Positions 1 through 64,000 of a stretch of 64,000 nucleotides of DNA are shown here, in pieces. The stretch is from NCBI GenBank assembly GCA_013141415.1, contig JABFQY010000005.1, forward strand, positions 186,001-250,000, written 5' to 3'. Source of the stretch: Kiritimatiellaceae bacterium (lineage in GTDB: Bacteria > Verrucomicrobiota > Kiritimatiellia > Kiritimatiellales > Tichowtungiaceae). The notes beneath the pieces were generated by a model. That model was not told the DNA's origin. It worked only from the letters and a program-made list of their open reading frames with translations, and searched no databases. A program made the position numbers and the translations under genes. Each line of letters begins with the position of its first letter. The stretch's first letter is position 1.

Positions 1-1359
1 GGCTGCGCCGTCGCGTTCTGGGCAATGTTCACAGTTGGTTCCGGCATGATGGCCGTGGCGACAGTTGTCGGACTTTCGATTTACCGATTGTTGCGCGACC
101 CGCGTGGCTGGCGCTCCGTTGCGCCGACATTGCTGGCCGGATTGGCGATCGCGGCACTTAATTATCCATTCATGGTTCAACAGCACAACTACGGGATGCT
201 GACAAAAAGTGTTCAGCAGTTTTTGGCCACCTTCGGCAAGACCATGTCGTGGCCGTTTGTCAGTCAGATATGGTTCTGGCCCTTGTTGTGGCTTCCGCTA
301 GGCGGATTAGTGATTTCCGCTTTCATCTCGCGGCGAAAACCAGATCGGCTGGAACTTTGGATTGTCGCACTGGGCGGCTGGTGTCTGCTCAATGCCGTCG
401 GCATGGGACTTTACCGCGGCGGATTTTCCGGCGGTCCCGCCTCGCGCTACATGGACATCACTTCGCTGGCCGCGCTGTGTAACGCGCTGGCGCTTCTTTG
501 GTTGTATCGTAACGTAGGACAGGCTTCCAGCCTGTCTAAACAGCCAAGATGGCTGTCCTACATTGAAAATAAACCGTGCACTCGATGGTTTACTGCGGGT
601 TGGGCTGCACTGATGATCTACGGTGTGATGGCGATCACTCTGCACGAACTGTCTGTTCCGGCGGCACAGCGCATTGCGTGCCAGCACCGCGCGATCCGCA
701 ATACACTTCAATTTCAGCAAAAACCGGAACTCACTTCCTTGATAGACAAAAAAGCCGAGGAGCTGCCTTATCCAGACCCGTTGGCTTTAATCAGTTACTT
801 GCGCAGCGACCGGGTCCGCGCAATTCTTCCGACATCCGTCCGACCGCCGCTTCCTCTGAAAATTGAAACGCAAACCGGTTTTGTTTCCCCGGGTGTTTAC
901 CCCGCCCTTCAAATTGATCTGATTGAACCTTCGTGGGGTTCCTATGGGAGGGAAGGCGATCGCACTGTTGGCAGATTGCGCGCCCGCATAGCGCAGACGC
1001 CTGCTTATCCCTGGCTCGTGTTTCCTGTTCTTAACCGTTTAGGCCGTGGTTTCGAAACCCGATTGAGTGTGACGGATGAAGTGTCCGGCAAAAAAAGTTT
1101 GGTAAAAGGATTGGTCGAACCGGACATCCTCTGGAACCCGCTGACGGTCAAATGTCCGGGCAAGGCAAATCTAGTGATTGAGGCCGAGGATTATGATCCG
1201 GTGGCCTGGTTTTCTTTTAATGCGCCGCGCGAAAAAAGCACAGTCAGCGTCTGGTCTGATCGGATTCTGGCTTACAGCCTTTGGCCGGTCTGGGGAGGGT
1301 TGATCTGTATCGCATGGGGCGTTTCGATCTCGCGAAAGAATCAACTGCGACGGATATAA
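1..1359 (+). CDS. Multi-pass membrane protein, 5'-truncated by window edge
   Basis: The reading frame is open to the first base of the window, so the start lies outside; the ATG at 25 is probably internal. The visible part has several hydrophobic segments in its first 200 residues, a further one near the middle and one at the extreme C terminus, with a polar region of about 180 residues between. This resembles membrane glycosyltransferases of the GT39/mannosyltransferase type, and the neighbours are sugar-nucleotide genes, but no catalytic motif is visible, so the function is a guess. The frame runs through a 48-bp palindromic repeat at 514-561. Its 3' end overlaps the convergent glycosyltransferase gene by 19 bp. 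Confidence 0.7.
   Translation, partial: GCAVAFWAMFTVGSGMMAVATVVGLSIYRLLRDPRGWRSVAPTLLAGLAIAALNYPFMVQQHNYGMLTKSVQQFLATFGKTMSWPFVSQIWFWPLLWLPLGGLVISAFISRRKPDRLELWIVALGGWCLLNAVGMGLYRGGFSGGPASRYMDITSLAALCNALALLWLYRNVGQASSLSKQPRWLSYIENKPCTRWFTAGWAALMIYGVMAITLHELSVPAAQRIACQHRAIRNTLQFQQKPELTSLIDKKAEELPYPDPLALISYLRSDRVRAILPTSVRPPLPLKIETQTGFVSPGVYPALQIDLIEPSWGSYGREGDRTVGRLRARIAQTPAYPWLVFPVLNRLGRGFETRLSVTDEVSGKKSLVKGLVEPDILWNPLTVKCPGKANLVIEAEDYDPVAWFSFNAPREKSTVSVWSDRILAYSLWPVWGGLICIAWGVSISRKNQLRRI
514..561. repeat. Two-hairpin palindromic repeat inside a CDS
   Basis: The element is bounded by GTAGGACAG and its complement CTGTCCTAC. Inside are two adjacent hairpins, each with a 3-nt loop: GACAGGCT-TCC-AGCCTGTC (8-bp stem) and ACAGCCA-AGA-TGGCTGT (7-bp stem). 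It is read through in frame by the membrane-protein gene. The perfect stems and compound structure look like a mobile REP- or RPE-type palindrome rather than protein-coding constraint. Confidence 0.8.
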
Positions 1360-2090
1360 TCGCCGCGCGCGAGCCGGTTTTCCAGCCAGCAGTAGAGGAC
1401 GATGAAAAGATAACGCCCGCCCATTTCTTTGATCTTCAGTTTCGACTCGCCTGCTTTGCGATTGGTCCATGAGATCGGAACGGTTACGAAACGGTAACCG
1501 CGAACAACCGCTTTCAATGGCATTTCCACGGTGAGGTTGAAGTGCGGCGACAGCAGGGGCTGAATGCCTTCAATCACTTCTCGCCGGTAGCATTTGAAGG
1601 CGTTGGTGATATCGTTGTGGCCGAGGCGGAAGATTGTTTTAATAAAACCGTTCGCCATCCGGTTCAGCACCATTTTGTGCTTCGGGTAATCAATGATTTT
1701 TGAACCTTTAATGAACCGCGAGCCGAAGACGCATTCGGCGCCCTTTTTCATTTCGCGGTAATAAATGACGATATCGTCCGGATGGTCGGAGAGATCGCCC
1801 ATCACGACGCAGGCGCACTCTCCGCGAAAGTCCTGCAGGCCGCGGCGCACGGCAAACCCAAATCCGTTAGGCGGAGCGTTGTTGATATACCGGATGTGCG
1901 GATTTTCAGCCGACAGCTTCTTGAGAATTTCTTCTGTACGGTCGCGGCTGTTGTCGTTGACGACCAGAATTTCGTAATCATCAATCTTTTCCTGCGCGAA
2001 CCGCGCGGCAATTGCGTTGCAGGTTTCGGCGATACAGCCCTCTTCGTTGTGAGCGGGAATGACCATGGAAAAAAAAGGTGTATTGTCCAT
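1341..2090 (-). CDS. Family 2 glycosyltransferase (dolichol-phosphate mannose synthase-like)
   Basis: A 249-residue protein with the GT-A N-terminal signature of GT2 enzymes: a beta strand leading into PAHNEEG near residue 12, then VVNDNSRDRT, and an acidic metal-binding stretch GDLSDHPDD near residue 95. It would move a sugar from a nucleotide sugar to a lipid or polysaccharide acceptor at the inner membrane face. No C-terminal membrane domain is present, so it is a DPM1/undecaprenyl-phosphate glycosyltransferase-like short form. The ATG at 2090 is chosen because GGAG lies just upstream and the family's N terminus begins there, although the frame is open further upstream. It follows the upstream epimerase gene by 13 bp and is probably cotranscribed with it. 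Confidence 0.85.
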   Translation of the reverse strand: MDNTPFFSMVIPAHNEEGCIAETCNAIAARFAQEKIDDYEILVVNDNSRDRTEEILKKLSAENPHIRYINNAPPNGFGFAVRRGLQDFRGECACVVMGDLSDHPDDIVIYYREMKKGAECVFGSRFIKGSKIIDYPKHKMVLNRMANGFIKTIFRLGHNDITNAFKCYRREVIEGIQPLLSPHFNLTVEMPLKAVVRGYRFVTVPISWTNRKAGESKLKIKEMGGRYLFIVLYCWLENRLARGDYIRRS

Positions 2091-2103
2091 ACAGCTCCGG
2101 CGG

Positions 2104-3174
2104 TTAACCAAACACAGATTCCAGTTCGGTTTTATTTTGTTCGATCCATCCGGCGATGTCCCGCAGGGTTTCTTCAACGCTGCGGACCGGCTTCCAGCCG
2201 AACTGTTTTTCAATCCGTGTATTGTCGGTCAGGTAAACCGGAATATCCACTGCGGCAGTTTCCGGTTGCGGAGTGACAGGAACTTTCTTTCCGGTGATTG
2301 TCTGGCAAAAGGACGTCAGCTCTTGAAGTGAAACAGATACTTCGCGTCCGCCGCCAGCATTGAAAACGCTGCCGTTCCAGCAGTTTGGCTGTCCGATTTG
2401 TTTTACAATCAAATCAAACAGATCGCGGATGTGCAGCAGATCGCGTACTTGCTTGCCGGTTCCGCCGAAGCCGATATATTTTAGCGGCTTCTGATAAATA
2501 TGCCGCGCCAGCCAAAGTGTGATCACTCCTTGATCCACCCGTCCCATCTGGCGCGGGCCGGTCAGCAGTCCGCAGCGGTTGATCAGTCCTTGCATCCCGC
2601 AGTTATAGACATACTCCTGCAGAAACTGTTCGCTCGCCAACTTAGTCGCACCATAAAAAGAACGCGCACCTTCCAGCGGAAAGTTTTCAGCGATTCCTTT
2701 TTCCGAGACTCCGGGCAGAGATTGTTTCGCGTCCAGTTCAAAGCGGGTTTCCGTTTCTGTGTAGCCGAGATTCCGGATCGGCTCAATCGGATAGACGCGG
2801 CTGGTGCTCAGGAACAGCACGGCGGCATCGTTTTCGCGTGCGGCTTCCAAGCAGTTGACGGTTCCGCTCAGATTGATATCAATCACCTTGCGCGGTGAAC
2901 CGATGGTGCCTGCATGAACAGACGGCTCGGCGGAACAGTCAATCAGTAGGTCAAATTTTTCCAAAGTCTGGAAATCATCGCGGCAACGCACATCGCCGTG
3001 AATAAAATCCACGCCGCATTTGCGCAGGTACGCCAGATTCAGTTCGCTTCCGCGCCGCATTAGATTGTCGAATGCGGTCACCTTAATGCCTTCGAAGTGC
3101 TCTTTGAACAACGTCGCAAGTGAAGAGCCGGCGAAGCCTGCGCCGCCGGTGATCAGGATGTGGCGAAACTGCAT
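2104..3174 (-). CDS. NAD-dependent epimerase/dehydratase (extended SDR)
   Basis: A 356-residue extended short-chain dehydrogenase/reductase. The Rossmann glycine motif TGGAGFAG is at residues 9-16, and the catalytic YxxxK pair is Y174/K178 (FYGATK). A Ser/Thr-rich strand, FLSTSRVYP, comes before it, as in nucleotide-sugar epimerases and dehydratases. The substrate is probably a UDP- or CDP-linked hexose for surface polysaccharide, but sequence alone does not fix it. The start at 3174 is supported by AAGGAA upstream; the longer N-terminal extension is very basic and reads like non-coding sequence. It is transcribed away from a second epimerase across an 83-bp gap and precedes the glycosyltransferase gene. 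Confidence 0.88.
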   Translation of the reverse strand: MQFRHILITGGAGFAGSSLATLFKEHFEGIKVTAFDNLMRRGSELNLAYLRKCGVDFIHGDVRCRDDFQTLEKFDLLIDCSAEPSVHAGTIGSPRKVIDINLSGTVNCLEAARENDAAVLFLSTSRVYPIEPIRNLGYTETETRFELDAKQSLPGVSEKGIAENFPLEGARSFYGATKLASEQFLQEYVYNCGMQGLINRCGLLTGPRQMGRVDQGVITLWLARHIYQKPLKYIGFGGTGKQVRDLLHIRDLFDLIVKQIGQPNCWNGSVFNAGGGREVSVSLQELTSFCQTITGKKVPVTPQPETAAVDIPVYLTDNTRIEKQFGWKPVRSVEETLRDIAGWIEQNKTELESVFG

Positions 3175-3257
3175 ATTTAATTCCTTTTTTAATGCACACC
3201 GAATTGCTGTCTGATTTACTCTCTTCCGTTCATTAAATCCAGTAAGGAGTTGCCGAA

Positions 3258-4325
3258 ATGAGTATATGTCTGGTGACAGGATCCGCAGGGCTGATCGGTT
3301 CGGAAGCAGTTCGCTGGTTCGCGGAAAAAGGAATGGACGTGATCGGCGTCGACAATGACATGCGCGCCGCCTTTTTCGGCGAGGAAGCTTCAACCCGCTG
3401 GAACCGCGAGCGGCTCGAAAAAGAGCTGGGACGGAAATACACCCACCACAGCATCGACATTCGCAATGTAGACGGGCTTCAAGCGCTTTTTAAAAAATAC
3501 GGCAGTCAGATTGAGCTGGTCATCCACACGGCCGCGCAACCATCGCATGACTGGGCTGCCCGCGACCCGCAGACCGATTTCAGTGTGAACGCCAACGGTA
3601 CACTCAACATGCTTGAATGCGCCCGGCAGTTTTGTCCAGACGCTGTTTTTATCTTCACCTCCACCAATAAAGTCTATGGCGATGCGCCGAACAGCCTGCC
3701 GCTAGTTGAATTGGAAACCCGCTGGGAGATTGATTATGCCCATCCGTATTTCAAAGAGGGCATTCCGGAAAGCATGTCGATCGATCAGTCTAAGCACTCG
3801 CTCTTCGGCGTCTCCAAAGTTGCTGCCGATGTGCTCGTGCAGGAATACGGACGCTACTTCGGTATGAAAACCGCCGTATTCCGCGGCGGCTGCCTGACCG
3901 GCCCGATGCACTCCGGCACCGAACTGCACGGGTTTCTGGCTTATCTGATGAAATGCGCGGTTACCGGACGCAGATACAGCATCTATGGTTATAAGGGCAA
4001 ACAGGTGCGCGACAACATTCACAGCCGCGACTTGATCGCCTGTTTTGACGAAGTATTCCGCGCCCCGCGCAGCGCCGAGGTTTACAACATCGGCGGCGGA
4101 CGCTTCAGCAATTGCTCCATGCAGGAAGCGATTGCCATGTGCGAAGAACTCACCGGCAAACCGATGAATGTGGAGTACAGCGAAACCAACCGGATCGGCG
4201 ACCACATTTGGTACATCAGCGATCTCTCTAAATTCAAAGCACACTATCCGGCGTGGAAACAGCAATATGACGTTCCGCGCATCCTGCGCGAAATTTATGA
4301 ATTCACGGCTGCTGAAAACGCCTGA
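3258..4325 (+). CDS. NAD-dependent epimerase, CDP-paratose/tyvelose 2-epimerase-like
   Basis: A 355-residue extended SDR with TGSAGLIG at residues 7-14 and the stretch [15 protein letters not shown] after the second strand. This Asn-Asp and Phe-Gly segment is typical of the CDP-paratose 2-epimerase (RfbE/Tyv) group. The active-site motif reads LFGVSK, so Phe183 occupies the position usually held by the catalytic Tyr, while Lys187 is kept. That may reflect a subfamily that does not use the Tyr, or altered chemistry. AAGGAG lies at good spacing before the ATG. Divergent from the neighbouring epimerase; both probably feed one polysaccharide pathway. Epimerase fold is certain, substrate is not. 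Confidence 0.87.
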
Positions 4326-4334
4326 TTGTAAATA

Positions 4335-5102
4335 TCAGGCGGCGCGGAGGGTTTCGACGGCGGTTTTGCGGACGTGCGGCGGCATGTCGAATTGGTAGGT
4401 GACGAACTTTTCCATCACGCGCTCAATCTGCGTTATGTGCGCCAGACTATAATTAGTCGCCAACACTTCTTCGGGCGTTTCCGCCTGCTGCCACGCTTTG
4501 AGCAGGGCGACTGATTCCGGCGCGAGCGGTGTGGATGGGATACGGAATTGTTTGGCGTATTCGGGGCTGATGATCCCTCCATGATCCGCCGAAAATCGTC
4601 TCGCAGTCCTCAGTCCTCCGTCTTCGGTCTTCTGCTCATCGTCTTCCAGCAGGATTTGCTGGCCTTGAAATTCGGCAAACTTCAGATCGAACCAGACGAG
4701 GAACGCGGGATGGCGTCCGTATTCTTCGGCATGACCGAGCATTTCCTCAAAGAATTCGAAGCGGCCCGGCTCGTGGCCGTGGCGCGGCGTCGTTTTGGCA
4801 AACAGCGCCGAAATGTAACCGGCGGCGGCGCAGGCTCGCCAGTCGGTGCGGAAAACGGCTCTCTGATGGAGCATGGAGCATTCTTTAGCGATGTGCGTGC
4901 CGCGCTCGGTGCGGTCATAGAAGAGCAGTTCGCTGGTTGAGAAGAGATCGTACTGTCCCCGGAAGATGCTGTTCTTGCGTTGGTCGCCTTTGATTGCCGT
5001 CGAAAGTTTCCCATAGTGCGCCGTCAGCCAAGTGACGATGCGTGACGTATTTGACACGTCCGCCCAATAAAGCGGAACGGCGCTGGTTTTTACAATGGGC
5101 AT
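4335..5102 (-). CDS. recO: DNA repair protein RecO
   Basis: A 255-residue protein with the RecO layout: an N-terminal OB fold beginning with a KTSAVPL strand and containing GDQRKNS and the GQYDLFSTSELLFYDR strand, then a helical domain. RecO works with RecF and RecR to load RecA on single-stranded DNA during gap repair. The usual C-terminal zinc Cys cluster is not visible. Around residues 155-165 the sequence DDEQKTEDGGLRTAR is encoded by a four-unit heptamer repeat (4605-4632) and looks like an insertion in the loop where many RecO proteins carry their zinc site. No clear ribosome binding site; the gene follows the glycoside hydrolase by 9 bp, so translational coupling is likely. Confidence 0.85.
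   Translation of the reverse strand: MPIVKTSAVPLYWADVSNTSRIVTWLTAHYGKLSTAIKGDQRKNSIFRGQYDLFSTSELLFYDRTERGTHIAKECSMLHQRAVFRTDWRACAAAGYISALFAKTTPRHGHEPGRFEFFEEMLGHAEEYGRHPAFLVWFDLKFAEFQGQQILLEDDEQKTEDGGLRTARRFSADHGGIISPEYAKQFRIPSTPLAPESVALLKAWQQAETPEEVLATNYSLAHITQIERVMEKFVTYQFDMPPHVRKTAVETLRAA
4605..4632. repeat. Heptamer tandem repeat (4 x 7 bp) inside recO
   Basis: The + strand reads AGTCCTC, AGTCCTC, CGTCTTC, GGTCTTC in tandem; on the coding strand the units are GAAGACC, GAAGACG, GAGGACT and GAGGACT. Total length is 28 bp, the same as the repeat array in mnmE. The array is read in frame as a charged loop of RecO. Confidence 0.7.
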
Positions 5103-5111
5103 GGGAACGTT

Positions 5112-7949
5112 CTAGTCGAAGGTCACAAGGTAGTAGCAGGTTTTGTCGCGTGCGCCGTCAATTTCGAACGAACCTTTTTCAACCGGAAGAGAGCCGCTGG
5201 CGGTCACTCCGTCGTGGTCGAGCAGTTGAACTTTGGACGGGGTTCTCTTCATGGTAATGCGCGCCTTGACCGGCTCCATGAGAATGGGGGCCTTTCCCGG
5301 AGCCGACAGAATGCTGTCTGAGGCGATTTGCATTCCGGTATTGCGTGCACGGGCAATCGCCGTGACCAGCACCTTACCTGCCGTCGCGATGTCTTTATCT
5401 TTTTCCTGCGCGGACACGTAGATAGCTCCGTACCGTGATTCCGGTTGAATGGTTACATCGCCCAGCACGCACGTTTCACCCTTGGCGAAGCCAACCACGG
5501 CCTTGGTTGCCGCCGCGTTGATGGTGAAGTAGCCGTCCATTTTGTTCTGGCCTTCTTTCCAGAAAAGCTGGCCGTTGGCGGAGCGGATTCCTCCGTTCTG
5601 ACGGTACGGGGTCAAATCAAACGTCGGGGTGTCCATATAGGTGTCCGTAAAATTGACAACACAGCGACCGACGGCCAGTGCCTGTGCGGGGATTTTCTTT
5701 CCAGTAAAAGTTTTTTCGTCGCCGTCCTGCACGACCTCGTCGTCGTAGTCGAGAAGTCCCTTCTGTAACGAGGGGATGCTGACATTGCGGACGATGGTGA
5801 GATCCGATTTTTTTACGTCACCGCGCAGAACCTGTCGCGATACGGCGGGGAAAACGCCCAGAATCTGAGGAATCGCAACTTCCCAGCTTTGCGGTTTCCC
5901 GGAAAGAGCGCTGCTGAATGTGCCCTTGTCCCCGTTTTCAAATATAAAGGAAATATCCCAGTCCTGCAGGCCCATTCCGTAGGCGCCGATCAGAGCCGGG
6001 CCTTCAACGCGCCATTCATTCGGCGACACATGAACCCATTCTGAAAGCATAAAGGGTCGGTTGCCAACCTGCTGCAGACCGGCGCTAAGCATTCCGCCGC
6101 CGCTGGCAGCGAGCATGGAGGCGTTGTTAATTTTTACGACTTTGCCTCTGCTCTTGTCTCCGCCGAAGTAATTGTGGCGGTCGATCATGCCGACCAGCGT
6201 GTCGGAGTGCAGGTTATAATAATGGCTGAACCCGCGTCCGGCCTGCCAGTTTGAAGCCAGAATTTCACCCTCATATCCGGTGTCGCGGATGGCCTTCACA
6301 AAGCGGTTGTAAAAATCGTTCTGCAACTCGTAAAGGAACAACATTGTGTCCAGCAGACGAACCTTCACGGGTTTTTGCTGTCCGTCGAGCTGGGCAGGCT
6401 CGTAGAACCATGGGTTGCCGAAAGGAACGATGGTCTTGTCCTTCCAGCTTTCGCCTTCAATTCCGAAACTCGCGAACCAGTTCAGTGCATTTGGACCCCA
6501 CGCCTCAATCAGTTTTTCTTCGCTGCCGTAGCGTTTTTGCAGCCAGTCGCAGAACGCTTCGCTGGTCCGTTTGCGCAAGGTCGGGGATTTCTTAAGGACA
6601 CTCGCTGTGCCGAAAAACAAAATACTTTCCTCGTTGAGCAGCTCAATCACTGCCACTGATGGTTCTGTTGCGTAGGTGTTGCCGGTATACGGGTTTTTGT
6701 GTTTCAACAAATTCACGACCTGCTCGATATGCAAATCCTGCAACTCACGTGAGAGAAAGGCGCTTCCTCCGCCCGACTTAACGTCGCCTTTTTTTGTTGT
6801 GTCGAACTCGTCAATGTATGGAATGCGGGCGCAGTCCGCCGGACTGGGGTTTATACTTCCGAAGTTGGCTGAGAATTCGACGTAAATTCCCTGTTCTTTG
6901 AACTTGGCGACCAGATAGTCCATGGCATCCAGTCCCGCCGGGTCAAATATTACACATGAATCCTTTGACCGGATTCCCTGCCAGCCGTCGCCGTCGGCAT
7001 ATTTATGGAGGCGTACGGCGTTGATGCCGTATTTGGCATAAAAAGCAGCGCGGCGTTCCGCTGTCGCCTTGTCCGGTTTGCAATCTGCGTAGCAATTGTT
7101 TATTCCCCAGAGCTTAATCGGTTTACCGTTGTACATCATGTTCTCGCCGTCGCGGGTGATGCGCCCATGCCGGCCGGCCGGTTTTTCAAGCCAGTCCTGC
7201 AATCCAATCTCTCCGGCATTCGGCGTGCTGGTTGGGTTGAAAACGTACCAGCTTGAAATCCCCGAATTGTCAGGGACATCTTCCATCGCCGCGTAAAAGG
7301 TTAAAGCGGCTGGCATGGTGACTGTCACCGTTTGAGCGACCGGCTTTGCCAGCTCGTTTTTCACCAGAACAATCCGCGCCAGTCCATCCGTATCCATGTC
7401 GCTGGCCGGATCCAGAGATAGTTTGGTTTGCAGGCCGGCGGCATCAATCAGTATGCATTCCTTTACTTGTTTGCCGAGGCTGCCTTTGCCGAGCTTGTCC
7501 GACTTCAGCTCGATGACGGACTCGGTTCCTTCGGCGGTCTTTATCAGGATTTTTCCTCCCGTGAAGGGTTGCGCGTCCAGTTTGATTCCTAGAACCATCA
7601 CACTCAGTTTTGTGCTTTTTTCGGCGGATAGATCATACTCAAGCTTTAACTGGTTTGGGCCGACCTGGGTTGCCTTTGCCGTAACAGCCACTTTGGTGCC
7701 ATCAATGGATCCGGTGTTGCGGGCAACCATGGAAGTCTGTTCCTTAGCAGCAGTGCCTTTTAGCGGGAGCCAACGCCAGCCCGGCCCCCAGCTGAACAGG
7801 GTAAGATCCATATAATTTTTCTGATTTTTCAGGAAGGTGATGGATTGTCCGCTCATCGGCAGTGCAGTAAACGGCGTCTCGGGCTCGGCCGCGAATGAGG
7901 TTATGCTCAGAACAGCGAACAGTACGGCTTGCAGCAGAATCTTCTTCAT
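5112..7949 (-). CDS. Secreted glycoside hydrolase, clan GH-A-like
   Basis: A 945-residue protein with a signal peptide (MKKILLQ, hydrophobic core, SFA-A cleavage near residue 20). After a beta-rich N-terminal domain of about 260 residues comes a TIM-barrel hydrolase region starting near KLWGINN (residue 280). The acid/base candidate is the LLNE motif (N439-E440), with the candidate nucleophile in MLSEW (E637), the spacing expected of retaining clan A glycosidases such as GH5. A C-terminal beta domain follows. It probably hydrolyses a polysaccharide outside the cytoplasm; substrate and exact GH family cannot be read from the sequence. AAGGAG precedes the ATG. It lies just upstream of recO in the same direction, probably by chance. 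Confidence 0.85.
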   Translation of the reverse strand: MKKILLQAVLFAVLSITSFAAEPETPFTALPMSGQSITFLKNQKNYMDLTLFSWGPGWRWLPLKGTAAKEQTSMVARNTGSIDGTKVAVTAKATQVGPNQLKLEYDLSAEKSTKLSVMVLGIKLDAQPFTGGKILIKTAEGTESVIELKSDKLGKGSLGKQVKECILIDAAGLQTKLSLDPASDMDTDGLARIVLVKNELAKPVAQTVTVTMPAALTFYAAMEDVPDNSGISSWYVFNPTSTPNAGEIGLQDWLEKPAGRHGRITRDGENMMYNGKPIKLWGINNCYADCKPDKATAERRAAFYAKYGINAVRLHKYADGDGWQGIRSKDSCVIFDPAGLDAMDYLVAKFKEQGIYVEFSANFGSINPSPADCARIPYIDEFDTTKKGDVKSGGGSAFLSRELQDLHIEQVVNLLKHKNPYTGNTYATEPSVAVIELLNEESILFFGTASVLKKSPTLRKRTSEAFCDWLQKRYGSEEKLIEAWGPNALNWFASFGIEGESWKDKTIVPFGNPWFYEPAQLDGQQKPVKVRLLDTMLFLYELQNDFYNRFVKAIRDTGYEGEILASNWQAGRGFSHYYNLHSDTLVGMIDRHNYFGGDKSRGKVVKINNASMLAASGGGMLSAGLQQVGNRPFMLSEWVHVSPNEWRVEGPALIGAYGMGLQDWDISFIFENGDKGTFSSALSGKPQSWEVAIPQILGVFPAVSRQVLRGDVKKSDLTIVRNVSIPSLQKGLLDYDDEVVQDGDEKTFTGKKIPAQALAVGRCVVNFTDTYMDTPTFDLTPYRQNGGIRSANGQLFWKEGQNKMDGYFTINAAATKAVVGFAKGETCVLGDVTIQPESRYGAIYVSAQEKDKDIATAGKVLVTAIARARNTGMQIASDSILSAPGKAPILMEPVKARITMKRTPSKVQLLDHDGVTASGSLPVEKGSFEIDGARDKTCYYLVTFD

Positions 7950-8075
7950 CAGAACTCCTTGCTATGAGGTTTATGCAAAAGCAGGGCATCATGGTCTTTT
8001 CGTCTTTCCAGCGGCAAGCCTATAGCCAGATGAATTTTGGTGTACATTTGCGGCGAATGATGGTTTTTTCTGCGC

Positions 8076-9095
8076 ATGCTACTTAACAAAACCATACGGC
8101 TGTTTCTGGACAGCATCGGACGGCGGGAAGAATACGAATTTTATCTCAACAAATTCCAGTCTGCCGGTACCGACTGCTTTGCTTTGCTTGTTCCCGATCT
8201 CGAAAGTCTGGAGCAGGGCGCCGAGGCGCTGGCCTTCGATCTAAAGTTTCTCCTCAAGCTGGGGCTTCGGCCCGCCGTCGTACTCTGCGGTCCCGATGCT
8301 GGCACCAAATGGAATCTGCTCAAAGACAGTTCTCTTTTTGAACTGACGGAGTTTCCAAGCATTGGAAAACGAAAAGCCGGCATTCCTGTTTTCGTTGAAG
8401 AAAACGTTCAGCCTTTGGAAAGCTTACTGCAAAAAGTTCCAGCCATTGGGAAACGGGTACACTTCATCCGTGCCGGCGGCGGGCTGAACACGGAATATTA
8501 TTACGTCCAGAAACCGGACGCAGAACTTCCACCGGAAGACAAAGCCATGGCCGACGCCGCGGCCGCATTGCTCGAAGCGCGGCCCGGAACCCATATTTCT
8601 GTCACTTCGCCGATCAACCTGCTCAAGGAAATCTTCACCGTCAAAGGGGCGGGCACCGTCTTTCGGCGCGGCTCAACCGTTCTTTCCGGCAAAGCAGATA
8701 AGGAACGGTTGCTGGCTTTGCTCGAAGAAAGCTTCGGTAAAAAGCCGAAAGAAGGCGTTCTCTCGGACGTTACACAGATTTATTTTGAAGAAAATTATCG
8801 CGGTGCAGCATTGCTCGAACAGCAGTCGGCGGGGCTCTATCTCTCAAAATTCGCCGTTGGCTCCGAAGCACGTGGCGAAGGGCTCGCGCAGGAGTTGTGG
8901 GAGGAAGTCTGTAAAAAGCACTCGGCTTTCTTCTGGCGGTCGCGCAAAGGCAACCCGATCAACCAGTGGTATGACCGGCACGCCGATGGTCGGCATACAG
9001 CCGGTGACTGGGTCGTTTTCTGGCGCGGCATGGACGCCGCCGCCATTCCCGCCCTGATCGCCTTCTGCGTTTCCCGCCCAGCTGATTTTGTCTGA
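8076..9095 (+). CDS. N-acetylglutamate synthase-like acetyltransferase
   Basis: A 339-residue protein. The C-terminal third carries the GNAT-type NAT (DUF619) signature of the NAGS/NAGK group: YLSKFAVGSEARGEGLAQ, then FWRSRKGNPINQWYDRHADG and a terminal VVFWRG. The N-terminal part has an amino-acid-kinase-like alternation (FALLVPDLESL, PAVVLCGP) but no complete kinase motif, as expected of synthase-only enzymes whose kinase domain is degenerate. It would acetylate glutamate with acetyl-CoA, the first arginine biosynthesis step. No other arg genes are nearby. The start has no strong ribosome binding site, so it could shift slightly. Transcribed away from the glycoside hydrolase gene. Confidence 0.78.
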   Translation: MLLNKTIRLFLDSIGRREEYEFYLNKFQSAGTDCFALLVPDLESLEQGAEALAFDLKFLLKLGLRPAVVLCGPDAGTKWNLLKDSSLFELTEFPSIGKRKAGIPVFVEENVQPLESLLQKVPAIGKRVHFIRAGGGLNTEYYYVQKPDAELPPEDKAMADAAAALLEARPGTHISVTSPINLLKEIFTVKGAGTVFRRGSTVLSGKADKERLLALLEESFGKKPKEGVLSDVTQIYFEENYRGAALLEQQSAGLYLSKFAVGSEARGEGLAQELWEEVCKKHSAFFWRSRKGNPINQWYDRHADGRHTAGDWVVFWRGMDAAAIPALIAFCVSRPADFV

Positions 9096-9135
9096 TTCCG
9101 GGCCGGTTCACAGGGGGTCCTGATCCCGCCAATTC

Positions 9136-9164
9136 TTGACTCATACTGCCGGTCGTCGTACTAT
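9136..9164 (+). promoter_or_regulatory. Sigma-70-type promoter for the PQQ-propeller gene
   Basis: TTGACT and TACTAT are separated by 17 bp, matching five of six and four of six consensus bases. The spacing and the position about 90 bp before the start codon fit the large secreted protein gene. Confidence 0.5.
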
Positions 9165-9252
9165 TCAAGATGAGTATGTTGCTCAGGATATTGCAGTGCG
9201 GTGTGCGCTGAAAAGGCCTTGAAAATACTCTGTGAAAGGAAATCCCGTTGCC

Positions 9253-12200
9253 GTGAAAAAAGTGAAGATCAGGTTCATTCTAAACCTCTTTGTCTGGCTT
9301 CTTTGTCTGGCGACAAGCCCGGCCGCTCCGGCGGATTTGGCGCAAACGCTTCTCACGATGGCCGGTGGCAGTACGAACGGCCTTTGCGAAGTGCCGCGTT
9401 GCGGCGCTGGTAGCTTCCTGTCCAGTCTGGCCGCGAACAGCGGTTTTACCATTCACGCCATGGATTCCAGCACCGGTAATGTGGCGGCGGCGCGCACGGC
9501 GGTTGGCAATCTGCTCGGCAAAACAATTTATGTTGAACAAGGCTCTCCAACCGCAATTCCGCTGGCATCCGAATCGGCAGACCTTCTGGTGCTGACGGAT
9601 TTGACGAGTTCGGATATGACCGGGTCGTTGACGAATGAAATTCTGCGTGTGATTTGTCCCGGCGTTGGTCGGGCGATTCTGGGTGGTTCCTCCGGGTCGC
9701 TGACGGTGTCGAATTTGACGGCATGGGTACAGAGTTTCGGTGTCGGCGGCACGGTTCAGACCAATGCATACGGCATCTGGGGAATCGTGCGGCGCGGGGC
9801 GTTGCCGGGCGCAGATGACTGGACACATCCGTACCACGGGCCGGATATGAATCCAGCCTCACAGGACACGGCGTTCACAATGCCTTCAGCACTTTCCTGG
9901 TTGTCGAAGCCGTTTCAAGCCAACACACGCGCCACCGGCAGTCGGGTGTCGGCCGATGGGCGGATTTTCTATGCAACCAGCGGACCCAACACAGGTCGCA
10001 ACGGTGACACCAACGAGTGGTCGTTGCAGGCGTTTAACCTCTATAATGGCCAGTTGCTGTGGGAGCGCTCCCTAAACACCAATACATGGTCTCACCGGAA
10101 CATAACCGTAGTTCAAGGCGGGAAACTGTATGTTTTGCAGGACACGAATATATTGGTGCTGGATGCGGCGACCGGAGCAGATCTTCCATCCATCACGTTT
10201 ACCAACACGCCTGCTCAGATGAAATGGCTTGGCATTGTCAGCAATACGCTGGTTACAATGTCTGGGCCGATGGATGTTTCGCCGCAAAAAGCTTGGAGTT
10301 TTGAGCCCCAGCGCGATGCGTTGCAGCTGGGATATGGAACCTTGCTGCTGGCGTATGATCTGGCGACAGGACAGGAAAAATGGCGGCGGGACGAAGGCGC
10401 GCCGATTGACCACCGGACTCTCGGAATTCTCGGCGGCCGGATTTATTATGATGTGTTCGGTCAGCGCGTGATGTGCCGCGATTTATCGACCGGTAATGTG
10501 GTTTGGCAGAACAGCGACACCAATGTTCTTGCGCTGACGGTTGCAAAAAATGGTGCTGACTGGTGGGCCCCGCCTGGCGCGGCGTATCTTGAAGATCGCC
10601 CCAGTCTTCTGTGCTCGTCCAATGCGTTGTATTTCGGCCGCCCCGAAGGTTCAAATTTCGTGGCGCTGTCTCCGGTTGACGGGCATGTTCTGTGGTCAGT
10701 TGCGCGAGTCGGCGGGCGGGCCTTTAACTTCGTTCTCTGTGCGACGAATGTGCTGTATCTCGACGGCCTCACTGGTGCCGGAGGAGGAGGATTCCGCGAT
10801 CCGTTGACCGGAGTTGCGGGAGCCAATCCCACTGCAAACGGTTGCGGAGTGAACATCTCGACGCCGAACTATTTCGTTCCTCAGGCTGGTGGCGTCACCT
10901 ACAACATAAAGAAGATGCAGAAAATAAACACAGGGATAGATACCGTTTATCCGATGAAGAACGAGTGTTCGATGGGCACACTGGTGGCTGGCGGACGGTT
11001 GGTCGGACTGGCTAAAGCCTGTGAGTGTCCGGTCATCCGCGGCGGCGCCGGGCTGGGTAGTGGCCGGATGTACAATTCGCCAACCGGACAGTTGCAGGTT
11101 GCCCGCACCAACAGTGTAATTTCGTTCCCGACCGACAAGCGGGACTGGACAACGCACCGCGCCTCGGCGCGGCACGATGGCGCGTCTTCTGCCAGCGTGT
11201 CTCTTACGCTGACTAACCTGTGGCAGACCGCGCCGCGGTATCCGTCGCAAGTGTTTACCGATGCCCAGTTTCCGAAAACAACACAGCATTCTCTGACGAT
11301 TCCGCTCACGGCGGCCGGCCGGATTTTTATCGCCGGGTCGGACGGGCTGGTTCAGTGCCTGGATTCCGCCACCGGTGCAGAATTGTGGCGGTTCCAGACC
11401 GACGGTGCAGTGCTCGCTACTCCGACACTGGCCGATGGTAAGCTGTTTGTCGGCTCGGCAGACGGCTGGGTTTATACGCTGGAAGCCTATTCCGGCAAAC
11501 TGCTTTGGCGTTACCGGGTCGGCCCCGAAGACCGCAAGATTATGGTTTATGGTTATCTGCAAAGCAGCTGGCCGGTCAACAGTGGTGTTTATTACGAAAG
11601 CAACACCGTCTATGTTTCCGCCGCATTGCCTATGCAGCCGGGTGCTTATGTCTGCGCACTGAACGCGACCAGCGGTGCGTTGCTCTGGCGCAATCAGGAG
11701 ATGGGCCCCGGCTACAATGCAACCACCGGAATTTACACCAACAACGAGTATGTGCCGTCCGGATATATGACCCGCACCGGCGACCGGCTGTGGGCCAAGC
11801 GCTATCTCGACGCGGCGGCCGGAATAGCGTTCAACCTGACCAACGGTGTTAAGTACAGCAATAGCGATGTTGATATGACCGGTGCGACCGGTCACGGTGG
11901 ACGGGGCCGCGAGATCGGTGTGCTCAGCAATCGTTTCCTCATCGTCGGCGGACCGGAAGTGTATTTCGATAACGCAGAACGCGGCGGCAAAAACAAACTG
12001 ACATATTGGTTCACGGAATTGACCAACGGTGTACCGCGCAAGCCGGTCGTGGAAGTATTTGATTTCACCCTGACGATGCCAGCATGGAACGATGAACGGA
12101 TTTTGGTGGCGGGGTTTAGCACGAATGCGAACCGGCTGGAATGCTGGAGCGCCGGTGCTGCCATGGACTACTTTCATTCACTGATCGACGCCAACAGTAC

Positions 12201-12903
12201 CAAGCAAACCATCAGTCGGGATGCCAACAACCCCATGCTGATCTGGTCAAAGGCCGTCACAAATGTGTTCTCTACCGCACTGTCTTCGAATTTGGCGATT
12301 GTTGCTGTCATGACCAACAACAGCACCTGGACCTCTATCGGCGGATGGCTCCAAGGATATAATATTACGAATGGCACGCAGGTGTGGAATATTAAGTTGC
12401 CGAACATTCCGCAGCGCAACGGCATTACCGTGGATCGTGACGGACGGGTGCTGGTTGCTTTGCATGACGGCAGTCTTATCGCTTACGGCAGTGCCAATCA
12501 GATCGGACAGGACTCCGACAGCGACGGCATTCCGAATGGCTGGATGGAACAGTACTTTGGTCATACCACCGGTCAGACCGGCGACCTTTCGCGGCCCGGC
12601 GACGATGCCGACGGCGACGGTCAGACAAACTGGCAGGAATATCAGATGGGAACCTCGCCAACGAGTTCTGCCAGTATACTGAGGCAGGATATTACACCAG
12701 CGCCAGTGCAGAACGGTTTCTGCTTCCGGTTTCAAAGTGTACTCGGCAAGTGGTACCGCGTTGAATGGTCGGATAATTTAGGATCCCCAAACCACTGGCA
12801 GCCGTTGACCGAGTACGTCGCCGGTACCGGCGGTGAAGTTTCTGTTACCGACCCTTCGTCCGGCCAGCAGAACCGCTTCTACCGCGTCGTGGTACTTTTC
12901 TGA
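9253..12903 (+). CDS. Secreted methyltransferase-fold / PQQ beta-propeller protein
   Basis: A 1,216-residue secreted protein. After a signal peptide (IRFILNLFVWLLCLATS) comes a region that follows class I methyltransferase motifs: CEVPRCGAGSF near residue 50, then a TIHAMDSS strand, ASESADLLVLTDL and EILRVICPG. From about residue 200 there are repeated PQQ-like propeller blades (LDAATG, GQLLWERSL, GTLLLAYDLATGQEKW, DSATGAELWRF, GKLLWRYRVG). The C-terminal part has acidic repeats (DSDSDGIPN, DDADGDGQT), probably calcium-binding thrombospondin-3-like, and a terminal beta domain. GTG at 9253 is preferred because AAGGAA sits 11 bp upstream; an earlier GTG at 9232 would add seven residues. Role unknown, possibly extracellular redox or polymer processing. 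Confidence 0.8.
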   Translation: MKKVKIRFILNLFVWLLCLATSPAAPADLAQTLLTMAGGSTNGLCEVPRCGAGSFLSSLAANSGFTIHAMDSSTGNVAAARTAVGNLLGKTIYVEQGSPTAIPLASESADLLVLTDLTSSDMTGSLTNEILRVICPGVGRAILGGSSGSLTVSNLTAWVQSFGVGGTVQTNAYGIWGIVRRGALPGADDWTHPYHGPDMNPASQDTAFTMPSALSWLSKPFQANTRATGSRVSADGRIFYATSGPNTGRNGDTNEWSLQAFNLYNGQLLWERSLNTNTWSHRNITVVQGGKLYVLQDTNILVLDAATGADLPSITFTNTPAQMKWLGIVSNTLVTMSGPMDVSPQKAWSFEPQRDALQLGYGTLLLAYDLATGQEKWRRDEGAPIDHRTLGILGGRIYYDVFGQRVMCRDLSTGNVVWQNSDTNVLALTVAKNGADWWAPPGAAYLEDRPSLLCSSNALYFGRPEGSNFVALSPVDGHVLWSVARVGGRAFNFVLCATNVLYLDGLTGAGGGGFRDPLTGVAGANPTANGCGVNISTPNYFVPQAGGVTYNIKKMQKINTGIDTVYPMKNECSMGTLVAGGRLVGLAKACECPVIRGGAGLGSGRMYNSPTGQLQVARTNSVISFPTDKRDWTTHRASARHDGASSASVSLTLTNLWQTAPRYPSQVFTDAQFPKTTQHSLTIPLTAAGRIFIAGSDGLVQCLDSATGAELWRFQTDGAVLATPTLADGKLFVGSADGWVYTLEAYSGKLLWRYRVGPEDRKIMVYGYLQSSWPVNSGVYYESNTVYVSAALPMQPGAYVCALNATSGALLWRNQEMGPGYNATTGIYTNNEYVPSGYMTRTGDRLWAKRYLDAAAGIAFNLTNGVKYSNSDVDMTGATGHGGRGREIGVLSNRFLIVGGPEVYFDNAERGGKNKLTYWFTELTNGVPRKPVVEVFDFTLTMPAWNDERILVAGFSTNANRLECWSAGAAMDYFHSLIDANSTKQTISRDANNPMLIWSKAVTNVFSTALSSNLAIVAVMTNNSTWTSIGGWLQGYNITNGTQVWNIKLPNIPQRNGITVDRDGRVLVALHDGSLIAYGSANQIGQDSDSDGIPNGWMEQYFGHTTGQTGDLSRPGDDADGDGQTNWQEYQMGTSPTSSASILRQDITPAPVQNGFCFRFQSVLGKWYRVEWSDNLGSPNHWQPLTEYVAGTGGEVSVTDPSSGQQNRFYRVVVLF

Positions 12904-12925
12904 GTATTTTTTCAGGGAAGTTAAG

Positions 12926-13002
12926 TGGTGGCTGGAGGCGGACTTGAACCGCCGACCCGCGGATTATGATTCCGCTGCTCTGACCAACTGAGCTACCCAG
13001 CC
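12926..13002 (-). tRNA. tRNA-Met (anticodon CAT)
   Basis: On the minus strand a cloverleaf with encoded 3' CCA can be drawn. The acceptor pairs GGCTGGG with TCCAGCC (one G-T pair), the anticodon stem is GCGGA/TCCGC around loop ATCATAA, and the T arm is GGCGG-TTCAAGT-CCGCC. CAT at positions 34-36 reads Met. A lysidine-modified tRNA-Ile(CAT) cannot be excluded from sequence alone, though the acceptor resembles elongator tRNA-Met. Confidence 0.93.
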
Positions 13003-13072
13003 GAAGAAAGGGCTGAGAACATAGAAAAAGCCGTTCCGGTTAGCAAGTGCAATGTGGTAAGAATCCCTATTC

Positions 13073-13816
13073 ATGAACCTGATTCTTATCCATCCGCACG
13101 AACCGGACGCCGCCGGCCGGGTTTGTCTCACTGACGACCGCGCCGAACATATTCGTACGGTGCTGAAAGCCGCGCCCGGCAAAGAACTTCGCATCGGTCT
13201 GCTTAACGGCCCGTTAGGGCGCGGAACGCTGGAAGAAATTCGCGCCGAAGAGGTTATTCTGCGTTGCGAATTCGGAGCGCACATTCCGCCGCGTCCTGCC
13301 GTTGATCTGCTGCTTGCTCTGCCGCGTCCGAAAGTGATGAAGCGCCTTTGGGCGCAACTTGCCGCGCTGGGCGTCGGACGGATCATTCTTACCAATGCCG
13401 AAAAGGTGGAGCGGTTTTATTTCGACAGCCATGTTCTGGAGCCGGATTTCTACACCGAACGACTCATCGAAGGACTTCAGCAGGCAGGTGACACGCTCAT
13501 TCCGAAAGTACAGATTGTCCGGCAGCTTAAACCGTTTCTCGAAGATGAACTCGATGCAGTTTTTCCGGTATCCGGAAACCGCTTGCTGGCCGATCCGTCC
13601 GGTACGCAGAATGTTTTCCAATGCATGGAAGACAGTGCGCCGCAGCGCGTCTGTCTGGCGGTCGGCCCGGAAGGCGGCTGGACACCGTACGAGCTGGAAC
13701 TGTTCGCCGGACACGGATTTAAAGCGTTCAACGCCGGTCCGCGCATTCTGCGCACAGATACCGCTTGTGTCGCTTTGCTTGGTCTGGTTTCTGAAATTCA
13801 ACGGAAGGAAATATGA
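13073..13816 (+). CDS. rsmE: 16S rRNA m3U1498 methyltransferase RsmE
   Basis: A 247-residue protein of normal RsmE length. The SPOUT knot motifs are clear: AVGPEGGWTPYEL near residue 200, where the GPEGG loop binds S-adenosylmethionine, and GPRILRTDTA near residue 222. An N-terminal PUA-like part precedes them (HIRTVLKAAPGKELRIG). The enzyme methylates N3 of U1498 in the decoding region of the small ribosomal subunit. Its stop overlaps the next start by ATGA, so it is translationally coupled to the SMP-30-like gene. Confidence 0.93.
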   Translation: MNLILIHPHEPDAAGRVCLTDDRAEHIRTVLKAAPGKELRIGLLNGPLGRGTLEEIRAEEVILRCEFGAHIPPRPAVDLLLALPRPKVMKRLWAQLAALGVGRIILTNAEKVERFYFDSHVLEPDFYTERLIEGLQQAGDTLIPKVQIVRQLKPFLEDELDAVFPVSGNRLLADPSGTQNVFQCMEDSAPQRVCLAVGPEGGWTPYELELFAGHGFKAFNAGPRILRTDTACVALLGLVSEIQRKEI

Positions 13817-14676
13817 AAACATTCCTGATGGTGTTGTTGATGTCCTGCATTTCGTTTGCAGAGGAGTGGAAGGTCGAAAAGATCGCGGACAATCTGGTTT
13901 TTACCGAAGGGCCGGTCTGGTTGGACGGCGGACTTGTCTTTAGTGACATTCAAGGGAATACGCTGTACCGCTGGACAGAGAAAGAGGGTCTGACCGTTTT
14001 CCGCAAGCCCAGCGAAAACTCCAACGGCAATACACTCGACCCGCAAGGACGACTGATCACCTGCCGCCATGGCATGCGCGATGTGATTCGTACGGAAGTT
14101 GACGGGACTCTTACCGTGCTGGCTTCGGCGTTCGGCGGGAAAAAGTTGAACAGCCCGAACGATGTCGTGGTGCAGTCCGGCGGAACCGTCTGGTTTACCG
14201 ATCCCTCGTACGGTATTAAGCCGGTGCAGAAAGAACAGCCGTTTAACGCGGTTTACCGCCTCGACCCCGGCGCGGCGGAGCCGGTTGCTGTAATCACAAA
14301 TCTGAATTATCCGAACGGCCTGGCTTTCTCGCCGGACGGAACGTTTCTTTATGTCGCCGAAAGCGATTGGAAAATTAAGCCGAACTTTGTCATGCGCTAT
14401 TCGGTGGCGGCCGACAAAACGCTCACGAATGGAATCCGGTTTTGTCAGGTCGAAAGCGGCGCGGCAGACGGCCTGCGCGTTGCGGCGGACGGACGGCTGT
14501 TTTGCACGAGCGGACTCGGTGTGGAAGTTTTTGATACGAATGGCAAACGGCTTGGCGTGATTCGCACTCCGGCTCCGGCATCCAACTGCTGTTTCACGCC
14601 GGACGGGAAAACGCTGTTTGTCACCGCCCGTACGGCGGTGTACCGTGTGCGGATCGAAGGAGATTCCCGTGATTAA
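13813..14676 (+). CDS. Secreted SMP-30/gluconolactonase-like beta-propeller protein
   Basis: A 287-residue protein with a short signal peptide (MKTFLMVLLMSCISFA). The SMP-30/LRE pattern is clear: FTEGPVWLDGGLVFSDI (the metal-binding Glu), NGNTLDPQGRL, NSPNDVVV with WFTDPSYG, and NYPNGLAFSPDG. These are the conserved Glu, Asn and Asp positions of the six-bladed lactonase propeller. It would hydrolyse a sugar lactone such as gluconolactone, exported or periplasmic. It overlaps rsmE by 4 bp and pgpA by 8 bp, making a three-gene operon whose members have unrelated functions. Confidence 0.87.
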   Translation: MKTFLMVLLMSCISFAEEWKVEKIADNLVFTEGPVWLDGGLVFSDIQGNTLYRWTEKEGLTVFRKPSENSNGNTLDPQGRLITCRHGMRDVIRTEVDGTLTVLASAFGGKKLNSPNDVVVQSGGTVWFTDPSYGIKPVQKEQPFNAVYRLDPGAAEPVAVITNLNYPNGLAFSPDGTFLYVAESDWKIKPNFVMRYSVAADKTLTNGIRFCQVESGAADGLRVAADGRLFCTSGLGVEVFDTNGKRLGVIRTPAPASNCCFTPDGKTLFVTARTAVYRVRIEGDSRD

Positions 14677-15127
14677 ACTGCTCGCCACTGGATTTGGTTT
14701 TGGACTTAGCCGCTTCATGCCCGGCACGGTCGGCACGCTTTGGGGGGTTCCTCTGGCTTGGGCTGTTGCACAGCTTCCATCGCTTACGTTTCAAATTGTC
14801 GCCTGCCTTGTGCTGACACTGCTGGCGGTGCCGGTTTGCGCAGCGGCGGAAAAACAGCTCGGCAAGGGCAAAGACCCCGGTTGTATTGTTGCCGACGAAT
14901 ATCTCACTCTTCCGATTTGTTATCTCGGCCTGCCGTTCACGCCGTGGGTCGTGTTAAGCGGGTTCGTGTTTCATCGCATTTTCGATATCACCAAACCGCC
15001 GCCGATCCGGCAGATCCAGAATCTGAAAGGTGGCGTCGGCATCGTGATCGACGATTTTCTCGCCGCGCTTCTTGCGCTGGCCGCCAATCATTTGCTGTTT
15101 CGTTTGGTGGTTCCGGTGTTCGGATAA
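14669..15127 (+). CDS. pgpA: Phosphatidylglycerophosphatase A
   Basis: A 152-residue membrane protein of PgpA type. Features are the N-terminal GFGFGLSRFMPGTVGTLWG segment, an IVADEY motif near residue 74 with the conserved acidic residues, the FRIFDI-like stretch HRIFDITKPPPI, and GGVGIVIDD near the C terminus. It removes the terminal phosphate of phosphatidylglycerophosphate to give phosphatidylglycerol at the inner membrane. The start is GTG at 14669, with GGAG 7 bp upstream and overlap into the preceding gene; an upstream ATG in the same frame would add 17 residues without family support. Confidence 0.9.
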   Translation: MIKLLATGFGFGLSRFMPGTVGTLWGVPLAWAVAQLPSLTFQIVACLVLTLLAVPVCAAAEKQLGKGKDPGCIVADEYLTLPICYLGLPFTPWVVLSGFVFHRIFDITKPPPIRQIQNLKGGVGIVIDDFLAALLALAANHLLFRLVVPVFG

Positions 15128-15146
15128 ACAAAACAAGGGAGGATGT

Positions 15147-15779
15147 ATGAGCAGAAACAAGGTAACAGATCGGGTTTTCATTTCGTTACTTCTCGCCGGT
15201 ACGCTTTTTGCCGGCGCAGCTTCTTACGGTGAAGATCAGCTTCATGACGCATCTCTTTCTGTAAAATCGGACAAGACACAGAAACAGGATCGAAATAGAA
15301 CAACGGAACAAAAGCCAAATGCGTCTGTGACCACGACCATTGAAACGAAAACAGAGGCCTGCACGCTGGAAATCACCGTCGGAAATTCGACGAAGCAAAA
15401 CGATTCGTATCTGCTGGAATGGTTTTTCATCTCACAAAAAGACGAAGGAACCTCGGCCGATAAGCTGTACATTTTTGGTTCGGGGAAGGCCGTGGTTGAC
15501 CTCGAAGGGAAAGCCGAGATCACAAGAACAGAAGCGTCTAAACCTTTCATCTACACAAAGAAGTCAATTGATCGGGTCGGCCCCGGCGGCGGTTCCGGCA
15601 ATGCAACGCAGACCCGTGGCGGCGATGCATATGCCGGATACATTGTTCTGGTGAAAGCGAACGGACAGATTCTTCAGAAGGAAAGCAACAATGCCCGGTT
15701 CCTGACGGATGAATGGCTGGCGAAGTGCGAGTCGGCGGCCAAGGTTTCGCCGCCGGTGAAAAAGAAAAAGCAGCCGTAA
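15147..15779 (+). CDS. Hypothetical secreted protein
   Basis: A 210-residue protein with a good signal peptide (VFISLLLAGTLFAGAASYG). The mature part begins with a polar, Lys/Gln/Thr-rich linker of about 50 residues, then a domain rich in beta-strand-like alternation (LEITVGNSTK, LLEWFFISQK), a Gly-rich loop (VGPGGGSGN), and a Lys-rich tail (PPVKKKKQP). I recognise no family. GGAGG directly precedes the ATG. It follows pgpA by 19 bp and may be the last gene of that operon. Confidence 0.75.
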   Translation: MSRNKVTDRVFISLLLAGTLFAGAASYGEDQLHDASLSVKSDKTQKQDRNRTTEQKPNASVTTTIETKTEACTLEITVGNSTKQNDSYLLEWFFISQKDEGTSADKLYIFGSGKAVVDLEGKAEITRTEASKPFIYTKKSIDRVGPGGGSGNATQTRGGDAYAGYIVLVKANGQILQKESNNARFLTDEWLAKCESAAKVSPPVKKKKQP

Positions 15780-15782
15780 TGC

Positions 15783-16832
15783 CTATTTTGTTTCCTTGAT
15801 GTACCGGATCATCGTGTTTCCAATGTCCGTATTGTCATGGACGCCGCTGAATACCGTGCTGCCGGGGCCGTAAGCGAACAAAGGAACCATCGAAGCGGTA
15901 TGATCGCTGTGAATAAAACCGGTTTTATCCACCGTTTTGTTTTCGACGGAACCGTTCAGTAAAGCAAAGCCTCCGGTTTCGTGGTCGGCGGTAACAATCA
16001 CCAGCGTCTCGCCGTTCCTCGCGGCGAAGTCGAGTCCGGCACCGACGGCGTTGTCGAAATCCACTACTTCGCTCACGGCATTGGTTCCGTCGTTTTTATG
16101 GCAGGCCCAGTCGATCTGTGAGCCTTCCACCATCAGGAAAAAGCCGTCTTTATCCTGCGACAGAATATCAATCGCCTTTTGTGTCAGCTCTTTCAGGGAG
16201 ACTTCGCGCCCTGCGGCATAAGGCGGATGTACAGGATAAAGCAGAGCCGCCGCCTTTGTCGGCGTACCGAGTTTACGGAACTCTTCCGGCGTCAGCGCGA
16301 CGGGCATTTTTTCTTGCAGCGAAGGAAGGCTGGGGTTGTTGGTCGGGCTGAAATGATTCAATCCGCCGCCGAACAAAACATCTACATCGCTGGCGGCAAT
16401 TTGTTGAGCAATTTCTGATGCCTGCCCGCGGCCCGGTACATGGACAATAAATCCTGCGGGTGTGGCATGGGTCAGCGCGCAGACCACTGCGACTCCGGTG
16501 GATTTGCCTTTCTCTTTGGCGTATTCGACAATATTTTTCAGCGGTTTCTCATCAGGAGTCATGCCCAGAGCCCCGTTGCGGGTTTTTACTCCGGTGGCCA
16601 GCGCGGTGGCCGCCGCTGCCGAATCTGTCACCAGCGAACTGGCTGACCAGGTCGTCACCAGTCCGGTTACCGGACAGCGTTCCATTTCAAGGTTTCCCTT
16701 GGCGACTTTCCCGGCGGTCACTTGCGGCAGGCCCATGCCGTCGCCGATGAAGAGGATGATATTTTTCGGCGGGATTTCTCCGGCAAAAACAATGGCGGCA
16801 GTCAGGCAGATGAACAGAATGACTTTTTTCAT
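15783..16832 (-). CDS. Secreted alkaline phosphatase
   Basis: A 349-residue PhoA-superfamily enzyme after a signal peptide (MKKVILFICLTAAIVFA). Metal and nucleophile motifs are in order: NIILFIGDGMG (Asp for zinc), SSLVTDSAAAATA with the nucleophilic Ser, a THATPA site, FLMVEGSQIDWACHKND (Glu/Asp/His metal ligands), TADHETGG and the C-terminal HSDHTA. It would release phosphate from organic monoesters in the periplasm or outside. At 349 residues it is shorter than E. coli PhoA, as in many compact bacterial forms. Convergent with the secreted hypothetical gene and divergent from mnmE; no pho box was identified. Confidence 0.9.
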   Translation of the reverse strand: MKKVILFICLTAAIVFAGEIPPKNIILFIGDGMGLPQVTAGKVAKGNLEMERCPVTGLVTTWSASSLVTDSAAAATALATGVKTRNGALGMTPDEKPLKNIVEYAKEKGKSTGVAVVCALTHATPAGFIVHVPGRGQASEIAQQIAASDVDVLFGGGLNHFSPTNNPSLPSLQEKMPVALTPEEFRKLGTPTKAAALLYPVHPPYAAGREVSLKELTQKAIDILSQDKDGFFLMVEGSQIDWACHKNDGTNAVSEVVDFDNAVGAGLDFAARNGETLVIVTADHETGGFALLNGSVENKTVDKTGFIHSDHTASMVPLFAYGPGSTVFSGVHDNTDIGNTMIRYIKETK

Positions 16833-16893
16833 AAGGCCGCCACAGTACCATTTTCTTCGTTTTTTTTGCGACCTTCTGTTAGAAATATTCTCG

Positions 16894-18258
16894 ATGAGTA
16901 TAACGGACACCATTGTTGCGATTGCCACTCCGCCCGGACAGGGCGGCGTCGGTATCGTCCGCGTCAGCGGATCCAGAGTTTGGGGGATTGCCGATGCCGT
17001 TTTCCGAGGTCCGGAAAAAGCGTCCGGCGCAAAAGGCGGAACTTTTTTGCACGGCAAGGTCATTGCCGCTGACGGCGCGGAAATTGACGAAGTGCTCTGT
17101 TTGATTTTCCGTGCGCCGAAAAGTTACACCGGCGAAGATACGATCGAGATACAAGGTCACGGCGGATCGGTCGTTCTGAAAAAAATCCTGCGCCGCTGTC
17201 TCGCTGCCGGTGCGCGGATGGCGGAGCCGGGCGAGTTCACCAAGCGCGCCTTTCTGAATGGCAAACTGGATCTGGTGCAGGCCGAAGCCGTCGCCGATCT
17301 GATTCACGCGCAGAGCGACCGCGCTGCTCAGGCCGCGCTCGAGCAGCTTGAAGGCGGGCTCAGCAAACAGTTCAACGCGCTTTACGACGGACTTATGGCA
17401 ACCGCTGCCGACATCGAAACCACGCTCGACTTTATCGAAGACGAACTGCCGGACGACGTGTTTCCGAACCTCGGAAAAAAACTGGACGAAAGTTTCCAAT
17501 GCCTGGAAACCCTGCTCGCTACCTGGGACGAAGGACGGCTTCTGCGTGAAGGGGCCCGTGTCGTTATTATGGGCAGGCCGAACGCCGGCAAGTCCACGCT
17601 TTTCAATGCACTGCTCGGCCACGACCGCGCCATCGTCACCGAACTGCCCGGCACTACGCGGGACGTTCTCGAAGAAACATTTGTCCTCGACGGCGTTCCT
17701 CTACGCATTCTTGATACCGCCGGACTGCGCGAAACGGAATGTCTGATTGAACAGGAAGGCATCCGCCGCGCCCGTGCCCATTCCGCCGCCGCCGACATCG
17801 CCATCTATTTGATCGACTCTTCTCTGCCGTTCTCAGACGAAGACGCCGAACATCTCGCCAAACTTGATCCGAAGCGAACCGTCGTTGTTCTGAATAAAGC
17901 CGATAAGAAAATATCCAATAACCAATATCCAATAACCAATGCCCAAATGGTGGAAACCTCTTTAATTACCGGTACCGGAACGGATGCACTTAAAGTCGCT
18001 ATTGCCGAAAAACTCGGTGGCATTTCAAACGCTCCGGTCCATGCGGTTATTTCCGAACGCCACCGCGACCTGCTTGAGACTGCTCGGATCGAGCTGATTC
18101 AGGCACGCGAGCGGATTGCCGAAGGCGGAGAACCGGGCGCGGCACCGGCGGCGGAACACCTGCGCGCCGCACTTGAAGCGCTTGGTCAGGTCACCGGCCG
18201 CGTTTACCACAACGAACTGCTCGATAATATTTTCTCCCGCTTCTGCATCGGAAAATAA
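16894..18258 (+). CDS. mnmE: tRNA uridine-5-carboxymethylaminomethyl GTPase MnmE
   Basis: A 454-residue protein with the MnmE order: the N-terminal folate-binding domain (DTIVAIATPPGQGGVGIVRV, then GEFTKRAFLNGKLDL), a helical domain, and an inserted G domain with GRPNAGKST (G1), LPGTTRD (G2), DTAGLR (G3) and NKAD (G4). It ends with the conserved FCIGK, whose Cys is needed for activity. With MnmG it modifies U34 of tRNAs reading NNA/NNG codons. Just after G4 the segment KISNNQYPITNAQ is encoded by a tandem repeat and is an apparent insertion into a variable loop. The ATG at 16894 is chosen from the conserved N terminus. Confidence 0.95.
   Translation: MSITDTIVAIATPPGQGGVGIVRVSGSRVWGIADAVFRGPEKASGAKGGTFLHGKVIAADGAEIDEVLCLIFRAPKSYTGEDTIEIQGHGGSVVLKKILRRCLAAGARMAEPGEFTKRAFLNGKLDLVQAEAVADLIHAQSDRAAQAALEQLEGGLSKQFNALYDGLMATAADIETTLDFIEDELPDDVFPNLGKKLDESFQCLETLLATWDEGRLLREGARVVIMGRPNAGKSTLFNALLGHDRAIVTELPGTTRDVLEETFVLDGVPLRILDTAGLRETECLIEQEGIRRARAHSAAADIAIYLIDSSLPFSDEDAEHLAKLDPKRTVVVLNKADKKISNNQYPITNAQMVETSLITGTGTDALKVAIAEKLGGISNAPVHAVISERHRDLLETARIELIQARERIAEGGEPGAAPAAEHLRAALEALGQVTGRVYHNELLDNIFSRFCIGK
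17911..17940. repeat. 14-bp tandem repeat in frame in mnmE
   Basis: Two exact copies of ATATCCAATAACCA followed by AT. Each copy is itself two similar heptamers (ATATCCA, ATAACCA), so the array is four 7-mers, 28 bp in all. It is translated as part of the loop after the G4 motif of MnmE. Confidence 0.75.
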
Positions 18259-18269
18259 AAGGAGAGTCG

Positions 18270-18968
18270 ATGAAAACCATTTTGATCACCGGCGGAGTGC
18301 AGGGCATTGGGCGCGGATGTGTAGACTATTTTCTTAAATCCGGCTGGAACGTGACGTCGGTGGATATTCAGAAAATGACATCCGGCGACCGGCTGGAAGC
18401 CGTGCTGGGCGATACCTCTTTGGAATTCACGGCGAAGCAGGCCGTGGCTAGAACGATCGAACGGTTTGGGCGGCTTGACGCACTGATTAATAACGCCGGG
18501 ATTTCAACTATTGGAAAATTCAACGTCGAGGAGCTTTCGCTCGAAGAGTGGAATCGCGTGCTCGGCGTTAATCTGACCGGCTATTTCCTGATGGCGAAAC
18601 ACGCCGCGCCGTTTCTGCGTCAGGCGAAAGGTGCGATCGTTAACATTGCTTCGACCCGCGCCATTCAGTCTGAGTCGGACAGCGAAGCGTACGCCGCTTC
18701 GAAAGGCGGCGTCGTGGCGCTGACGCATGCGCTCGCCGTCAGCCTCGGGCCGGATGTCCGCGTCAACTGCATCAGTCCCGGCTGGATTGAAACGCGTAAA
18801 GATGCGAAGCACAGCGAAGCCGACCGGTTACAGCATCCCGCCGGACGCGTCGGCATTCCGCAGGACATTGCGGAACTGGCAGACTATCTGATCGCCGCCG
18901 GATTTGTCACCGGTCAGAACTTTGTCGCCGACGGCGGCATGATGAAGAAGATGATTTATGAAGAGTAA
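18270..18968 (+). CDS. Short-chain dehydrogenase/reductase (classical SDR)
   Basis: A 232-residue classical SDR with the cofactor loop TGGVQGIGRG at residues 7-16, the NNAG motif near residue 73, the catalytic Ser in NIASTRA, YAASK (Tyr/Lys) and RVNCISPGWIET after it. The last part, FVTGQNFVADGG, is typical of the FabG/3-oxoacyl reductase-like group, but the substrate is not readable. NAD or NADP preference is not assigned. AAGGAG precedes the ATG, 11 bp after mnmE, so the two are likely cotranscribed. Confidence 0.88.
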   Translation: MKTILITGGVQGIGRGCVDYFLKSGWNVTSVDIQKMTSGDRLEAVLGDTSLEFTAKQAVARTIERFGRLDALINNAGISTIGKFNVEELSLEEWNRVLGVNLTGYFLMAKHAAPFLRQAKGAIVNIASTRAIQSESDSEAYAASKGGVVALTHALAVSLGPDVRVNCISPGWIETRKDAKHSEADRLQHPAGRVGIPQDIAELADYLIAAGFVTGQNFVADGGMMKKMIYEE

Positions 18969-18996
18969 GCAGAGTGTGCGACCGACCTTGCCGGGC

Positions 18997-20040
18997 TTAC
19001 TTTGCCGTACCCATCGTGACATTTTCTGTTTGATCAAAGACACGAAGGCTTTCGTCTAAAACAGACTGAGGCGGGGCGCTGAGTTTGAACTGTTCTGCAA
19101 TGAACTTCTCCATGCGGGCGGTTGTTATGATGCAATCTTCTTTCTCATTAAACCACGCATGACCTTTGCCTTTGTAGATTTCCACCTCCGAGTGGACGCC
19201 GTAATAGGTGAGACGTTCCTTCATGGCAATCGATTGGCGGCACGGAAAGGGATCCTGATCTCCATGCAGAAACAGCATGGGAGGTGATTTTTTGCTGACT
19301 CTCAAGAAGGGAGATGCCGAACCGTAAACTTCCGGAATGTCCCAGGGCTGGCCGCCGAAAAACTGAGCCATGTTGTTATCCTGAGCGTGATCTTTCAGCT
19401 GATCATTCATGTCGAAATGTCCATTGAACAATACGGCCAGCTGCACATCGCTGTTGTAATTGAGATGGGGCCCTTGTTCGAACTCATCGAGTCCTTGTGT
19501 CAAGGCGGTCATCGAGGCCAGATGAGCGCCGGCAGAACCTCCAACAACAATGATACGGTTCGGATCGATATGATTTTCTTCTGCCACGGATTTTATCCAC
19601 CGCACAGCTGCCTTACAGTCAATCAGAGCGGCAGGGTACTTTGCCTCCTGACTGAACCGGTACTCGATGTTCACCGCGAATAAATTATACCGCTGGGCCA
19701 AATAAATCGACTGGCGGAAAAATTGTTTTCGATCGCCCGATCTCCAGCCGCCTCCGTGGATAAAAAGAATGGCTGGCCGCAGTGATTGGGTTTCTTTTTG
19801 AGTGAAATAGGTCAGCGGTAAATCGTGTCCGCCCGGACTCGAGTAAATCACATCCTTGCTTTCCAGCGTTGCAGGGAACCCGACATAGCTCGGCCATTTT
19901 TCCGTTGCGGCCACGAGTTTATCGACAAGAACATCCTGCTCTGTCTTCGCATATTTTCCGGTGGTGTTTGTCATCTCCTGAGCATTCGAGCTTCCGGTTA
20001 TAAAAAATAGCAACAGGGAAAATATGCATGCAGTTTTCAT
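18997..20040 (-). CDS. Secreted alpha/beta hydrolase (esterase)
   Basis: A 347-residue protein with signal peptide MKTACIFSLLLFFITGSSNA. The alpha/beta-hydrolase core shows HGGGW (oxyanion hole) near residue 108, GGSAGAH with the nucleophilic Ser, a late HGDQDPF acid loop and the catalytic His in KGKGHAWF. This matches the BD-FAE/hormone-sensitive-lipase group, often acting as carbohydrate or feruloyl esterases. Secretion suggests deacylation of an external polymer; the substrate is unassigned. The start with GGAG upstream at 20040 is preferred over an in-frame ATG 15 codons earlier. A similar secreted hydrolase is encoded at 43130-43966. Confidence 0.87.
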   Translation of the reverse strand: MKTACIFSLLLFFITGSSNAQEMTNTTGKYAKTEQDVLVDKLVAATEKWPSYVGFPATLESKDVIYSSPGGHDLPLTYFTQKETQSLRPAILFIHGGGWRSGDRKQFFRQSIYLAQRYNLFAVNIEYRFSQEAKYPAALIDCKAAVRWIKSVAEENHIDPNRIIVVGGSAGAHLASMTALTQGLDEFEQGPHLNYNSDVQLAVLFNGHFDMNDQLKDHAQDNNMAQFFGGQPWDIPEVYGSASPFLRVSKKSPPMLFLHGDQDPFPCRQSIAMKERLTYYGVHSEVEIYKGKGHAWFNEKEDCIITTARMEKFIAEQFKLSAPPQSVLDESLRVFDQTENVTMGTAK

Positions 20041-20184
20041 AAGCGTCCGGCTCCTTATTCCTTTTAAGAGACTGTCTGAATTCAAAGACGGTTTTGAATG
20101 TATAGACTCCCCATTATTGCTTGCCAGTAAAAACTGCGCAGGAAACGGTGTTAATTCCTGTCGGGCATATTTTATAGGGAATTC

Positions 20185-20886
<702 letters not shown>

Positions 20887-20920
20887 GAAGAGAATACCTG
20901 AAGTCTAAGGCCTATGGTCT

Positions 20921-20949
20921 TCCGCCTCCGGCGGATCTGCCGAAGGCAG
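20921..20949. repeat. Two adjacent 3-nt-loop hairpins between argS and the alkD-like gene
   Basis: TCCGCC-TCC-GGCGGA is followed one base later by CTGCC-GAA-GGCAG. The paired-hairpin layout with 3-nt loops is the same as that of the element at 514-561, though the sequences differ. It lies just past the end of argS and could also act as a weak transcription attenuator. Confidence 0.55.
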
Positions 20950-20960
20950 AAAAGCCTTCT

Positions 20961-22694
20961 CTATATCCGTTCCGGCGTTTCAATGCCGAGCAGAGCGAGG
21001 CCTTTTTTGAGAATCGCGGCGGTGAGGGCGCAGATGCGAATGCGGCTTTCGCGGACGCCTTCGTCGGCTTTCAGGAACGGTACGTTCTGGTAGAACGAGC
21101 TGTAGGCCTGCGAAAGATCGAAAAGGTAATCGGCCATGACGCTGGGCCGGTCGAGTTTGGCTGCGGCTTCCACAGCGGCGGGAAAGCGTGTGAGTTTAAG
21201 TGCAAGGCGGCGTTCGATCTCTTCACCGATGATGATCGGATAACTGTCCGGATTTTTATCAGGGAACTGCGCGGCGTATTTATCGCGGACGCTGGCGATA
21301 CGGGCGTAAGCATATTGCAGGTACGGCGCGGAGTTGCCGTCCATGGCGAGCGCTTTTTCCCACGTAAACGTGACGAGGCTCTGCGGGTTCTGGCTGAGGT
21401 CGGTGTATTTGATGGCACCGATGCCGACGGCGCGGGCGATTTCCTTCTGCTGTGCTTCGTCCATGTTCGGGCTCGACTGTTTCACCACTTCGAGAGCGCG
21501 GGCTTCGGCTTCGTTGAGCAGGGCTTCGAGTTTGATGACGTTGCCTTCGCGGGTGGAGAAAGTGGCTTCCGGCAGGCGCATGAGGCCGAACCAGACGTGG
21601 GTGAGCTTGGTTGGCACGCCGAGTTTTTTGCAGATGTGGAAGAACTGCTTGAAGTGTAACTGCTGGCGTTCGTCGGTGACGTAAATGATTTCCGCCGGTT
21701 TGAATTCCTCGGTGCGCGAAATGACGGTGGCGATGTCGGTGGAAGCATAGTTGTAGCCGCCGTCGCTTTTGCGGACGATGGCGACGTTGAGTCCGTCAGC
21801 CTCGAGATCGCAGACGAGCGCGCCGTTACTTTCGCTGGCGAGGCCTTTTGCTTTGAGCAGTTCGACGGTTCCGGCGAGCTGGTCGTTGTAGAAACTTTCA
21901 CCGCGGTAGAGGTCGAAAGAGACGTCGAGCCGTTTATAAATGCGGTTGAATTCGCTCAGCGTGAGTTCAATAAACGTTTTCCAGAGCGCGAGATTTTCTT
22001 TATCGCCCTGCTGGAGTTTAACCAGCTCGGCCTTGGCGCGGTCGCGCCAGGTTTCGTCCTCTTTGGACATGGTGTAGCTCTTGACGTAAATGCGTTCGAG
22101 TTCTTCGACCGGCGCGGTTTTGAGCGCTTCGGCGTCGGCGAATTCGCGGTAGCCGAGAATGATCAGTCCGAACTGGGTGCCCCAGTCGCCGAGATGATTG
22201 TCGGCGATGACGTTGTAGCCGAGGGCGCGGTAGAGGCGATCCAGCGCGTTGCCGATAACGGTGGAGCGGATGTGGCCGATATGCATCGGCTTGGCGACGT
22301 TCGGGCTGGAGTAGTCGATGATGACCGTTTGATTTTTTCCGATGTTCGGAACGCCGAGTTTGGTGTTGGCCTGCATGGATTCGAGCTGAGCGGCCAGTGC
22401 GGAGGTCTTGAGATGAATATTGATAAAGCCGGGTCCGGCGATTTCGATCTTTTCGACAAAGTCCGGCAGAACGGCTTTTTCGACAAACTGCTGGGCGACG
22501 GCGCGCGGATTGGTTTTCAATTCCTTGGCGAGCTTCATGGCGGCTTCGCACTGGCAGTCGCCAAACTCTTCGTTGCGGCTCGGAATTACGGTGACCGGCG
22601 CGGCAGAGAAATCCGTCTGCGGGAAGCAGGCGGCAAAGGTTTCTGTACACCACGCGGAGAGCTGTGTTTCGAGGGATGCGGTTTCTTTTTTCAT
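20961..22694 (-). CDS. argS: Arginyl-tRNA synthetase
   Basis: A 577-residue class I synthetase. It starts with the ArgS-specific N-terminal domain (NEEFGDCQCEAAMKLAKEL), followed by the catalytic core with VIDYSSPNVAKPMHIGHIRS, which contains the HIGH motif, and DNHLGDWGTQFG. The ArgRS anticodon-binding DALR domain follows, with YLQYAYARIASV and YSSFYQNVPFL near the end. Like many ArgRS enzymes, no clear KMSKS is seen. It charges tRNA-Arg with arginine. Length and domain order are normal. It is likely cotranscribed with the AlkD-like gene. Confidence 0.96.
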   Translation of the reverse strand: MKKETASLETQLSAWCTETFAACFPQTDFSAAPVTVIPSRNEEFGDCQCEAAMKLAKELKTNPRAVAQQFVEKAVLPDFVEKIEIAGPGFINIHLKTSALAAQLESMQANTKLGVPNIGKNQTVIIDYSSPNVAKPMHIGHIRSTVIGNALDRLYRALGYNVIADNHLGDWGTQFGLIILGYREFADAEALKTAPVEELERIYVKSYTMSKEDETWRDRAKAELVKLQQGDKENLALWKTFIELTLSEFNRIYKRLDVSFDLYRGESFYNDQLAGTVELLKAKGLASESNGALVCDLEADGLNVAIVRKSDGGYNYASTDIATVISRTEEFKPAEIIYVTDERQQLHFKQFFHICKKLGVPTKLTHVWFGLMRLPEATFSTREGNVIKLEALLNEAEARALEVVKQSSPNMDEAQQKEIARAVGIGAIKYTDLSQNPQSLVTFTWEKALAMDGNSAPYLQYAYARIASVRDKYAAQFPDKNPDSYPIIIGEEIERRLALKLTRFPAAVEAAAKLDRPSVMADYLFDLSQAYSSFYQNVPFLKADEGVRESRIRICALTAAILKKGLALLGIETPERI

Positions 22695-22847
22695 TCTGTT
22701 TCTTTCGGGCTGAAAGCAGGGCGGATGGAACCATATTTTAGAATTCAGTTAAAGCGCCTAATTAAGCTTGTATTCAGGGTGCGGAAAATTAAAGTCCCGA
22801 CCGCCGCGAAACGAAGACGGCGGCAAATAATTAAAGGGGGAGAAAAA

Positions 22848-23123
22848 ATGGCTACTGAAAAGAAAACTGTAAAAAAGACGGCGACCAAACCGGCTGTTAA
22901 AAAAGCTGTCGCTGCAAAACCGGCTGTTAAAAAAGCCATTGTGAAAAAGGCTCCGGCGAAGAAGGCTGTTGCGAAGAAAGAAACGATTCCTCAGGAACGG
23001 TTCTACGCGATGGTCAGCGAAGCCGCCTACTTCGCTTCACAGAACGACGGCAACAAGAAAAGCTCCACCGAATACTGGATGGATGCAGAAGCGGCTGTGC
23101 GCGCCAAATTTAACGTCGCCTAA
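22848..23123 (+). CDS. Lysine/alanine-rich histone H1-like protein with DUF2934-like domain
   Basis: A 91-residue protein in two parts. Residues 1-45 are a low-complexity Lys/Ala/Pro/Val tail with repeats such as TKPAVKKAVAAKPAVKK, the pattern of bacterial histone H1-like and AlgP-type DNA-binding tails. Residues 46-91 form a short helical unit (IPQERFYAMVSEAAYFASQN, then STEYWMDAEAAVRAKF) that resembles DUF2934. It probably binds DNA or RNA non-specifically and may help compact the nucleoid. GGGGGAG lies before the ATG; a longer open frame upstream is antisense to argS and is not part of the gene. It overlaps the convergent gene by 4 bp. Confidence 0.8.
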   Translation: MATEKKTVKKTATKPAVKKAVAAKPAVKKAIVKKAPAKKAVAKKETIPQERFYAMVSEAAYFASQNDGNKKSSTEYWMDAEAAVRAKFNVA

Positions 23124-23854
23124 CAGGCGAACGCGGCAAGAATGGCGGCAAGCCATTCTTCCTTTTTTTTCTGCATCATCGGACTCGGATGTGCCGTCAA
23201 CACCGGATCGTTTCCGGCTGGCACGGTGATAATCTTTTCACCTTTGATCCGGCTGAGACATTGCTTCGCTAGCGGAATCAGTCCGCTGTCCTGACCCCAG
23301 CCGAGAATAAACGGTGCGCCGGGTTTCCGGCGCAGCATCGTTTCGCGCTCCGCCGTGCGTTCTGCGCAGAACAAACTGTGTGTTGCGCCGCCGGGAAGTT
23401 CGGCAAGGATTTTGGTCTTGGCGATGAAACTCGGACTCTTCGGATCGCGCAGGTCGGAAATATTCAGCACACGAACATGATTCCAATTTCTGGAAACCAT
23501 GATACGCATAATCTGATACTGCGTGTTGTCCGGTTGCGTCAGCGCCAGCGGCTTTTGGAATCCGGCGGCCAGCGGCATTGTCAGCAGACTGTCGGTATCG
23601 CCGTCTTCAATCGGACGCGACGAGCCGGGGTTCATCATAATCACCACGGCGTCGGGCAGATTTCGCATTGCGCCGGAATTGTCGAACAGATCACGGGAAT
23701 CACTGCCGGCACCGACGGCTTCACGCGGCAGGGAAGTAATCTCCAGCACGCTCCGGCAAAGCTGCGGCTCCACGCCTTTGACGTGCAGACGGTAGAAATG
23801 TCCGTAACAGCGGAACGTCTTTTTCAATTCTGCGGCGTAAGTGAAGTTGGGCAT
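23120..23854 (-). CDS. DUF1643-like protein
   Basis: A 244-residue cytoplasmic protein. The central part has the pattern of DUF1643 proteins: VVIMMNPGSSRPIEDGDTDS near residue 72, TQYQIMRIM, then VRVLNISDLRDPKSPSF, and a late WGQDSGLIPLAK. The molecular function of this family is not established. No transmembrane segment or signal peptide is visible. Its 3' end overlaps the histone-like gene by 4 bp; upstream lies a repeat-rich 214-bp gap. Family assignment is moderate because it rests on motif resemblance. Confidence 0.65.
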   Translation of the reverse strand: MPNFTYAAELKKTFRCYGHFYRLHVKGVEPQLCRSVLEITSLPREAVGAGSDSRDLFDNSGAMRNLPDAVVIMMNPGSSRPIEDGDTDSLLTMPLAAGFQKPLALTQPDNTQYQIMRIMVSRNWNHVRVLNISDLRDPKSPSFIAKTKILAELPGGATHSLFCAERTAERETMLRRKPGAPFILGWGQDSGLIPLAKQCLSRIKGEKIITVPAGNDPVLTAHPSPMMQKKKEEWLAAILAAFAC

Positions 23855-23968
23855 GTCGCGGAGTTAAGCATAAAACATCGGGAAGGCCTATCTCTTCTGA
23901 CCCGAATTGATCAACCGGTAATAATCGGGGTCGGCGTTTAGGTGGAAGAGGCATCCTTGCCATTGGCC

Positions 23969-23985
23969 AGCGGCTGGAAGCCGCT
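23969..23985. repeat. Short hairpin AGCGGCT-GGA-AGCCGCT
   Basis: A perfect 7-bp stem with a 3-nt loop. Its core GGCTGGAAGCC is the complement of the GGCTTCCAGCC core in the element at 514-561, so the two may be related palindromes. It lies in the gap between the DUF1643-like gene and ettA. Confidence 0.5.
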
Positions 23986-23997
23986 TTCACTCTAAAT

Positions 23998-24056
23998 GTA
24001 GATGCGACGCCCTCGTCGCATTAAGTCAAGAAACGCGACGAGGGCGTCGCGTCTAC
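23998..24056. repeat. 22-bp inverted repeat element (GTAGATGCGACGCC type)
   Basis: GTAGATGCGACGCCCTCGTC (plus GC) at 23998-24019 is matched by its complement at 24035-24056 with one mismatch in 22, around a 15-nt spacer. It lies just past the stop of ettA and could end ettA transcription by a strong stem, but it lacks a T run. Its form is that of an interspersed palindromic repeat. Confidence 0.7.
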
Positions 24057-24068
24057 TTTCGGGAGACC

Positions 24069-25745
<1,677 letters not shown>

Positions 25746-25781
25746 AAAAAATTTCCTTTCCAAAAATAGGGGGTGGAATTT

Positions 25782-25870
25782 AACCGCGAATGAACGCAAA
25801 TGCACGCCAATGAATATCAGATTTTTTAACTGCGGATCCCATTCGCGTTAATTAGCGTTCATTCGCGGTT
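25782..25870. repeat. 16-bp perfect inverted repeat (AACCGCGAATGAACGC)
   Basis: AACCGCGAATGAACGC at 25782-25797 and its exact complement at 25855-25870 enclose related CGCCAATGAA- and ATTCGCGTTAATTA-like stretches. The whole lies between the divergent ettA and uvrB starts. A related stretch occurs at 36283-36312, so this is a dispersed repeat rather than a private operator. Confidence 0.75.
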
Positions 25871-25920
25871 CTGTTTCCAATGTCTGGAACTTCTGCGGGT
25901 TTCTGCGTATTCTGTGGGCG

Positions 25921-27966
25921 GTGAATTTTAACTTCCAACTTGTTTCAGGTTATCAGCCGACCGGCGACCAGCCGGAGGCGATTAATTCGCTCTGCCGCGG
26001 GCTGGAAGACGGAAAGCGTTTCCAGTGTCTGGAAGGGGTGACCGGTTCCGGCAAAACCTTCACGATGGCTAACGTCATTGCGCGGCAGGGAAAGCCCGCG
26101 CTGGTGATTTCTCATAACAAAACGCTGGCGGCACAACTCTACGCCGAGCTGAAAAGTTTTTTCCCCAACAACGCCGTTGAGTTTTTCATCAGCTATTACG
26201 ACTACTACCAGCCGGAAGCCTATCTTCCGCAGACCGACACCTTTATCGAAAAAGATGCCTCGATCAACAAGGAGATCGAACGGTTGCGGCTGGCGGCGAC
26301 CGACAGCCTACTCAGTCGCGACGACGTGATTATCGTCGCGTCGGTTTCCTGCATCTACGGCCTCGGCTCGCCGGAGGATTACCGCGAGATGGTGTTCTCG
26401 GCGCATGTCGGCGATATCTGCCAGCGCGACGATGTGTTGAAGAAACTGGTCGCCATTCAGTATGAGCGCAATGACTACGAGCAAGTGCCGGGCACCTTTC
26501 GTGTGCGCGGCGACACGGTCGATATTTTTCCGTCCTATGCGCAGCACGGCATCCGTATCGCTTTTTTCGGCAGCGAAATCGAAAGCATCCGCCGGATTGA
26601 TGCGCTGACCGCCGCCACCGAAGAAGAGCTTGAACGGATTACTATCTCGCCCGCCAAGCATTTCGTGATGGCGGCGGAAAAGATCGAACCGGCGCTGGTG
26701 CGGATTAAGGCGGAACTCGAAGAGCGGGTGAAATGGTTTGAAGATCATGACAAGCTGATCGAAGCCCAGCGTGTCCGGATGCGGACGATGTACGATATCG
26801 AAATGTTCAAGGAGATCGGCTATTGCGGCGGCATTGAAAACTATTCCCGCCACCTCGGCGGCCGCGCGGCTGGCGACCGGCCTGCCTGTCTGATCGATTA
26901 TTTTCCGAAGGATTTTCTGACGATCATTGACGAGTCACATGTGACACTGCCGCAGATTCGCGGCATGTCGAACGGCGACCGCGCCCGTAAAACGACATTG
27001 GTCGAGCACGGCTTTCGTCTGCCGTCGGCGCTCGACAACCGCCCTCTGGAGTTCACCGAGTTTCTGGATATCACCGGCCCGATTCTTTTTGCCACGGCCA
27101 CGCCGGGACCGTTCGAACTGGAGCACAGTGGCAAGACGGTTGAGCAGGTGATCCGCCCGACCGGCATTATCGATCCGCCGGTCGAGGTGCGTCCGCTCAA
27201 AGGACAGATCGATGACGTGATGGAAGAAATCCGTTCCCGCGCCGAACGCGGCGAGCGGACGCTGGTAACGACGCTGACCAAGCGCACATCGGAGGATTTA
27301 ACAGAGTACCTGAAAAAGGTCGGACTGCGCGTCGAGTATCTTCATTCCGAAGTGGATGCCATTGAACGCGTGGAAATTCTACGCGGACTGCGCAAGGCGG
27401 AGTTCGACTGCCTGATCGGCATCAATCTTTTGCGCGAAGGACTCGACCTGCCGGAGGTGTCGCTGGTGGCGATTCTGGACGCCGACAAGGAAGGATTCCT
27501 GCGTTCAGAAACCGCGCTGATCCAGACGGCGGGCCGCGCTGCCCGCCATACGGACGGCAAGGTGATCATGTACGCCGATAACATCACCGGCTCCATGCGC
27601 CGGATGATGGATATCACCGACCGCCGCCGGAAAAAACAGGTTGCCTACAACACGGAGCACGGCATCACACCGCAGGCGATTCAAAGCCGGATTCAGGAAA
27701 GCCTCGGCCATCTCAAGAAAGATGCGGAGGAGCTGGAAGAAAGCATCGTGCGCGAAACCGGCGAAGACTATGACATCAACCAGACCATCCGCGAAATGGA
27801 GCAGGAAATGATCGAAGCCTCCGGCAAACTCGAATTCGAACGCGCCGCGCTCCTCCGCGATCAGCTTTATGAGTTGAAGGTTTCCGTGGAGCCGCAGAAG
27901 CCAGCCCAGACGGGGAAAATGCTCTATACGGGACGGAAAATGCGCGGGCGGAAACAGGGCGGATGA
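25921..27966 (+). CDS. uvrB: Excinuclease ABC subunit B
   Basis: A 681-residue UvrB with [13 protein letters not shown] (Walker A), the beta-hairpin region [26 protein letters not shown] (Walker B), helicase motifs including [14 protein letters not shown] and QTAGRAARH, and a C-terminal UVR domain ([20 protein letters not shown]). It verifies DNA damage and guides UvrC in nucleotide excision repair. The start is GTG. The dispersed palindrome discussed in the findings lies 32 bp upstream and again inside the gene, encoding FQCLE where close relatives of the motif read HQTLL. Confidence 0.96.
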
Positions 27967-27970
27967 GGGT

Positions 27971-27998
27971 TTGACAACCCAATCAAAAACGGTATTCT
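27971..27998 (+). promoter_or_regulatory. Sigma-70 promoter of the small basic protein gene
   Basis: A consensus TTGACA and TATTCT are separated by 16 bp, about 40 bp before the start codon of the 51-residue protein. It starts within the last codons and stop region of uvrB's downstream gap, giving the small gene its own strong promoter. Confidence 0.65.
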
Positions 27999-28037
27999 GT
28001 GCCGCTCATTTGAAAAAAGATTTTTAGGAGAAGAACC

Positions 28038-28193
28038 ATGACAATGCATTCCAGTTTGAAGTCGGCCAGCAAAATTTCGATTCGTCGCAACGTTTTGAAG
28101 CGTTTTGAGCGCGTTGACCTGCTTAAGGCAGAAGGCAGATGGAAAGACGGCGACCGCGGCTTCGGTCTGGTGAAGACCAAACCGGCCGAGTAA
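28038..28193 (+). CDS. Small basic protein (Chlamydiae/Verrucomicrobia family)
   Basis: A 51-residue basic protein, SLKSASKISIRRNVLKRFER near the start and FGLVKTKPAE at the end. This matches the small basic protein family restricted to Chlamydiae and Verrucomicrobia relatives (TIGR04137 type), whose function is unknown but whose size and charge suggest ribosome or RNA binding. GGAG lies 8 bp before the ATG; a strong promoter precedes it and a rho-independent terminator follows, so it is a monocistronic, probably highly expressed gene. It is the best lineage marker in the window. Confidence 0.88.
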   Translation: MTMHSSLKSASKISIRRNVLKRFERVDLLKAEGRWKDGDRGFGLVKTKPAE

Positions 28194-28217
28194 GCCATCG
28201 TTTCTTATTTTGGTAAG

Positions 28218-28242
28218 GCCCCGGTACTGCCGGGGCTTTTTT
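28218..28242 (+). terminator. Rho-independent terminator of the small basic protein gene
   Basis: GCCCCGG-TACTG-CCGGGGC forms a perfect 7-bp GC stem with a 5-nt loop followed by six T residues. Confidence 0.93.
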
Positions 28243-28297
28243 ATGGGATCCACTAATCTACTAATGAATCTAGCGTGGCACAGCCGCAACCAAAGAG

Positions 28298-28550
28298 TTT
28301 TTACCACCCGCTTCGCTAGAGGGACCTCCGAGGGGGGCAGAGGGGAAGTTCAGAAATCAGAAGTAAGATGGAATAAACGGTGCCCCATAGTTTCGGGGCA
28401 GCCCTGCTGGCACAGGGCTTGATTCGGAGCAGAGATCGCAAGTAAAAACGAGCTTTCACTTGCGATCTCTGCTCCAAATCAGTTCCGTTTATTGAGAGAA
28501 GCTCTCCGACTTACTCCGAAGTTTGCTCTAGCGAAGCGGGTGGTGAAAAA
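28298..28550. mobile_element. MITE-like 253-bp nested palindrome
   Basis: The ends TTTTTACCACCCGCTTCGCT (plus AGAG) and its complement with one extra G form terminal inverted repeats of 24 and 25 bp. Inside, further pairs follow in order: AGTAAG/CTTACT, AATAAACGG/CCGTTTATT, then a perfect 18-bp stem at 28426-28443 and 28458-28475 with a 14-nt loop. Two small hairpins (GCCCC/GGGGC and GCCCTG/CAGGGC) branch from the left arm. No protein of useful size is encoded. It fills most of the gap between the small basic protein gene and the rluB-like gene, and is best explained as a non-autonomous mobile element. No target duplication is obvious. Confidence 0.65.
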
Positions 28551-28612
28551 ATACTCATTAAGTTAATTTTGTATAATTTAGTGCCGATTAGTGAAAATCA
28601 GTGGTTAGAAAT

Positions 28613-29332
28613 ATGATTCGTTTGCAAAAATATCTGGCGGAGTGCGGGGTGGCGAGCCGCCGCGCCTGCGAAAAGCTCATCACCGATGGGCTGGTTACGA
28701 TTGACGGCGTAGTCGTCACGGAACTTGGCACCAAGGTTGATCCGGGTGTCCAGAAAGTCACTTGCGACGGCAGGCCGGTCAAGCTGGATCAAAAGGTCTG
28801 GATCATGCTCAACAAGCCGGTCGGCGTCATCTGTACCTCCGACGACCCCGAAGGACGCGAGAGGGTGATCGATATGTTTTCCGATCTGCCGGGACGCGTT
28901 TATACGGTTGGGCGTCTCGACGTGATGAGCGAAGGGCTGATTCTGATTACCAACGACGGCGATCTGGCGCATCGCCTGATGCATCCGCGCCACCACATTG
29001 AGAAGAAGTATCAGGTCTGGATCGACCGCGAACTGACACCGGATGAAATCGACCGGATGCTCAAAGGGCTTAACTGTCGCGGCGAAAAGCTGAAGGCATT
29101 AAAAGTGGAACCGCTGCGCCGGACGATTGCCAATCAGCCCGGCTATACGCTGACACTTGGCGAAGGGCGCAACCGTCATATTCGTCGCATGATGGACGTG
29201 CTGGAATGCAAAGTGGGCCGTCTTCTGCGTGTTTCCGTCGGCCCGCTTCGTCTTGAAAAACTCCGTACCGGTGAACATCGCGAGCTGGCACCGTCCGAGG
29301 TCGCTGAACTCCGCAAGGCCGTTGGGCTTTAG
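28613..29332 (+). CDS. rluB: RluB/RsuA-family pseudouridine synthase
   Basis: A 239-residue protein: an N-terminal S4 RNA-binding domain (MIRLQKYLAECGVASRRACE) and a catalytic domain with VGRLDVMSEGLILITNDG holding the catalytic Asp, MHPRHHIEKKYQV and GEGRNRHIRRM. Such enzymes isomerise a specific uridine in 23S or 16S rRNA. RluB (23S U2605) is the closest by length, but RsuA or RluE type cannot be excluded. No Shine-Dalgarno is evident; a GTG four codons upstream is an alternative start. A TATAAT at 28572 may be its -10 element. Confidence 0.87.
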   Translation: MIRLQKYLAECGVASRRACEKLITDGLVTIDGVVVTELGTKVDPGVQKVTCDGRPVKLDQKVWIMLNKPVGVICTSDDPEGRERVIDMFSDLPGRVYTVGRLDVMSEGLILITNDGDLAHRLMHPRHHIEKKYQVWIDRELTPDEIDRMLKGLNCRGEKLKALKVEPLRRTIANQPGYTLTLGEGRNRHIRRMMDVLECKVGRLLRVSVGPLRLEKLRTGEHRELAPSEVAELRKAVGL

Positions 29333-29453
29333 AGCGCATAAAAAATTGGTGGCTGATTGTTTTTTCTGTGGGTGCGGCCGGTGGCCGCATTTTCTTTTCC
29401 GCGGTCATCCGCCGTCGCCGAAGGCTATGGCGGGACAAGACGCCCGCGGCTAC

Positions 29454-29584
29454 AGCGTTTTAATTAAATCTATGTTTACCCAAGCTCTTCGGGATACCGA
29501 AGAAGCTCGGCCTACAAGCCAACTTGTAGGGCGACCTTCCCGAAGGGAGGTTGCGAACGTGGCTACACCTTTTCCTAAAACGCT
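29454..29584. repeat. Multi-hairpin 131-bp repeat element
   Basis: Bounded by AGCGTTTTA and its exact complement TAAAACGCT. Inside are three hairpins in order: CTTCGG-GATA-CCGAAG with a longer imperfect stem, CTACAAG-CCAA-CTTGTAG, and a TCCC-GAA-GGGA stem flanked by near-complementary ACC and GGT. The outer flanks also show TAGAGCG and CGCTCTA. It lies between the rluB-like and M16 protease genes, which are convergent. It is a complex interspersed repeat, possibly mobile. Confidence 0.65.
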
Positions 29585-29593
29585 CTAGAGTTT

Positions 29594-32479
29594 TTAAAGC
29601 ACCTTGAGCGTGCTTTGGAAGGCGATGCCGCTTCCTTTGATGCCGACGGGCGAGCTGAGAACCGACGTAACGGCTTTGTCCATGCTGAGGAACTCGGCAA
29701 ACGCTTTGAAATCATCCGCCGTTGTTGAGAGCAGTTCGTCGCGCAGTTTCTGCCGCTTTTCATCGGTGTTGCCAGTCAGGTAGCGGATCGTGTCGGTGTA
29801 GCCTTTGGCATCGGGCAGCAGATAGATGTCGATGCCGCCGATGGCGCCAATCAGTGCGCGGGTCAGTTCGTCTTCGTCGAGCTGGAGATTTTTCAGGAAG
29901 TCAGCGGTTTGTCCGTAGGCTTCGAGCGTACCGGCCAGGTTCGGGTCGCGGTACGAAGCGAATGCGAGAACGCCGCAGTTCGGATCGAAGCCGCACATCG
30001 CGCCATACGCGCCGCCCTGTACGCGGACTTTTTCCCAGAGCCACGCCGTGCGCAGATATTTGGTGATGACGAGCGATGAGCCGTCCATTTTATAGCCGTT
30101 GTCGAACAGGTTGATAGCGCGGCCGACATAGTTGACGCGCGACGGAATCAATAGTGCCTCCGAGGCGGGCCGTGTTGCCGGAAACTTCCAGTTATTGGAA
30201 GGAGCGTTTCCGGTCTTCGGAAAAACGGCGAGGAATTTTTCCAGCGTTCCGGTAACCGAAGCGCGGTCTTTGCTGTCGGCGGTGATGTTGACGATCAGGC
30301 CGCCGGCGAGGAGTTTTTGCAGAATACCTTCAAGCCGTGCGACGGTGCCGGGCCAGTCCTCTTTCATCTTTTTCTGCATGTCGCGGTGAAAGAAAAGGGC
30401 GTCAATTCCGCTGAGGGCTTCACCGGCGCGGTAGGCTTCGTGGTAATGCGCTTTGAGTCGCGACATGACGGCGGAATGTCCGCTGGGAACCAGCGAACCT
30501 TCCATCTCGGCCTTCTGCTCCAGCAGAATTTCTCTGAACCGTTTCCGGTTGTTAAAGGCCGGAATGAAAAGGATGTCGTGCAGAATATTGAAAAGGTCGC
30601 CGGTCTGTCCGCTCATACACTTTCCGCGCAGAAAGAGATTTGCGGCGCTGTCGGGAGAGTTTTCCAGCGCGGCCAGAAACGGGCAGGCGTGGATGCCGCC
30701 GGTTTTCTGCGCGATGCGCTGCGAGAGTGCGGCGAAGTCCTCTTTCTGCGTGCCCATTTCGAGAAGCATGCTTCCGAGGAGCGAAACCCACGGCAGGTCT
30801 TCGGCGGAGATGGCGTGGAGGTCGAAACCGATATCCACATAGACGATGCCGCCGGTGAAAATTTCATGAAACAGAACCGTGGTGTTGTCGCGCTGTTCAA
30901 CGGCGCGCGGAATGGTGCGGATTTTTTTATCCAGATCGTCGCGTTTCAAGAGCGGTAGCGTTTTGACGGCTTCCGGCGTGTCGGGCGTTTTCTGCATATC
31001 GAGCAGGCGGGCGGCGGCATCAACGGTACGGGCCAGCTCGTCGGGATGCATGGTGTCGCGGACGGCCTGCATGCGGGCTTTTTCTTCGGTTTCGTCGCGG
31101 GCCGCTTTGTCTTTGTCGGGAATCAGGCGGACCGTGGCGCGGTGCGTGTTTTTCAGCAGGATATTTTCGATGAGTTCTTCGAAGTAGCGCGGGTTGGCTG
31201 CGATTTTATTTTTCAGTTCGGCGAGCGGATGCTCGTAGGCGGCGAGGCCGAGCGGATCCCAGCCGTAGAGCCACGTTTCCAGCATGTTCAGCATGACGGA
31301 AAGGCCTTGAGGGAAACTGCCGTGATTGTTTTCGCGCAGGTCGAACTCGAAGGAGTTCATGGCGGCTTCAATGTCGCCGCGATCAATGCCGGTTTCCGCT
31401 AGTTTTTTCAACGTCTGGAAAATCAGCGCTTCGACTTTTTCTAGATTGGGAACGTCAACGCCCTTCATGCCGATAGACCAAGCGGGCTGGCGCAGGTTGG
31501 TTTCGAGTCCGAATCCGGCGATGTCTTCGCCGAGATCGGATTCGATCAGCGCTTTGCGCAACGGCGCGCCGGAGGTTCCGGTGAGAATCTGGTCGAGGAT
31601 GATCAAAGCAAAATGGAGAATGCCGTCGGGGATGGCCCAGTTGACGGTGATGAACGCTTTGCCGGCTTCTTCGCTGACGGCATAGGATTCTTCAACGGTT
31701 ATCGGTTTATCAAAAGGTTTTTGCAGCGGAATCGCGGAGTCGGGCGGAGTTTCTAACTGTTTAAAACCGTCGAGATACTCGCCAAGGATTTTCAGGCGGC
31801 GTTCCGGATTGTCGTTGCCGTAAAAGAAGATGCGGGCGTTGGAGGGATGGTAGTGGGTTTCGTGAAACTTGCGGAAATCCTGATAGGTGAGCGTCGGAAT
31901 TTTTGCCGGATTGCCGCCGGAGTCCAGTCCGTAGGTGGTGTCGGGAAAGAGCACCTGCTGAGAGCGTTCGGTCAGAATATTGTCGGGCGATGAGTAGGCA
32001 CCCTTCATTTCATTGTAAACGACGCCTTTGCAGGTGAGCGGGGCTTCGATGTTTTCCAGTTCGTAGTGCCAGCCTTCCTGCCGGAAAAAAGCGGGTGTGA
32101 TGCGCGGGAAGAAAACCGCGTCGAGGTACACGTCGACGAGGTTATAGAAATCCTGCTCGTTCTGACTGGCGACCGGATAGACGGTTTTGTCCGGATAGGT
32201 CATGGCGTTGAGGAATGTCTGGAGCGAGCCTTTCAACAGCTGAACGAAAGGATCTTTGAGCGGGTATTTGCGCGAGCCGCACAGAACGGTGTGTTCCAGA
32301 ATGTGCGCGACGCCGGTGGAGTCGGACGGCGGCGTACGAAAGGTGATGCCGAACGCTTTGTTGTTATGCGTGTTCTCAACCGAAATAATTTCCGCGCCGG
32401 TCGGTTCATGGCGGTACTCTTTGACCGTGCCGTTGAACTCCCTGACAAACTGTTCCCGGATGAGTTTAAAATTATTCAT
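29594..32479 (-). CDS. M16 family metalloprotease (presequence protease/insulinase type)
   Basis: A 961-residue protein of the M16C (presequence protease/Cym1) size. The inverted zinc motif HILEH with following TVLCGS is near residue 57, and the distal Glu is likely within the downstream NEQDFYNLVDVYLDAVFFPR helix. Two homologous halves follow, as in this clamshell protease. It would degrade short unfolded peptides. No signal peptide is visible from the chosen start at 32479 (MNNFKLIREQ), which matches the family's N terminus; an upstream TTG would add 13 residues. Follows the VanZ-like gene on the same strand by 45 bp. Confidence 0.92.
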   Translation of the reverse strand: MNNFKLIREQFVREFNGTVKEYRHEPTGAEIISVENTHNNKAFGITFRTPPSDSTGVAHILEHTVLCGSRKYPLKDPFVQLLKGSLQTFLNAMTYPDKTVYPVASQNEQDFYNLVDVYLDAVFFPRITPAFFRQEGWHYELENIEAPLTCKGVVYNEMKGAYSSPDNILTERSQQVLFPDTTYGLDSGGNPAKIPTLTYQDFRKFHETHYHPSNARIFFYGNDNPERRLKILGEYLDGFKQLETPPDSAIPLQKPFDKPITVEESYAVSEEAGKAFITVNWAIPDGILHFALIILDQILTGTSGAPLRKALIESDLGEDIAGFGLETNLRQPAWSIGMKGVDVPNLEKVEALIFQTLKKLAETGIDRGDIEAAMNSFEFDLRENNHGSFPQGLSVMLNMLETWLYGWDPLGLAAYEHPLAELKNKIAANPRYFEELIENILLKNTHRATVRLIPDKDKAARDETEEKARMQAVRDTMHPDELARTVDAAARLLDMQKTPDTPEAVKTLPLLKRDDLDKKIRTIPRAVEQRDNTTVLFHEIFTGGIVYVDIGFDLHAISAEDLPWVSLLGSMLLEMGTQKEDFAALSQRIAQKTGGIHACPFLAALENSPDSAANLFLRGKCMSGQTGDLFNILHDILFIPAFNNRKRFREILLEQKAEMEGSLVPSGHSAVMSRLKAHYHEAYRAGEALSGIDALFFHRDMQKKMKEDWPGTVARLEGILQKLLAGGLIVNITADSKDRASVTGTLEKFLAVFPKTGNAPSNNWKFPATRPASEALLIPSRVNYVGRAINLFDNGYKMDGSSLVITKYLRTAWLWEKVRVQGGAYGAMCGFDPNCGVLAFASYRDPNLAGTLEAYGQTADFLKNLQLDEDELTRALIGAIGGIDIYLLPDAKGYTDTIRYLTGNTDEKRQKLRDELLSTTADDFKAFAEFLSMDKAVTSVLSSPVGIKGSGIAFQSTLKVL

Positions 32480-32524
32480 AATTAAAGCGGGAGAGGATAG
32501 CGGCGCTGCTGTCGCCAATCAACG

Positions 32525-33709
32525 TTAATTACGGCTTATGAGGCGCTGAAGACTGCGCCGGAGAAAAACCAATATAACCGCGCCGGCCATGCCGATTATG
32601 TCAACGCGCAGATCGCTCAGGCCGGCCGAGCGGTCGGCGGGAATAAATTGCAGGACTTCCGTCGCGGCGGCGAAAAAAGCCAATCCGGCAGATACGATTC
32701 CGATGCGCTTTAACGACGGCGCGGGAACCCACGAGAGAGCCGAAAGAAACGCCAGCAGACTGAAAAGAGCGAAGTGCCCGATAATGTGTGACTGTTCAAC
32801 GACGGTGCCGGACAGGGCGAATGTCGGCTCGTCTTTCGGCGCGGCCGGTTTTGGAGCGACGGATGGTTCCGGCGTTGCTTTCACAGTTTGAGCCGAAGGC
32901 GCGGGCATGACGCGTTTCGGAATCAGGTTTTTTGCGGTGTGAAACGATTTTTCAATCGAGTCATCGAGAAGCTTTCCAGGAAGAATGATGCCGGCCAGAA
33001 TCAGCGTCAGTGTCACCAGAATCATATATCCGCAGCGGCGGGCCCATGGCCGCAAGGCGACAAGGCAGATGCCGAAAGAAATCGTCCACAAAGTGCCGAA
33101 AAACAATTTCCACCACGGCGCGGAAGACCGCTCCCGAACCGGAATCACCGAGACATCGTCAATCTGCATGATTCCGGCGGAGCCGAGATTCTGGATATGC
33201 AGACGGGCGTTGGCGGCTCCCGGAGGAACAGGAAAGAAGTCCTTGTAATAACGCCAGCTGCTGTCTTTCGGGATATCCATCACGCCGTGGTGCAGGCCGA
33301 ACAGGCTTTTGGCCGCGGCATCGTGGTAAAAGAAAATGGCGCGCGGGACGTGATATCCTTCTTTACCACGGACAACGCCATGAGCGGCGGCCCGCAGGGT
33401 CACACGGAAGGCGGGGATGTTGGTTAAGTTGTACGTGGTAAAGCGCAGAATTCCATTCTGACCCGGCGAAGTAGTCAGTATGACGCCCGGAGAACCGTCG
33501 AATCCGCCATCCTGAACCAGCCGGGTCTGTTCGTTCCAGCCGCTCCAGACATGGGTGGCGGCAGATGTGCTGAAACGCCCATCCGGGATCAATTCCGGGC
33601 CGATCGGCTGCCACGGCTCGTAGAGGTTATAAAACAGCGCCATGACGCCGACCGTCAGGACGGCAAAGAGCGCAGTAAACAGATTCCGGCTGGCGGGGGT
33701 CTTGTTCAT
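32525..33709 (-). CDS. Membrane protein with C-terminal VanZ-like domain
   Basis: A 394-residue protein. One transmembrane helix near residues 12-28 precedes an extracytoplasmic beta-rich domain of about 180 residues, which looks like a carbohydrate-binding or jelly-roll fold, then two helices near residues 205-250, a Pro/Ala/Lys linker and a VanZ-like four-helix part: HIIGHFALFSLLAFLSAL, ATEVLQFIPADRSAGLSDL, then a final helix. VanZ domains occur in glycopeptide tolerance and envelope proteins but their action is unknown. The fusion to an external binding domain is unusual but is seen in related bacteria. Confidence 0.75.
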   Translation of the reverse strand: MNKTPASRNLFTALFAVLTVGVMALFYNLYEPWQPIGPELIPDGRFSTSAATHVWSGWNEQTRLVQDGGFDGSPGVILTTSPGQNGILRFTTYNLTNIPAFRVTLRAAAHGVVRGKEGYHVPRAIFFYHDAAAKSLFGLHHGVMDIPKDSSWRYYKDFFPVPPGAANARLHIQNLGSAGIMQIDDVSVIPVRERSSAPWWKLFFGTLWTISFGICLVALRPWARRCGYMILVTLTLILAGIILPGKLLDDSIEKSFHTAKNLIPKRVMPAPSAQTVKATPEPSVAPKPAAPKDEPTFALSGTVVEQSHIIGHFALFSLLAFLSALSWVPAPSLKRIGIVSAGLAFFAAATEVLQFIPADRSAGLSDLRVDIIGMAGAVILVFLRRSLQRLISRN

Positions 33710-33773
33710 CCGCAAACAATCTCTCAAAAGTTTCTTTTCAGCGGAAGTTTTATACGGGAAATTCACCACCCGT

Positions 33774-34406
33774 ATGAAAACCTATTTAGACGAATACAAA
33801 GCGTTCATTTTTGATCTCGACGGAACACTGATTAATTCCGAGAAATATCACGCCGATGGTTTCGCGCACGCCGTTGAGGCGTTGAGCGGCTACCGTCTGA
33901 CGCCGTCTGAACGGCGCGAGTTTTTTGATGCGCACACCAACGTGTTTACGCCGGTTCTTGCGGCGCGGTACGGCCTCACGCTGGATCCGGACGAGGTGCT
34001 CAGCCGTAAGCGGGATCATGTGAACCGGAACTTTGAAGCGGAAATTCTGCCCGGCGCGGATACGTTCATTGAAAAATGGCAGAAGCAGATGCGCATGGCG
34101 CTGGCCAGTAATTCGCCGCGCCGCTTTGTGAAACAGGCACTGGTCGAGGCGCAGTTAATTGACGTATTCGAATCGGTTGTCACCGCCGATGACGTGACAC
34201 ACCGCAAACCCGATCCGGAAATGTATGAACTGACGCTGAAAAATATGAGACTGTCGCCGGAAGATGTAATCGTCTTTGAAGACAGTCCGGCCGGCGTGGC
34301 GGCGGCGCAGGCCGCCGGATGCGCCGTGGTCATGATCGAAAACGGTGCGGGACGGTTTGTGGAAGGCGTACCGCGTTACACTTGGAAGGAGCTTAAACAA
34401 TTTTGA
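33774..34406 (+). CDS. HAD-superfamily phosphatase (beta-phosphoglucomutase-like)
   Basis: A 210-residue HAD hydrolase with FDLDGTLINSE (motif I, nucleophilic Asp), a helical cap domain, ASNSPRRFVKQAL (motif II Ser), HRKPDPEMYE with the motif III Lys and VFEDSPAGVAAA (motif IV). This layout matches the beta-phosphoglucomutase/sugar phosphatase subgroup. Its substrate is not readable. The chosen ATG follows a divergent intergenic stretch. Its 3' end overlaps the gcvT start by 4 bp, so the two are translationally coupled. Confidence 0.9.
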   Translation: MKTYLDEYKAFIFDLDGTLINSEKYHADGFAHAVEALSGYRLTPSERREFFDAHTNVFTPVLAARYGLTLDPDEVLSRKRDHVNRNFEAEILPGADTFIEKWQKQMRMALASNSPRRFVKQALVEAQLIDVFESVVTADDVTHRKPDPEMYELTLKNMRLSPEDVIVFEDSPAGVAAAQAAGCAVVMIENGAGRFVEGVPRYTWKELKQF

Positions 34407-35482
34407 AAACGACACCGCTTCACGGAGAACACGTTGCGCTGGGCGCACGGATGGCTGAATTCGGCGGCTGGGATATGCCGATCCAGTACGAGGGCATTCT
34501 GGCCGAACATGAACAGACCCGCACCAAAACGGGCCTGTTCGACATTTGTCACATGGGCGAATTCGAACTGACCGGCCCGACGGTCGTCGCCGACCTTGAA
34601 CGGTTACTGACGATGAATGTTTCTACGCTGGCTGTCGGCCAGTGCCGCTACGGCTTTATGCTCAATGATCAGGGCGGCGTCATTGACGACCTCACCTGTT
34701 ATCGGCTCGGTAACGAACGCTATATGCTCGTCGTCAACGCCTCCACACTTGAAAGTGACTCGGTCTGGATTCGCCAGCATCTTTCGTCCGGAACTGTTTT
34801 CACCGATCTTTCCGACGGCATTGCCAAACTTGACGTGCAGGGGCCGACCTCGCGCACCGAAATCGAAAAGGTGATCGGTAAAAAACTTCCGGAGCTCGGA
34901 TATTTCCGCGCCGAAAGTTTCCAGTGCTTGAACACTGAAATGCTGGTCAGCCGCACCGGCTACACCGGCGACTGGGGCTATGAACTTTATTTTCCGGCGC
35001 GGGATGCCGTCCGCATCTGGCGCGCACTGCTCGCCAATCCGAATATCAAACCGATTGGCCTCGGCGCACGCGATACGCTTCGTCTCGAAATGGGTTACTC
35101 GCTTTACGGCCACGAACTTTCACTCGACCAAACACCGGTTGCCACCAGCCGCGGAATGTTTATTCGCAAAGAGGGCGGATTCATCGGTGAAGCGGCTGTC
35201 CGGCGCGACGTGGCGAACCCGCCGGAATTTCTGGTCGCGCTGGAATTCGACAGCAAGCGCGCCGCCCGTGCCCACGACAAAGTTTTCTGCCAGAGCGCAG
35301 AGATCGGCGCGGTCACCAGCGGATCGGTTTCTCCGAGTCTCGGAAAAGCCGTCGCGCTCGCCTTTGTTAAAGCCGCTCACGCCGCTATCGGCAGTATTCT
35401 GGATGTCGAGATTCGCGGAAAACTTTTTCCCGCCAAAGTGGTTGAGCTGCCTTTCTATAAAAACGGAACGGCAAGAGGGTGA
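34403..35482 (+). CDS. gcvT: Aminomethyltransferase (glycine cleavage T protein)
   Basis: A 359-residue GcvT. Its pattern is clear: TPLHGEHVALGARMAEFGGWDMPIQY at the N terminus, FDICHMGEFELTGP, a QCRYGFMLNDQGGVIDDLT strand, RTGYTGDWGYELYFP and the LGARDTLRLEMGYSLYGHEL stretch. It transfers the methylene group from the H-protein to tetrahydrofolate in glycine cleavage. It starts with TTG, which overlaps the stop of the preceding gene; AAGGAG sits upstream. No gcvH or gcvP is in the window. Confidence 0.94.
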   Translation: MKTTPLHGEHVALGARMAEFGGWDMPIQYEGILAEHEQTRTKTGLFDICHMGEFELTGPTVVADLERLLTMNVSTLAVGQCRYGFMLNDQGGVIDDLTCYRLGNERYMLVVNASTLESDSVWIRQHLSSGTVFTDLSDGIAKLDVQGPTSRTEIEKVIGKKLPELGYFRAESFQCLNTEMLVSRTGYTGDWGYELYFPARDAVRIWRALLANPNIKPIGLGARDTLRLEMGYSLYGHELSLDQTPVATSRGMFIRKEGGFIGEAAVRRDVANPPEFLVALEFDSKRAARAHDKVFCQSAEIGAVTSGSVSPSLGKAVALAFVKAAHAAIGSILDVEIRGKLFPAKVVELPFYKNGTARG

Positions 35483-36129
35483 TGCAAAAGCAACTGCTCA
35501 TCTTTGATCTCGACGGAACGTTGGCGGATACGCGGGCCGATCTGGCAACAGGCATCAATCTGATGCGGGCGCATTACGGGCTGTCTCCGCTCAGCATGAA
35601 AAAGATCGAAACCTACGTCGGCGACGGAATCCGCGTGCTGGTCGAACGCTCGCTGGAAGGCGCGGCGGTGGACGTTGACGAGGCGCTCGCGCTCGACAAA
35701 AAGTTTTATGCCGAGCACATGCTCGATGAAACCGTACTTTATCCGGGCGTTGCCGACGGGTTGAAGAAGCTGGCGGCGGACGGTCACCTGCTGGCAGTAC
35801 TCAGTAACAAGCCGGGCGATCCGTCGCGTACCATTTTGAATCACCTCGGCGTAGGCCACTTGTTTTCGTGGATCATTGGCGGCGGCGATTTGCCGAACCT
35901 GAAGCCTTCGCCGGACGGGATTCTCGCGTTGATCGGCGCGACGGGAATCGCGCCGGAAAATGTCTGGATGCTCGGCGACCACCACACCGATCTGGAAGTG
36001 GCGCATAACGCTGGGGTCAAAAGCGGCTTCGTCACCTACGGCATCGGCCATACCGGTCAATTTACCCCCGATCAGGTCTGGAACAGATTTGGGGAACTGG
36101 TAGATTTTTTTATCGGTTCTGGGTCATAG
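35482..36129 (+). CDS. gph: Phosphoglycolate phosphatase-like HAD protein
   Basis: A 215-residue HAD phosphatase with FDLDGTLADTRADL (motif I), a helical cap (LSPLSMKKIETYVGDGIRVL), AVLSNKPGDPS (motif II), LKPSPDGI with the catalytic Lys and MLGDHHTDLEVAHNAG (motif IV). It is closest in layout to Gph, which removes phosphate from 2-phosphoglycolate, although related HADs share this signature. Its start overlaps the gcvT stop by one base (TGATG), so it is the third gene of a tight operon. The GTG one codon upstream is possible but less likely. Confidence 0.86.
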   Translation: MQKQLLIFDLDGTLADTRADLATGINLMRAHYGLSPLSMKKIETYVGDGIRVLVERSLEGAAVDVDEALALDKKFYAEHMLDETVLYPGVADGLKKLAADGHLLAVLSNKPGDPSRTILNHLGVGHLFSWIIGGGDLPNLKPSPDGILALIGATGIAPENVWMLGDHHTDLEVAHNAGVKSGFVTYGIGHTGQFTPDQVWNRFGELVDFFIGSGS

Positions 36130-36153
36130 CCAAAATAACGTGCAAAGGGTATT

Positions 36154-36227
36154 CCTCGCAGAGATGCAGAGACCGCAGAGAGGTCTGGGGGCAAATGATC
36201 CTCTGCGAACTTAGCGTCTCTGCGAGG
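36154..36227. repeat. CCTCGCAGAGA inverted repeat element
   Basis: CCTCGCAGAGA at 36154-36164 has its exact complement at 36217-36227. The flanked sequence carries GCAGAGAGG and CCTCTGCG, giving a longer imperfect stem. It lies in the 203-bp gap between gph and queF and belongs to the class of interspersed GCAGAGACGC repeats. Confidence 0.65.
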
Positions 36228-36282
36228 GAAATCTAAAAACAATAATGGTACGAATAATTGAATGCTGGTCTGTGAAGCAGCC

Positions 36283-36312
36283 ATTAGCGTATATTCGCGG
36301 CCATTCGCGGTT
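36283..36312. repeat. ATTAGCG...ATTCGCGGTT repeat
   Basis: The stretch ATTAGCGTATATTCGCGGCC and the following ATTCGCGGTT repeat the right arm of the element at 25782-25870 with changes. Only one arm is present here, so it is a partial copy, 20 bp before the queF start. Confidence 0.6.
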
Positions 36313-36332
36313 TAATTTTAGGGAGATGAGTT

Positions 36333-36740
36333 ATGAGTAATATCGAAGGACTGAAACTGCTGAAGAAGGGCGAGAAGAACTATCCGAAAAAACCGGATGC
36401 TTCGATTCTGGAAACCTTCAAAAACTCCAATCCGCAGCGCGACTACTGGATCACCTTTGAAACCTCCGAGTTCACCTCGCTTTGTCCGATCACCGGCCAG
36501 CCCGACTTCGCGACGATCAAGATCGAATACATTCCCAATAAACTCTGTGTGGAGAGCAAATCGCTCAAACTGTTTCTCTTTTCGTTCCGCAACGAAGGCT
36601 CGTTCTACGAAGACGTCACCAACCGCATCTTCACCGACCTGACCGCCGTCTGCAAACCGCGCCGACTGATCGTCACCGGCGACTTCACCGCCCGCGGCGG
36701 TATCCGCTCCAGTGTTCGCGTCGATTCGGCGGATTCTTAA
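36333..36740 (+). CDS. queF: NADPH-dependent 7-cyano-7-deazaguanine reductase (QueF)
   Basis: A 135-residue QueF of the short (type II, YkvM-like) form. The catalytic Cys is in [15 protein letters not shown] and the QueF motif [20 protein letters not shown] follows, with [12 protein letters not shown] at the C terminus. It reduces preQ0 to preQ1 in queuosine synthesis. GGGAG lies before the ATG. Other queuosine genes and a preQ1 riboswitch were not seen nearby. A 78-bp repeat follows the stop. Confidence 0.94.
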
Positions 36741-36742
36741 TC

Positions 36743-36820
36743 TGGAGTGCGGACGCAAGCCGCAGGCGCGAGGCCGCTCTGTTTAAAGCGGCGTCGCGTT
36801 ACACTTGCCGCCGCACTCCA
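36743..36820. repeat. TGGAGTGCGG long imperfect palindrome
   Basis: Ends are TGGAGTGCGG and its exact complement CCGCACTCCA. The interior (GGCCGCTCTGTTTAAAGCGG) pairs imperfectly, giving a 78-bp stem-loop right after the queF stop. It may serve as its terminator, but the form is that of a dispersed palindromic element. Confidence 0.65.
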
Positions 36821-36913
36821 AAGGCTTTGATCGCCCTGAACAAAGTATTTCAACTCTTGACGGTTCAATTTTTGCCGCCCGCCTTTTTTCGGGTTTAATT
36901 TTAAGGCTTGGAC

Positions 36914-36941
36914 TTGTCAAAAGGATGAATCCTAGTACCAT
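36914..36941 (+). promoter_or_regulatory. Possible promoter of tRNA-Pro
   Basis: TTGTCA and TACCAT are separated by 16 bp, with the -10 element ending 20 bp before the mature 5' end of the tRNA. The -10 is weak. Confidence 0.35.
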
Positions 36942-36961
36942 GCTCCGTCTTGTCCTAATTT

Positions 36962-37038
36962 CGGGGTGTGGCTCAGCCTGGTAGAGCGCTACGTTCGGGA
37001 CGTAGAAGTCGCAAGTTCGAATCTTGTCACCCCGACCA
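36962..37038 (+). tRNA. tRNA-Pro (anticodon CGG)
   Basis: Acceptor CGGGGTG pairs with CACCCCG; the anticodon stem CTACG/CGTAG holds loop TTCGGGA, giving CGG at 34-36 (reads CCG, proline). The T loop TTCGAAT has a 5-bp stem and CCA is encoded at the end. Confidence 0.95.
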
Positions 37039-37059
37039 TCTTTTCACTTTCCCCATGAA

Positions 37060-37437
37060 TTAAAGCGCGGCGATAGCGTCGATTTCGACGAGGACGTCTT
37101 TTGGAAGCCGGGCGACCTGCACGGTTGAACGGGCGGGCGGGGCGTCGGTGAAAGCTGAGCCATAGATGGCGTTCATGGCGGGAAAGTCGTTCATGTCTTT
37201 CAGAAAGACGGTGGTTTTTACGACGTTTTGAAAATCCGCGCCGCCAGCCGTCAGGACAGCTTTCAGATTCGCCAGCACCTGCCGCGTCTGCGCTTCGATG
37301 CCGTCAGGAATCGCGCCGCCGGACGGATTCAGAGGAATCTGGCCGGAGCAGTAAAGCGTGTCGCCGACTTTAACGGCCTGAGAGTATGGGCCGACCGGTG
37401 AGGGCGCAGTTTCTGTGCGGATGATTTCTCTTTTCAT
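37060..37437 (-). CDS. ridA: RidA family reactive imine deaminase
   Basis: A 125-residue protein with the full RidA (YjgF/UK114) pattern: APSPVGPYSQAVKVGD near residue 11, YCSGQIPLNP, the Arg in PPARSTVQVARLP that binds the carboxylate, and VEIDAIA at the end. RidA homotrimers hydrolyse 2-aminoacrylate and other enamine or imine intermediates produced by pyridoxal phosphate enzymes. The start has CGTTCC, not a strong ribosome binding site, just upstream. Convergent with the tRNA gene. Confidence 0.95.
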   Translation of the reverse strand: MKREIIRTETAPSPVGPYSQAVKVGDTLYCSGQIPLNPSGGAIPDGIEAQTRQVLANLKAVLTAGGADFQNVVKTTVFLKDMNDFPAMNAIYGSAFTDAPPARSTVQVARLPKDVLVEIDAIAAL

Positions 37438-37544
37438 GCGTTCCTTTTACTGCGCTTTGCATGGTTCGTCGAGCCGTTTGACTAAAGCCGACCGTTCTGG
37501 TTTCTTTTATCGACATATGCCTGTGCGAGGTGTATTGTGGATGC

Positions 37545-37808
37545 ATGAAAACGACAAAGAAGACAAGTGCACTGGTAGCACTGATGCTGGTTGCGTCGGC
37601 CCCTGTTTATGCCGATGGCAAACCGCAAGCGACCTGTCCGGTTATGGCGGGGCAGGCGGTTAATCCGAAACTGTATGTGGATTCAGACGGTTACCGCATC
37701 TACGTCTGTTGCGGAGGATGTGTTAAAGCGGTTAAAGCCGATCCGGCGAAATACATCGCGAAGATGAAAGCCGCGGGCGTTGAACTCGAAAAAACGCCTC
37801 AGAAGTAA
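37545..37808 (+). CDS. Secreted YHS/TRASH-like metal-binding protein
   Basis: An 87-residue protein with a signal peptide (TTKKTSALVALMLVASAPVYA). The mature part has CPVMAGQAVNPKLYVDSDG, then YVCCGGCVKAVKADPAKYIA, the Cys arrangement CP-x2-Q...VCCxxC...P-x-KY of YHS/TRASH heavy-metal domains, often found beside copper or other metal efflux systems. It is the first gene of a run of three small secreted Cys-rich proteins, and probably binds metal outside the cytoplasm. The start at 37545 is preferred over an ATG five codons earlier because it begins the signal peptide cleanly. Confidence 0.82.
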   Translation: MKTTKKTSALVALMLVASAPVYADGKPQATCPVMAGQAVNPKLYVDSDGYRIYVCCGGCVKAVKADPAKYIAKMKAAGVELEKTPQK

Positions 37809-37820
37809 AAGACATTTCCG

Positions 37821-38165
37821 ATGAAAAGATGGGGTTCAGTGGTTCTCGCTCTGGCTTTACTGGTCGCGCCTCCGTTTGTAAAGGCGGCGCCGGATAGGCA
37901 TAAGGTCGCGGTTTCTGAAACGGCGTGCTGTTGCTGTTCGCCGGGGAAGGCTCATATTGAGAGTGCGGCTTGTCAGTGTGACGGCTGTGCTCAAAAAAAT
38001 GCGCAGCATTGCGGCTGCGTACAGGCGACGCCGACACTGTCTGCATTGCCAGCTGAGTCCAATTTTTATTTTATACCGTCTCTTTCCGGACGGATTCTCA
38101 TTCAGAACACGCTGTGGGCTGAACGGACTGACCCGCCGCTTCTGCGTCCGCCGATTGTCTCCTGA
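37821..38165 (+). CDS. Secreted Cys-rich protein of unknown function
   Basis: A 114-residue protein with a signal peptide (WGSVVLALALLVAPPFVKA). The mature N-terminal part is dense in Cys (TACCCCSPG, ACQCDGCAQ, HCGCVQ), about nine Cys within 35 residues, and the C-terminal half is Cys-free with a DPPLLRPPIVS end. Metal binding is likely from context: it lies 12 bp after the YHS-like gene and 47 bp before the metallothionein-like gene. No family was recognised and no ribosome binding site stands out, so translation may be coupled to the preceding gene. Confidence 0.65.
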   Translation: MKRWGSVVLALALLVAPPFVKAAPDRHKVAVSETACCCCSPGKAHIESAACQCDGCAQKNAQHCGCVQATPTLSALPAESNFYFIPSLSGRILIQNTLWAERTDPPLLRPPIVS

Positions 38166-38212
38166 TTCAACTATTGGTGTTTCAAAGCGTTGAAATCTAA
38201 AAAGGAGAAATT

Positions 38213-38374
38213 ATGAAAACGATTCTGATGACAGCATTAGTCGCGATGACCCTGATGGGCACCGCGCTGGCCGCACCGGCGCAGGAAAAATGCAAAGACT
38301 GCTGTAAGTGTGAAGCGTGCAAATGCGCGCCTTGCGCCTGCTGCAAATGCGAAACCTGCAAATGTGCAAAATAA
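38213..38374 (+). CDS. Metallothionein-like secreted Cys-rich peptide
   Basis: A 53-residue peptide. Residues 1-21 are a signal peptide (ILMTALVAMTLMGTALA). The mature 32 residues contain 12 Cys in metallothionein-like clusters: CKDCCKCEACKC, then CACCKCETCKC, with CxC and CxxC pairs separated by Lys. The only plausible role is metal binding, probably a soft metal such as Cu, Zn or Cd, outside the cytoplasm. AAGGAG lies 7 bp before the ATG. A stem-loop follows the stop and a GC-rich terminator lies 25 bp beyond. Not similar to cytoplasmic bacterial SmtA/BmtA by any clear motif. Confidence 0.75.
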   Translation: MKTILMTALVAMTLMGTALAAPAQEKCKDCCKCEACKCAPCACCKCETCKCAK

Positions 38375-38390
38375 CAGACTGAACGTCTGT
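38374..38390 (+). terminator. Stem-loop at the metallothionein-like stop
   Basis: ACAGAC-TGAAC-GTCTGT is a perfect 6-bp stem with a 5-nt loop beginning at the stop codon. It lacks a T run and may protect the 3' end rather than terminate. Confidence 0.45.
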
Positions 38391-38398
38391 TAAAAGGA

Positions 38399-38425
38399 GC
38401 GCCCTGGGCAACCGGGGCGCTTTTT
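38399..38425 (+). terminator. Rho-independent terminator of the Cys-rich cluster
   Basis: GCGCCC and GGGCGC enclose a 10-nt loop and are followed by TTTTTATTT. Confidence 0.85.
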
Positions 38426-38431
38426 ATTTGT

Positions 38432-38587
38432 TGGATCCACATGCCGGTCGGCGGACTCGCCACCTCATTCATCATGGAACGGCTGGTCTGCCCGGCGATC
38501 TTCCTGCTCTGGCGCTCGCGGCAGCTCAAGCCGGAGCCGACCGGCGAAGTCGATACCACCGCCGTTATTTCTTGTGTCAACTCTTGA
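38432..38587 (+). pseudogene. Remnant of an RND heavy-metal efflux pump C terminus
   Basis: This frame reads HMPVGGLATSFIMERLVCPA, then IFLLWRSRQLKPEP and a short acidic end. The pattern of a Pro-x-Gly-Gly stretch, a hydrophobic helix with a mid-helix Pro-Ala and a basic cap matches the final helix of CusA/CzcA-type RND transporters. Only about 50 residues remain and no start or ribosome binding site is visible. Its position directly after three metal-binding protein genes supports the identity. A chance resemblance cannot be excluded. Confidence 0.5.
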
Positions 38588-38677
38588 AAAATATCCGATC
38601 GGGTGTATAAAAGGCGACCTGTGTTCATCCGATTTTTGGGTCGGAGCGGCATCGTAAAATTCATGGAGAATATCCTA

Positions 38678-40315
38678 ATGATTAAAAAAGATGTGTCGAA
38701 TGGCGCCGAGGTGCAGCCGGAAGATCAGGCCTCTCGCGGTGAGATCATAATTTACGGTATGGGAACGGCGGCCAACATGATGGCTGGCAAGACCTATGCA
38801 CTTCTAACCCCCCTGATGGTTATTACGCTCGGTATGAGCCCGATTTTGGCTGGAATGATTCTCGCTATCAAAACACTTTGGGATGCTTTTACCGACCCGG
38901 TCATGGCTACCATCACCGACAATGCGAATACACGGTGGGGTCGGCGGAGACCCTTTATTTTGGTCGGTGGAGTTTCCCTTGCACTGGTTTGTCTGGGGAC
39001 GTGGTTGTTTATTCCGTCTTCTCCAAGAACTCCTAATGTGGAACCGACGGCTGTGGTGAAACCGGCTGCGCCGATCGCGGATAGTGCTGTTGTTTCGGCA
39101 GATAAGGCCGGAGAAACTGTTTCTGTCGTCCCTGTTGCTCCGATTATAGATAAGAAAAAAAACATACGTCCGCCGCGCAAATCGTTCATGGCTTCTATGC
39201 GGGACGGAATTGCGGAACTCGAAAAAACTTCCAAGGAAAAGAAGCACCTGTTCATCTATCTGACGATTGCATTAATGCTTATGGCTACTGCGCAAACCGT
39301 TTTTTCCGTGCCGTATTATGCTCTCGGGATTGAGCTTTCACCTTCCTATCACGGGCGAACCCGTGTTGTTGCGTTCCGGTCTATTTTCGACAAACTGATC
39401 GGTTTCCTGGGGCCATGGTTTCTTCCCTTCTGTCTCGGGTCGTTTTTCGTGGACGGCATTGAAGGGATCAAGTGGCTCACCATTATTCTCGCCAGCTTTG
39501 CTATTCCGCTGGTCATCCTGTCGACCTGCTTCACCAAAGAGCGGACGAAAGTGGATCGTGCACGAAAAAAAGTGAACATGTTCGCGTCTATCGCGGCAAC
39601 GGCCAAAAACCGGCACTTTTTAAAAATCGCCTCGTTGTATGTCGTTATTCAAGTGGCAATCGGGTTGTTTGCGCAACTGGGACTTTTTATTAATATCTAC
39701 TATGTGTTCGGTGGCGACAAACAGGCCGGAGCGATTATGAGCGGCAAAGTGGGATCTTTTGCCGCATTGCTAGGTATTCCTGCAATTCCGCTGATTACCT
39801 GGATATGCAAGAAGTACCAGAAGCACAACGCTCTGCGGCTGGCGATTCTGATGACGTCTGCCGGATGCGTTTTGAACTGGTTCTGCCTGAATCCGGCATA
39901 TCCGGAGTTGCAGTATATCCTGCCGTTCTTTTTCTCGCTGGGCATTTCCAGTACCTACACGGTACTCGGTACAATGATGGCGGATGTGACCGATATAGAT
40001 GAACTAAACACCGGCAGTCGTCGCGAAGGAATGTTCGGCGCGGTCATGGCCTGGATGATGAAAGCGATTGCATCCATTCAGGCGCTTGCCGCTGGCGCTG
40101 TACTGGTAGCCACCGGATTTAATATTGAACTGGGTGTAAATCAGCTTCCGGGTGTAATACTAAATATGCGCCTGCTGTTCAGTTTTGCGCCAGCCATACT
40201 CCTGCTGTTTTCTCTGTTTATTCTCTACCGCTACCCGCTGACGAAAAAGCGCATGGAAGAGATCAAAGAAATCCTTGCAGAACGTAAACGCGTCGCCGCG
40301 GCTGCGCAGGGATAA
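38678..40315 (+). CDS. MFS sugar:cation symporter (GPH family)
   Basis: A 545-residue membrane protein with about 12 hydrophobic helices and the GPH-family marks: GMGTAANMMAGKTYAL near the start, DAFTDPVMATITDNANTRWGRRRPFI after helix 2 and, in the second half, ADVTDIDELNTGSRREGMFG. The family imports glycosides, pentosides or hexuronides with sodium or protons. A long polar loop of about 90 residues rich in Pro/Ala/Val separates helices 4 and 5, more than is usual. GGAG lies 9 bp before the ATG at 38678, which is preferred over earlier ATGs. A bidirectional terminator follows. Confidence 0.88.
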   Translation: MIKKDVSNGAEVQPEDQASRGEIIIYGMGTAANMMAGKTYALLTPLMVITLGMSPILAGMILAIKTLWDAFTDPVMATITDNANTRWGRRRPFILVGGVSLALVCLGTWLFIPSSPRTPNVEPTAVVKPAAPIADSAVVSADKAGETVSVVPVAPIIDKKKNIRPPRKSFMASMRDGIAELEKTSKEKKHLFIYLTIALMLMATAQTVFSVPYYALGIELSPSYHGRTRVVAFRSIFDKLIGFLGPWFLPFCLGSFFVDGIEGIKWLTIILASFAIPLVILSTCFTKERTKVDRARKKVNMFASIAATAKNRHFLKIASLYVVIQVAIGLFAQLGLFINIYYVFGGDKQAGAIMSGKVGSFAALLGIPAIPLITWICKKYQKHNALRLAILMTSAGCVLNWFCLNPAYPELQYILPFFFSLGISSTYTVLGTMMADVTDIDELNTGSRREGMFGAVMAWMMKAIASIQALAAGAVLVATGFNIELGVNQLPGVILNMRLLFSFAPAILLLFSLFILYRYPLTKKRMEEIKEILAERKRVAAAAQG

Positions 40316-40333
40316 TTCGCTGCATCTCATTTC

Positions 40334-40364
40334 AAAAGGCCGGGAATAATCTTCCCGGCCTTTT
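40334..40364. terminator. Bidirectional rho-independent terminator
   Basis: AAAAGGCCGGGAA-TAATC-TTCCCGGCCTTTT is a perfect 13-bp stem with T runs on both strands. It ends the symporter gene and would also end leftward transcription. Confidence 0.93.
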
Positions 40365-40370
40365 GAATTT

Positions 40371-40472
40371 TTAGACCGCGATGCGGGTATCTCCAAGATG
40401 GATGTGGCGCGGGCAGAGATCGCATTCGATCAGTCCGTCGTCCCGTAAATGCCAGTAGCACGCCGGTTTCAT
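40371..40472 (-). pseudogene. N-terminal remnant of AmrS, the AmmeMemoRadiSam radical SAM enzyme
   Basis: The minus strand encodes 33 residues: KPACYWHLRDDGLIECDLCP then RHIHLGDTRIAV and a stop. This resembles the N terminus of AmmeMemoRadiSam radical SAM proteins, which begin with a Tyr-Trp stretch, an acidic loop and a Cys-x-x-Cys-Pro-[His/Arg] unit followed by a Gly-[Glu/Asp]-x-Arg stretch. The catalytic CxxxCxxC part is absent, cut off by the terminator region at 40334-40364. It lies divergent from amrB, its usual partner. No ribosome binding site is clear. Confidence 0.5.
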
Positions 40473-40524
40473 GGCGGAAGAATAACTCTGTTCACGTCAC
40501 CGCGCATCTATTAAAATTCAGGCC

Positions 40525-41283
40525 ATGAGAGGGATGGTTAGAGAGCCCGCCGTGGCGGGTATGTTTTATCCGGCGGATTCCGGCGGACTGCGCCGGATGA
40601 TCGAAGGGTTTCTGGCGACGGCCAAGCCGGGGCCGCATCCGAAGGCGATTATCGCGCCGCACGCCGGATACGTTTATTCCGGCCCGATCGCCGCCAGCGT
40701 TTATAAGCGGATCAATCCGGCAGGCATTTCGCGCGTCGTGCTGATCGGCCCGTCGCACCGTGTACCATTTCGCGGACTGGCGGCTTCCAGCGCTCCGGCG
40801 TGGCGCACGCCGCTCGGTGAAGTTTCCGTTGCCCGTCCGAACTTTGTTCAAATCAGCGACGCGGCCCACGCGCAGGAACACAGTCTTGAAGTTCAGGTGC
40901 CGTTTCTGCAAGTTGTGCTGGGCGATTTTACTTTGCTTCCGCTGGTTGCCGGTGACGCTTCCGCCGAGGAAGTTGCCGAGGTGCTTGAAAAATGCTGGGG
41001 CGGACCGGAAACGCTGATTGTGATCAGCTCCGATCTCAGTCACTACGAAAATTATAAAACCGCCCGCGCCATGGATTTCGCCGCCGCCAAGGCGATCGTT
41101 GCACTCAATCCGCGCGGACTAGATTATGACAACGCCTGCGGACTGGTTCCGATCTGCGGACTGGTTCATCTGGCGAAACAGAAAAAGATGCGCGCCGAGC
41201 TGGTTGATCTGCGGAATTCCGGCGATACCGCCGGGCCGCGCGACTCCGTCGTCGGCTACGGAGCCTTTGCGTTCTACGAATAA
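40525..41283 (+). CDS. amrB: AmmeMemoRadiSam system protein B (MEMO1-like)
   Basis: A 252-residue MEMO1-family protein: REPAVAGMFYPADSGGLRRM at the start, IIAPHAGYVYSGPIAASVY, VVLIGPSHRVPFRG, AHAQEHSLEVQVPFLQ, VISSDLSHYENY and a terminal VVGYGAFAFYE. These are the conserved His and Cys-adjacent positions of the family, related to class III extradiol dioxygenases. AmrB is normally encoded beside a radical SAM protein (AmrS) and AMMECR1 (AmrA), whose joint function is not known. Here neither complete partner is present in the window, and an apparent AmrS remnant lies divergently upstream. Confidence 0.93.
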   Translation: MRGMVREPAVAGMFYPADSGGLRRMIEGFLATAKPGPHPKAIIAPHAGYVYSGPIAASVYKRINPAGISRVVLIGPSHRVPFRGLAASSAPAWRTPLGEVSVARPNFVQISDAAHAQEHSLEVQVPFLQVVLGDFTLLPLVAGDASAEEVAEVLEKCWGGPETLIVISSDLSHYENYKTARAMDFAAAKAIVALNPRGLDYDNACGLVPICGLVHLAKQKKMRAELVDLRNSGDTAGPRDSVVGYGAFAFYE

Positions 41284-41294
41284 AAAACCGCCAT

Positions 41295-41323
41295 ACAGCT
41301 CTTCCAAAGCTTGGAAAGGCTGT
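41295..41323. terminator. Stem-loop after amrB
   Basis: ACAGC and GCTGT flank the palindrome TTCCAAAGCTTGGAA, forming a hairpin 11 bp past the amrB stop. There is no T run. The inner 15 bp is one of the ten copies of the dispersed palindrome. Confidence 0.5.
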
Positions 41324-41359
41324 GCATAGTGGTCGCCTGTCGGAAATAAGGCTGATGAA

Positions 41360-41545
41360 ATGAAACAGTTTTTCGATATTTTGGCTTCGTGCGTTTACGC
41401 TTCTGGAGTTGCGTTTGTTGGGTACCCTTGGGTGTATGACCTGCCGTTGAAAAAACGCGTCGAGTTCGTCCTCTTGGGTCTCGTGATGATCCTACTGATG
41501 GCAGTTATTCAGATTGTTGTTCGAAGAAAAGGACGAAAGCCCTAG
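41360..41545 (+). CDS. Small two-helix membrane protein
   Basis: A 61-residue peptide, MKQFFDILASCVYASGVAFV as a first helix, a short turn with DLPLKKRVE, then LLGLVMILLMAVIQIVV and a basic tail. The two-helix topology and polar cap are those of a real small membrane protein, but no family is recognised and the ribosome binding site (AAGG, 14 bp upstream) is weak. Downstream of amrB; convergent with pyk. Confidence 0.45.
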   Translation: MKQFFDILASCVYASGVAFVGYPWVYDLPLKKRVEFVLLGLVMILLMAVIQIVVRRKGRKP

Positions 41546-41591
41546 GAAGAGGGTCAGTCATTGCATTCATGCAGTAACGCTGGCTGTGTGG

Positions 41592-43013
41592 TCACTGCTT
41601 GAGCAGCATGGCGGGGGTTTCGATCTGAATCATGTTGGTGTGTTGCGAGGCGTCTTTATGCCCGCCGCCGATGAAGACGATCAGGTCGTCCCGCTCAATC
41701 CGTTTTTCATCCAGCATTTTTCGCAGGCAGACTTTGACGAGTTCGTCGTCGGTGGTCTGAGTCACCTGAATGTTTGCTGAATAAACGCCGTAGCTGAGCG
41801 ACAGCTGGCGAACAGTACTCATGTGGTCGGACAGTGCGAGAATCGGAACTTTGCCGCGGTACGAGGCGCAGATGCGGGCGGTTTCGCCGGCGCGGGTGCT
41901 GGTGATGATGGCTTTAACCGGTAGTGCCGCAGCGCAGGATACGGCCGCTTTGGCTAGATGGTTGCGCGGCATGACTTCCTGTTTCTGCTGATGCACCGGC
42001 AATGTGGCGAGCAAAGATTCTTTCTGCGATTCGACGGTCTTGGCAATTTTCGCCATCATCTGTACCGCTTCAACCGGAAATTTTCCGTAGGCGGTCTCGC
42101 CGCTGAGCATGACGGCGTCGGTGCCGTCGTAGATGGCGTTGGCGACGTCGCTCACCTCGGCGCGGGTGGGGCGCGGATTATCAATCATGGATTGCATCAT
42201 CTGCGTGGCGGTGATGACCGGTTTGGCGCGGCGGATGCAGGCCATGATCATCTGCTTCTGAACACCGGGGACTTCTTCGCCGGGGATTTCGATACCGAGA
42301 TCGCCGCGGGCGACCATGATTCCGTGCGCAACATCGAGGATTGATTCCAGATGGTTCACTCCTTCGCGGTTTTCAATTTTGGCAATGATTTTGATCGGGC
42401 TGCGCCGGAGGTCGAGAATCCCCTGAATGGCCAGAATGTCTTCGCGGCAGCGAACAAAGGAGTGCGCGATGAAATCCACATCATTGCGCGTGGCCCAGTC
42501 AATAAATTCGGCATCTTTTTCGGTGAGTGCCGGCAGATCAAGTCTGATGCCGGGAACGTTGACGCCTTTTTTGTTTTTGATTTCACCGTCGTTGAGTGCG
42601 GTACAGATCAGTGTGTCGCCGGTTTTCTTTTCGACAGCAAGGGCGATCAGTCCGTCATCAATCAAGATCCGGCTGCCGACGGGAACTTCTTCGACGAAGC
42701 CGCTGTATGAAACCTGAAATCCGTTCTCCGGAATGCTGACCGCGCCGACTTCGACTGTATCTCCGGTTTTCAGCTGCAAAGTTTTTGTCATGTTGCAGGT
42801 GCGGACTTCCGGGCCTTTTGTATCGAGCAGTATGCCGACGCGATCCGAAACGGCGCGAATGTTGGCAACAATTTTTTCAGCATCCTGGATGCTCAGGTGT
42901 GCCGTATTCAGGCGCACGACATCCATGCCGTTTTCGACGAGTTGCTTAATGAAATCACTTTCACACCGGTTCAGAGCCAGCGTGCAGATAATTTTGGTCT
43001 GCTTATTGCGCAT
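41592..43013 (-). CDS. pyk: Pyruvate kinase
   Basis: A 473-residue pyruvate kinase. The N-terminal TKIICTL strand, MDVVRLNTAHL, LDTKGPEVRTCN, the Lys/Asp/Glu active site in KIENREGVNHLE and IMVARGDLGIEIP, and TATQMMQSMIDNPRPTRAEVSDVANA are all present, with a C-terminal regulatory domain. It makes pyruvate and ATP in glycolysis. AAGGA lies just before the ATG at 43013; 14 upstream in-frame codons lack family support. It stands alone, convergent with a small membrane protein gene. Confidence 0.95.
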   Translation of the reverse strand: MRNKQTKIICTLALNRCESDFIKQLVENGMDVVRLNTAHLSIQDAEKIVANIRAVSDRVGILLDTKGPEVRTCNMTKTLQLKTGDTVEVGAVSIPENGFQVSYSGFVEEVPVGSRILIDDGLIALAVEKKTGDTLICTALNDGEIKNKKGVNVPGIRLDLPALTEKDAEFIDWATRNDVDFIAHSFVRCREDILAIQGILDLRRSPIKIIAKIENREGVNHLESILDVAHGIMVARGDLGIEIPGEEVPGVQKQMIMACIRRAKPVITATQMMQSMIDNPRPTRAEVSDVANAIYDGTDAVMLSGETAYGKFPVEAVQMMAKIAKTVESQKESLLATLPVHQQKQEVMPRNHLAKAAVSCAAALPVKAIITSTRAGETARICASYRGKVPILALSDHMSTVRQLSLSYGVYSANIQVTQTTDDELVKVCLRKMLDEKRIERDDLIVFIGGGHKDASQHTNMIQIETPAMLLKQ

Positions 43014-43129
43014 AGAAATCCTTATTTGATGCGCGAGGGTTGTAACAGATTCCACAGACGGGACTAGCTTTAAATGGCAAAAAAAGGCATACAGATATGT
43101 AACTGCGGCAATTTTATAGGGGAGCAGAT

Positions 43130-43966
43130 ATGATTGTTAAAATTCTGTTTTTTGCGGCGGCGGCGGTTCTGGTGAGCAGAGGAGAAGGATCCCCTGATAA
43201 AATCGTCCCGTACAAGAAGGTCGGTGACGCCGAATTGACCCTTCATATTTTTAATCCTCCGGGACATCAGGCATCAGATAAAACTCCGACAATTGTTTTC
43301 TTCTTTGGCGGCGGGTGGGTTAGCGGTGAACCGTCCATGTTTTACAAACAAAGCGCCTATCTTGCCTCCAGAGGAATGGTGGCAATTTGCGCGGACTACC
43401 GGACCAAGGGCACGTATCAGACGACTCCTCAGGAATGTGTCAAAGACGGGAAGTCCGCTATGCGCTGGGTTCGCGCTCACGCAGCGGAATTAGGAATTGA
43501 TCCGCAAATGATCGCTGCAGGCGGCGGTTCCGCCGGCGGCCAGGTGGCGGCGGCAGCCGCGCTGACCAAGGGATTCAATGAAACGAGTGATGATTTGTCT
43601 GTCAGTTGCCGTCCGGATGCGCTGGTGCTGTTTAATCCGGTCTTTGACAATGGCCCGGGCAGCTACGGCCACGGTACGGTGAAAGAGTACTGGGAGGGAT
43701 TTTCGCCGATGAACAACATCGCCACCGGCGCTCCGCCGACGCTGGTGATGCTGGGAACCGCCGATCAGCTGGTTCCGGTTTCGACAGCAGAGAAATATAA
43801 AATGCTCATGGAACAGGTTGGCTCTCGCTGTGATTTGAAACTCTACGAGGGAGCCAAACATGCGTTTTTCAATAGCGGGAAAGCATTTGAGAGCACTTTG
43901 CTGGAAGCGGATAAATTTTTGATTTCGCTGGGCTACCTCAAAGGAGAGCCGACGCTGAAGAACTGA
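43130..43966 (+). CDS. Secreted alpha/beta hydrolase (acetyl-xylan-esterase-like)
   Basis: A 278-residue protein with signal peptide IVKILFFAAAAVLVSRG. The hydrolase fold shows FFFGGGWVSGEP (oxyanion hole in place of HGGG), the nucleophile in GGGSAGGQVAAA, the acid loop MLGTADQLVPVS and the His in YEGAKHAFFN. This is the same BD-FAE-like group as the gene at 18997-20040, but here Phe replaces the usual His of HGGG, as is common in acetyl esterases. It follows pyk divergently. Substrate unassigned. Confidence 0.85.
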   Translation: MIVKILFFAAAAVLVSRGEGSPDKIVPYKKVGDAELTLHIFNPPGHQASDKTPTIVFFFGGGWVSGEPSMFYKQSAYLASRGMVAICADYRTKGTYQTTPQECVKDGKSAMRWVRAHAAELGIDPQMIAAGGGSAGGQVAAAAALTKGFNETSDDLSVSCRPDALVLFNPVFDNGPGSYGHGTVKEYWEGFSPMNNIATGAPPTLVMLGTADQLVPVSTAEKYKMLMEQVGSRCDLKLYEGAKHAFFNSGKAFESTLLEADKFLISLGYLKGEPTLKN

Positions 43967-44108
43967 CTTCGTGAAAACTGAACATCAAGCGGCTACTACA
44001 GGGTGAACATCCGGCTTGCGAATGGTCTGACGCGGAGATCTAAGCAACGCAACCCAAACAGAAAATCTGGCGCAGTTGTCTTTTCATATTCCCTCCATAA
44101 CAAGTGAA

Positions 44109-44855
44109 CTACGCGCCACGGACGATGACCTCTTTCACGAATGACTTCATGAGCTGTTCGATGCGGCGAAGGCGGGCGGGGGTAGTGCGTTTGGTTTCGC
44201 GCATACGAAGGTCAGGCAGGTTGTCTTTGGGGATAAACGGCTGGATGCAGTAGCGCCGTGCGCCTTTGATGAGTTCTGAAATTTCCTGCACCTGATCATC
44301 GGTGTGGAACGGTTCGATGACGGTGGTGCGGAATTCGTGATCCACGCCGCTGCTCATGATGAGTTTGACCGATTCAGCAATTTTTTCGGTCTGGGTGAAG
44401 CCGACGAGTTCGGGATAGCCGGAAAGTCCGGCTTTAATGTCCATGGCGATATAGTCCACCAGCGGCAGGCATTCTTTAAGCACCTCCGGCAGCGCGCCGT
44501 TGGAGTCGAGTTTGATTTTAAAACCGTAACTGCGGAAAAATTTAATCAATCCGATGAGGTCGGCGGCAAGCGTCGGTTCGCCGCCGGTGATGCAGACGGC
44601 ATCAACCCATTCGGCTTTGAATTTGCGGCAGATTTCGTCGAGACGGCCCCATGTCAGCCCTTTCTGCTTTTTCCCCATGAGCGGGGCGTTGTGGCAGAAT
44701 CCGCAGGCAAAGTTGCAGCCACTGACGAAAAAAACCCCGCACAGATAGCCGGGGTAGTCGATCATCGAGGGCTTTTCTAAAAATGCGTAAACAGACGACT
44801 CACCTTGCGGCAGAGCCGCCTGCTTACGCGGAGCTGACGCTCCGGGGAGCATCAC
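44109..44855 (-). CDS. nrdG: Anaerobic ribonucleotide reductase-activating protein (radical SAM)
   Basis: A 248-residue radical SAM enzyme with the cluster motif CNFACGFC (CxxxCxxC), CITGGEPT and a C-terminal basic segment. It generates the glycyl radical on NrdD. The first 17 residues (LPGASAPRKQAALPQG) are not family sequence but are encoded by a two-hairpin palindrome at 44807-44844. Starts are GTG at 44855 or ATG at 44852, both overlapping the redoxin stop. It is the third gene of nrdD-redoxin-nrdG. Confidence 0.9.
   Translation of the reverse strand: MMLPGASAPRKQAALPQGESSVYAFLEKPSMIDYPGYLCGVFFVSGCNFACGFCHNAPLMGKKQKGLTWGRLDEICRKFKAEWVDAVCITGGEPTLAADLIGLIKFFRSYGFKIKLDSNGALPEVLKECLPLVDYIAMDIKAGLSGYPELVGFTQTEKIAESVKLIMSSGVDHEFRTTVIEPFHTDDQVQEISELIKGARRYCIQPFIPKDNLPDLRMRETKRTTPARLRRIEQLMKSFVKEVIVRGA
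44807..44844. repeat. Two-hairpin palindromic repeat in the nrdG N terminus
   Basis: GCGGC-AGA-GCCGC (44807-44819) and CGGAGC-TGAC-GCTCCG (44829-44844) are separated by 9 nt. The element is translated in frame as the first residues of NrdG (KQAALPQ segment). Its form parallels the repeat at 514-561. Confidence 0.75.
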
Positions 44856-45247
44856 ACACGGACCTCTTCGAGAACCGTGGTGATCATCTTGGGGGAGATG
44901 ATTCCTTTACCTTCGTCGCTGTAATCAGTTTGCAGTCCGACGTACTGGTAGAGCTTTGATTTGCCGCAGACTTCACAGCGCGGCTTGGGTTCGCGGGTCG
45001 GAACCGGAGCGTAGCGTCCGGTTTCGTCATGCCGGCGCGTGACAAGCATGGCCGGAATCCGCTGGGGGTTGATGCATTCGGCGGAGGCGAAGGCGACGAG
45101 GCCGTCAACTGTTTCGACATCGCAATATTCTTTTTCGAAGTCGGACCACTCTTTTTCTTCGAGCAGTTTGTCGAGACGCTGGTTGAGCGTTTTGCACTTG
45201 GCGCAGCCTTCTTTGCCGAACACTTTGATTTTATAGGTTTTTTGCAT
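44852..45247 (-). CDS. Thioredoxin/glutaredoxin-like redoxin for NrdD
   Basis: A 131-residue protein with a thioredoxin-fold N terminus and the redox pair in KVFGKEGCAKCKTL (C-x-x-C) near residue 15, a core of NrdH/glutaredoxin type, and a second Cys pair CEVCGKSKLYQY near residue 92. It probably delivers electrons to, or forms a complex with, the class III ribonucleotide reductase, as in NrdD types that use a redoxin instead of formate. It overlaps nrdG by 4 bp and lies 42 bp after nrdD. Confidence 0.82.
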   Translation of the reverse strand: MQKTYKIKVFGKEGCAKCKTLNQRLDKLLEEKEWSDFEKEYCDVETVDGLVAFASAECINPQRIPAMLVTRRHDETGRYAPVPTREPKPRCEVCGKSKLYQYVGLQTDYSDEGKGIISPKMITTVLEEVRV

Positions 45248-45288
45248 AAGAGTTTTTCCTTTCTACGGAGCAGGTGCGAGACCTGCCC

Positions 45289-48009
45289 TTACTGGGCGTT
45301 GACGGTTTTTTGCTCAGTGCAGACATCCGCAGTTTCAATTGCGTACTGGCCTCTCTGGCGGGCTTTAAGTTCGCCGTAGCGTTTGGATTTATTCCAGTTC
45401 TGCACTTTGCTGAAGTAGCCGACCACGCGGGTTTCGCCGACGACATCGGCAGACTGGCAGGCGGGGCAGGTGTCGATCAGACCGCGCACCTGGTGGTGGC
45501 AGCTGTTGCAGAAGGTGAATTCCGGCGAGATGCACACCTGCGCCGACTGCGTTCGGAAGAAGGTTTCCGTCATAAGCTTCTCAATGGAGGCCGCTGAAGG
45601 CTGTTCTTCGCCGACGAATGCGTGGGTGATGGCACCGGATTCAATCAGGCTGTGATATTTCGCCTGTTCGACGATGCGACCAACCAAGCCGACCGGGGCG
45701 TCGGCGGTGAGATGCACGGAGTTGGTGTAGTAGCAGACATCCTCGGATTCGCCTTTGACGATGTCTTTGGCTTCGTCGTGGAAGTAGATGAGGTCGGTCT
45801 TGGCCAGACGGCGTGCGGCACTTTCGGCCGGCGATTCTTCCAGCGTGAACTTGAGGTTGTATTTTTTGCTCAGCTTTTTGGTGCGGGTGTACATGTGAGC
45901 CACGATCCGCAGGCCGAACTGCTGAGCGTCGTCGCTGTCGTGCAATTCCTGGCCGATCAGGAATTTGACGGTGTCGTTGACGCCGATCAGGCCGATAATG
46001 TAGGTGCAGGTGTCGAGGTTGACGTAAGGCTTGCCGTCGTTCGATTCTTTGCCGATCTGCCAGAGCGGATGACCGTTACCGCTCATCATCGTGGCGATCT
46101 TGGCTTTCTTCTGCAGGTGGGCCTGCGCACAGAGTTCCATCATCCGGTCGATTTCTTCGTAGAAGTTTTTCAGAATGTCGCCGCCGGTGTGCGCGGCGCG
46201 GTAAGCCGCCTGCGGGATGTTGATGGTGACGTTCTGGAAGCCGCAGAAGCGCATGTTTTCCGGGTGGCGCAACATGCGGTTGTCGCTGATGGTGGTGCGC
46301 AGGCGGCAGCAGGCCGACAGCGTAACTTCATCGCGGTCGAAGATGAAATAGGTTGATCCGTTCTTCGCGGCCAGCTGGCAGGCGGCCTGATAAATCTGGT
46401 ACTGCTCCGGATCGGTGAAGGTTTCATCGCTGATATGAAAGTCGCATTTCGGGAATTCAAAGATGCGGCCGTTGCTGTCGCCGTCGCCCCAGACTTCGAG
46501 CAGAGCGCGACAGAAATCCTGTGCTTCTTTGGTGTAGTCGCCGTAGGTGACGATTTTCTCGCCGCGGGCTTCAAGGTCGGCGGCCACGGCGGCGTCATAT
46601 TCCAGACCTTCTTTGCCTTTGATTTCGCGCATGACTAGACGCTGGGAGCCGTCTGCTTCTTCGAGGTAAAGATCCATCATCTTGTAGCCGCTGGCATCAC
46701 GGTCTTCGCGCAGAACCTCTTCGAGGCGGACGCTCAGTCCGGATTTCAGCTTAAGCATATATTTCCCGCCCGGGCCGATAGCCGGAACGGTTTTCATGTA
46801 ACCCGGAACACCGGAGTGAATATTAAAATCCAGGAACAGCGTCTGTCCGCCGCGGCTGAACGCATTTTGCGAGCCGTTGAAGATCAGCTCCTGCGCAATC
46901 TGCTTGAGCTCGCGAGGGGTCATTCCTTCGAGGTACGGTGCGTAAAGAATATTGATGTAGGCGATGCCGAGCGCGCCGGCATAATTGGCCTGCATGGAAG
47001 CAAGGAACGTGTTGAGGTGGCCAGTCAGCACCGAAGCTGTTTTTGCCGGACTGGATTCTGTGTTGAGGTTGATCAGTCCTTTTAGGCCGTATTTTTTGAC
47101 ATATTCGATCGAGTGGCTGGAACAATAAACGCGGTGCGGATAGCCGAGGTCGTGCAGATGCACGGCACCGGTGTTGTGCGCACGCTTGATGTCGGGAGTG
47201 AAAATTGTGTCGAGTGCCCACTGTTTGAGTACCAGTTCGGCGATTCCGAGGTTCACCGCTTCGGGGTTATTGTTGACGATATTGCTGTTTTCGGTGGACT
47301 TGGTGAACATCAGTTTTTCGACGTAGTCGAGCGGTACGCCGTAGAGAGAAAGGTCGCGCAATTGCGCCTGATAGCCGCGTTCAGCCAGTTCATTATTCAC
47401 CATTTCACGGATAAGCGTGGTGTTAATGGCCTTCATGTTGCTCGCGATGATGCGGTTTTCAACCGACTTCGCGATGCTGATGGCGGTGTCGACGGCGAGG
47501 TCGGTCTTGTCGAGGATTTGCTTCACGATGCGCTTGCGATCCCAAGGGAGAGTGACTTCGGCAGAATGGGATTCAACCAGTAACAGGCTGGCGTCGGTGA
47601 CGTCCACTTTGTCTTTTTTCAAGCTGCCGTCGCGCACCCGGATGCTGTTGCGGGCCAGTTCGCGCTGTTTGCGGTAGCGTTTGTAAGCGGCGACGACGAG
47701 CGTTTCGCCGCTTTCGGCCAATAGAATTTCGACGAGATCCTGTACATCTTCAATGTGCGGGATGCGTTTGCTGTCGGTTTCAGGATGTACATAAAACTCA
47801 GACTGGGGGTTGCTGAGCTGTTCGAGAACCTGAGCAGTGATTTTCGGGGCGAGGCCTTCGTTGCGCGGTGTATTCTGTTTGCGGGACACTTCTTCAACCG
47901 CCAGATGGATCGCCATTTCTATTTTTTTAGGGCTGAAAGGTACAATCAGTCCTGAGCGTTTGCGGAATCCGTCGAAAAGTGCGTTTTTTGATGTAATCAT
48001 TTCAGCCAT
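45289..48009 (-). CDS. nrdD: Anaerobic (class III) ribonucleoside-triphosphate reductase
   Basis: A 906-residue class III reductase. It has an N-terminal ATP-cone (VPFSPKKIEMAIHLAVEEV) and a second ATP-cone-like region, the catalytic barrel with NTESSPAKTASV and SHHSIEYVKKYG stretches, a zinc-ribbon pair CNSCHHQV and CPACQS, and the glycyl radical site in TRVVGYFSKVQNW. A tail of about 40 residues follows the Gly. It reduces ribonucleotides to deoxyribonucleotides without oxygen. It is followed by a redoxin and nrdG, and preceded by a NrdR-like box. Confidence 0.93.
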   Translation of the reverse strand: MAEMITSKNALFDGFRKRSGLIVPFSPKKIEMAIHLAVEEVSRKQNTPRNEGLAPKITAQVLEQLSNPQSEFYVHPETDSKRIPHIEDVQDLVEILLAESGETLVVAAYKRYRKQRELARNSIRVRDGSLKKDKVDVTDASLLLVESHSAEVTLPWDRKRIVKQILDKTDLAVDTAISIAKSVENRIIASNMKAINTTLIREMVNNELAERGYQAQLRDLSLYGVPLDYVEKLMFTKSTENSNIVNNNPEAVNLGIAELVLKQWALDTIFTPDIKRAHNTGAVHLHDLGYPHRVYCSSHSIEYVKKYGLKGLINLNTESSPAKTASVLTGHLNTFLASMQANYAGALGIAYINILYAPYLEGMTPRELKQIAQELIFNGSQNAFSRGGQTLFLDFNIHSGVPGYMKTVPAIGPGGKYMLKLKSGLSVRLEEVLREDRDASGYKMMDLYLEEADGSQRLVMREIKGKEGLEYDAAVAADLEARGEKIVTYGDYTKEAQDFCRALLEVWGDGDSNGRIFEFPKCDFHISDETFTDPEQYQIYQAACQLAAKNGSTYFIFDRDEVTLSACCRLRTTISDNRMLRHPENMRFCGFQNVTINIPQAAYRAAHTGGDILKNFYEEIDRMMELCAQAHLQKKAKIATMMSGNGHPLWQIGKESNDGKPYVNLDTCTYIIGLIGVNDTVKFLIGQELHDSDDAQQFGLRIVAHMYTRTKKLSKKYNLKFTLEESPAESAARRLAKTDLIYFHDEAKDIVKGESEDVCYYTNSVHLTADAPVGLVGRIVEQAKYHSLIESGAITHAFVGEEQPSAASIEKLMTETFFRTQSAQVCISPEFTFCNSCHHQVRGLIDTCPACQSADVVGETRVVGYFSKVQNWNKSKRYGELKARQRGQYAIETADVCTEQKTVNAQ

Positions 48010-48119
48010 ATAATTTTCCCCCTGTTGATAACCTGTTTGTAACTGGCCTTTATTTGCTAAATGTTCGCTGAGCGACGGGGTAAAAATTATCCAAATGCTG
48101 TATGGCTGTCAAATTAAAC

Positions 48120-48133
48120 CACAACATATTGTG
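48120..48133 (-). promoter_or_regulatory. Candidate NrdR box upstream of nrdD
   Basis: The + strand reads CACAACATATTGTG; the complement CACAATATGTTGTG fits the NrdR consensus (CACWATATATWGTG) with one change and has the dyad expected of this repressor. It lies about 110 bp before nrdD. NrdR sites usually come in pairs; no clear second site was found, which lowers confidence. The rest of the gap from 48010 to 48361 holds no gene I can support. Confidence 0.55.
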
Positions 48134-48361
48134 CTTTTGGTGTAACTGTATGAACTATAAAACGTTCCATAAAAAAGGCCCTTCAAACGTTTATTTTTTA
48201 TGAAAATAGTTCCAAACATCGGATGCGTAGCGTCACCGGGGAACTACCGGATATCTCCAAATTTCCGCCGTGAGCTAAGCGCAGGCGGACGGAAAGGAAG
48301 CGGCAAAAATCTCTGCGTTTCCAAAATAGATGTGCTATAAAACCGTCACGAGGTGATGACT

Positions 48362-48910
48362 ATGTTTTTTCCTGAAACGTTTTATACGATCGATATTTTG
48401 TTCGTGGTGTTTGTTCTTTTGTTCACATTTAGCGGAACGAAGACCGGATTGGCCGGCGAACTGGCTCACGTGATGACACTGCTTGCACTGCTGGCTGGTG
48501 TTTGCTTTTTTTATCCGCAACTTATAGATCTCGCTTCTAACTACTGGCGAGCTCTTCCTCCGACTGCCGTGAAAATCATTGTGCCGGCGGGGATGTTGCT
48601 GACGGCAGTTCTCCTTTTCGTTTTAGTACGCTTGCTGATTAAGCAACTGCTAAAGGACAAGCTGGGTGAAGCGGCGGACAAAGTCGCCGGCGGACTGGTC
48701 GGCACGCTGCGCGGTGTACTGTTCGGAATGGCGGTTTTCACCGGGATCAGCCTGATTCCAAACGACTCGCTTTATCAGACACTGTCCGAAAAATCATCCA
48801 TTGGAGGTTGGGTTTGCAACACGCTCACCCCGTGGTCGCAGTCGCACCTCAAAGAATTGCCGGTTTTGAAAGACAACGTGAGCGATCGCTTAGACGACAT
48901 CACCCAATAA
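48362..48910 (+). CDS. CvpA family membrane protein
   Basis: A 182-residue protein with four hydrophobic helices (IDILFVVFVLLFTFSGTKTG first) and the CvpA signature: a Gly-rich SGTKTGLAGELAH near residue 24 and KLGEAADKVAGGLVGTLRGVLFG in the third. CvpA proteins are inner membrane proteins linked to purine metabolism, colicin export or envelope stress; the role is unclear. AGGTG lies 6 bp before the ATG at 48362. It lies 13 bp before dnaG. Confidence 0.8.
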   Translation: MFFPETFYTIDILFVVFVLLFTFSGTKTGLAGELAHVMTLLALLAGVCFFYPQLIDLASNYWRALPPTAVKIIVPAGMLLTAVLLFVLVRLLIKQLLKDKLGEAADKVAGGLVGTLRGVLFGMAVFTGISLIPNDSLYQTLSEKSSIGGWVCNTLTPWSQSHLKELPVLKDNVSDRLDDITQ

Positions 48911-48923
48911 GCCGGCCTGTTGC

Positions 48924-50681
48924 ATGAAGCAGATTCCCAGAGAGACCATTGAAGAAGTCCGTTCACGCAATGACATTGCCGATGTGATCGGCTCGTATCT
49001 TTCGCTCAAAAACGCCGGTACACGCTTTAAAGCGCTCTGCCCATTTCACAAGGAAAAAAGCCCGTCGTTCACGGTCAGCCCAGATCGACAAATCTATCAC
49101 TGCTTCGGTTGCGGCGCGGGCGGCGATGTCATCCGCTTTGTTCAGGAATATGAAAAAGTCGATTTTATGACGGCCCTGCAAATGCTGGCTGATCGTGCGG
49201 GCATGGAGCTGAGTCTGGAAGAGGGTGGAGAGGGAAGCGGCGCGGACAAACGGAAGCTTTTTCAGATTCATGAAGGTATTGCCCAGCTCTATCAACGCAT
49301 TCTTCTTGATCACGAATCGGGCGAGGCGGGTCGCGCCTATCTCGCCACGCGAGCTCTAAAGCCGGAAACCGTAAAAGATTTCCAGATCGGTTTTGCGCCC
49401 GACCGCTTCGATGCACTCGAAAAATGGGCGCAGCAGAAAAAAATTCCGCTCGAACTGATGGAGCAAGCCGGGCTGATGGTCAAGTCCGACAAACGCAGCG
49501 GATATTACGACCGCTTCCGCAACCGGCTGATGTTTCCGATCCGCGATGAAGCGGGCCGGGTGATTGGCTTTAGCGGTCGCGCAATCGTTAAAGACGAAAA
49601 AAGCGGCAAATACGTCAACAGTCCGGAAACTCCGCTTTTTCATAAAAGCCGCGTTTTGTTCGCCATTGATAAAGCCCGTCGCGCCATGGCGGAAAGCCGT
49701 GTTGCGATCATTTGCGAAGGGCAGATCGATGCAATCCGCTGCCATGAGGCCGGACTGACTAATGTGGTGGCCTCGCAAGGTACGGCGCTGACTGCCGATC
49801 ACGCCCGTATGATCCGTCGTTATGCCGACGAAGTGATTCTGGTGCTCGACGCCGACGCCGCCGGACAAAAAGCAGCGCTGCGCTCCTCGGAGGCATTCAT
49901 TGCCGAAGAACTCAGTGTGCGCGTGGCTTCACTGCCCGAAGGAGAAGATCCCGACTCGCTGGTGCGCGATCACGGCGCAGACGCATTGCGTTCGCGTATT
50001 GCCTCCGCTGTTTCGGCGCTCGATTTTATGATGGATGTGATGACCCAGAAGGAAGAGCCGGGAAATGAAGCCGGAGTGATGCGCACAGCTCGCGCGGTAC
50101 AGTCGCTGATCGCTCAGGCGCCCGGCGCGGTACAGCGCGACCGGATGGTGCAGCGTGCCGCCGAGCGTCTCGGCCTTTCACCGGTCGCTTTACGGCGTGA
50201 TCTGGCGCGTAAAAAAGAACGGCCAGCTCCGCCCGCCGTTTCCGAAGTGTCTGCTGTTCCAGTCAAACATCCCGATGGAGAAGTGACGCTTATCCAGATG
50301 CTGATCCTGCATCCCGCCGAGGTTTTTCCGGTGGTGGCCGACCATCTTCCACCAGAGTATTTTTCCGACCCTGACTGCCGTCTGCTTCTGGAGTTGATGC
50401 TGAATGATCCGGCGGCTCTGATGGACAGTATCCCGGGCGACCGTCCGGAGGCGCAGAGGCTGGCCGTGCGGATTCAGATGGAAACGATGAAGTTGCGAGG
50501 GGATGTTCCTCCAGCTAAAGCGGCACAGGATATTGTGATGGCGCTCTGGCGGCAGGTACTGACACATCGCCGCCGTGAGTTTCAATCTGCCGGCCGCGCG
50601 TCCGAGGCGACAGAAATTACTCACCAGCTTTATCACCTTAAGCAGGGCTGGGAGCATGCGGTTGATTTTCTGGTGGTCTAA
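48924..50681 (+). CDS. dnaG: DNA primase
   Basis: A 585-residue DnaG. The N-terminal zinc-binding domain (CPFHKEKSPSFTV and YHCFGCGAGGDVI), the catalytic TOPRIM part (IICEGQIDAIRCHEAG near residue 255 and LVLDADAAGQKAA) and a C-terminal helicase-interacting part are in the usual order. It makes RNA primers for lagging-strand synthesis. Downstream of cvpA by 13 bp, so both probably share a transcript. The C terminus is shorter than some, but all catalytic motifs are present. Confidence 0.96.
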   Translation: MKQIPRETIEEVRSRNDIADVIGSYLSLKNAGTRFKALCPFHKEKSPSFTVSPDRQIYHCFGCGAGGDVIRFVQEYEKVDFMTALQMLADRAGMELSLEEGGEGSGADKRKLFQIHEGIAQLYQRILLDHESGEAGRAYLATRALKPETVKDFQIGFAPDRFDALEKWAQQKKIPLELMEQAGLMVKSDKRSGYYDRFRNRLMFPIRDEAGRVIGFSGRAIVKDEKSGKYVNSPETPLFHKSRVLFAIDKARRAMAESRVAIICEGQIDAIRCHEAGLTNVVASQGTALTADHARMIRRYADEVILVLDADAAGQKAALRSSEAFIAEELSVRVASLPEGEDPDSLVRDHGADALRSRIASAVSALDFMMDVMTQKEEPGNEAGVMRTARAVQSLIAQAPGAVQRDRMVQRAAERLGLSPVALRRDLARKKERPAPPAVSEVSAVPVKHPDGEVTLIQMLILHPAEVFPVVADHLPPEYFSDPDCRLLLELMLNDPAALMDSIPGDRPEAQRLAVRIQMETMKLRGDVPPAKAAQDIVMALWRQVLTHRRREFQSAGRASEATEITHQLYHLKQGWEHAVDFLVV

Positions 50682-50744
50682 GGACAACAAGCGGCTTGTT
50701 GGCAGACTGGTACTGGTTTAGAGTCAGCGGCGAACGGGGAAAAT

Positions 50745-51362
50745 ATGCGCATTCTAATCGCGGAAGACGATAAAGTAACCCGCATGCGGCTGGAGAAAAC
50801 GCTGGGCGGGTGGGGTTTTGATGTCGAGGCTGTCGGAGATGGTCAGGCGGCCTGGGAGCGTCTTTGCGGCGAAGACCCTCCTCGTCTTTGCATCATTGAC
50901 TGGTTGATGCCGGCGATGGAGGGCCCGGAGCTTTGCCGTCGTGTGCGTGAAAAATTTCCGGAAGAATATTTTTATCTTATCATTCTCTCTGCGCAGCAGG
51001 GCGTGGATAATCTGATTGAAGGTCTCAGTGCCGGCGCGGATGATTATGTCACGAAGCCCTTCATCGGCCGCGAACTGCGTTCGCGCATTGATGTCGGCGT
51101 TCGGGTGCTCGGCCTCGAGCAGATGCTGGCGAAAAAGGTTCATCAGCTCGAAGCGGCATTGGAAGATGTTAAACAGTTGCGGGGCTTGCTGCCGATCTGT
51201 TCGTACTGCAACAAAATCCGTGACGATGAAAATCATTGGGAACAGGTGGATACCTACATCACGCGCCGCTCGAACGTTGAATTCAGCCATTCCATCTGTC
51301 CTACCTGCTACGAAAAACATGTTCAGCCTATGTTGGATCGTGAGTCCGGGAGGGGCATCTGA
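50745..51362 (+). CDS. Response regulator with C-terminal Cys-rich output region
   Basis: A 205-residue protein. Residues 1-120 are a receiver domain: LIAEDDKVTRMRLEK, phosphoacceptor Asp in IIDWLMP (near residue 54), the Thr/Ser switch ILSAQQG and the Lys in VTKPF. A coiled-coil segment (LAKKVHQLEAALEDVKQLRG) leads to a Cys pair module, LLPICSYCNKIRDDENHWEQ, FSHSICPTCYEKH, a conserved tail seen on many PAS and receiver proteins, with unknown role (possibly metal or redox sensing). No DNA-binding domain. It sits between dnaG and a hybrid kinase, a possible partner. Confidence 0.82.
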   Translation: MRILIAEDDKVTRMRLEKTLGGWGFDVEAVGDGQAAWERLCGEDPPRLCIIDWLMPAMEGPELCRRVREKFPEEYFYLIILSAQQGVDNLIEGLSAGADDYVTKPFIGRELRSRIDVGVRVLGLEQMLAKKVHQLEAALEDVKQLRGLLPICSYCNKIRDDENHWEQVDTYITRRSNVEFSHSICPTCYEKHVQPMLDRESGRGI

Positions 51363-51424
51363 TTAGCCTGTTAAACAACTCGCTTTGCGATGGTGCAGGA
51401 AGGGAGATCGCCGCCTTTCCATTG

Positions 51425-53116
51425 ATGTACAACGATGTTACGTTGCATTACATGGCGCTCTGGACGTTCGTTCTCGGTGCCGCGTTGCTGTGGGCCGTGA
51501 TGCATCTCAAACGCAATACCCATATCCGTCAGACAGCGTGTGATTGCGATCTGCTCCGGTCTCGTGTTCGGAATATTTTGCAACACTCGCGGGAGGTGCT
51601 TTTCGGACTCGACTTGCGCTCTGGGCGGTTTGACTACCTAAGTCCATCCTGTCTCAGTCTGACTGGATACACGGTTGAAGAGATTGAGGCGATGGGGCCG
51701 CAGGAACTGCTTCAGAAACTGCACCCAGAGGATTTGGAAGCGGTGCAGAGGCTTATTGCTCAGTTGAAGAAAAACGCCAAAGATCGCGAGTGGTTTGGTT
51801 TGGTGGATCATCGCTTCCGTCATCGTGATGGGCAATACCGCTTTTTCAGCGACCACCTGCAGGTGGCATACAGCAAGACAGGTCAGGCCGTTTATTTAAG
51901 CGGTTCGGTACGGGATGTCAGCCAGATTGCCGGGTTAGAGGAAAACCTCAGAATTTTAGAAAAGAAATTTCAGGACGGCCAGAAAATGGCCAGTCTGGGC
52001 TTGCTGGCCAGCGGTATCGCGCACGACTTTAACAATTTGATGACGGTGGTGCTTGGTAATGCCGAGTTGGCGCTGCTTGAATGCGGAGGCTCCGATGGCG
52101 GCGTCCTTGACGAAGTCAAGAAAACCGCCTTGCGTGCGGCGGAATTAGCGAATCAAATGCTGGTTTATACCGGTAAAACCTCGCTGGTGCTATGTAGCAT
52201 CAGTCTCAGTTCGGTCGTTAAAGAGATGACAGCGTTGCTGGATGTCTCCATTTCAAAAAAAGTTTCTATCAAGTATTGTCTGGCTGAAGATGTTCCTCTG
52301 ATCCGTGGGGATATTTCGCAGATTCGGCAGGTGGCCATGAATTTAATCACGAATGCCTCCGAAGCAATCGGCGACCGGCCGGGTGTGATCGCTATCAGTA
52401 TTCACGGTGTCGATCTTAAAACAGGTGAGCTGGAACGGACTGTTCCGCCGGGAGGGTTGCCGCCCGGACGTTATGTCCGGCTTGAAGTTTCCGATACCGG
52501 CGATGGCATGAATGACGAAACCATGCGGAAAATTTTTGATCCGCTGTTTACCACTAAAATTACCGGGCGCGGACTGGGGCTGGCTTCATTGCTCAATGTA
52601 GTACAGAGGCACAACGGGGCCGTTGAAGTGAAAAGCAGCGTAGGGCGCGGCACCGTGTTTTGCATCTATTTTCCGGCCGAGCCGGAAGGCAGCGGACAGG
52701 GAGCTGAAGAGGCTTGTGCTTCCGATAGCGAGTGGCGCGGCTATGGTACCGCGCTGGTGGCTGATGACGAGTCGGCGATCCGTGACATTGCAAAGGCCTT
52801 GCTTGAACGGTTCGGTTTCCGGGTGATTACAGCCTCTGATGGTTTTGAAACAGTTGATCTTTACACTGAAAACGCCGGGGATATCACCTTGTTACTTATG
52901 GATTTGAATATGCCTCGACTGAACGGGATGGAAGCCACGCTGCGTATCCGGCACATCAATCCAAAGATTCCGGTTCTTTTTATGAGCGGTTATCCGCGAG
53001 AGCAGGTGATGGAGCGGTTCGGCCATCATCCATACACTGATTTTGTCAAAAAACCGTTCCAGAGCGGCGAGTTGCTGGCAGGAATTCGTTGTGTTATGGA
53101 ATTCCGCCGTAACTGA
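51425..53116 (+). CDS. PAS-domain hybrid sensor histidine kinase
   Basis: A 563-residue protein. After one transmembrane helix (LWTFVLGAALLWAVMHL) is a PAS domain at about residues 50-165 (FDYLSPSCLSLTGYTVEEIE). The His-kinase core has the H-box GIAHDFNNLMTVVLG, N-box LITNASEAIGD, DTGDGM and GRGLGLASLLNVV. A C-terminal receiver domain follows: VADDESAIRDIAK, Asp in LLMDLNMPRLNG and the Lys in FVKKPF. It is a complete phosphotransfer unit, and is the only full kinase in the window. No good ribosome binding site precedes the ATG; the first ATG of the open frame is used. Confidence 0.88.
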   Translation: MYNDVTLHYMALWTFVLGAALLWAVMHLKRNTHIRQTACDCDLLRSRVRNILQHSREVLFGLDLRSGRFDYLSPSCLSLTGYTVEEIEAMGPQELLQKLHPEDLEAVQRLIAQLKKNAKDREWFGLVDHRFRHRDGQYRFFSDHLQVAYSKTGQAVYLSGSVRDVSQIAGLEENLRILEKKFQDGQKMASLGLLASGIAHDFNNLMTVVLGNAELALLECGGSDGGVLDEVKKTALRAAELANQMLVYTGKTSLVLCSISLSSVVKEMTALLDVSISKKVSIKYCLAEDVPLIRGDISQIRQVAMNLITNASEAIGDRPGVIAISIHGVDLKTGELERTVPPGGLPPGRYVRLEVSDTGDGMNDETMRKIFDPLFTTKITGRGLGLASLLNVVQRHNGAVEVKSSVGRGTVFCIYFPAEPEGSGQGAEEACASDSEWRGYGTALVADDESAIRDIAKALLERFGFRVITASDGFETVDLYTENAGDITLLLMDLNMPRLNGMEATLRIRHINPKIPVLFMSGYPREQVMERFGHHPYTDFVKKPFQSGELLAGIRCVMEFRRN

Positions 53117-53139
53117 ACAAGCTGGAAACGCCGGGCTGG

Positions 53140-53451
53140 TTAGTAGGTGGCGCTGGTGCCAACGGGATTTAGGGTGATCGTATAACTACCGATAGTCAGT
53201 CCAGCCTGATTAGTCACGCCGCCGCTGATATAGTCGGCAATATTTGTCCAGACCACGGCTGTGCCGACGGCCTTATTGTTAATGATGGCCCATTGATCTT
53301 TAGCAGCATTTACAGCGGCGACGTTGACCGCTCTCATATTGGTTTCTGTGGATACGCGCGAATTAATAAAAGAGGGGATGCCGATGGCTGCGATCAGGCC
53401 GATGATTGCCACAACAATTAGAACTTCAATTAGGGTAAATGCCTTTTTCAT
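53140..53451 (-). CDS. Type IV pilin-like protein
   Basis: A 103-residue prepilin with the class III signal MKKA-FTLIEVLIVVAIIGL, cleaved between Ala4 and Phe5, with Glu at mature position 5. An Ala at -1 replaces the usual Gly, which prepilin peptidase tolerates in GspG-type proteins. The mature protein is short and Thr/Asn-rich with a single long helix. GGAGGAG precedes the ATG. A candidate sigma-54 promoter lies 26 bp upstream. It is a minor pilin or pseudopilin, at the end of the kinase gene convergently. Confidence 0.82.
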   Translation of the reverse strand: MKKAFTLIEVLIVVAIIGLIAAIGIPSFINSRVSTETNMRAVNVAAVNAAKDQWAIINNKAVGTAVVWTNIADYISGGVTNQAGLTIGSYTITLNPVGTSATY

Positions 53452-53476
53452 ATTAAACTCCTCCGGCAGACAATGG

Positions 53477-53493
53477 AGCATACTTTATGCCGG
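53477..53493 (-). promoter_or_regulatory. Candidate sigma-54 promoter of the 53140-53451 pilin
   Basis: The minus strand reads CCGGCATAAAGTATGCT, with GG and GC separated by 10 bp as in the -24/-12 class, though two or three bases differ from TGGCAC and TTGCT. Its GC lies 27 bp from the start codon, the same distance as at the pilB gene. Confidence 0.4.
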
Positions 53494-53518
53494 ATAGACA
53501 GGTAAAAAATCAGGAAGG

Positions 53519-53884
53519 CTACTCGTTGTTGAGATAACTGGCTTTAATTTTCATTGTTCCAACATCAATTTTTTCACTCCCAACAGTCAGTGCATCGATG
53601 TGGGAAATGTTGAGTGCAGAGAGCAGGTTGCTTTGGCCCGGCGTGCCCGTAGATAGTGGGGTGTCTATCGTTGCATTCATGGCTCCGCAGACGGTTCCGA
53701 ATGGCAGCGTAAGTTGGCCTTTTGCTTTTTCAACATCGGTTACATTCCGGTCTTTTGCCGCCTGAGAGGCTTTATTAGAGGCGTTTAGAATGGAAACCAC
53801 CGCAATGGCAGACATCATCCCGATGATAGTGGTTACAATGACGATTTCGATCAAAGTGAACCCTGCTTTGTTTTGTTGTCGCAT
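53519..53884 (-). CDS. Type IV pilin-like protein (second paralog)
   Basis: A 121-residue prepilin with a class III leader MRQQNKAG, cleaved before FTLIEIVIVTTIIG (Glu at +5). The C-terminal part shares RNV-x-DVEKAKGQLTLP, SNLL and VGTMKIKASY with the two major pilins at 55734 and 56461, so it is a diverged paralog. It overlaps nothing downstream but its upstream region runs into the start of the TPR glycosyltransferase gene on the other strand. Confidence 0.82.
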   Translation of the reverse strand: MRQQNKAGFTLIEIVIVTTIIGMMSAIAVVSILNASNKASQAAKDRNVTDVEKAKGQLTLPFGTVCGAMNATIDTPLSTGTPGQSNLLSALNISHIDALTVGSEKIDVGTMKIKASYLNNE

Positions 53885-53990
53885 AGGGGGACACTTTAGA
53901 AGAATTGTGTTTTTGTCAACGGAATATCTGTCACATATCGTGAAAATAATGAACTGGCGGAGATTTGGTGTGTCCGTTAAAACATCTGGC

Positions 53991-55700
53991 ATGAAACGAA
54001 AATCCAATTCTATTTTATGGGTGCTGGGCGTAGCCGGATGGACGACTCTTTTTTTTCTACCCATTCTGCACGGTGAATTTCTTCACTGGGATGATCAGGC
54101 GCTATTTGTTGAGAATCCGTACTTTCGTGGATTAGGCCCATCACATTGGCAGTGGATGTGCACAACGTTTCTGCTGGGGCACTGGCAACCGTTGAGCTGG
54201 TTGAGTTATGCGGTGGATTACAAAATCTGGGCAATGAATCCGCAAGGATGGCATGCAACCAATTTGTTACTGCACTCAGTGAATGCCGTGCTGGTTTATC
54301 TGTCGTGTCTGTCTTTTTTCGGCGGACGGAAAGAGCAATCCCGCATGGCCGCCGCACTTGCCGCACTTTTCTGGGCTATTCATCCGCTTCGAGGGGAGCC
54401 TGTGGCGTGGCTGGCGACTCGCGGATATCTGTTGTGCACAACGTTTTGTTTGTTGACCTTGTTGCTTTATTTGCGAGCGGTTGGCCGGAGCCGCTATCCA
54501 CTGGCAGCTTTGCTTTGTTTCGCGCTGGCGTCCGGAACCAAAGGGATTGGCATGATGCTTCCTCCGGTTCTTCTATTGGTCGACTGGGTTCTGCTCCGGC
54601 GAGTTACTTCCGTGCGTACAGCATGTTCCTGTACGATTGAAAAAATTCCGTTCTTTGGAATCTCCTTGCTAACCGGTCTTGCAGCATTCTGGTCCAAGCA
54701 CTTGCATGGGGGCATGGCCTCTGTTGAACAATACGGATTGCGCGAACGTTTTGGTCAAGCGATCTACGGAATTTGGTTTTATCTGCTAAAAACTATCACG
54801 CCACACAACCTTTCGCCTCTTTACTACCAGCGGCCCGAAGCGGGCCCAGTGATGGTTGCGCTGGTGCTGGCGGTGACGACGGTTATTTTCCTTTTCTTGT
54901 TTCGGCGGAATTTTCGTCCTGTGATTTTTGCGCTGAGTGCATTTCTGCTGCTGGTTTTTCCAATGCTAGGATTTACTCAAAGCGGTGCACAAATGGTTGC
55001 TGACCGCTTTACATATCTGGCGGCCGTTCCGTTTTCTGTTTTGCTGGCTGTCGGCCTGAACCGGTTGACGGCTTTTCGCCGAACGGTTTTCACTGCGTTG
55101 GCAGTTCTGCTAATAATTTTTGGTGTACAAACCTTTATTTGGTCCGGTGTCTGGTCGGATAGCCTGTTGCTTTGGCACCATTCCGCGACAGCGGGCGGAG
55201 GAGATGCCCGGGCATATAACGGGATGGGACAGGCATTGATGGATCGTAAGGCTTATACAAAATCTATTGAGTGTTTTGATCAAGCGTTGCGCCTGAAGCC
55301 GAATTACGCGGCCGCGTTGCAGAACCGGGCGTTAGCCAGAATCGAAACAGGGGAATATCGGAAAGCGTTCGAAGATGTAGGTGCGGCGCTATCCATGGAA
55401 GGGCTTTCAAAAGTTGATCAGGTTAAAATGCGTTTGGGGCAAGGGCGAATTGCCGAACATCTCGGGCTTACGGATCAAGTTTTAGTTGCTTATTCTGCAG
55501 TGATTGACGATCCGGCGGTTGATCCGTTTTGGAAGATACAGGCATTACAGATGCGTGCCCGGATATATCTGGAACGAGGTCATTTGGCTCAAGGCCGACT
55601 GGACTTGGAGGCCGTTTTGCGACTGCCGGATCCGACGGACGAATATCAGAGCAGGGTTCGCCGGGTACTTGCCGAACTAAAAAAAATCCCCGAAGAATAA
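53991..55700 (+). CDS. Membrane glycosyltransferase with C-terminal TPR (TMTC-like)
   Basis: A 569-residue protein. The N-terminal 400 residues contain about 10-12 hydrophobic helices with an acidic loop FLHWDDQALFVENPYF near residue 33 and HPLRGEPVAW near residue 135, as in GT-C/DUF1736-type protein O-mannosyltransferases. The last 170 residues contain TPR units (AYNGMGQALMDRKAYTKSIE, YAAALQNRALARIETGEYRK). This layout matches TMTC proteins. Its location among four pilin genes suggests O-glycosylation of pilin, by analogy with PglL/TfpO, but the family differs. The start at 53991 is chosen from the hydrophobic N terminus; an ATG 14 codons earlier is possible. The stop codon lies in the loop of a terminator. 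Confidence 0.78.
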   Translation: MKRKSNSILWVLGVAGWTTLFFLPILHGEFLHWDDQALFVENPYFRGLGPSHWQWMCTTFLLGHWQPLSWLSYAVDYKIWAMNPQGWHATNLLLHSVNAVLVYLSCLSFFGGRKEQSRMAAALAALFWAIHPLRGEPVAWLATRGYLLCTTFCLLTLLLYLRAVGRSRYPLAALLCFALASGTKGIGMMLPPVLLLVDWVLLRRVTSVRTACSCTIEKIPFFGISLLTGLAAFWSKHLHGGMASVEQYGLRERFGQAIYGIWFYLLKTITPHNLSPLYYQRPEAGPVMVALVLAVTTVIFLFLFRRNFRPVIFALSAFLLLVFPMLGFTQSGAQMVADRFTYLAAVPFSVLLAVGLNRLTAFRRTVFTALAVLLIIFGVQTFIWSGVWSDSLLLWHHSATAGGGDARAYNGMGQALMDRKAYTKSIECFDQALRLKPNYAAALQNRALARIETGEYRKAFEDVGAALSMEGLSKVDQVKMRLGQGRIAEHLGLTDQVLVAYSAVIDDPAVDPFWKIQALQMRARIYLERGHLAQGRLDLEAVLRLPDPTDEYQSRVRRVLAELKKIPEE

Positions 55701-55715
55701 ATCTCCGGGGATTTT
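55683..55715. terminator. Bidirectional terminator between glycosyltransferase and pilin
   Basis: AAAATCCCCG and CGGGGATTTT form a 10-bp stem with a 13-nt loop that contains the stop codon of the glycosyltransferase gene. A T run follows on the minus strand (ATTTTTTT), so it mainly ends the pilin transcript; on the plus strand the run is short. Confidence 0.8.
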
Positions 55716-55733
55716 GTCAAAGCGGGCTACGAA

Positions 55734-56087
55734 TTAGTAGGAGGCTTTGGTGGTCATGGTGCCGATGTCAATTGTGTCGCTACCGACGTTCAGGTCGGTC
55801 AGACCGCTGATACGCAGGATCGCCAGAATGTTGCTAGCTCCGGTAGAACCGGTGGTAATGGCCGTGCTGTTATCTGCACCCATTGAACCTGTAACGGTAC
55901 CGGCTGGCAGAGTCAGCTGACCCTTGGCTTTTTCAACGTCAGCAACGTTGCGGGCTTTGGTTTTCTGCTGAGCATTCGAGTATGCGCCCAAGATAGACGG
56001 GATACCGATAGCGGCCAATAGACCGATGATCGCGACAACGATCATAATTTCAACCAGAGTGAACCCTTTTTTATTCGTCTTCTTCAT
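55734..56087 (-). CDS. Major type IV pilin, copy 1
   Basis: A 117-residue prepilin: MKKTNKKG-FTLVEIMIVVAII with Gly8 at -1 and Glu13 at +5, then a short globular part rich in Thr/Ser/Gly and no disulfide Cys pair. It is nearly identical to the pilin at 56461-56814, differing at residues 95 (Gly vs Ser) and 107 (Asp vs Thr). GGGAAT lies before the ATG. A sigma-54-like promoter is at 56197-56213. These two are probably the main pilus subunits. Confidence 0.87.
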   Translation of the reverse strand: MKKTNKKGFTLVEIMIVVAIIGLLAAIGIPSILGAYSNAQQKTKARNVADVEKAKGQLTLPAGTVTGSMGADNSTAITTGSTGASNILAILRISGLTDLNVGSDTIDIGTMTTKASY

Positions 56088-56196
56088 TTTTATTCCCTTT
56101 ATTTTCATTTTTATTTCTCAGCCGCCGGCTTTTTGTTTCGTGACTTTAATGCGTTTGTATCGTGTACCGGTTTAAAATTCTCATGGCACATATATA

Positions 56197-56213
56197 AGCA
56201 ATAGACATACCAA
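56197..56213 (-). promoter_or_regulatory. Candidate sigma-54 promoter of major pilin copy 1
   Basis: The minus strand reads TTGGTATGTCTATTGCT: GG and GC separated by 10 bp, with TTGCT exact and TGGTAT close to TGGCAC. The predicted start is about 100 bp before the ATG, leaving a long leader. Confidence 0.55.
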
Positions 56214-56412
56214 AAACTTCTAACATCCTATGCGTCTAGTATGCATCTGAAAATCGGATTGGCAACTCCTTTTTCTTAAACATCTTATGAGGGTATTACA
56301 CTATGGCCTGAACATATTGTAGAGGCATTCCCAATGCTATAAAAAGTTATGTTTCTGAGAACGTGCACTTCCATTATGTTTGTGGACGCTGATGACGCAT
56401 TGGGTAAAAACT

Positions 56413-56447
56413 AAAAAACCCAGAGACTTGCGATCTCTGGGTTTTTT
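56413..56447. terminator. Terminator after major pilin copy 2
   Basis: AAAAAACCCAGAGA-CTTGCGA-TCTCTGGGTTTTTT is a perfect 14-bp stem with a T run on both strands. It lies 14 bp past the pilin stop. The rest of the 56088-56460 gap holds only the pilin leader and the promoter at 56197-56213. Confidence 0.93.
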
Positions 56448-56460
56448 AGCAGGCTACGAA

Positions 56461-56814
56461 TTAGTAGGAAGCTTTGGTGGTCATGGTGCCGATGGTAATT
56501 GTATCGCTACCGACGTTCAGGTCGGTCAGGCTGCTGATGCGCAGGATCGCCAGAATGTTGCTAGCTCCGGTAGAACCGGTGGTAATGGCTGTGCTGTTAT
56601 CTGCACCCATTGAACCTGTAACGGTACCGGCTGGCAGAGTCAGTTGACCCTTGGCTTTTTCAACGTCAGCAACGTTGCGGGCTTTGGTTTTCTGCTGAGC
56701 ATTCGAGTATGCGCCCAAGATGGACGGAATACCGATAGCGGCCAACAGACCGATGATCGCGACAACGATCATAATTTCGACCAGAGTGAAACCTTTTTTA
56801 TTCGTCTTCTTCAT
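56461..56814 (-). CDS. Major type IV pilin, copy 2
   Basis: A 117-residue prepilin nearly identical to copy 1 (Ser95, Thr107). The class III leader, Gly8/Phe9 cleavage and Glu13 are the same. The first 65 bp of its upstream region are also similar (TTTATTCCCTTTATTTT), so the duplicated unit includes the ribosome binding site. No sigma-54-like promoter with correct spacing was found upstream of this copy, unlike copy 1. Confidence 0.87.
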   Translation of the reverse strand: MKKTNKKGFTLVEIMIVVAIIGLLAAIGIPSILGAYSNAQQKTKARNVADVEKAKGQLTLPAGTVTGSMGADNSTAITTGSTGASNILAILRISSLTDLNVGSDTITIGTMTTKASY

Positions 56815-57038
56815 TTTTATTCCCTTTATTTTTGTTTTTTGTTTCTCATTCGCCGGCTTTCTATTTCGTGATATCAGGAGTTTGTTTTGGGTAGCCGGTT
56901 AAAATTTATTAATGGAAATCGCTCGCTTCAACGCACAGAAGTTTAGCTGGTAAATTGTTTGTTGCAATAAACTTGTATAAAAAAGCATGTCAGGATTTCA
57001 GCCACGGCGGTTGTCAGGGAAATCCCTTTGCGCCAGTT

Positions 57039-58415
57039 TTACTTTTTTAAATCGGAAGGAAGTTTGCGATAGAGAGTCGCCAGGCTGATGCCCAATTCAT
57101 TGGCCGCTTTTTCTTTGTCACCGTTTACGCTTTCGATCGTTCTCTGAAGAAACTCTTTTTCCTTATCATGCAGGAATGTTTTCAACGATTTGCCTTTAAA
57201 CTGTTCATGGCGGCTGGTGATGACGCCGGACTTAAGACCTTCTTCGACCGTGTTGACGATTTTTGCGGGTAGAGTGTCCTTGGTGATACTTCCGTGTTGC
57301 GTGAAGGCGAGAGCGTGTTGAATCGTGTTTTCCAGTTCACGTACGTTGCCGGGCCAGTTGTAGTTATCGAGAACGCTCTGAGCCCCATGATCAATCGCCG
57401 GGACATCCGCATCGGGACCAAGTTCGCGCCGCATAATGTGGTCAACCAGCGGAAGAATATCTTCGGGGCGGTTACGTAACGGGGGGATATCGATGCTGAT
57501 CACACTGAGGCGGTAGTAAAGGTCTTCGCGAAACTTGCCCTGTTCGATGAGAGTTTCTAGTTTTTCATTGGAGGCAGCAATGATTCTGACATCTACTTCG
57601 GTGTGGTCAGAGCCTCCGACCTTGCGGATTTTTTTATCCTGCAGAACGCGCAGTAGTTTGGACTGGATTTCGAGTGGCATGGCACTGATTTCATCGAGGA
57701 AAAGGGTTCCTCCGTGCGTGGTTTCAAACAGTCCGGCCTTTGTTGCGGTTGCGCCGGTAAATGAGCCTTTGACGTGACCGAACATTTCAGATTCCATTAA
57801 CGCCGCCGGCAGAGCCGCACAATTGACGGCCATGAACGTTGCGTCTTTTCGGGGGCTGTAGTGGTGCAACGCACGAGCAACAAGTTCTTTGCCGGTACCG
57901 CTTTCACCGTAAATCAGCACCGTGGTGGAAGTGGGGGCCACTCGCTCAATCATACCGCATACTTTGCGCATACCCGGGCTTTCAGCCACGATTCCGCCCA
58001 TCTGTTCCTTGTGTTCCAGCCGGGCTTTAAGATCTTTGTTTTCAGTGATAGCATGGTGATATTCGAGAGCCCGCTGAACCGTCAGCACCAATTCATCGAG
58101 CTTGAAGGGCTTGGTGATGTAGTCGAATGCACCTTCTTTCATGGCCTCGACCGCTGTGGCAACCGTGCCATAGGCTGTGAGCATGATAACGCCCATATCG
58201 GGCCACGCTGACCCTGCTTTGCGAAGAAGTTCCATTCCGTTGATCGGGGTCATGTTAATATCAGAAATCATCAGGTCAAACCGTTCGGTCTGAAGCAATT
58301 GCAACGCTTTTTCTCCATTGCTGGCCGGAGTGGCATCATATCCCTGCCCAACAAGTATTTTATTAAGCAGGTTTAAGATGGTCGGTTCGTCGTCTACGAT
58401 GAGTATTCGGGGCAT
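57039..58415 (-). CDS. Sigma-54-dependent response regulator (PilR-like)
   Basis: A 458-residue protein: receiver domain with ILIVDDEPTILNLL, Asp in LMISDINM and Lys in YITKPF; AAA+ domain with GESGTGKELVARALH (Walker A), GSFTGA loop 1, GGTLFLDEI (Walker B) and NWPGNVRELENTI; and a Fis-type HTH at the end (NELGISLATLYRK). Loop 1 is GSFTGA, not GAFTGA. It activates sigma-54 promoters, and the nearest candidates are the pilus genes. It is last in an operon with a PilS-like sensor. Start at 58415 with GGAATGG upstream. Confidence 0.88.
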   Translation of the reverse strand: MPRILIVDDEPTILNLLNKILVGQGYDATPASNGEKALQLLQTERFDLMISDINMTPINGMELLRKAGSAWPDMGVIMLTAYGTVATAVEAMKEGAFDYITKPFKLDELVLTVQRALEYHHAITENKDLKARLEHKEQMGGIVAESPGMRKVCGMIERVAPTSTTVLIYGESGTGKELVARALHHYSPRKDATFMAVNCAALPAALMESEMFGHVKGSFTGATATKAGLFETTHGGTLFLDEISAMPLEIQSKLLRVLQDKKIRKVGGSDHTEVDVRIIAASNEKLETLIEQGKFREDLYYRLSVISIDIPPLRNRPEDILPLVDHIMRRELGPDADVPAIDHGAQSVLDNYNWPGNVRELENTIQHALAFTQHGSITKDTLPAKIVNTVEEGLKSGVITSRHEQFKGKSLKTFLHDKEKEFLQRTIESVNGDKEKAANELGISLATLYRKLPSDLKK

Positions 58416-58525
58416 AGGCCATTCCGTTTCTTTTATTGACGGGCTGAAGTTATCATTTTCGAGAATGCCCGTCCATAGGTAATTTTTCATTCACAAATTG
58501 CCGAAGCCGTTCAAAAATAGGCGGT

Positions 58526-59782
58526 CTATTGTCGGCTTTTCGTGTCCTGATCAATATCCATTTGGATTAGATCCCTGACGTCTTTCGGTGAAAATTCAGC
58601 ATAATCAAGAAAGTTCTGAATGACTTTATCCATTCGAACCGATTCCATGACAATTTGATGACATAGCTCTTCACGTTCTTTAGCTGCAGCGGCTTCGTCG
58701 CCGCTTTTCAGGTTAATTTGAAGGAGCTGCACCGTGCCGGAAATTCCGGTAAGAGGCGTGCGAATTTGATGAGCCATTTCTTTGGCCATATTGGCCGCGG
58801 CTTTAATGCGCTCAAGCTGGCGGGTTTGGCCTTGCAGCCTAAGGAAATGAGAAAGGTCGTTAAAATTGAGAATACGGGTATCTACCAGTCCACCTGCGCT
58901 TGTACCGGCATGCGGAACGGCCTCAGACGGCAGGGTAAGCCGCTCGTCTTCAATGCTGACCGGGAAAACAGACCCGTCCGCCCGGCGGAAATAATCCGAG
59001 GCGCCTCGCAGATCGGTATCTCCGCTTTTTAGATCAGATGGTTTTAAGTGAATTGAGGCAAGTGCCTTGCCGGTCAGCTCGGCTTCATCGCGGCTCAATA
59101 AAACGCAAGCGCGGTCGTTTGCCATCAGAATCCGGTCGTCGGCATCCAGCAGCAGAAGACCGGTTTTGACATTTTTGAAAATGATCTTGGTTATGTCCCG
59201 GAATTGTTTTTCTTTTTTACTGATATAGTCGCACCGGCGGGAGACGTAGGCGCTGGCGATGCCGAAGAAGATAAAAATGGCAATGCGCAACGCCATGGCC
59301 CCTGAGGTATCAATGAGTTCCTGCGCGGCGGTTTCGGCCGGGTACTGAACCAGAATGTTTTGAGACATCAGCAGGATTACCAGCGTATAGGAAATAATGG
59401 CAAGAATAGTAATCTGAATGGTCTGTTTTAGCGGTAGAATAATGCCGGCCGAAAGAATGATCAGAGGATACAGCAGAATCAGGAAGTCGTTTTGGAGGCC
59501 GCCGGCGAAATAAACCAGACCGGAGACGAATACCAGATCTACCAGAAACTGCAACGGGGCCAGCCGCCGCATCCGGTCTTGGTTGCGCATCCAGAGCGAG
59601 TAGGGGATGGTGATGATGTATGCAAAGGCGATGAATGCGTAAAACGCGATGCTGTCTTGGCGCAGTATGAAAGACAGGACAATAAGAAATCCGCTGATGG
59701 TGACCAGGCGTGCTCCGAGCAGGCCCATCATAGTCGTCCATGGCACAGCCCGAATATCTTCCTCCTGCCGGATATTTTTCAT
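58526..59782 (-). CDS. PilS-like sensor protein lacking an ATPase domain
   Basis: A 418-residue membrane protein with about six helices at residues 20-195 (including LVTISGFLIVLSFIL), a PAS-like domain at about 210-310 (LLLDADDRILMANDRACVLL) and a dimerisation/His-phosphotransfer segment MAHQIRTPLTGISGTVQLLQ whose His is intact. The protein stops about 55 residues after it, at IQMDIDQDTKSRQ. No HATPase domain follows, and only 110 bp separate it from the response regulator gene. It cannot autophosphorylate by itself unless another kinase supplies the ATPase. Confidence 0.85.
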   Translation of the reverse strand: MKNIRQEEDIRAVPWTTMMGLLGARLVTISGFLIVLSFILRQDSIAFYAFIAFAYIITIPYSLWMRNQDRMRRLAPLQFLVDLVFVSGLVYFAGGLQNDFLILLYPLIILSAGIILPLKQTIQITILAIISYTLVILLMSQNILVQYPAETAAQELIDTSGAMALRIAIFIFFGIASAYVSRRCDYISKKEKQFRDITKIIFKNVKTGLLLLDADDRILMANDRACVLLSRDEAELTGKALASIHLKPSDLKSGDTDLRGASDYFRRADGSVFPVSIEDERLTLPSEAVPHAGTSAGGLVDTRILNFNDLSHFLRLQGQTRQLERIKAAANMAKEMAHQIRTPLTGISGTVQLLQINLKSGDEAAAAKEREELCHQIVMESVRMDKVIQNFLDYAEFSPKDVRDLIQMDIDQDTKSRQ

Positions 59783-59795
59783 AGCGGAATTTTTC

Positions 59796-60878
59796 CTACA
59801 TCACCACTTCGGTCATCTTGAAAATCGGCATAAACATGGCCAGCACGATTCCGCCGATCATCACCCCGATCACAACCATCAGCAGAGGCTCGAGCATTGA
59901 GGTGAGGCCTTCGAGCATGGTGTCGACTTCTTCCTGATAAAACTGGGACAGCTTGGTGAGCATTTCTTCCATTTTGCCGGTTTGTTCCCCGGCAGAAAGC
60001 ATATGGATGAGCATGCTGGGAAACTCTTTATTGCTTTTGAGTGTTTCGGAGATGGTTTTCCCCTGTTCGACACTGGCGCGCGCGTCCAAAATCGCCTTGC
60101 CAATCACTTTGTTGCCGGTGGCCACGCCGACGATAGACATGGCTTGAATAATCGGCACGCCACTCGACATCAGTTGAGCGAAGGTTGATGCGAAGCGTGT
60201 GATGGCGATTTTCCGGGCCAGTTTTCCGAGCAGTGGAAACCGCAACCGGACGGCGTCCACTACGTAGCCGCCCCTTTCAGTTCTAACGTAGCGGCGCAGG
60301 CTGTAGATTGAGACGCCGATGGCGGATAGAACGATGTACCAGTAATCGCGGATAAAGTTGCTGGTATTCAGAAGCATTTGTGTCGGACCGGGCAGTTTGG
60401 CGCCGAATCCGGCAAACATCTTAGCGAATGTCGGCACGATACCGACGATCAGGCCGACCGAAATGATCAGTGCTACGCAGATAACAACCGTCGGGTACAT
60501 CATGGCGGACTTCACTTTGGCGCGCAATCGATTGGAAGCTTCCAAAAAAGTGGCCACGCGTTCGCAGGTTTCCGCCAGCATACCACCCGTTTCACCGGCA
60601 CGCATCATGTTAACGTAAAGCTCATCGAAAATCTGCGGGTATTCGCTCAGCGAATCGGAATACATAGAGCCGCCCTCAACATTCACCCGTACTCCGGCAA
60701 GCACCGCACGGAAGTTTTTACTTTCGGTCTGTTCCTCCAGCGCAACGATGGATTGCACCAGCGGCATCCCCGACGAGAGCATTGCCGCCATTTGGCGGGA
60801 GTACATTGGAACCTCCTTCAGCCGGATTTTCCGGGAGCCGCTCACTTTTTTACTTACTGTTTTTTTTGCAGTTGCCAT
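59796..60878 (-). CDS. Type IV pilus / type II secretion inner membrane protein PilC/GspF
   Basis: A 360-residue protein with two GspF repeats. The first holds YSRQMAAMLSSGMPLVQSI, FDELYVNMMRAGETGG and a membrane helix (VICVALIISVGLIVGIV); the second holds RFASTFAQLMSSGVPIIQA, MLSAGEQTGKMEEML and the final helix. Its N terminus has a basic Lys/Lys-Thr stretch (ATAKKTVSKKV). GspF/PilC binds the assembly ATPase and anchors pseudopilin assembly. It lies 13 bp after the ATPase gene and 13 bp before the sensor gene. Confidence 0.92.
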   Translation of the reverse strand: MATAKKTVSKKVSGSRKIRLKEVPMYSRQMAAMLSSGMPLVQSIVALEEQTESKNFRAVLAGVRVNVEGGSMYSDSLSEYPQIFDELYVNMMRAGETGGMLAETCERVATFLEASNRLRAKVKSAMMYPTVVICVALIISVGLIVGIVPTFAKMFAGFGAKLPGPTQMLLNTSNFIRDYWYIVLSAIGVSIYSLRRYVRTERGGYVVDAVRLRFPLLGKLARKIAITRFASTFAQLMSSGVPIIQAMSIVGVATGNKVIGKAILDARASVEQGKTISETLKSNKEFPSMLIHMLSAGEQTGKMEEMLTKLSQFYQEEVDTMLEGLTSMLEPLLMVVIGVMIGGIVLAMFMPIFKMTEVVM

Positions 60879-60891
60879 AACAAGTTCCTGA

Positions 60892-62601
60892 TTACCCAGT
60901 GGTTACTCTCAAAATTTCATCAATCGTTGTTATTCCGTCGCGCACCCGGGAAAGGCCGGTTTCCCGCAAGCTCTTCATGCCGTTACGGACAGCCACTTCC
61001 CGCAGGGCGCTCGCCTCTGATGTTTCGAGAATCTTCGCCCGGAGTTCATCGTTCAGCAGCAAAATTTCCATGATTGCACCGCGGCCCTTATAGCCCAGTC
61101 CGCTGCACTTCGGGCACCCTTTGGCGGCGAAAAAGGTGGTGTCCTTAAACTGGTCTGGATCGAGACGATTGAAACTCAGCGTTTTTTCCGGAATTTGAAT
61201 GGCCTGTTTGCAGAAAGGGCAGAGTTTGCGGTAAAGACGTTGCGCCTGCGTCATCACCAGCGATGACGAAAGCATGAACGGCTCGATGCCCATGTATGCC
61301 ATACGGGCAATCGCGCCGGCGGCATCGTTGGTGTGTAGCGTGCTGATCACCAAATGTCCCGTCAATGCGGCCTGTACCGCGATGGAGGCGGTTTCGTTGT
61401 CGCGAATTTCACCGATCATCACAATATCGGGATCCTGACGCAGAATGGAACGTAAGCCGGCGGCGAACGTCAGGCCGACTTCGGGGCGCGCCTGAACCTG
61501 GTTGATTCCCTGAAGCTGATATTCTACCGGGTCTTCCACGGTGATGATATTCACATCCTCGGTGTTCAACTCCTGCAACGCCGAATAAAGAGTCGTTGTT
61601 TTGCCGGAACCGGTCGGGCCGGTGACCAGCAACATGCCGTGCGGTTTGGCAATGGCGAATTTCAGATCCTCCAGAGCCTTTTGCTCCAGACCAAGTGACT
61701 CCAGATTGGGGGCGAGCGCGGTTTTGTCCAGAATACGCATCACGATTTTCTCGCCGTGTACGGTCGGTAGATAACTGATGCGTAAATCCACCTCTTTGCC
61801 CAGCGCCTTGATCTTAAAACGGCCGTCCTGCGGAATGCGCCGTTCTGCAATGTCGAGGTTCGACATGATTTTGATACGCGACGAGATCGCCGATTGGACA
61901 CTTTTAGGCGGACTGGGGTTTTCGTAAAGCACACCATCCACACGGTAACGAAGACGAATCTTATTTTCCATCGGCTCAATGTGGATGTCGCTGGCGTGTT
62001 TACGGAGAGCTTCGATCAGAATCGAATTGACGATGCGCACAACCGGAGCATCCGAGGCGCTTTCCAGCATTTCTTCGAGATTGTCTGCGCTGGTTGCGTC
62101 GCGACCGACTTCCAGCTCACTGTCGTCCTCCATGTCTTTGAGGATGTCCTCTAGCCCGATCGACCCATCCTTTGCCGAGACATCCAGTACGCCAAGGATA
62201 TCCCGCGGGTCGGCAATCACCGAAAATATCTGATACTCGATCTGCGTCTTGAGGTTTTCAATCCCCATAATATTGAAGGGGTCTCCCGTGGCGACGGTGA
62301 GCAGTTTGCCGGTTTTGCACAGGGGCAGCATTTTCAGCTGCGCCCAGGTTGCGCGCGGCAGCATTTCAACCAGCGACCGGTCGACTTGAAAGCCATCGAG
62401 ACTGATCGGCGTCATTTCCAGATACTCAGCCTTGGCCAGCAGCAGCACCGGCGCGGGCACTGCGCCCTGCGTAACCAGCACTTCTTCGAGCGGGATTCCG
62501 GTTTTTTCGGACTCGGCCCTGGCTGTCTTTATTGCTTCTTCCGGAACCGGGAAGCGGTCAAAGAGAATCCCTGTCAGAGTTCTGTAGGCTTTATCGCTCA
62601 T
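60892..62601 (-). CDS. Type IV pilus / type II secretion assembly ATPase PilB/GspE
   Basis: A 569-residue ATPase. The MshEN N-terminal domain (residues 20-150) is followed by the core: DIHIEPMENKIRLRYRVDG, GPTGSGKTTTLYSAL (Walker A), the Asp box ITVEDPVEY, QDPDIVMIGEIRDNETA (Walker B), the His box GHLVISTLHTNDA, and a C-terminal zinc ribbon (CPFC...CPKCSGLG). It powers pilus extension or secretion. The start at 62601 follows a strong sigma-54-like promoter; an earlier frame extension of 45 residues is not family sequence. Confidence 0.93.
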   Translation of the reverse strand: MSDKAYRTLTGILFDRFPVPEEAIKTARAESEKTGIPLEEVLVTQGAVPAPVLLLAKAEYLEMTPISLDGFQVDRSLVEMLPRATWAQLKMLPLCKTGKLLTVATGDPFNIMGIENLKTQIEYQIFSVIADPRDILGVLDVSAKDGSIGLEDILKDMEDDSELEVGRDATSADNLEEMLESASDAPVVRIVNSILIEALRKHASDIHIEPMENKIRLRYRVDGVLYENPSPPKSVQSAISSRIKIMSNLDIAERRIPQDGRFKIKALGKEVDLRISYLPTVHGEKIVMRILDKTALAPNLESLGLEQKALEDLKFAIAKPHGMLLVTGPTGSGKTTTLYSALQELNTEDVNIITVEDPVEYQLQGINQVQARPEVGLTFAAGLRSILRQDPDIVMIGEIRDNETASIAVQAALTGHLVISTLHTNDAAGAIARMAYMGIEPFMLSSSLVMTQAQRLYRKLCPFCKQAIQIPEKTLSFNRLDPDQFKDTTFFAAKGCPKCSGLGYKGRGAIMEILLLNDELRAKILETSEASALREVAVRNGMKSLRETGLSRVRDGITTIDEILRVTTG

Positions 62602-62626
62602 AATTTTACTTCGCAATTGTTGTCGC

Positions 62627-62643
62627 AGCAGAAACGGTGCCAA
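62627..62643 (-). promoter_or_regulatory. Candidate sigma-54 promoter of the pilB operon
   Basis: The minus strand reads TTGGCACCGTTTCTGCT: TTGGCAC is exact, GG and GC are 10 bp apart, and CTGCT differs from TTGCT by one base. The GC is 27 bp before the start codon. It would drive pilB, pilC, the sensor and the PilR-like activator. Confidence 0.65.
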
Positions 62644-62787
62644 GTACGCGGCTACGATAGACTTTCCAATCATTGGAAACAAGCAGGGAGATGACGGAGA
62701 ATTGAAATAACGGGGTGGCAGGATGTGTTCCGGCACTCCGTCCTAACTGCAATGTTCCAAACAATGTAAAAAATAGCGGTGCATCAT

Positions 62788-62804
62788 CGGCACAAGTCGT
62801 GCTT
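62788..62804 (+). promoter_or_regulatory. Candidate sigma-54 promoter of the GspE-N protein gene
   Basis: TCGGCACAAGTCGTGCT has GG and GC separated by 10 bp, GGCAC exact and GTGCT close to TTGCT. The GC is 38 bp before the ATG, leaving room for the AGGAG ribosome binding site. It lies back to back with the promoter of the pilB operon, 144 bp away. Confidence 0.5.
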
Positions 62805-62841
62805 TAATGCGGGGCGTCGTTTAATTGATGCAGGAGAACTC

Positions 62842-63660
62842 ATGAGCGAATCGACTGGTGCGAGAGAAGACCTTCAGCAGACTGCCGCCATGCTTGAGCA
62901 GATCCTTGAGGTGATGCCCGATGATCTTTTCACATTGCGCGCGCTCTACGAAACATTGCTTAAACTCGAACGGCCCGAACAGGCTCTCAATTGCCTGAAG
63001 CGGTTAGATGACGCTGCGCGTGCCGTACAGAATGGCGAAGTCATCTCGTTTATTATTGAAGAGTACGAATCCGTCGCCGATGAAATGCCAGAGCTTCGCA
63101 AGCGGATTGAGAGGTTACAGGAACTGCAACTGGTCTCTGATCTGATGGCCGGGACGGTAGCAATTCCCAATTTGCCTGCCGGGCGAAAAGTCAGTGGTAT
63201 TGAAGCCGAAATGGCACTGGCTTGGGATCTGTTTCAGGATGAGCAGCTTTCTCAGGAGGAATATTCCAATGTATTGCATGACCTTACTGAAATGTCCTCG
63301 CGCGATGTGAGCGTTCCGGTGACCGTTCTGCATATTTTGCACGACCGCAACTTCAGCCGGTTCGACCGGCTGATGACACACCTCTGCCAGAAGAGCGGTA
63401 TGCCGATCATGGCAATCGGGCAGTTCAGTGAGCGCGAAGAATTGAGGGATGTGCTTCCTCTGGAGTTTATCATCCATCACGGCGCATTACCGTTTGCAGG
63501 GGTGGGCGACGACCTCCTGCTGGCAGTGCTTAACCCGCTGGACAAAGATCTGGTTCGCCGCGCGGGCGACTTGTCAGGCCGACGCTGCCACGCCTATCTG
63601 GTGTCCCCGCAGGAGTATGACCAGCGGTTGGCCCAGATTAAGAAAGCGCTGGCGGGTTGA
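62842..63660 (+). CDS. Stand-alone GspE-N (MshEN) domain protein with N-terminal helical repeats
   Basis: A 272-residue protein. Residues 1-130 are helical, with a TPR-like unit (LFTLRALYETLLKLERPEQA, then LNCLKRLDDA). Residues 190-272 resemble the MshEN/GspE N-terminal domain (MPIMAIGQFSE, then FIIHHGALPFAGVGDDLLLA, DLVRRAGDLSGRRCHAYLVS) but there is no ATPase part. Such domains bind c-di-GMP in MshE. It starts at 62842 with AGGAG just upstream. It may tune the PilB ATPase next to it; function inferred. Confidence 0.72.
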   Translation: MSESTGAREDLQQTAAMLEQILEVMPDDLFTLRALYETLLKLERPEQALNCLKRLDDAARAVQNGEVISFIIEEYESVADEMPELRKRIERLQELQLVSDLMAGTVAIPNLPAGRKVSGIEAEMALAWDLFQDEQLSQEEYSNVLHDLTEMSSRDVSVPVTVLHILHDRNFSRFDRLMTHLCQKSGMPIMAIGQFSEREELRDVLPLEFIIHHGALPFAGVGDDLLLAVLNPLDKDLVRRAGDLSGRRCHAYLVSPQEYDQRLAQIKKALAG

Positions 63661-64000
63661 TCACGGTTTTTTTGGAGTAAATCGTTCTCCAGGTGCGAGT
63701 CGGCGGGTTTCTCCGTTGCATCTGACAAGCACGTTGCTGGCTGTTATTTCGAGAACGCGCGCGCCGTTGACAACAGAACCGATCTTTACCACCTGACCGT
63801 TAATAACTGCCCGTGAGCCTCGGTTTGCGCTGAGGATCACGCCTTGACACAGTATGGTCTCCTCCGGTTTAGCCGGAACTGCTTTTTCAAAAAAGGATTG
63901 CAGGCCGCTGAATTTACTTTTTTGGATTGGTTTTTTACTAAGGACAGCGGGGATCCCAGTAGTTGAAGTCCGGACCAGGCGGGCGCAGAAGAAAAATCCT
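63661..64000 (-). CDS. GspB/MshK-like protein, 5'-truncated by window edge
   Basis: The frame is open through the window end, so only the C-terminal 112 residues are seen. They read a Cys-Gln-Gly strand, CQGVILSANRGSRAVINGQV, then VKIGSVVNGARVLEITASNV and ETRRLAPGERFTPKKP. The INGxxVxxGxxVxGxxVxxI pattern matches the C-terminal domain of GspB or MshK, proteins that link secretion or pilus complexes in the periplasm. It ends two bases from the GspE-N protein stop, convergent. Short and low-identity, so moderate confidence. Confidence 0.55.
   Translation of the reverse strand, partial: GFFFCARLVRTSTTGIPAVLSKKPIQKSKFSGLQSFFEKAVPAKPEETILCQGVILSANRGSRAVINGQVVKIGSVVNGARVLEITASNVLVRCNGETRRLAPGERFTPKKP

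Follow-up and report, generated by a model that had tools for sequence, protein, structure and literature searches.

The palindrome at positions 28298-28550 of the 64,000-nucleotide stretch of DNA analysed here (the window) is best explained as a non-autonomous, MITE/REPIN-like mobile element, the ends of which appear to be the terminal inverted repeats of a class of very small elements built around a GxxExxY gene. Judging from sequence comparison, we give this reading a probability of roughly 0.6. That the feature is a non-coding palindrome that has moved is well supported, and the hypothesis of GxxExxY as its candidate mobiliser has good circumstantial evidence in the sequences compared. The element has more structure than ordinary MITEs do, and its matching ends suggest a widespread, little-described kind of mobile DNA.

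Architecture of the element

The element lies in a Kiritimatiellales-type genome, between the terminator of a gene for a small basic protein (sbp) and a RluB-type gene. Folding of 28280-28570 gives -137 kcal/mol, against -84.0 +/- 5.3 for shuffled sequences (z -9.9; 0 of 200 shuffles as stable), so the palindrome noticed in the original prediction is real. The terminal inverted repeats of 24-25 bp claimed there are also present: the outer arms (28298-28330 and 28517-28549) are 33 nt long and 85% complementary, and their outermost 24 nt (28298-28321 and 28526-28549) are near-perfect. The inner arms (28420-28447 and 28454-28481) include the perfect 18-bp stem that had been described (28426-28443/28458-28475). 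The pairs do not, however, make up the single nested series that was proposed with it, as helices P2 (28381-28386/28395-28400), P3 (28401-28406/28413-28418) and P4 branch off within helix P1 (28372-28380/28485-28493). Among the open reading frames of 28298-28550 none is convincing, in line with the claim that no protein is encoded, while a CAGAAAT/CAGAAGT heptamer repeat that had been pointed out inside the palindrome was not found to recur in the element family. The palindrome was also considered as an intrinsic terminator and rejected: whichever strand is read, an A run comes after the arms, and the true terminator is upstream (28219-28244).

Comparison of about 30 copies separates the element into three nested hairpin layers: A (ATACGRAAT..., of which the window copy has the right half only), with ends ATACGRAATYAAYYTRAT; B, with the 19-bp end ACCACCCGCTTCGCTAGAG and the general form ACCACCCGCTNCGCTAGAG, mismatches falling mostly at the marked N; and C, a 123-bp core. 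The variable slot begins at the sbp terminator (GGCCCCGGTACTGCCGGGGCTTTTTT, + strand), which all 13 genomes compared have at this place, in the same or a closely similar form. The left terminal inverted repeat of B (28298-28321, + strand) consists of TTTTT and the 19-mer (28303-28321), found exactly elsewhere in the same genome; it is followed by the inner left arm (28322-28370, + strand; GGACCTCCGAGGGGGGCAGAGG..., with imperfect AGAG repeats), which is seen again in the B-only copies of relatives. Core C (28371-28493, + strand; AATAAACGG...CCGTTTATT) is a four-helix module with hairpins P2 and P3 and a long P4, scoring 137 bits with model R1 and showing covariation over 36 copies. The inner right arm of B (28494-28525, + strand; GAGAGAAGCTCTCCGACTTACTCCGAAGTTTG) is recognised from the fold and from copy comparison, and the right terminal inverted repeat (28526-28549, - strand; CTCTAGCGAAGCGGGTGGT at 28526-28544, then GAAAA) pairs with the left one and likewise recurs in the genome. 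The palindrome does lie within the limits originally given, 28298-28550, but the right end of the element is at 28574, since conserved layer A goes on (right half AATACTCATTAAGTTAATTTTGTAT, 28550-28574, - strand); the left partner of this half (ATACGGAATCAATCTGATT...), missing from the window copy, is present at G000:C5:366992 in the same genome. A separate short repeat (...TTAGTGCCGATTAGTGAAAATCAGTGGTTAGAAAT, 28575-28612, + strand) lies outside the element, just before the RluB-type gene, and a similar repeat occupies the same place in genomes G003 and G007.

Copies and empty sites

The suggestion of a non-autonomous transposable element is borne out by its multiple copies, by an element-free orthologous site and by a gene-bearing version with identical ends (see below). 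The element is not a single copy lacking an empty site. A second full copy is found in the same genome at C5:367031-367306 (91% identity), along with about five further copies that are degenerate or half: a degenerate one at C3:34628-34810, short ones at C5:335456-335647 and C5:153931-154046, and half copies at C3:340600 and C2:252443. Beyond this genome, matches to the element were found in 25 of 58 related genomes. The sbp-rluB spacer is 423 bp long in the window as against 55-193 bp, element-free, in 12 of the 12 relatives with the same gene order, and the shortest of these spacers are little beyond the terminator.

Several relatives carry palindromes of other families in the sbp-rluB slot, which marks it as a place of turnover. 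Other palindrome families (AACAGAAGGAAACGAAGG, CCACGAATCAACGAATG and TTAGTGNNNATTAGTGG) occur in the same spacers of different species (window 28575-28612; L412, L413 and L414), and certain spacer slots behave as if attracting palindromes. The gap between dapA and a radical SAM gene was tried as the empty site of a mini copy and set aside, as relatives hold unrelated palindromes there. Target duplications, which the original prediction had advised looking for, could be read at none of the copies; none is seen next to about 12 A-type ends, and the orthologous slots hold other palindromes. The borders of the element are fuzzy, layer A being shortened or lost in places.

The layers also occur in other combinations. 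B without C is common, in copies of roughly 75-160 bp whose arm interiors vary while the pairing is kept; A lies directly around C once, on the left side (G003:C65); and C is also found without B, flanked by other hairpins. The B-end 19-mer occurs exactly in 120 stretches of a genome contig collection, in records labelled Kiritimatiellota, Lentisphaerae, Verrucomicrobia, Chlamydiae, Alpha- and Deltaproteobacteria and Chthonomonadaceae, many of which are MAGs, so that single labels may be wrong. The plasmid and phage collections gave no DNA match to the element, and a literature search for the repeat sequence or its family returned nothing relevant. At gathering score, Rfam models matched only tRNAs in the window, and the palindrome itself gave weak chance matches to microRNAs.

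Association with GxxExxY genes

GxxExxY proteins (TIGR04256/PF13366) belong to the PD-(D/E)XK nuclease superfamily. They keep the residues D68, E78, K80, Q92 and Y96, which make up the PD-(D/E)XK-QxxxY pattern (D...ExK...QxxxY), and a weak match to Cas4 agrees with the assignment; no solved structure was found by sequence. In L256, a locus of an uncultured, Verrucomicrobia-labelled MAG that is probably from the class of the window's organism, the gene is enclosed by the 19-bp ends of the element (ACCACCCGCTTCGCTAGAG - GxxExxY - CTCTAGCGAAGCGGGTGGT) with nothing else between them. This is the one case seen of exact B ends around a GxxExxY gene, and the same MAG holds gene-less copies of 73, 110, 156 and 85 bp. 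GxxExxY also adjoins B-C palindromes on both sides in three further loci (L344, L346 and L355). Core C is less firmly tied to GxxExxY than the B ends are, and within the approximately 100 kb read of the window's own genome there is no GxxExxY gene.

Flanking inverted repeats of similar design were seen around 7 of 9 plasmid and viral GxxExxY genes (4 of 6 plasmid, 3 of 3 viral), the threshold being the 95th percentile of 551 control genes. These nine genes were drawn without regard to repeats, whereas the B and C loci were partly selected for B or C. For the viral cases slightly longer flanks were used, but their scores of 21-26 lie above the 99th percentile (13.5). The arms of the plasmid and viral genes are built of short direct repeats, and the genes lie between co-directional genes, for example radA and its neighbour. 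A Bacteroides finegoldii GxxExxY gene has a flanking inverted repeat matching at 27 of 30 bases. The arms of one viral-contig gene (L433:1-1500 flank; CGGAATAAACGGAATAAACGGAA) share GGAATAAACGG with helix P1 of core C, which may be chance, and on a Sphingomonas plasmid (L427) a GxxExxY gene with a left arm only (CACGCGAAGGCGCGAGGACGCGAAG) cleanly occupies the interval between fabD and fabG. The literature passage seen that names the family does not treat GxxExxY as a mobile element.

S23-type four-helix-bundle genes are also flanked by inverted arms of short direct repeats, of a sequence other than B (for example TTGGTGCTTGGTTCTTGGTGC / GCACCAAGCACCAAG), at L373:7402-7794, L346:7483-7857, L377:8893-9246 and L374:13600-13986; 5 of 8 such genes lie above the control 95th percentile for inverted repeats. 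Given these repeats, GxxExxY may be a passenger, and the combination of arms with a small ORF may be more general.

Conservation of pairing in core C

A core C model made from 15 copies matches 14 of 43 genomes of the order. In an alignment of 36 copies, 37 of 43 pairs have changes on both sides, with 230 compensatory cells, where shuffles yield 68 +/- 8 and sliding the pairing yields 45-69; a first, structure-free alignment gave 51 against 18. Within the helices, G.U and A.C stand at 74:65 (17:14 pair by pair), whereas tRNA stems of the same loci, a small control, give 11:1. The alignment model leans towards G.U, which makes the core C result conservative. Since G.U is in effect not commoner than A.C, the pairing looks to be maintained as Watson-Crick pairing at the DNA level and not at the RNA level. 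Counts of this kind offer a simple and general way to separate DNA-level from RNA-level conservation of pairing.

Some core C copies (L353:3256-3373, L343, L348 and L358) have an upstream ops/JUMPstart-like stretch, GTAGCRGTAGCAT, plus hairpin loops of TAATC and GATTA; such a leader was dismissed as a general feature of the core, as it lies upstream of few copies, mainly in G003. Almost all genomes of the order have an RfaH-like NusG paralogue (G000:C2:288945-289226, L374 and counterparts), which in the loci read mostly follows a winged-helix-type gene. A cassette-like layout is seen in L345 (G001:C1), where three core C copies of the same orientation take turns with small toxin-antitoxin-like genes. 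Integron attC sites were tried as an explanation for such same-orientation arrays and rejected, the ends not fitting RYYYAAC/GTTRRRY by eye.

Alternative explanations

Very strong conservation of pairing would also be expected if core C were a structured RNA, such as an element for antitermination or mRNA stability in polysaccharide operons, with the palindrome as its extended stem. Core copies do lie in sugar-nucleotide and glycosyltransferase operons more often than B-only copies, with epimerases at 7 of 57 neighbours as against 2 of 122, and the RfaH-like paralogue heads the sugar-polymer clusters in the loci read. At about 15 of 19 loci the core runs in the direction of its co-directional flanking genes (two-sided p ~0.02, by hand; L060 also has a reversed copy), a bias that could stem from lagging-strand insertion or from an RNA role. 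Copies that neighbour each other in a cluster are not independent observations. Eight copies have an upstream loop TAATC (TAATT in one) and a downstream loop GATTA, which could kiss. The window copy, however, is outside polysaccharide operons and has no flanking loops, no Rfam family was matched, and G.U does not rise above A.C despite a model that favours it. An RNA element is, on balance, unlikely.

The remaining readings concern how the DNA came to be repeated. Bacterial MITEs such as MITEAba12 are short, non-coding and multi-copy, with terminal inverted repeats (PMC6382973), and the element shares all of these properties as well as empty orthologous sites. It would then be expected to derive from a DDE-transposase insertion sequence and to be mobilised in trans with target duplication, but no insertion sequence with its ends (ACCACCCGC or ATACGGAAT) was found as a parent, no target duplication was read, and its multi-hairpin core and arm interiors that vary while pairing is kept are unlike ordinary MITEs. 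No recurrent transposase family was found among 122 genes flanking B copies, and a transposase within single-arm loci was likewise discarded, none being recurrent; a classical MITE is improbable. REPINs are extragenic paired palindromes, predicted to form single-stranded DNA hairpins with compensatory changes in the spacer, and the sequences on either side of a single gene are the presumed origin of their non-autonomous copies (Bertels and Rainey 2011, PMC3116915). The window element is likewise an extragenic inverted doublet that forms a hairpin with compensatory changes, and Y1-transposase genes are present in 14 of 14 genomes of the genus. In contrast to REPINs, its modules are nested, its arms are longer (19 bp plus inner repeats) and its proposed partner gene is GxxExxY (PD-(D/E)XK) instead of a HUH/Y1 transposase. 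None of 30 Y1 loci shows a core match or has a B arm in the surrounding 1.5 kb or so, so that mobilisation by a Y1 (RAYT) transposase is very unlikely. Static inverted repeats, kept perfect only by template switching during replication and with neither mobility nor function, are highly improbable too: arm-to-arm correction does predict DNA-level compensation with no preference for G.U, but without movement at some time there would be neither scattered homologous copies nor empty orthologous sites.

A proposed gene-bearing class of palindromes

The non-autonomous palindrome favoured here is related by its 19-bp ends to the GxxExxY gene that they enclose in L256. Apart from its two arms, a coding member of the class would have nothing but a short GxxExxY gene; the window copy lacks this gene and has the 123-bp four-helix DNA module of core C at its centre. 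The arms, when single-stranded, may fold into hairpins or cruciforms, and a trans-acting factor, most likely the GxxExxY nuclease, may recognise this structured DNA. Copies would thereby be moved or copied into intergenic spacers, where they are presumably tolerated, and Watson-Crick complementarity of the stems may be kept by selection for DNA hairpins or by arm-to-arm template correction.

A comparable layout is known from the intervening sequence (IVS) with an S23 ORF in Coxiella 23S rRNA, a small, mobile-looking stem-loop with inverted terminal repeats, some members of which have one small ORF in the loop (PMC4990558). The S23 genes with inverted arms in the loci studied recall this layout (PMC4990558). 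The element differs from it in lying between protein genes and not in an rRNA helix, in that the gene of its proposed class is GxxExxY (the arms of the S23 genes here differ in sequence) and in pairing that is conserved at the DNA level.

More broadly, we tentatively propose, at somewhat less than even odds, that GxxExxY proteins are the mobility nucleases of widespread minimal elements, which comprise two short-repeat arms and a single gene of about 125 codons and have intergenic sites as their targets. Gene-less forms derived from these elements, travelling as single-stranded DNA in a folded state, would then account for many of the common ACCACAGAG-type palindromes between genes of environmental bacteria. 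Palindromes of this type are present in records of many phyla, and no assigned cause was found for them in the literature; linking them to a single small nuclease family supplies a candidate mobiliser that can be tested. If true, this role of GxxExxY would account for a protein family that lacks an explanation, and the enzymes known to move DNA would gain a further nuclease class.

Follow-up and report, generated by a model that had tools for sequence, protein, structure and literature searches.

Metallothioneins are usually presented as cytosolic proteins that are induced transcriptionally. In bacteria, the SmtA/BmtA (PF02069) and mycobacterial MymT families are small, Cys-dense and cytosolic, with presumed thiolate clusters, and we know of no member of these families with two CxCCxCxxCxC repeats. 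The Csp copper storage proteins, for which an exported class exists, are likewise bacterial Cys-rich copper sinks, but as described they are four-helix bundles, unrelated in sequence and size to the peptide reported here. Also close to the present locus are two small leader proteins that control copper genes.

CutF is the leader of cutFOG in Rhodobacter capsulatus. The Shine-Dalgarno sequence of the following gene is hidden in a stem-loop and becomes free when copper extends a stalling-like state (PMC9973294, PMC8456105). CutF was first taken for a chaperone (PMC8456105). The rules published for CutF-type proteins are a length of <150 aa, a signal peptide, a Pro-Pro within the last 15 residues and a downstream gene on the same strand, and those CutF-like proteins that have Cys motifs are mostly followed by copper genes (PMC9973294). 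CruR of Bordetella pertussis, a DUF2946 protein, carries CxxC and RAPP motifs that are 45 residues apart; in this system, the arrest is relieved by copper and the operon is switched off through Rho termination, and the intergenic region is 162 nt long (PMC9426467). Toeprinting of CruR placed the two Pro codons in the P and A sites (PMC12992588).

CutF-like control is known for copper genes, and metallothioneins are known from bacteria. We found no report combining the two in the open-access literature, and the word "metallothionein" does not occur in the main text of PMC9973294. We analysed a window (the whole stretch of DNA under study, 64,000 nucleotides from a Kiritimatiellaceae bacterium) in which a gene encoding a secreted metallothionein-like peptide had been predicted. 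The following features of the locus, all on the + strand, are used below; the parts of the proposed system span about 550 bp.

37510..37538, +, weak sigma-70-like promoter match before the YHS-like gene (9 of 12 positions; 2 such matches found in the region, 1.1 expected)
37545..37808, +, YHS-like exported protein, first gene of the cluster (alignment of 13 relatives, structure model, domain match, loci)
37821..38165, +, small exported Cys-rich protein ending LLRPPIVS, candidate CutF-type copper-sensing leader (conserved ends, Cys cluster, CutF rules)
38148..38153, +, Pro-Pro codons of the leader RPP, candidate arrest site (position, conservation)
38158..38208, +, predicted mRNA hairpin in which the last codons and stop of the leader pair with the peptide Shine-Dalgarno (folding and controls)
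38213..38374, +, secreted metallothionein-like peptide gene (translation, homologs, Cys register, dN/dS)
38394..38425, +, terminator-like hairpin with a T run, directly 3' of the peptide gene (kept in both sister species)

The cysteine-rich peptide and its relatives

The translation of 38213-38374, MKTILMTALVAMTLMGTALAAPAQEKCKDCCKCEACKCAPCACCKCETCKCAK*, is 53 aa long and contains 12 Cys, every one of them 3' of a signal-peptide-like start. By eye, cleavage is predicted after the motif ALA (position 20), which gives a mature peptide of 33 aa with 12 Cys, 7 Lys, 6 Ala, 3 Glu, 2 Pro, 1 Gln, 1 Asp and 1 Thr. The 12 Cys in 32 residues of the original prediction were right within one residue (12 in 33), and its description of a peptide made almost only of Cys, Lys and a few small residues leaves the acidic residues (3 Glu, 1 Asp) unmentioned. 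Two 6-Cys repeats form the mature peptide, C-x2-CC-x-C-x2-C-x-C-x2 and then C-x-CC-x-C-x2-C-x-C. As a composition rule for a metallothionein in the functional sense, we used a small size, about one third of Cys in CxC/CC motifs and few or no aromatic residues; the peptide has Cys at 12 of its 33 mature residues, CxC and CC motifs and no aromatic residue at all. A Shine-Dalgarno sequence (AAGGAG, 38202-38207) begins 11 nt 5' of the ATG. Among the 492 ORFs of at least 40 aa in the window, only that of the peptide has 12 Cys in 32 residues. When 40 first-order random windows were generated, none of their 28,487 ORFs reached this density.

Homologs, which the original prediction had left to be looked for in related genomes, were found in two sister species with 94% and 83% identity and 12/12 Cys kept. 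They are carried by contigs CAIKWE010000032.1 (L007, genome G447) and CAIKGD010000040.1 (L008, genome G003) of uncultured Verrucomicrobia MAGs. The dN/dS ratios of the peptide gene for the three species pairs (0.126, 0.079 and 0.088), i.e. 0.08-0.13 over three species, point to purifying selection. In view of this conservation and of the terminator, an antisense or chance ORF was rejected. The window thus encodes a real, conserved Cys-rich peptide, predicted to be secreted and of a metal-binding type. The label "secreted metallothionein-like" is upheld in part, by a real gene, homologs, an invariant Cys register and a copper-operon context, all of which are read from sequence.

A register of 11 Cys, CC-x-C-x2-C-x-C-x2-C-x-CC-x-C-x2-C-x-C, is common to eight genomes from five families of the phylum. 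Only profile matches verified for exact Cys spacing enter these counts. A profile search of the class gave 12 hits in 345 genomes, with the register in 7 genomes; the five hits without it (G430, G503, G098, G555 and G559) were dropped. The eighth genome (G163) belongs to another class and was detected in a 387-genome sample of the phylum, from which three of six hits (G081, G190 and G166) were dropped as lacking the register. No further register besides that of G163 was found in 246 genomes of its class, where one of the two hits (G257) proved to be another kind of Cys-rich peptide. We also tried, and rejected, a search with a degenerate DNA pattern (11 Cys codons, 3 mismatches allowed): it matched 78 of 387 genomes and was swamped by CTG/CAG repeats (antisense poly-Gln). 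A regex match in L040 is the same repeat artefact and was left out of the eight-genome count. A scan of genome contigs found the register in the two sister species only, the remaining genome searches being centred on this phylum. Within the genus, the peptide is present in 3 of 14 genomes. In one register genome (G399), the copy is an ORF without a signal peptide and without a leader upstream.

No Pfam or NCBIfam family matches the peptide. In contrast with SmtA/BmtA and MymT, it has a signal peptide, and none of the eight register members matched a Pfam metallothionein model with E up to 10; this search returned three chance families, none of them metallothionein, and the HMMER filters may hide weak matches. 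A phmmer search against PDB sequences found none, and tblastn against 72,556 plasmids with E up to 10 returned nothing, although the BLAST low-complexity filter may mask matches of such a query. Small secreted Cys-rich peptides with other spacings occur in other families of the phylum, with 8 Cys in G555 (L058, 2730-2906, -) and 7 Cys in G257 (L089, 1501-1701, +).

The upstream gene and the hairpin before the peptide gene

In the gene 37821-38165, a signal-like start, CCC(C), CD[GS]C and the end LLRPPI[VFY]S are kept across the three species, and much else varies. Its dN/dS of 0.33-0.48 corresponds to a faster evolution than that of the peptide gene. The three proteins are 114, 115 and 117 aa long, within the <150 aa of the CutF rules, and their Pro-Pro lies 4-6 residues from the C-terminus, within the last 15. 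By eye, the start has clear n- and h-regions and a cleavage site between VKA and A. The mature part contains a putative Cys metal motif in all three species, in the form of CCC(C) and CD[GS]C, and the peptide gene follows on the same strand after 40-47 nt, inside the 1,000 nt allowed. The gene thus shows most of the published CutF-type features. The spacing from CxxC to RPP is exactly 52 residues in 3/3 species. We found no match to any Pfam or NCBIfam model, DUF2946 (PF11162) included, with E up to 1 for Pfam. Instead of the C-terminal RAPP of CruR, the sequence is LLRPPI in 3/3 species.

Like CutF, this protein is small and predicted to be exported, with a Cys motif, a C-terminal Pro-Pro, a position directly before a putative copper gene and a stem-loop predicted to hide the Shine-Dalgarno sequence (PMC9973294). 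The metal motif and the end motif are 45 residues apart in CutF and 52 in the window leader (PMC9973294). As far as CutF is described there, it has CxxxC and ends in PEPEGPPPRL, whereas the window leader has CxxC, ends in LLRPPI.S and comes from another phylum; the two are likened by features and not by sequence homology. The gene downstream of CutF encodes a multicopper oxidase, that of the window leader the metallothionein-like peptide. CruR shares with the window leader a predicted export, a CxxC and a C-terminal Pro-Pro at a nearly fixed spacing (45 vs. 52 residues) and a position at the head of an operon that is, or here would be, copper-regulated, but differs from it by RAPP vs. L-R-P-P, by the DUF2946 domain and by an intergenic region of 162 nt vs. 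40-47 nt (PMC9426467). More generally, L-R-P-P departs from the characterised R-A/G-P-P order. Judged by these features, 37821-38165 is most likely a CutF/CruR-type regulatory leader and not a cargo protein.

The peptide is mostly accompanied by a leader. In 7/8 register genomes, the gene directly 5' of it is a small Cys-containing ORF on the same strand with a C-terminal Pro-Pro, and six of these seven ORFs have an [RP]PPI end. The ends are RPPIVS in the window, RPPIFS in L007, RPPIYSCI in G003, PPPIR in G448, PPPIAEG in G020, PPPIGPLV in G401 (cut by the contig end) and HPPRC in G163. As a baseline, Pro-Pro was found in the last 15 residues of 13/139 ORFs of at least 150 aa from 13 sequences, and [RP]PPI in 0/139, a rough comparison as these ORFs are longer than the leaders. 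A tRNA-Pro gene (anticodon CGG; 36962-37038, +) lies just 5' of the cluster and reads CCG, the codon of both RPP prolines. This is probably a coincidence. The tRNA gene was rejected as a part of the system, there being no sign of it before the cluster in the L007 and L012 ORF maps.

In both the window and L007, the last codons of the leader, TCTCCTGATTCAAC (stop included), are predicted to base-pair with the region around the Shine-Dalgarno sequence of the peptide gene, and a stem-loop hiding the Shine-Dalgarno sequence is predicted in all three species. In the window, the predicted probability for this sequence to be unpaired is 0.17 in the free state, with 0.01 for its GGAG core. It rises to 0.70 when folding begins 16 nt 3' of the start of the first RPP proline codon, roughly the expected edge of a stalled ribosome. 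The corresponding values, free vs. modelled stall, are 0.17 vs. 0.64 in L007 and 0.11 vs. 0.54 in G003, where the start codon of the peptide is still paired in the modelled stalled state. For comparison, the Shine-Dalgarno sequences of other genes of the window are unpaired with a median of 0.43 and a minimum of 0.14 (14 recognisable among 39 ORFs).

Two controls were applied to this hairpin. After synonymous recoding of the last 25 codons of the leader, an equally low core value was obtained in 9/300 sequences for the window and 8/300 for L007; the G003 hairpin fails this control, with 98/300 equally low. When the intergenic region was shuffled and the leader codons were kept, the value was equally low in 88, 81 and 101 of 300 sequences (window, L007 and G003, respectively), so that the signal is carried by the leader's own codons and not by the spacer. 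The hairpin geometry is therefore statistically supported in two of three species, and since the window and L007 are close relatives, their results are not independent. No such hairpin was found in the other families: the Shine-Dalgarno sequence is open in G401, and G163 and G448 form other structures.

Gene order and exchange with efflux genes

The gene order in the window is rid (37060-37437, -), YHS-like gene, leader, peptide gene, terminator and an unrelated MFS-type sugar transporter. The peptide had been described as the third of three small secreted Cys-rich genes in a row, and small secreted Cys-containing genes do start at 37545, 37821 and 38213. The order holds, but the row does not consist of three equivalent metal-binding proteins, as it comprises a YHS-like protein, a candidate regulatory leader and the peptide. 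The structure model of the YHS-like protein (pLDDT 77) shows a beta-hairpin followed by helices, with candidate C...CCxxC ligands. Its best domain match is that of phenol hydroxylase (E 0.003 by sequence, E 0.6 by fold), with no significant match in the fold comparison. PF04945 (YHS/TRASH) gave no hit for the window protein, and 25.7 bits, below the 30.3 cut-off, for its relative in G190. An Rfam search of the window found two tRNAs only and no riboswitch at the cluster. The RidA-type deaminase gene, divergent from the cluster, also borders the csoR operon in G003 and at one G440 locus (L075), and marks the ancestral position of the cluster. Past the terminator, the transporter gene (38681-40315, +) encodes an MFS_2/GPH-family sugar symporter that does not belong to the cluster and whose profile match is broken into two parts by a long additional segment near residues 115-180.

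CsoR (PF02583) was detected at 9 loci in 8 of the 14 genomes of the genus, and the YHS-like gene is the next gene after csoR at 9/9 loci. The gene that follows is TolC-like at 7/9 loci, the leader with the peptide gene at one (G003), and at one (G445; L071, 180-686, -) an ORF that we take to be DUF302-like. The latter, in place of efflux genes, is a third occupant of the slot. The sequence was followed further at three csoR loci: a CusB-like adaptor and CusA come next in L079 and L082, and L080 has CusA, the adaptor not being picked out in the ORF list. By profile, the efflux set of L079 consists of OEP, a CusB-like protein (HlyD_D23 + HMBD + YHS) and ACR_tran. Its CusA/CzcA scores 779.8 bits with TIGR00914 (cut-off 701.45), and its adaptor scores, among named adaptors, best with copper/silver CusB, below the cut-off.

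A CusA ortholog (at least 57% identity) is present in 6/14 genus genomes and in 0/3 of those with the peptide, some assemblies being incomplete; this absence is not unique to the peptide genomes, as 8/14 are without the ortholog. The window genome has only a CusA relative of 37% identity. CopA (TIGR01511) is above cut-off in 2/14 genus genomes, neither of which has the peptide. In G003, a CsoR-family repressor (PF02583, 101.7 bits) lies between rid and the YHS-like gene. Its candidate ligands are a Cys followed, 25 and 29 residues on, by a His and a Cys, a spacing known from Cu(I)-binding CsoR proteins. Among NCBIfam models, this repressor scores highest with copper-sensing RicR (88.5 bits, below the cut-off of 175), ahead of RcnR (40.2) and FrmR (36.1). 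PF02583 is absent from the window genome and from G447; transcriptional copper control in the window genome is therefore only putative.

In all three peptide species, leader and peptide gene follow the YHS-like gene instead of efflux genes. Compared with a CusCBA copper/silver efflux operon, the position, the YHS-like neighbour and, in one species, the CsoR-family repressor are the same, and the pump appears to be replaced by a leader and a binding-type peptide. The loci can be arranged in a series, csoR-YHS-cusCBA, csoR-YHS-leader-peptide (G003) and YHS-leader-peptide (window and G447), from which we infer the order of events. DsbA (PF01323) was found in 0/14 genus genomes vs. 8/14 control genomes in the same search, so an exported peptide with 12 thiols may stay reduced.

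A proposed copper response and its alternatives

The product of 38213-38374 would be a Sec-exported metallothionein, most likely holding Cu(I) in thiolate clusters outside the inner membrane, and would act as effector in a small operon responding to copper, at the position otherwise taken by a Cus-type efflux pump. The Cys cluster of the leader would sense copper during export, and copper would prolong a stall at the C-terminal Pro-Pro. The stalled ribosome would then cover the anti-Shine-Dalgarno arm (UCUCC) at the leader end, freeing the ribosome-binding site of the peptide. A copper metallothionein as effector, joined to CutF-type control by the leader, is our best explanation of these sequences, with a probability of about 0.55; copper as the metal, metal binding, export, stalling and the direction of the response are the parts of it that we infer. 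Taken by itself, the claim that the peptide is an exported metal-binding peptide of a copper response is quite probable, and copper appears to be its likeliest metal. The complete nascent-chain scenario is more tentative: a CutF-type leader with an (R/P)PPI end may read copper outside the membrane and thereby open the site at which ribosomes bind to the mRNA of a secreted metallothionein. The two genes would make up one movable module, which would have taken the place of the Cus pump in a csoR operon and, in the window species, would be the sole copper-responsive control left after the loss of csoR.

It is also conceivable, although rather unlikely, that the peptide is a secreted copper metallothionein to which 37821-38165 is merely translationally coupled, the hairpin being melted by finishing ribosomes without any metal-dependent arrest and the upstream protein being a periplasmic copper carrier. 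A hairpin across the stop codon would indeed couple the two genes without arrest, the upstream protein keeps its Cys cluster, and CutF itself was initially mistaken for a chaperone (PMC8456105). However, conservation is centred on the Cys cluster and on the extreme C-terminus LLRPPI.S, for which a carrier has no need, and ORFs ending in Pro-Pro lie upstream in 7/8 genomes, even where the remaining sequence is not recognisably alike.

The metal is a separate question, as Cys-only metallothioneins bind several d10 metals, which is established chemistry. The peptide could accordingly serve another soft metal (Zn, Cd, Ag or Hg) or be a general thiol buffer against oxidants. The CusA/CzcA models span several metals and the cluster of the window itself holds no exclusively copper-specific gene, both of which are compatible with this reading. 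We nevertheless consider it improbable, as the CsoR beside the G003 operon has a copper sensor as its closest match, copper/silver CusB (below cut-off) is the best match among named adaptors for that of the replaced pump, and the genes reported after CutF-like proteins with Cys motifs are mostly copper genes (PMC9973294). In being small, secreted, basic and rich in Cys, the peptide also resembles disulfide-rich bacteriocins or toxins that bind no metal. There would be little room for a disulfide fold, though, as almost no other residues separate the CC pairs and CxC motifs of the peptide. The lack of DsbA in the genus, the position in a copper operon and the absence of immunity or export genes nearby also argue against such a function, which is highly improbable; a toxin or bacteriocin was rejected, as no partner genes were seen.

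Under the preferred reading of a copper metallothionein controlled by a CutF-type leader, the sequences would represent an exported metallothionein-like family that is marked by a defined Cys register and linked to a leader gene of the copper-sensing-arrest type. If confirmed, this would be the first metallothionein under nascent-chain control found in the open-access literature, and a natural case of a metal pump exchanged for a metal sponge at one operon position. It would also extend CutF/CruR-type control to the Verrucomicrobia, a group absent from the main texts on CutF and CruR, where the string "Verrucomicrob-" does not occur.

Leader-like genes were also observed before other kinds of genes. 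Among 11 leader-like profile hits, seven were dropped as antisense or unconvincing (L062-L064 and L066-L069), and those in G000, G003, G447 and G408 were kept. In G408, a ninth genome, a CutF-like leader ending in SRPPIFV (L065, 1495-1839, -) precedes a lipoprotein-like gene with a CASLC motif; an FtsX-like permease is also found at this locus, which may represent a different target of the same kind of leader. In G190 (L011, about 5361-8371 and 10048-10332), a Cys-containing secreted leader-like ORF that ends in VRLPVLFCSFLT, with no Pro-Pro, precedes a multicopper oxidase gene and one of two YHS-like genes, the other being close by. This ORF possibly belongs to another class of metal leaders with a different end motif.
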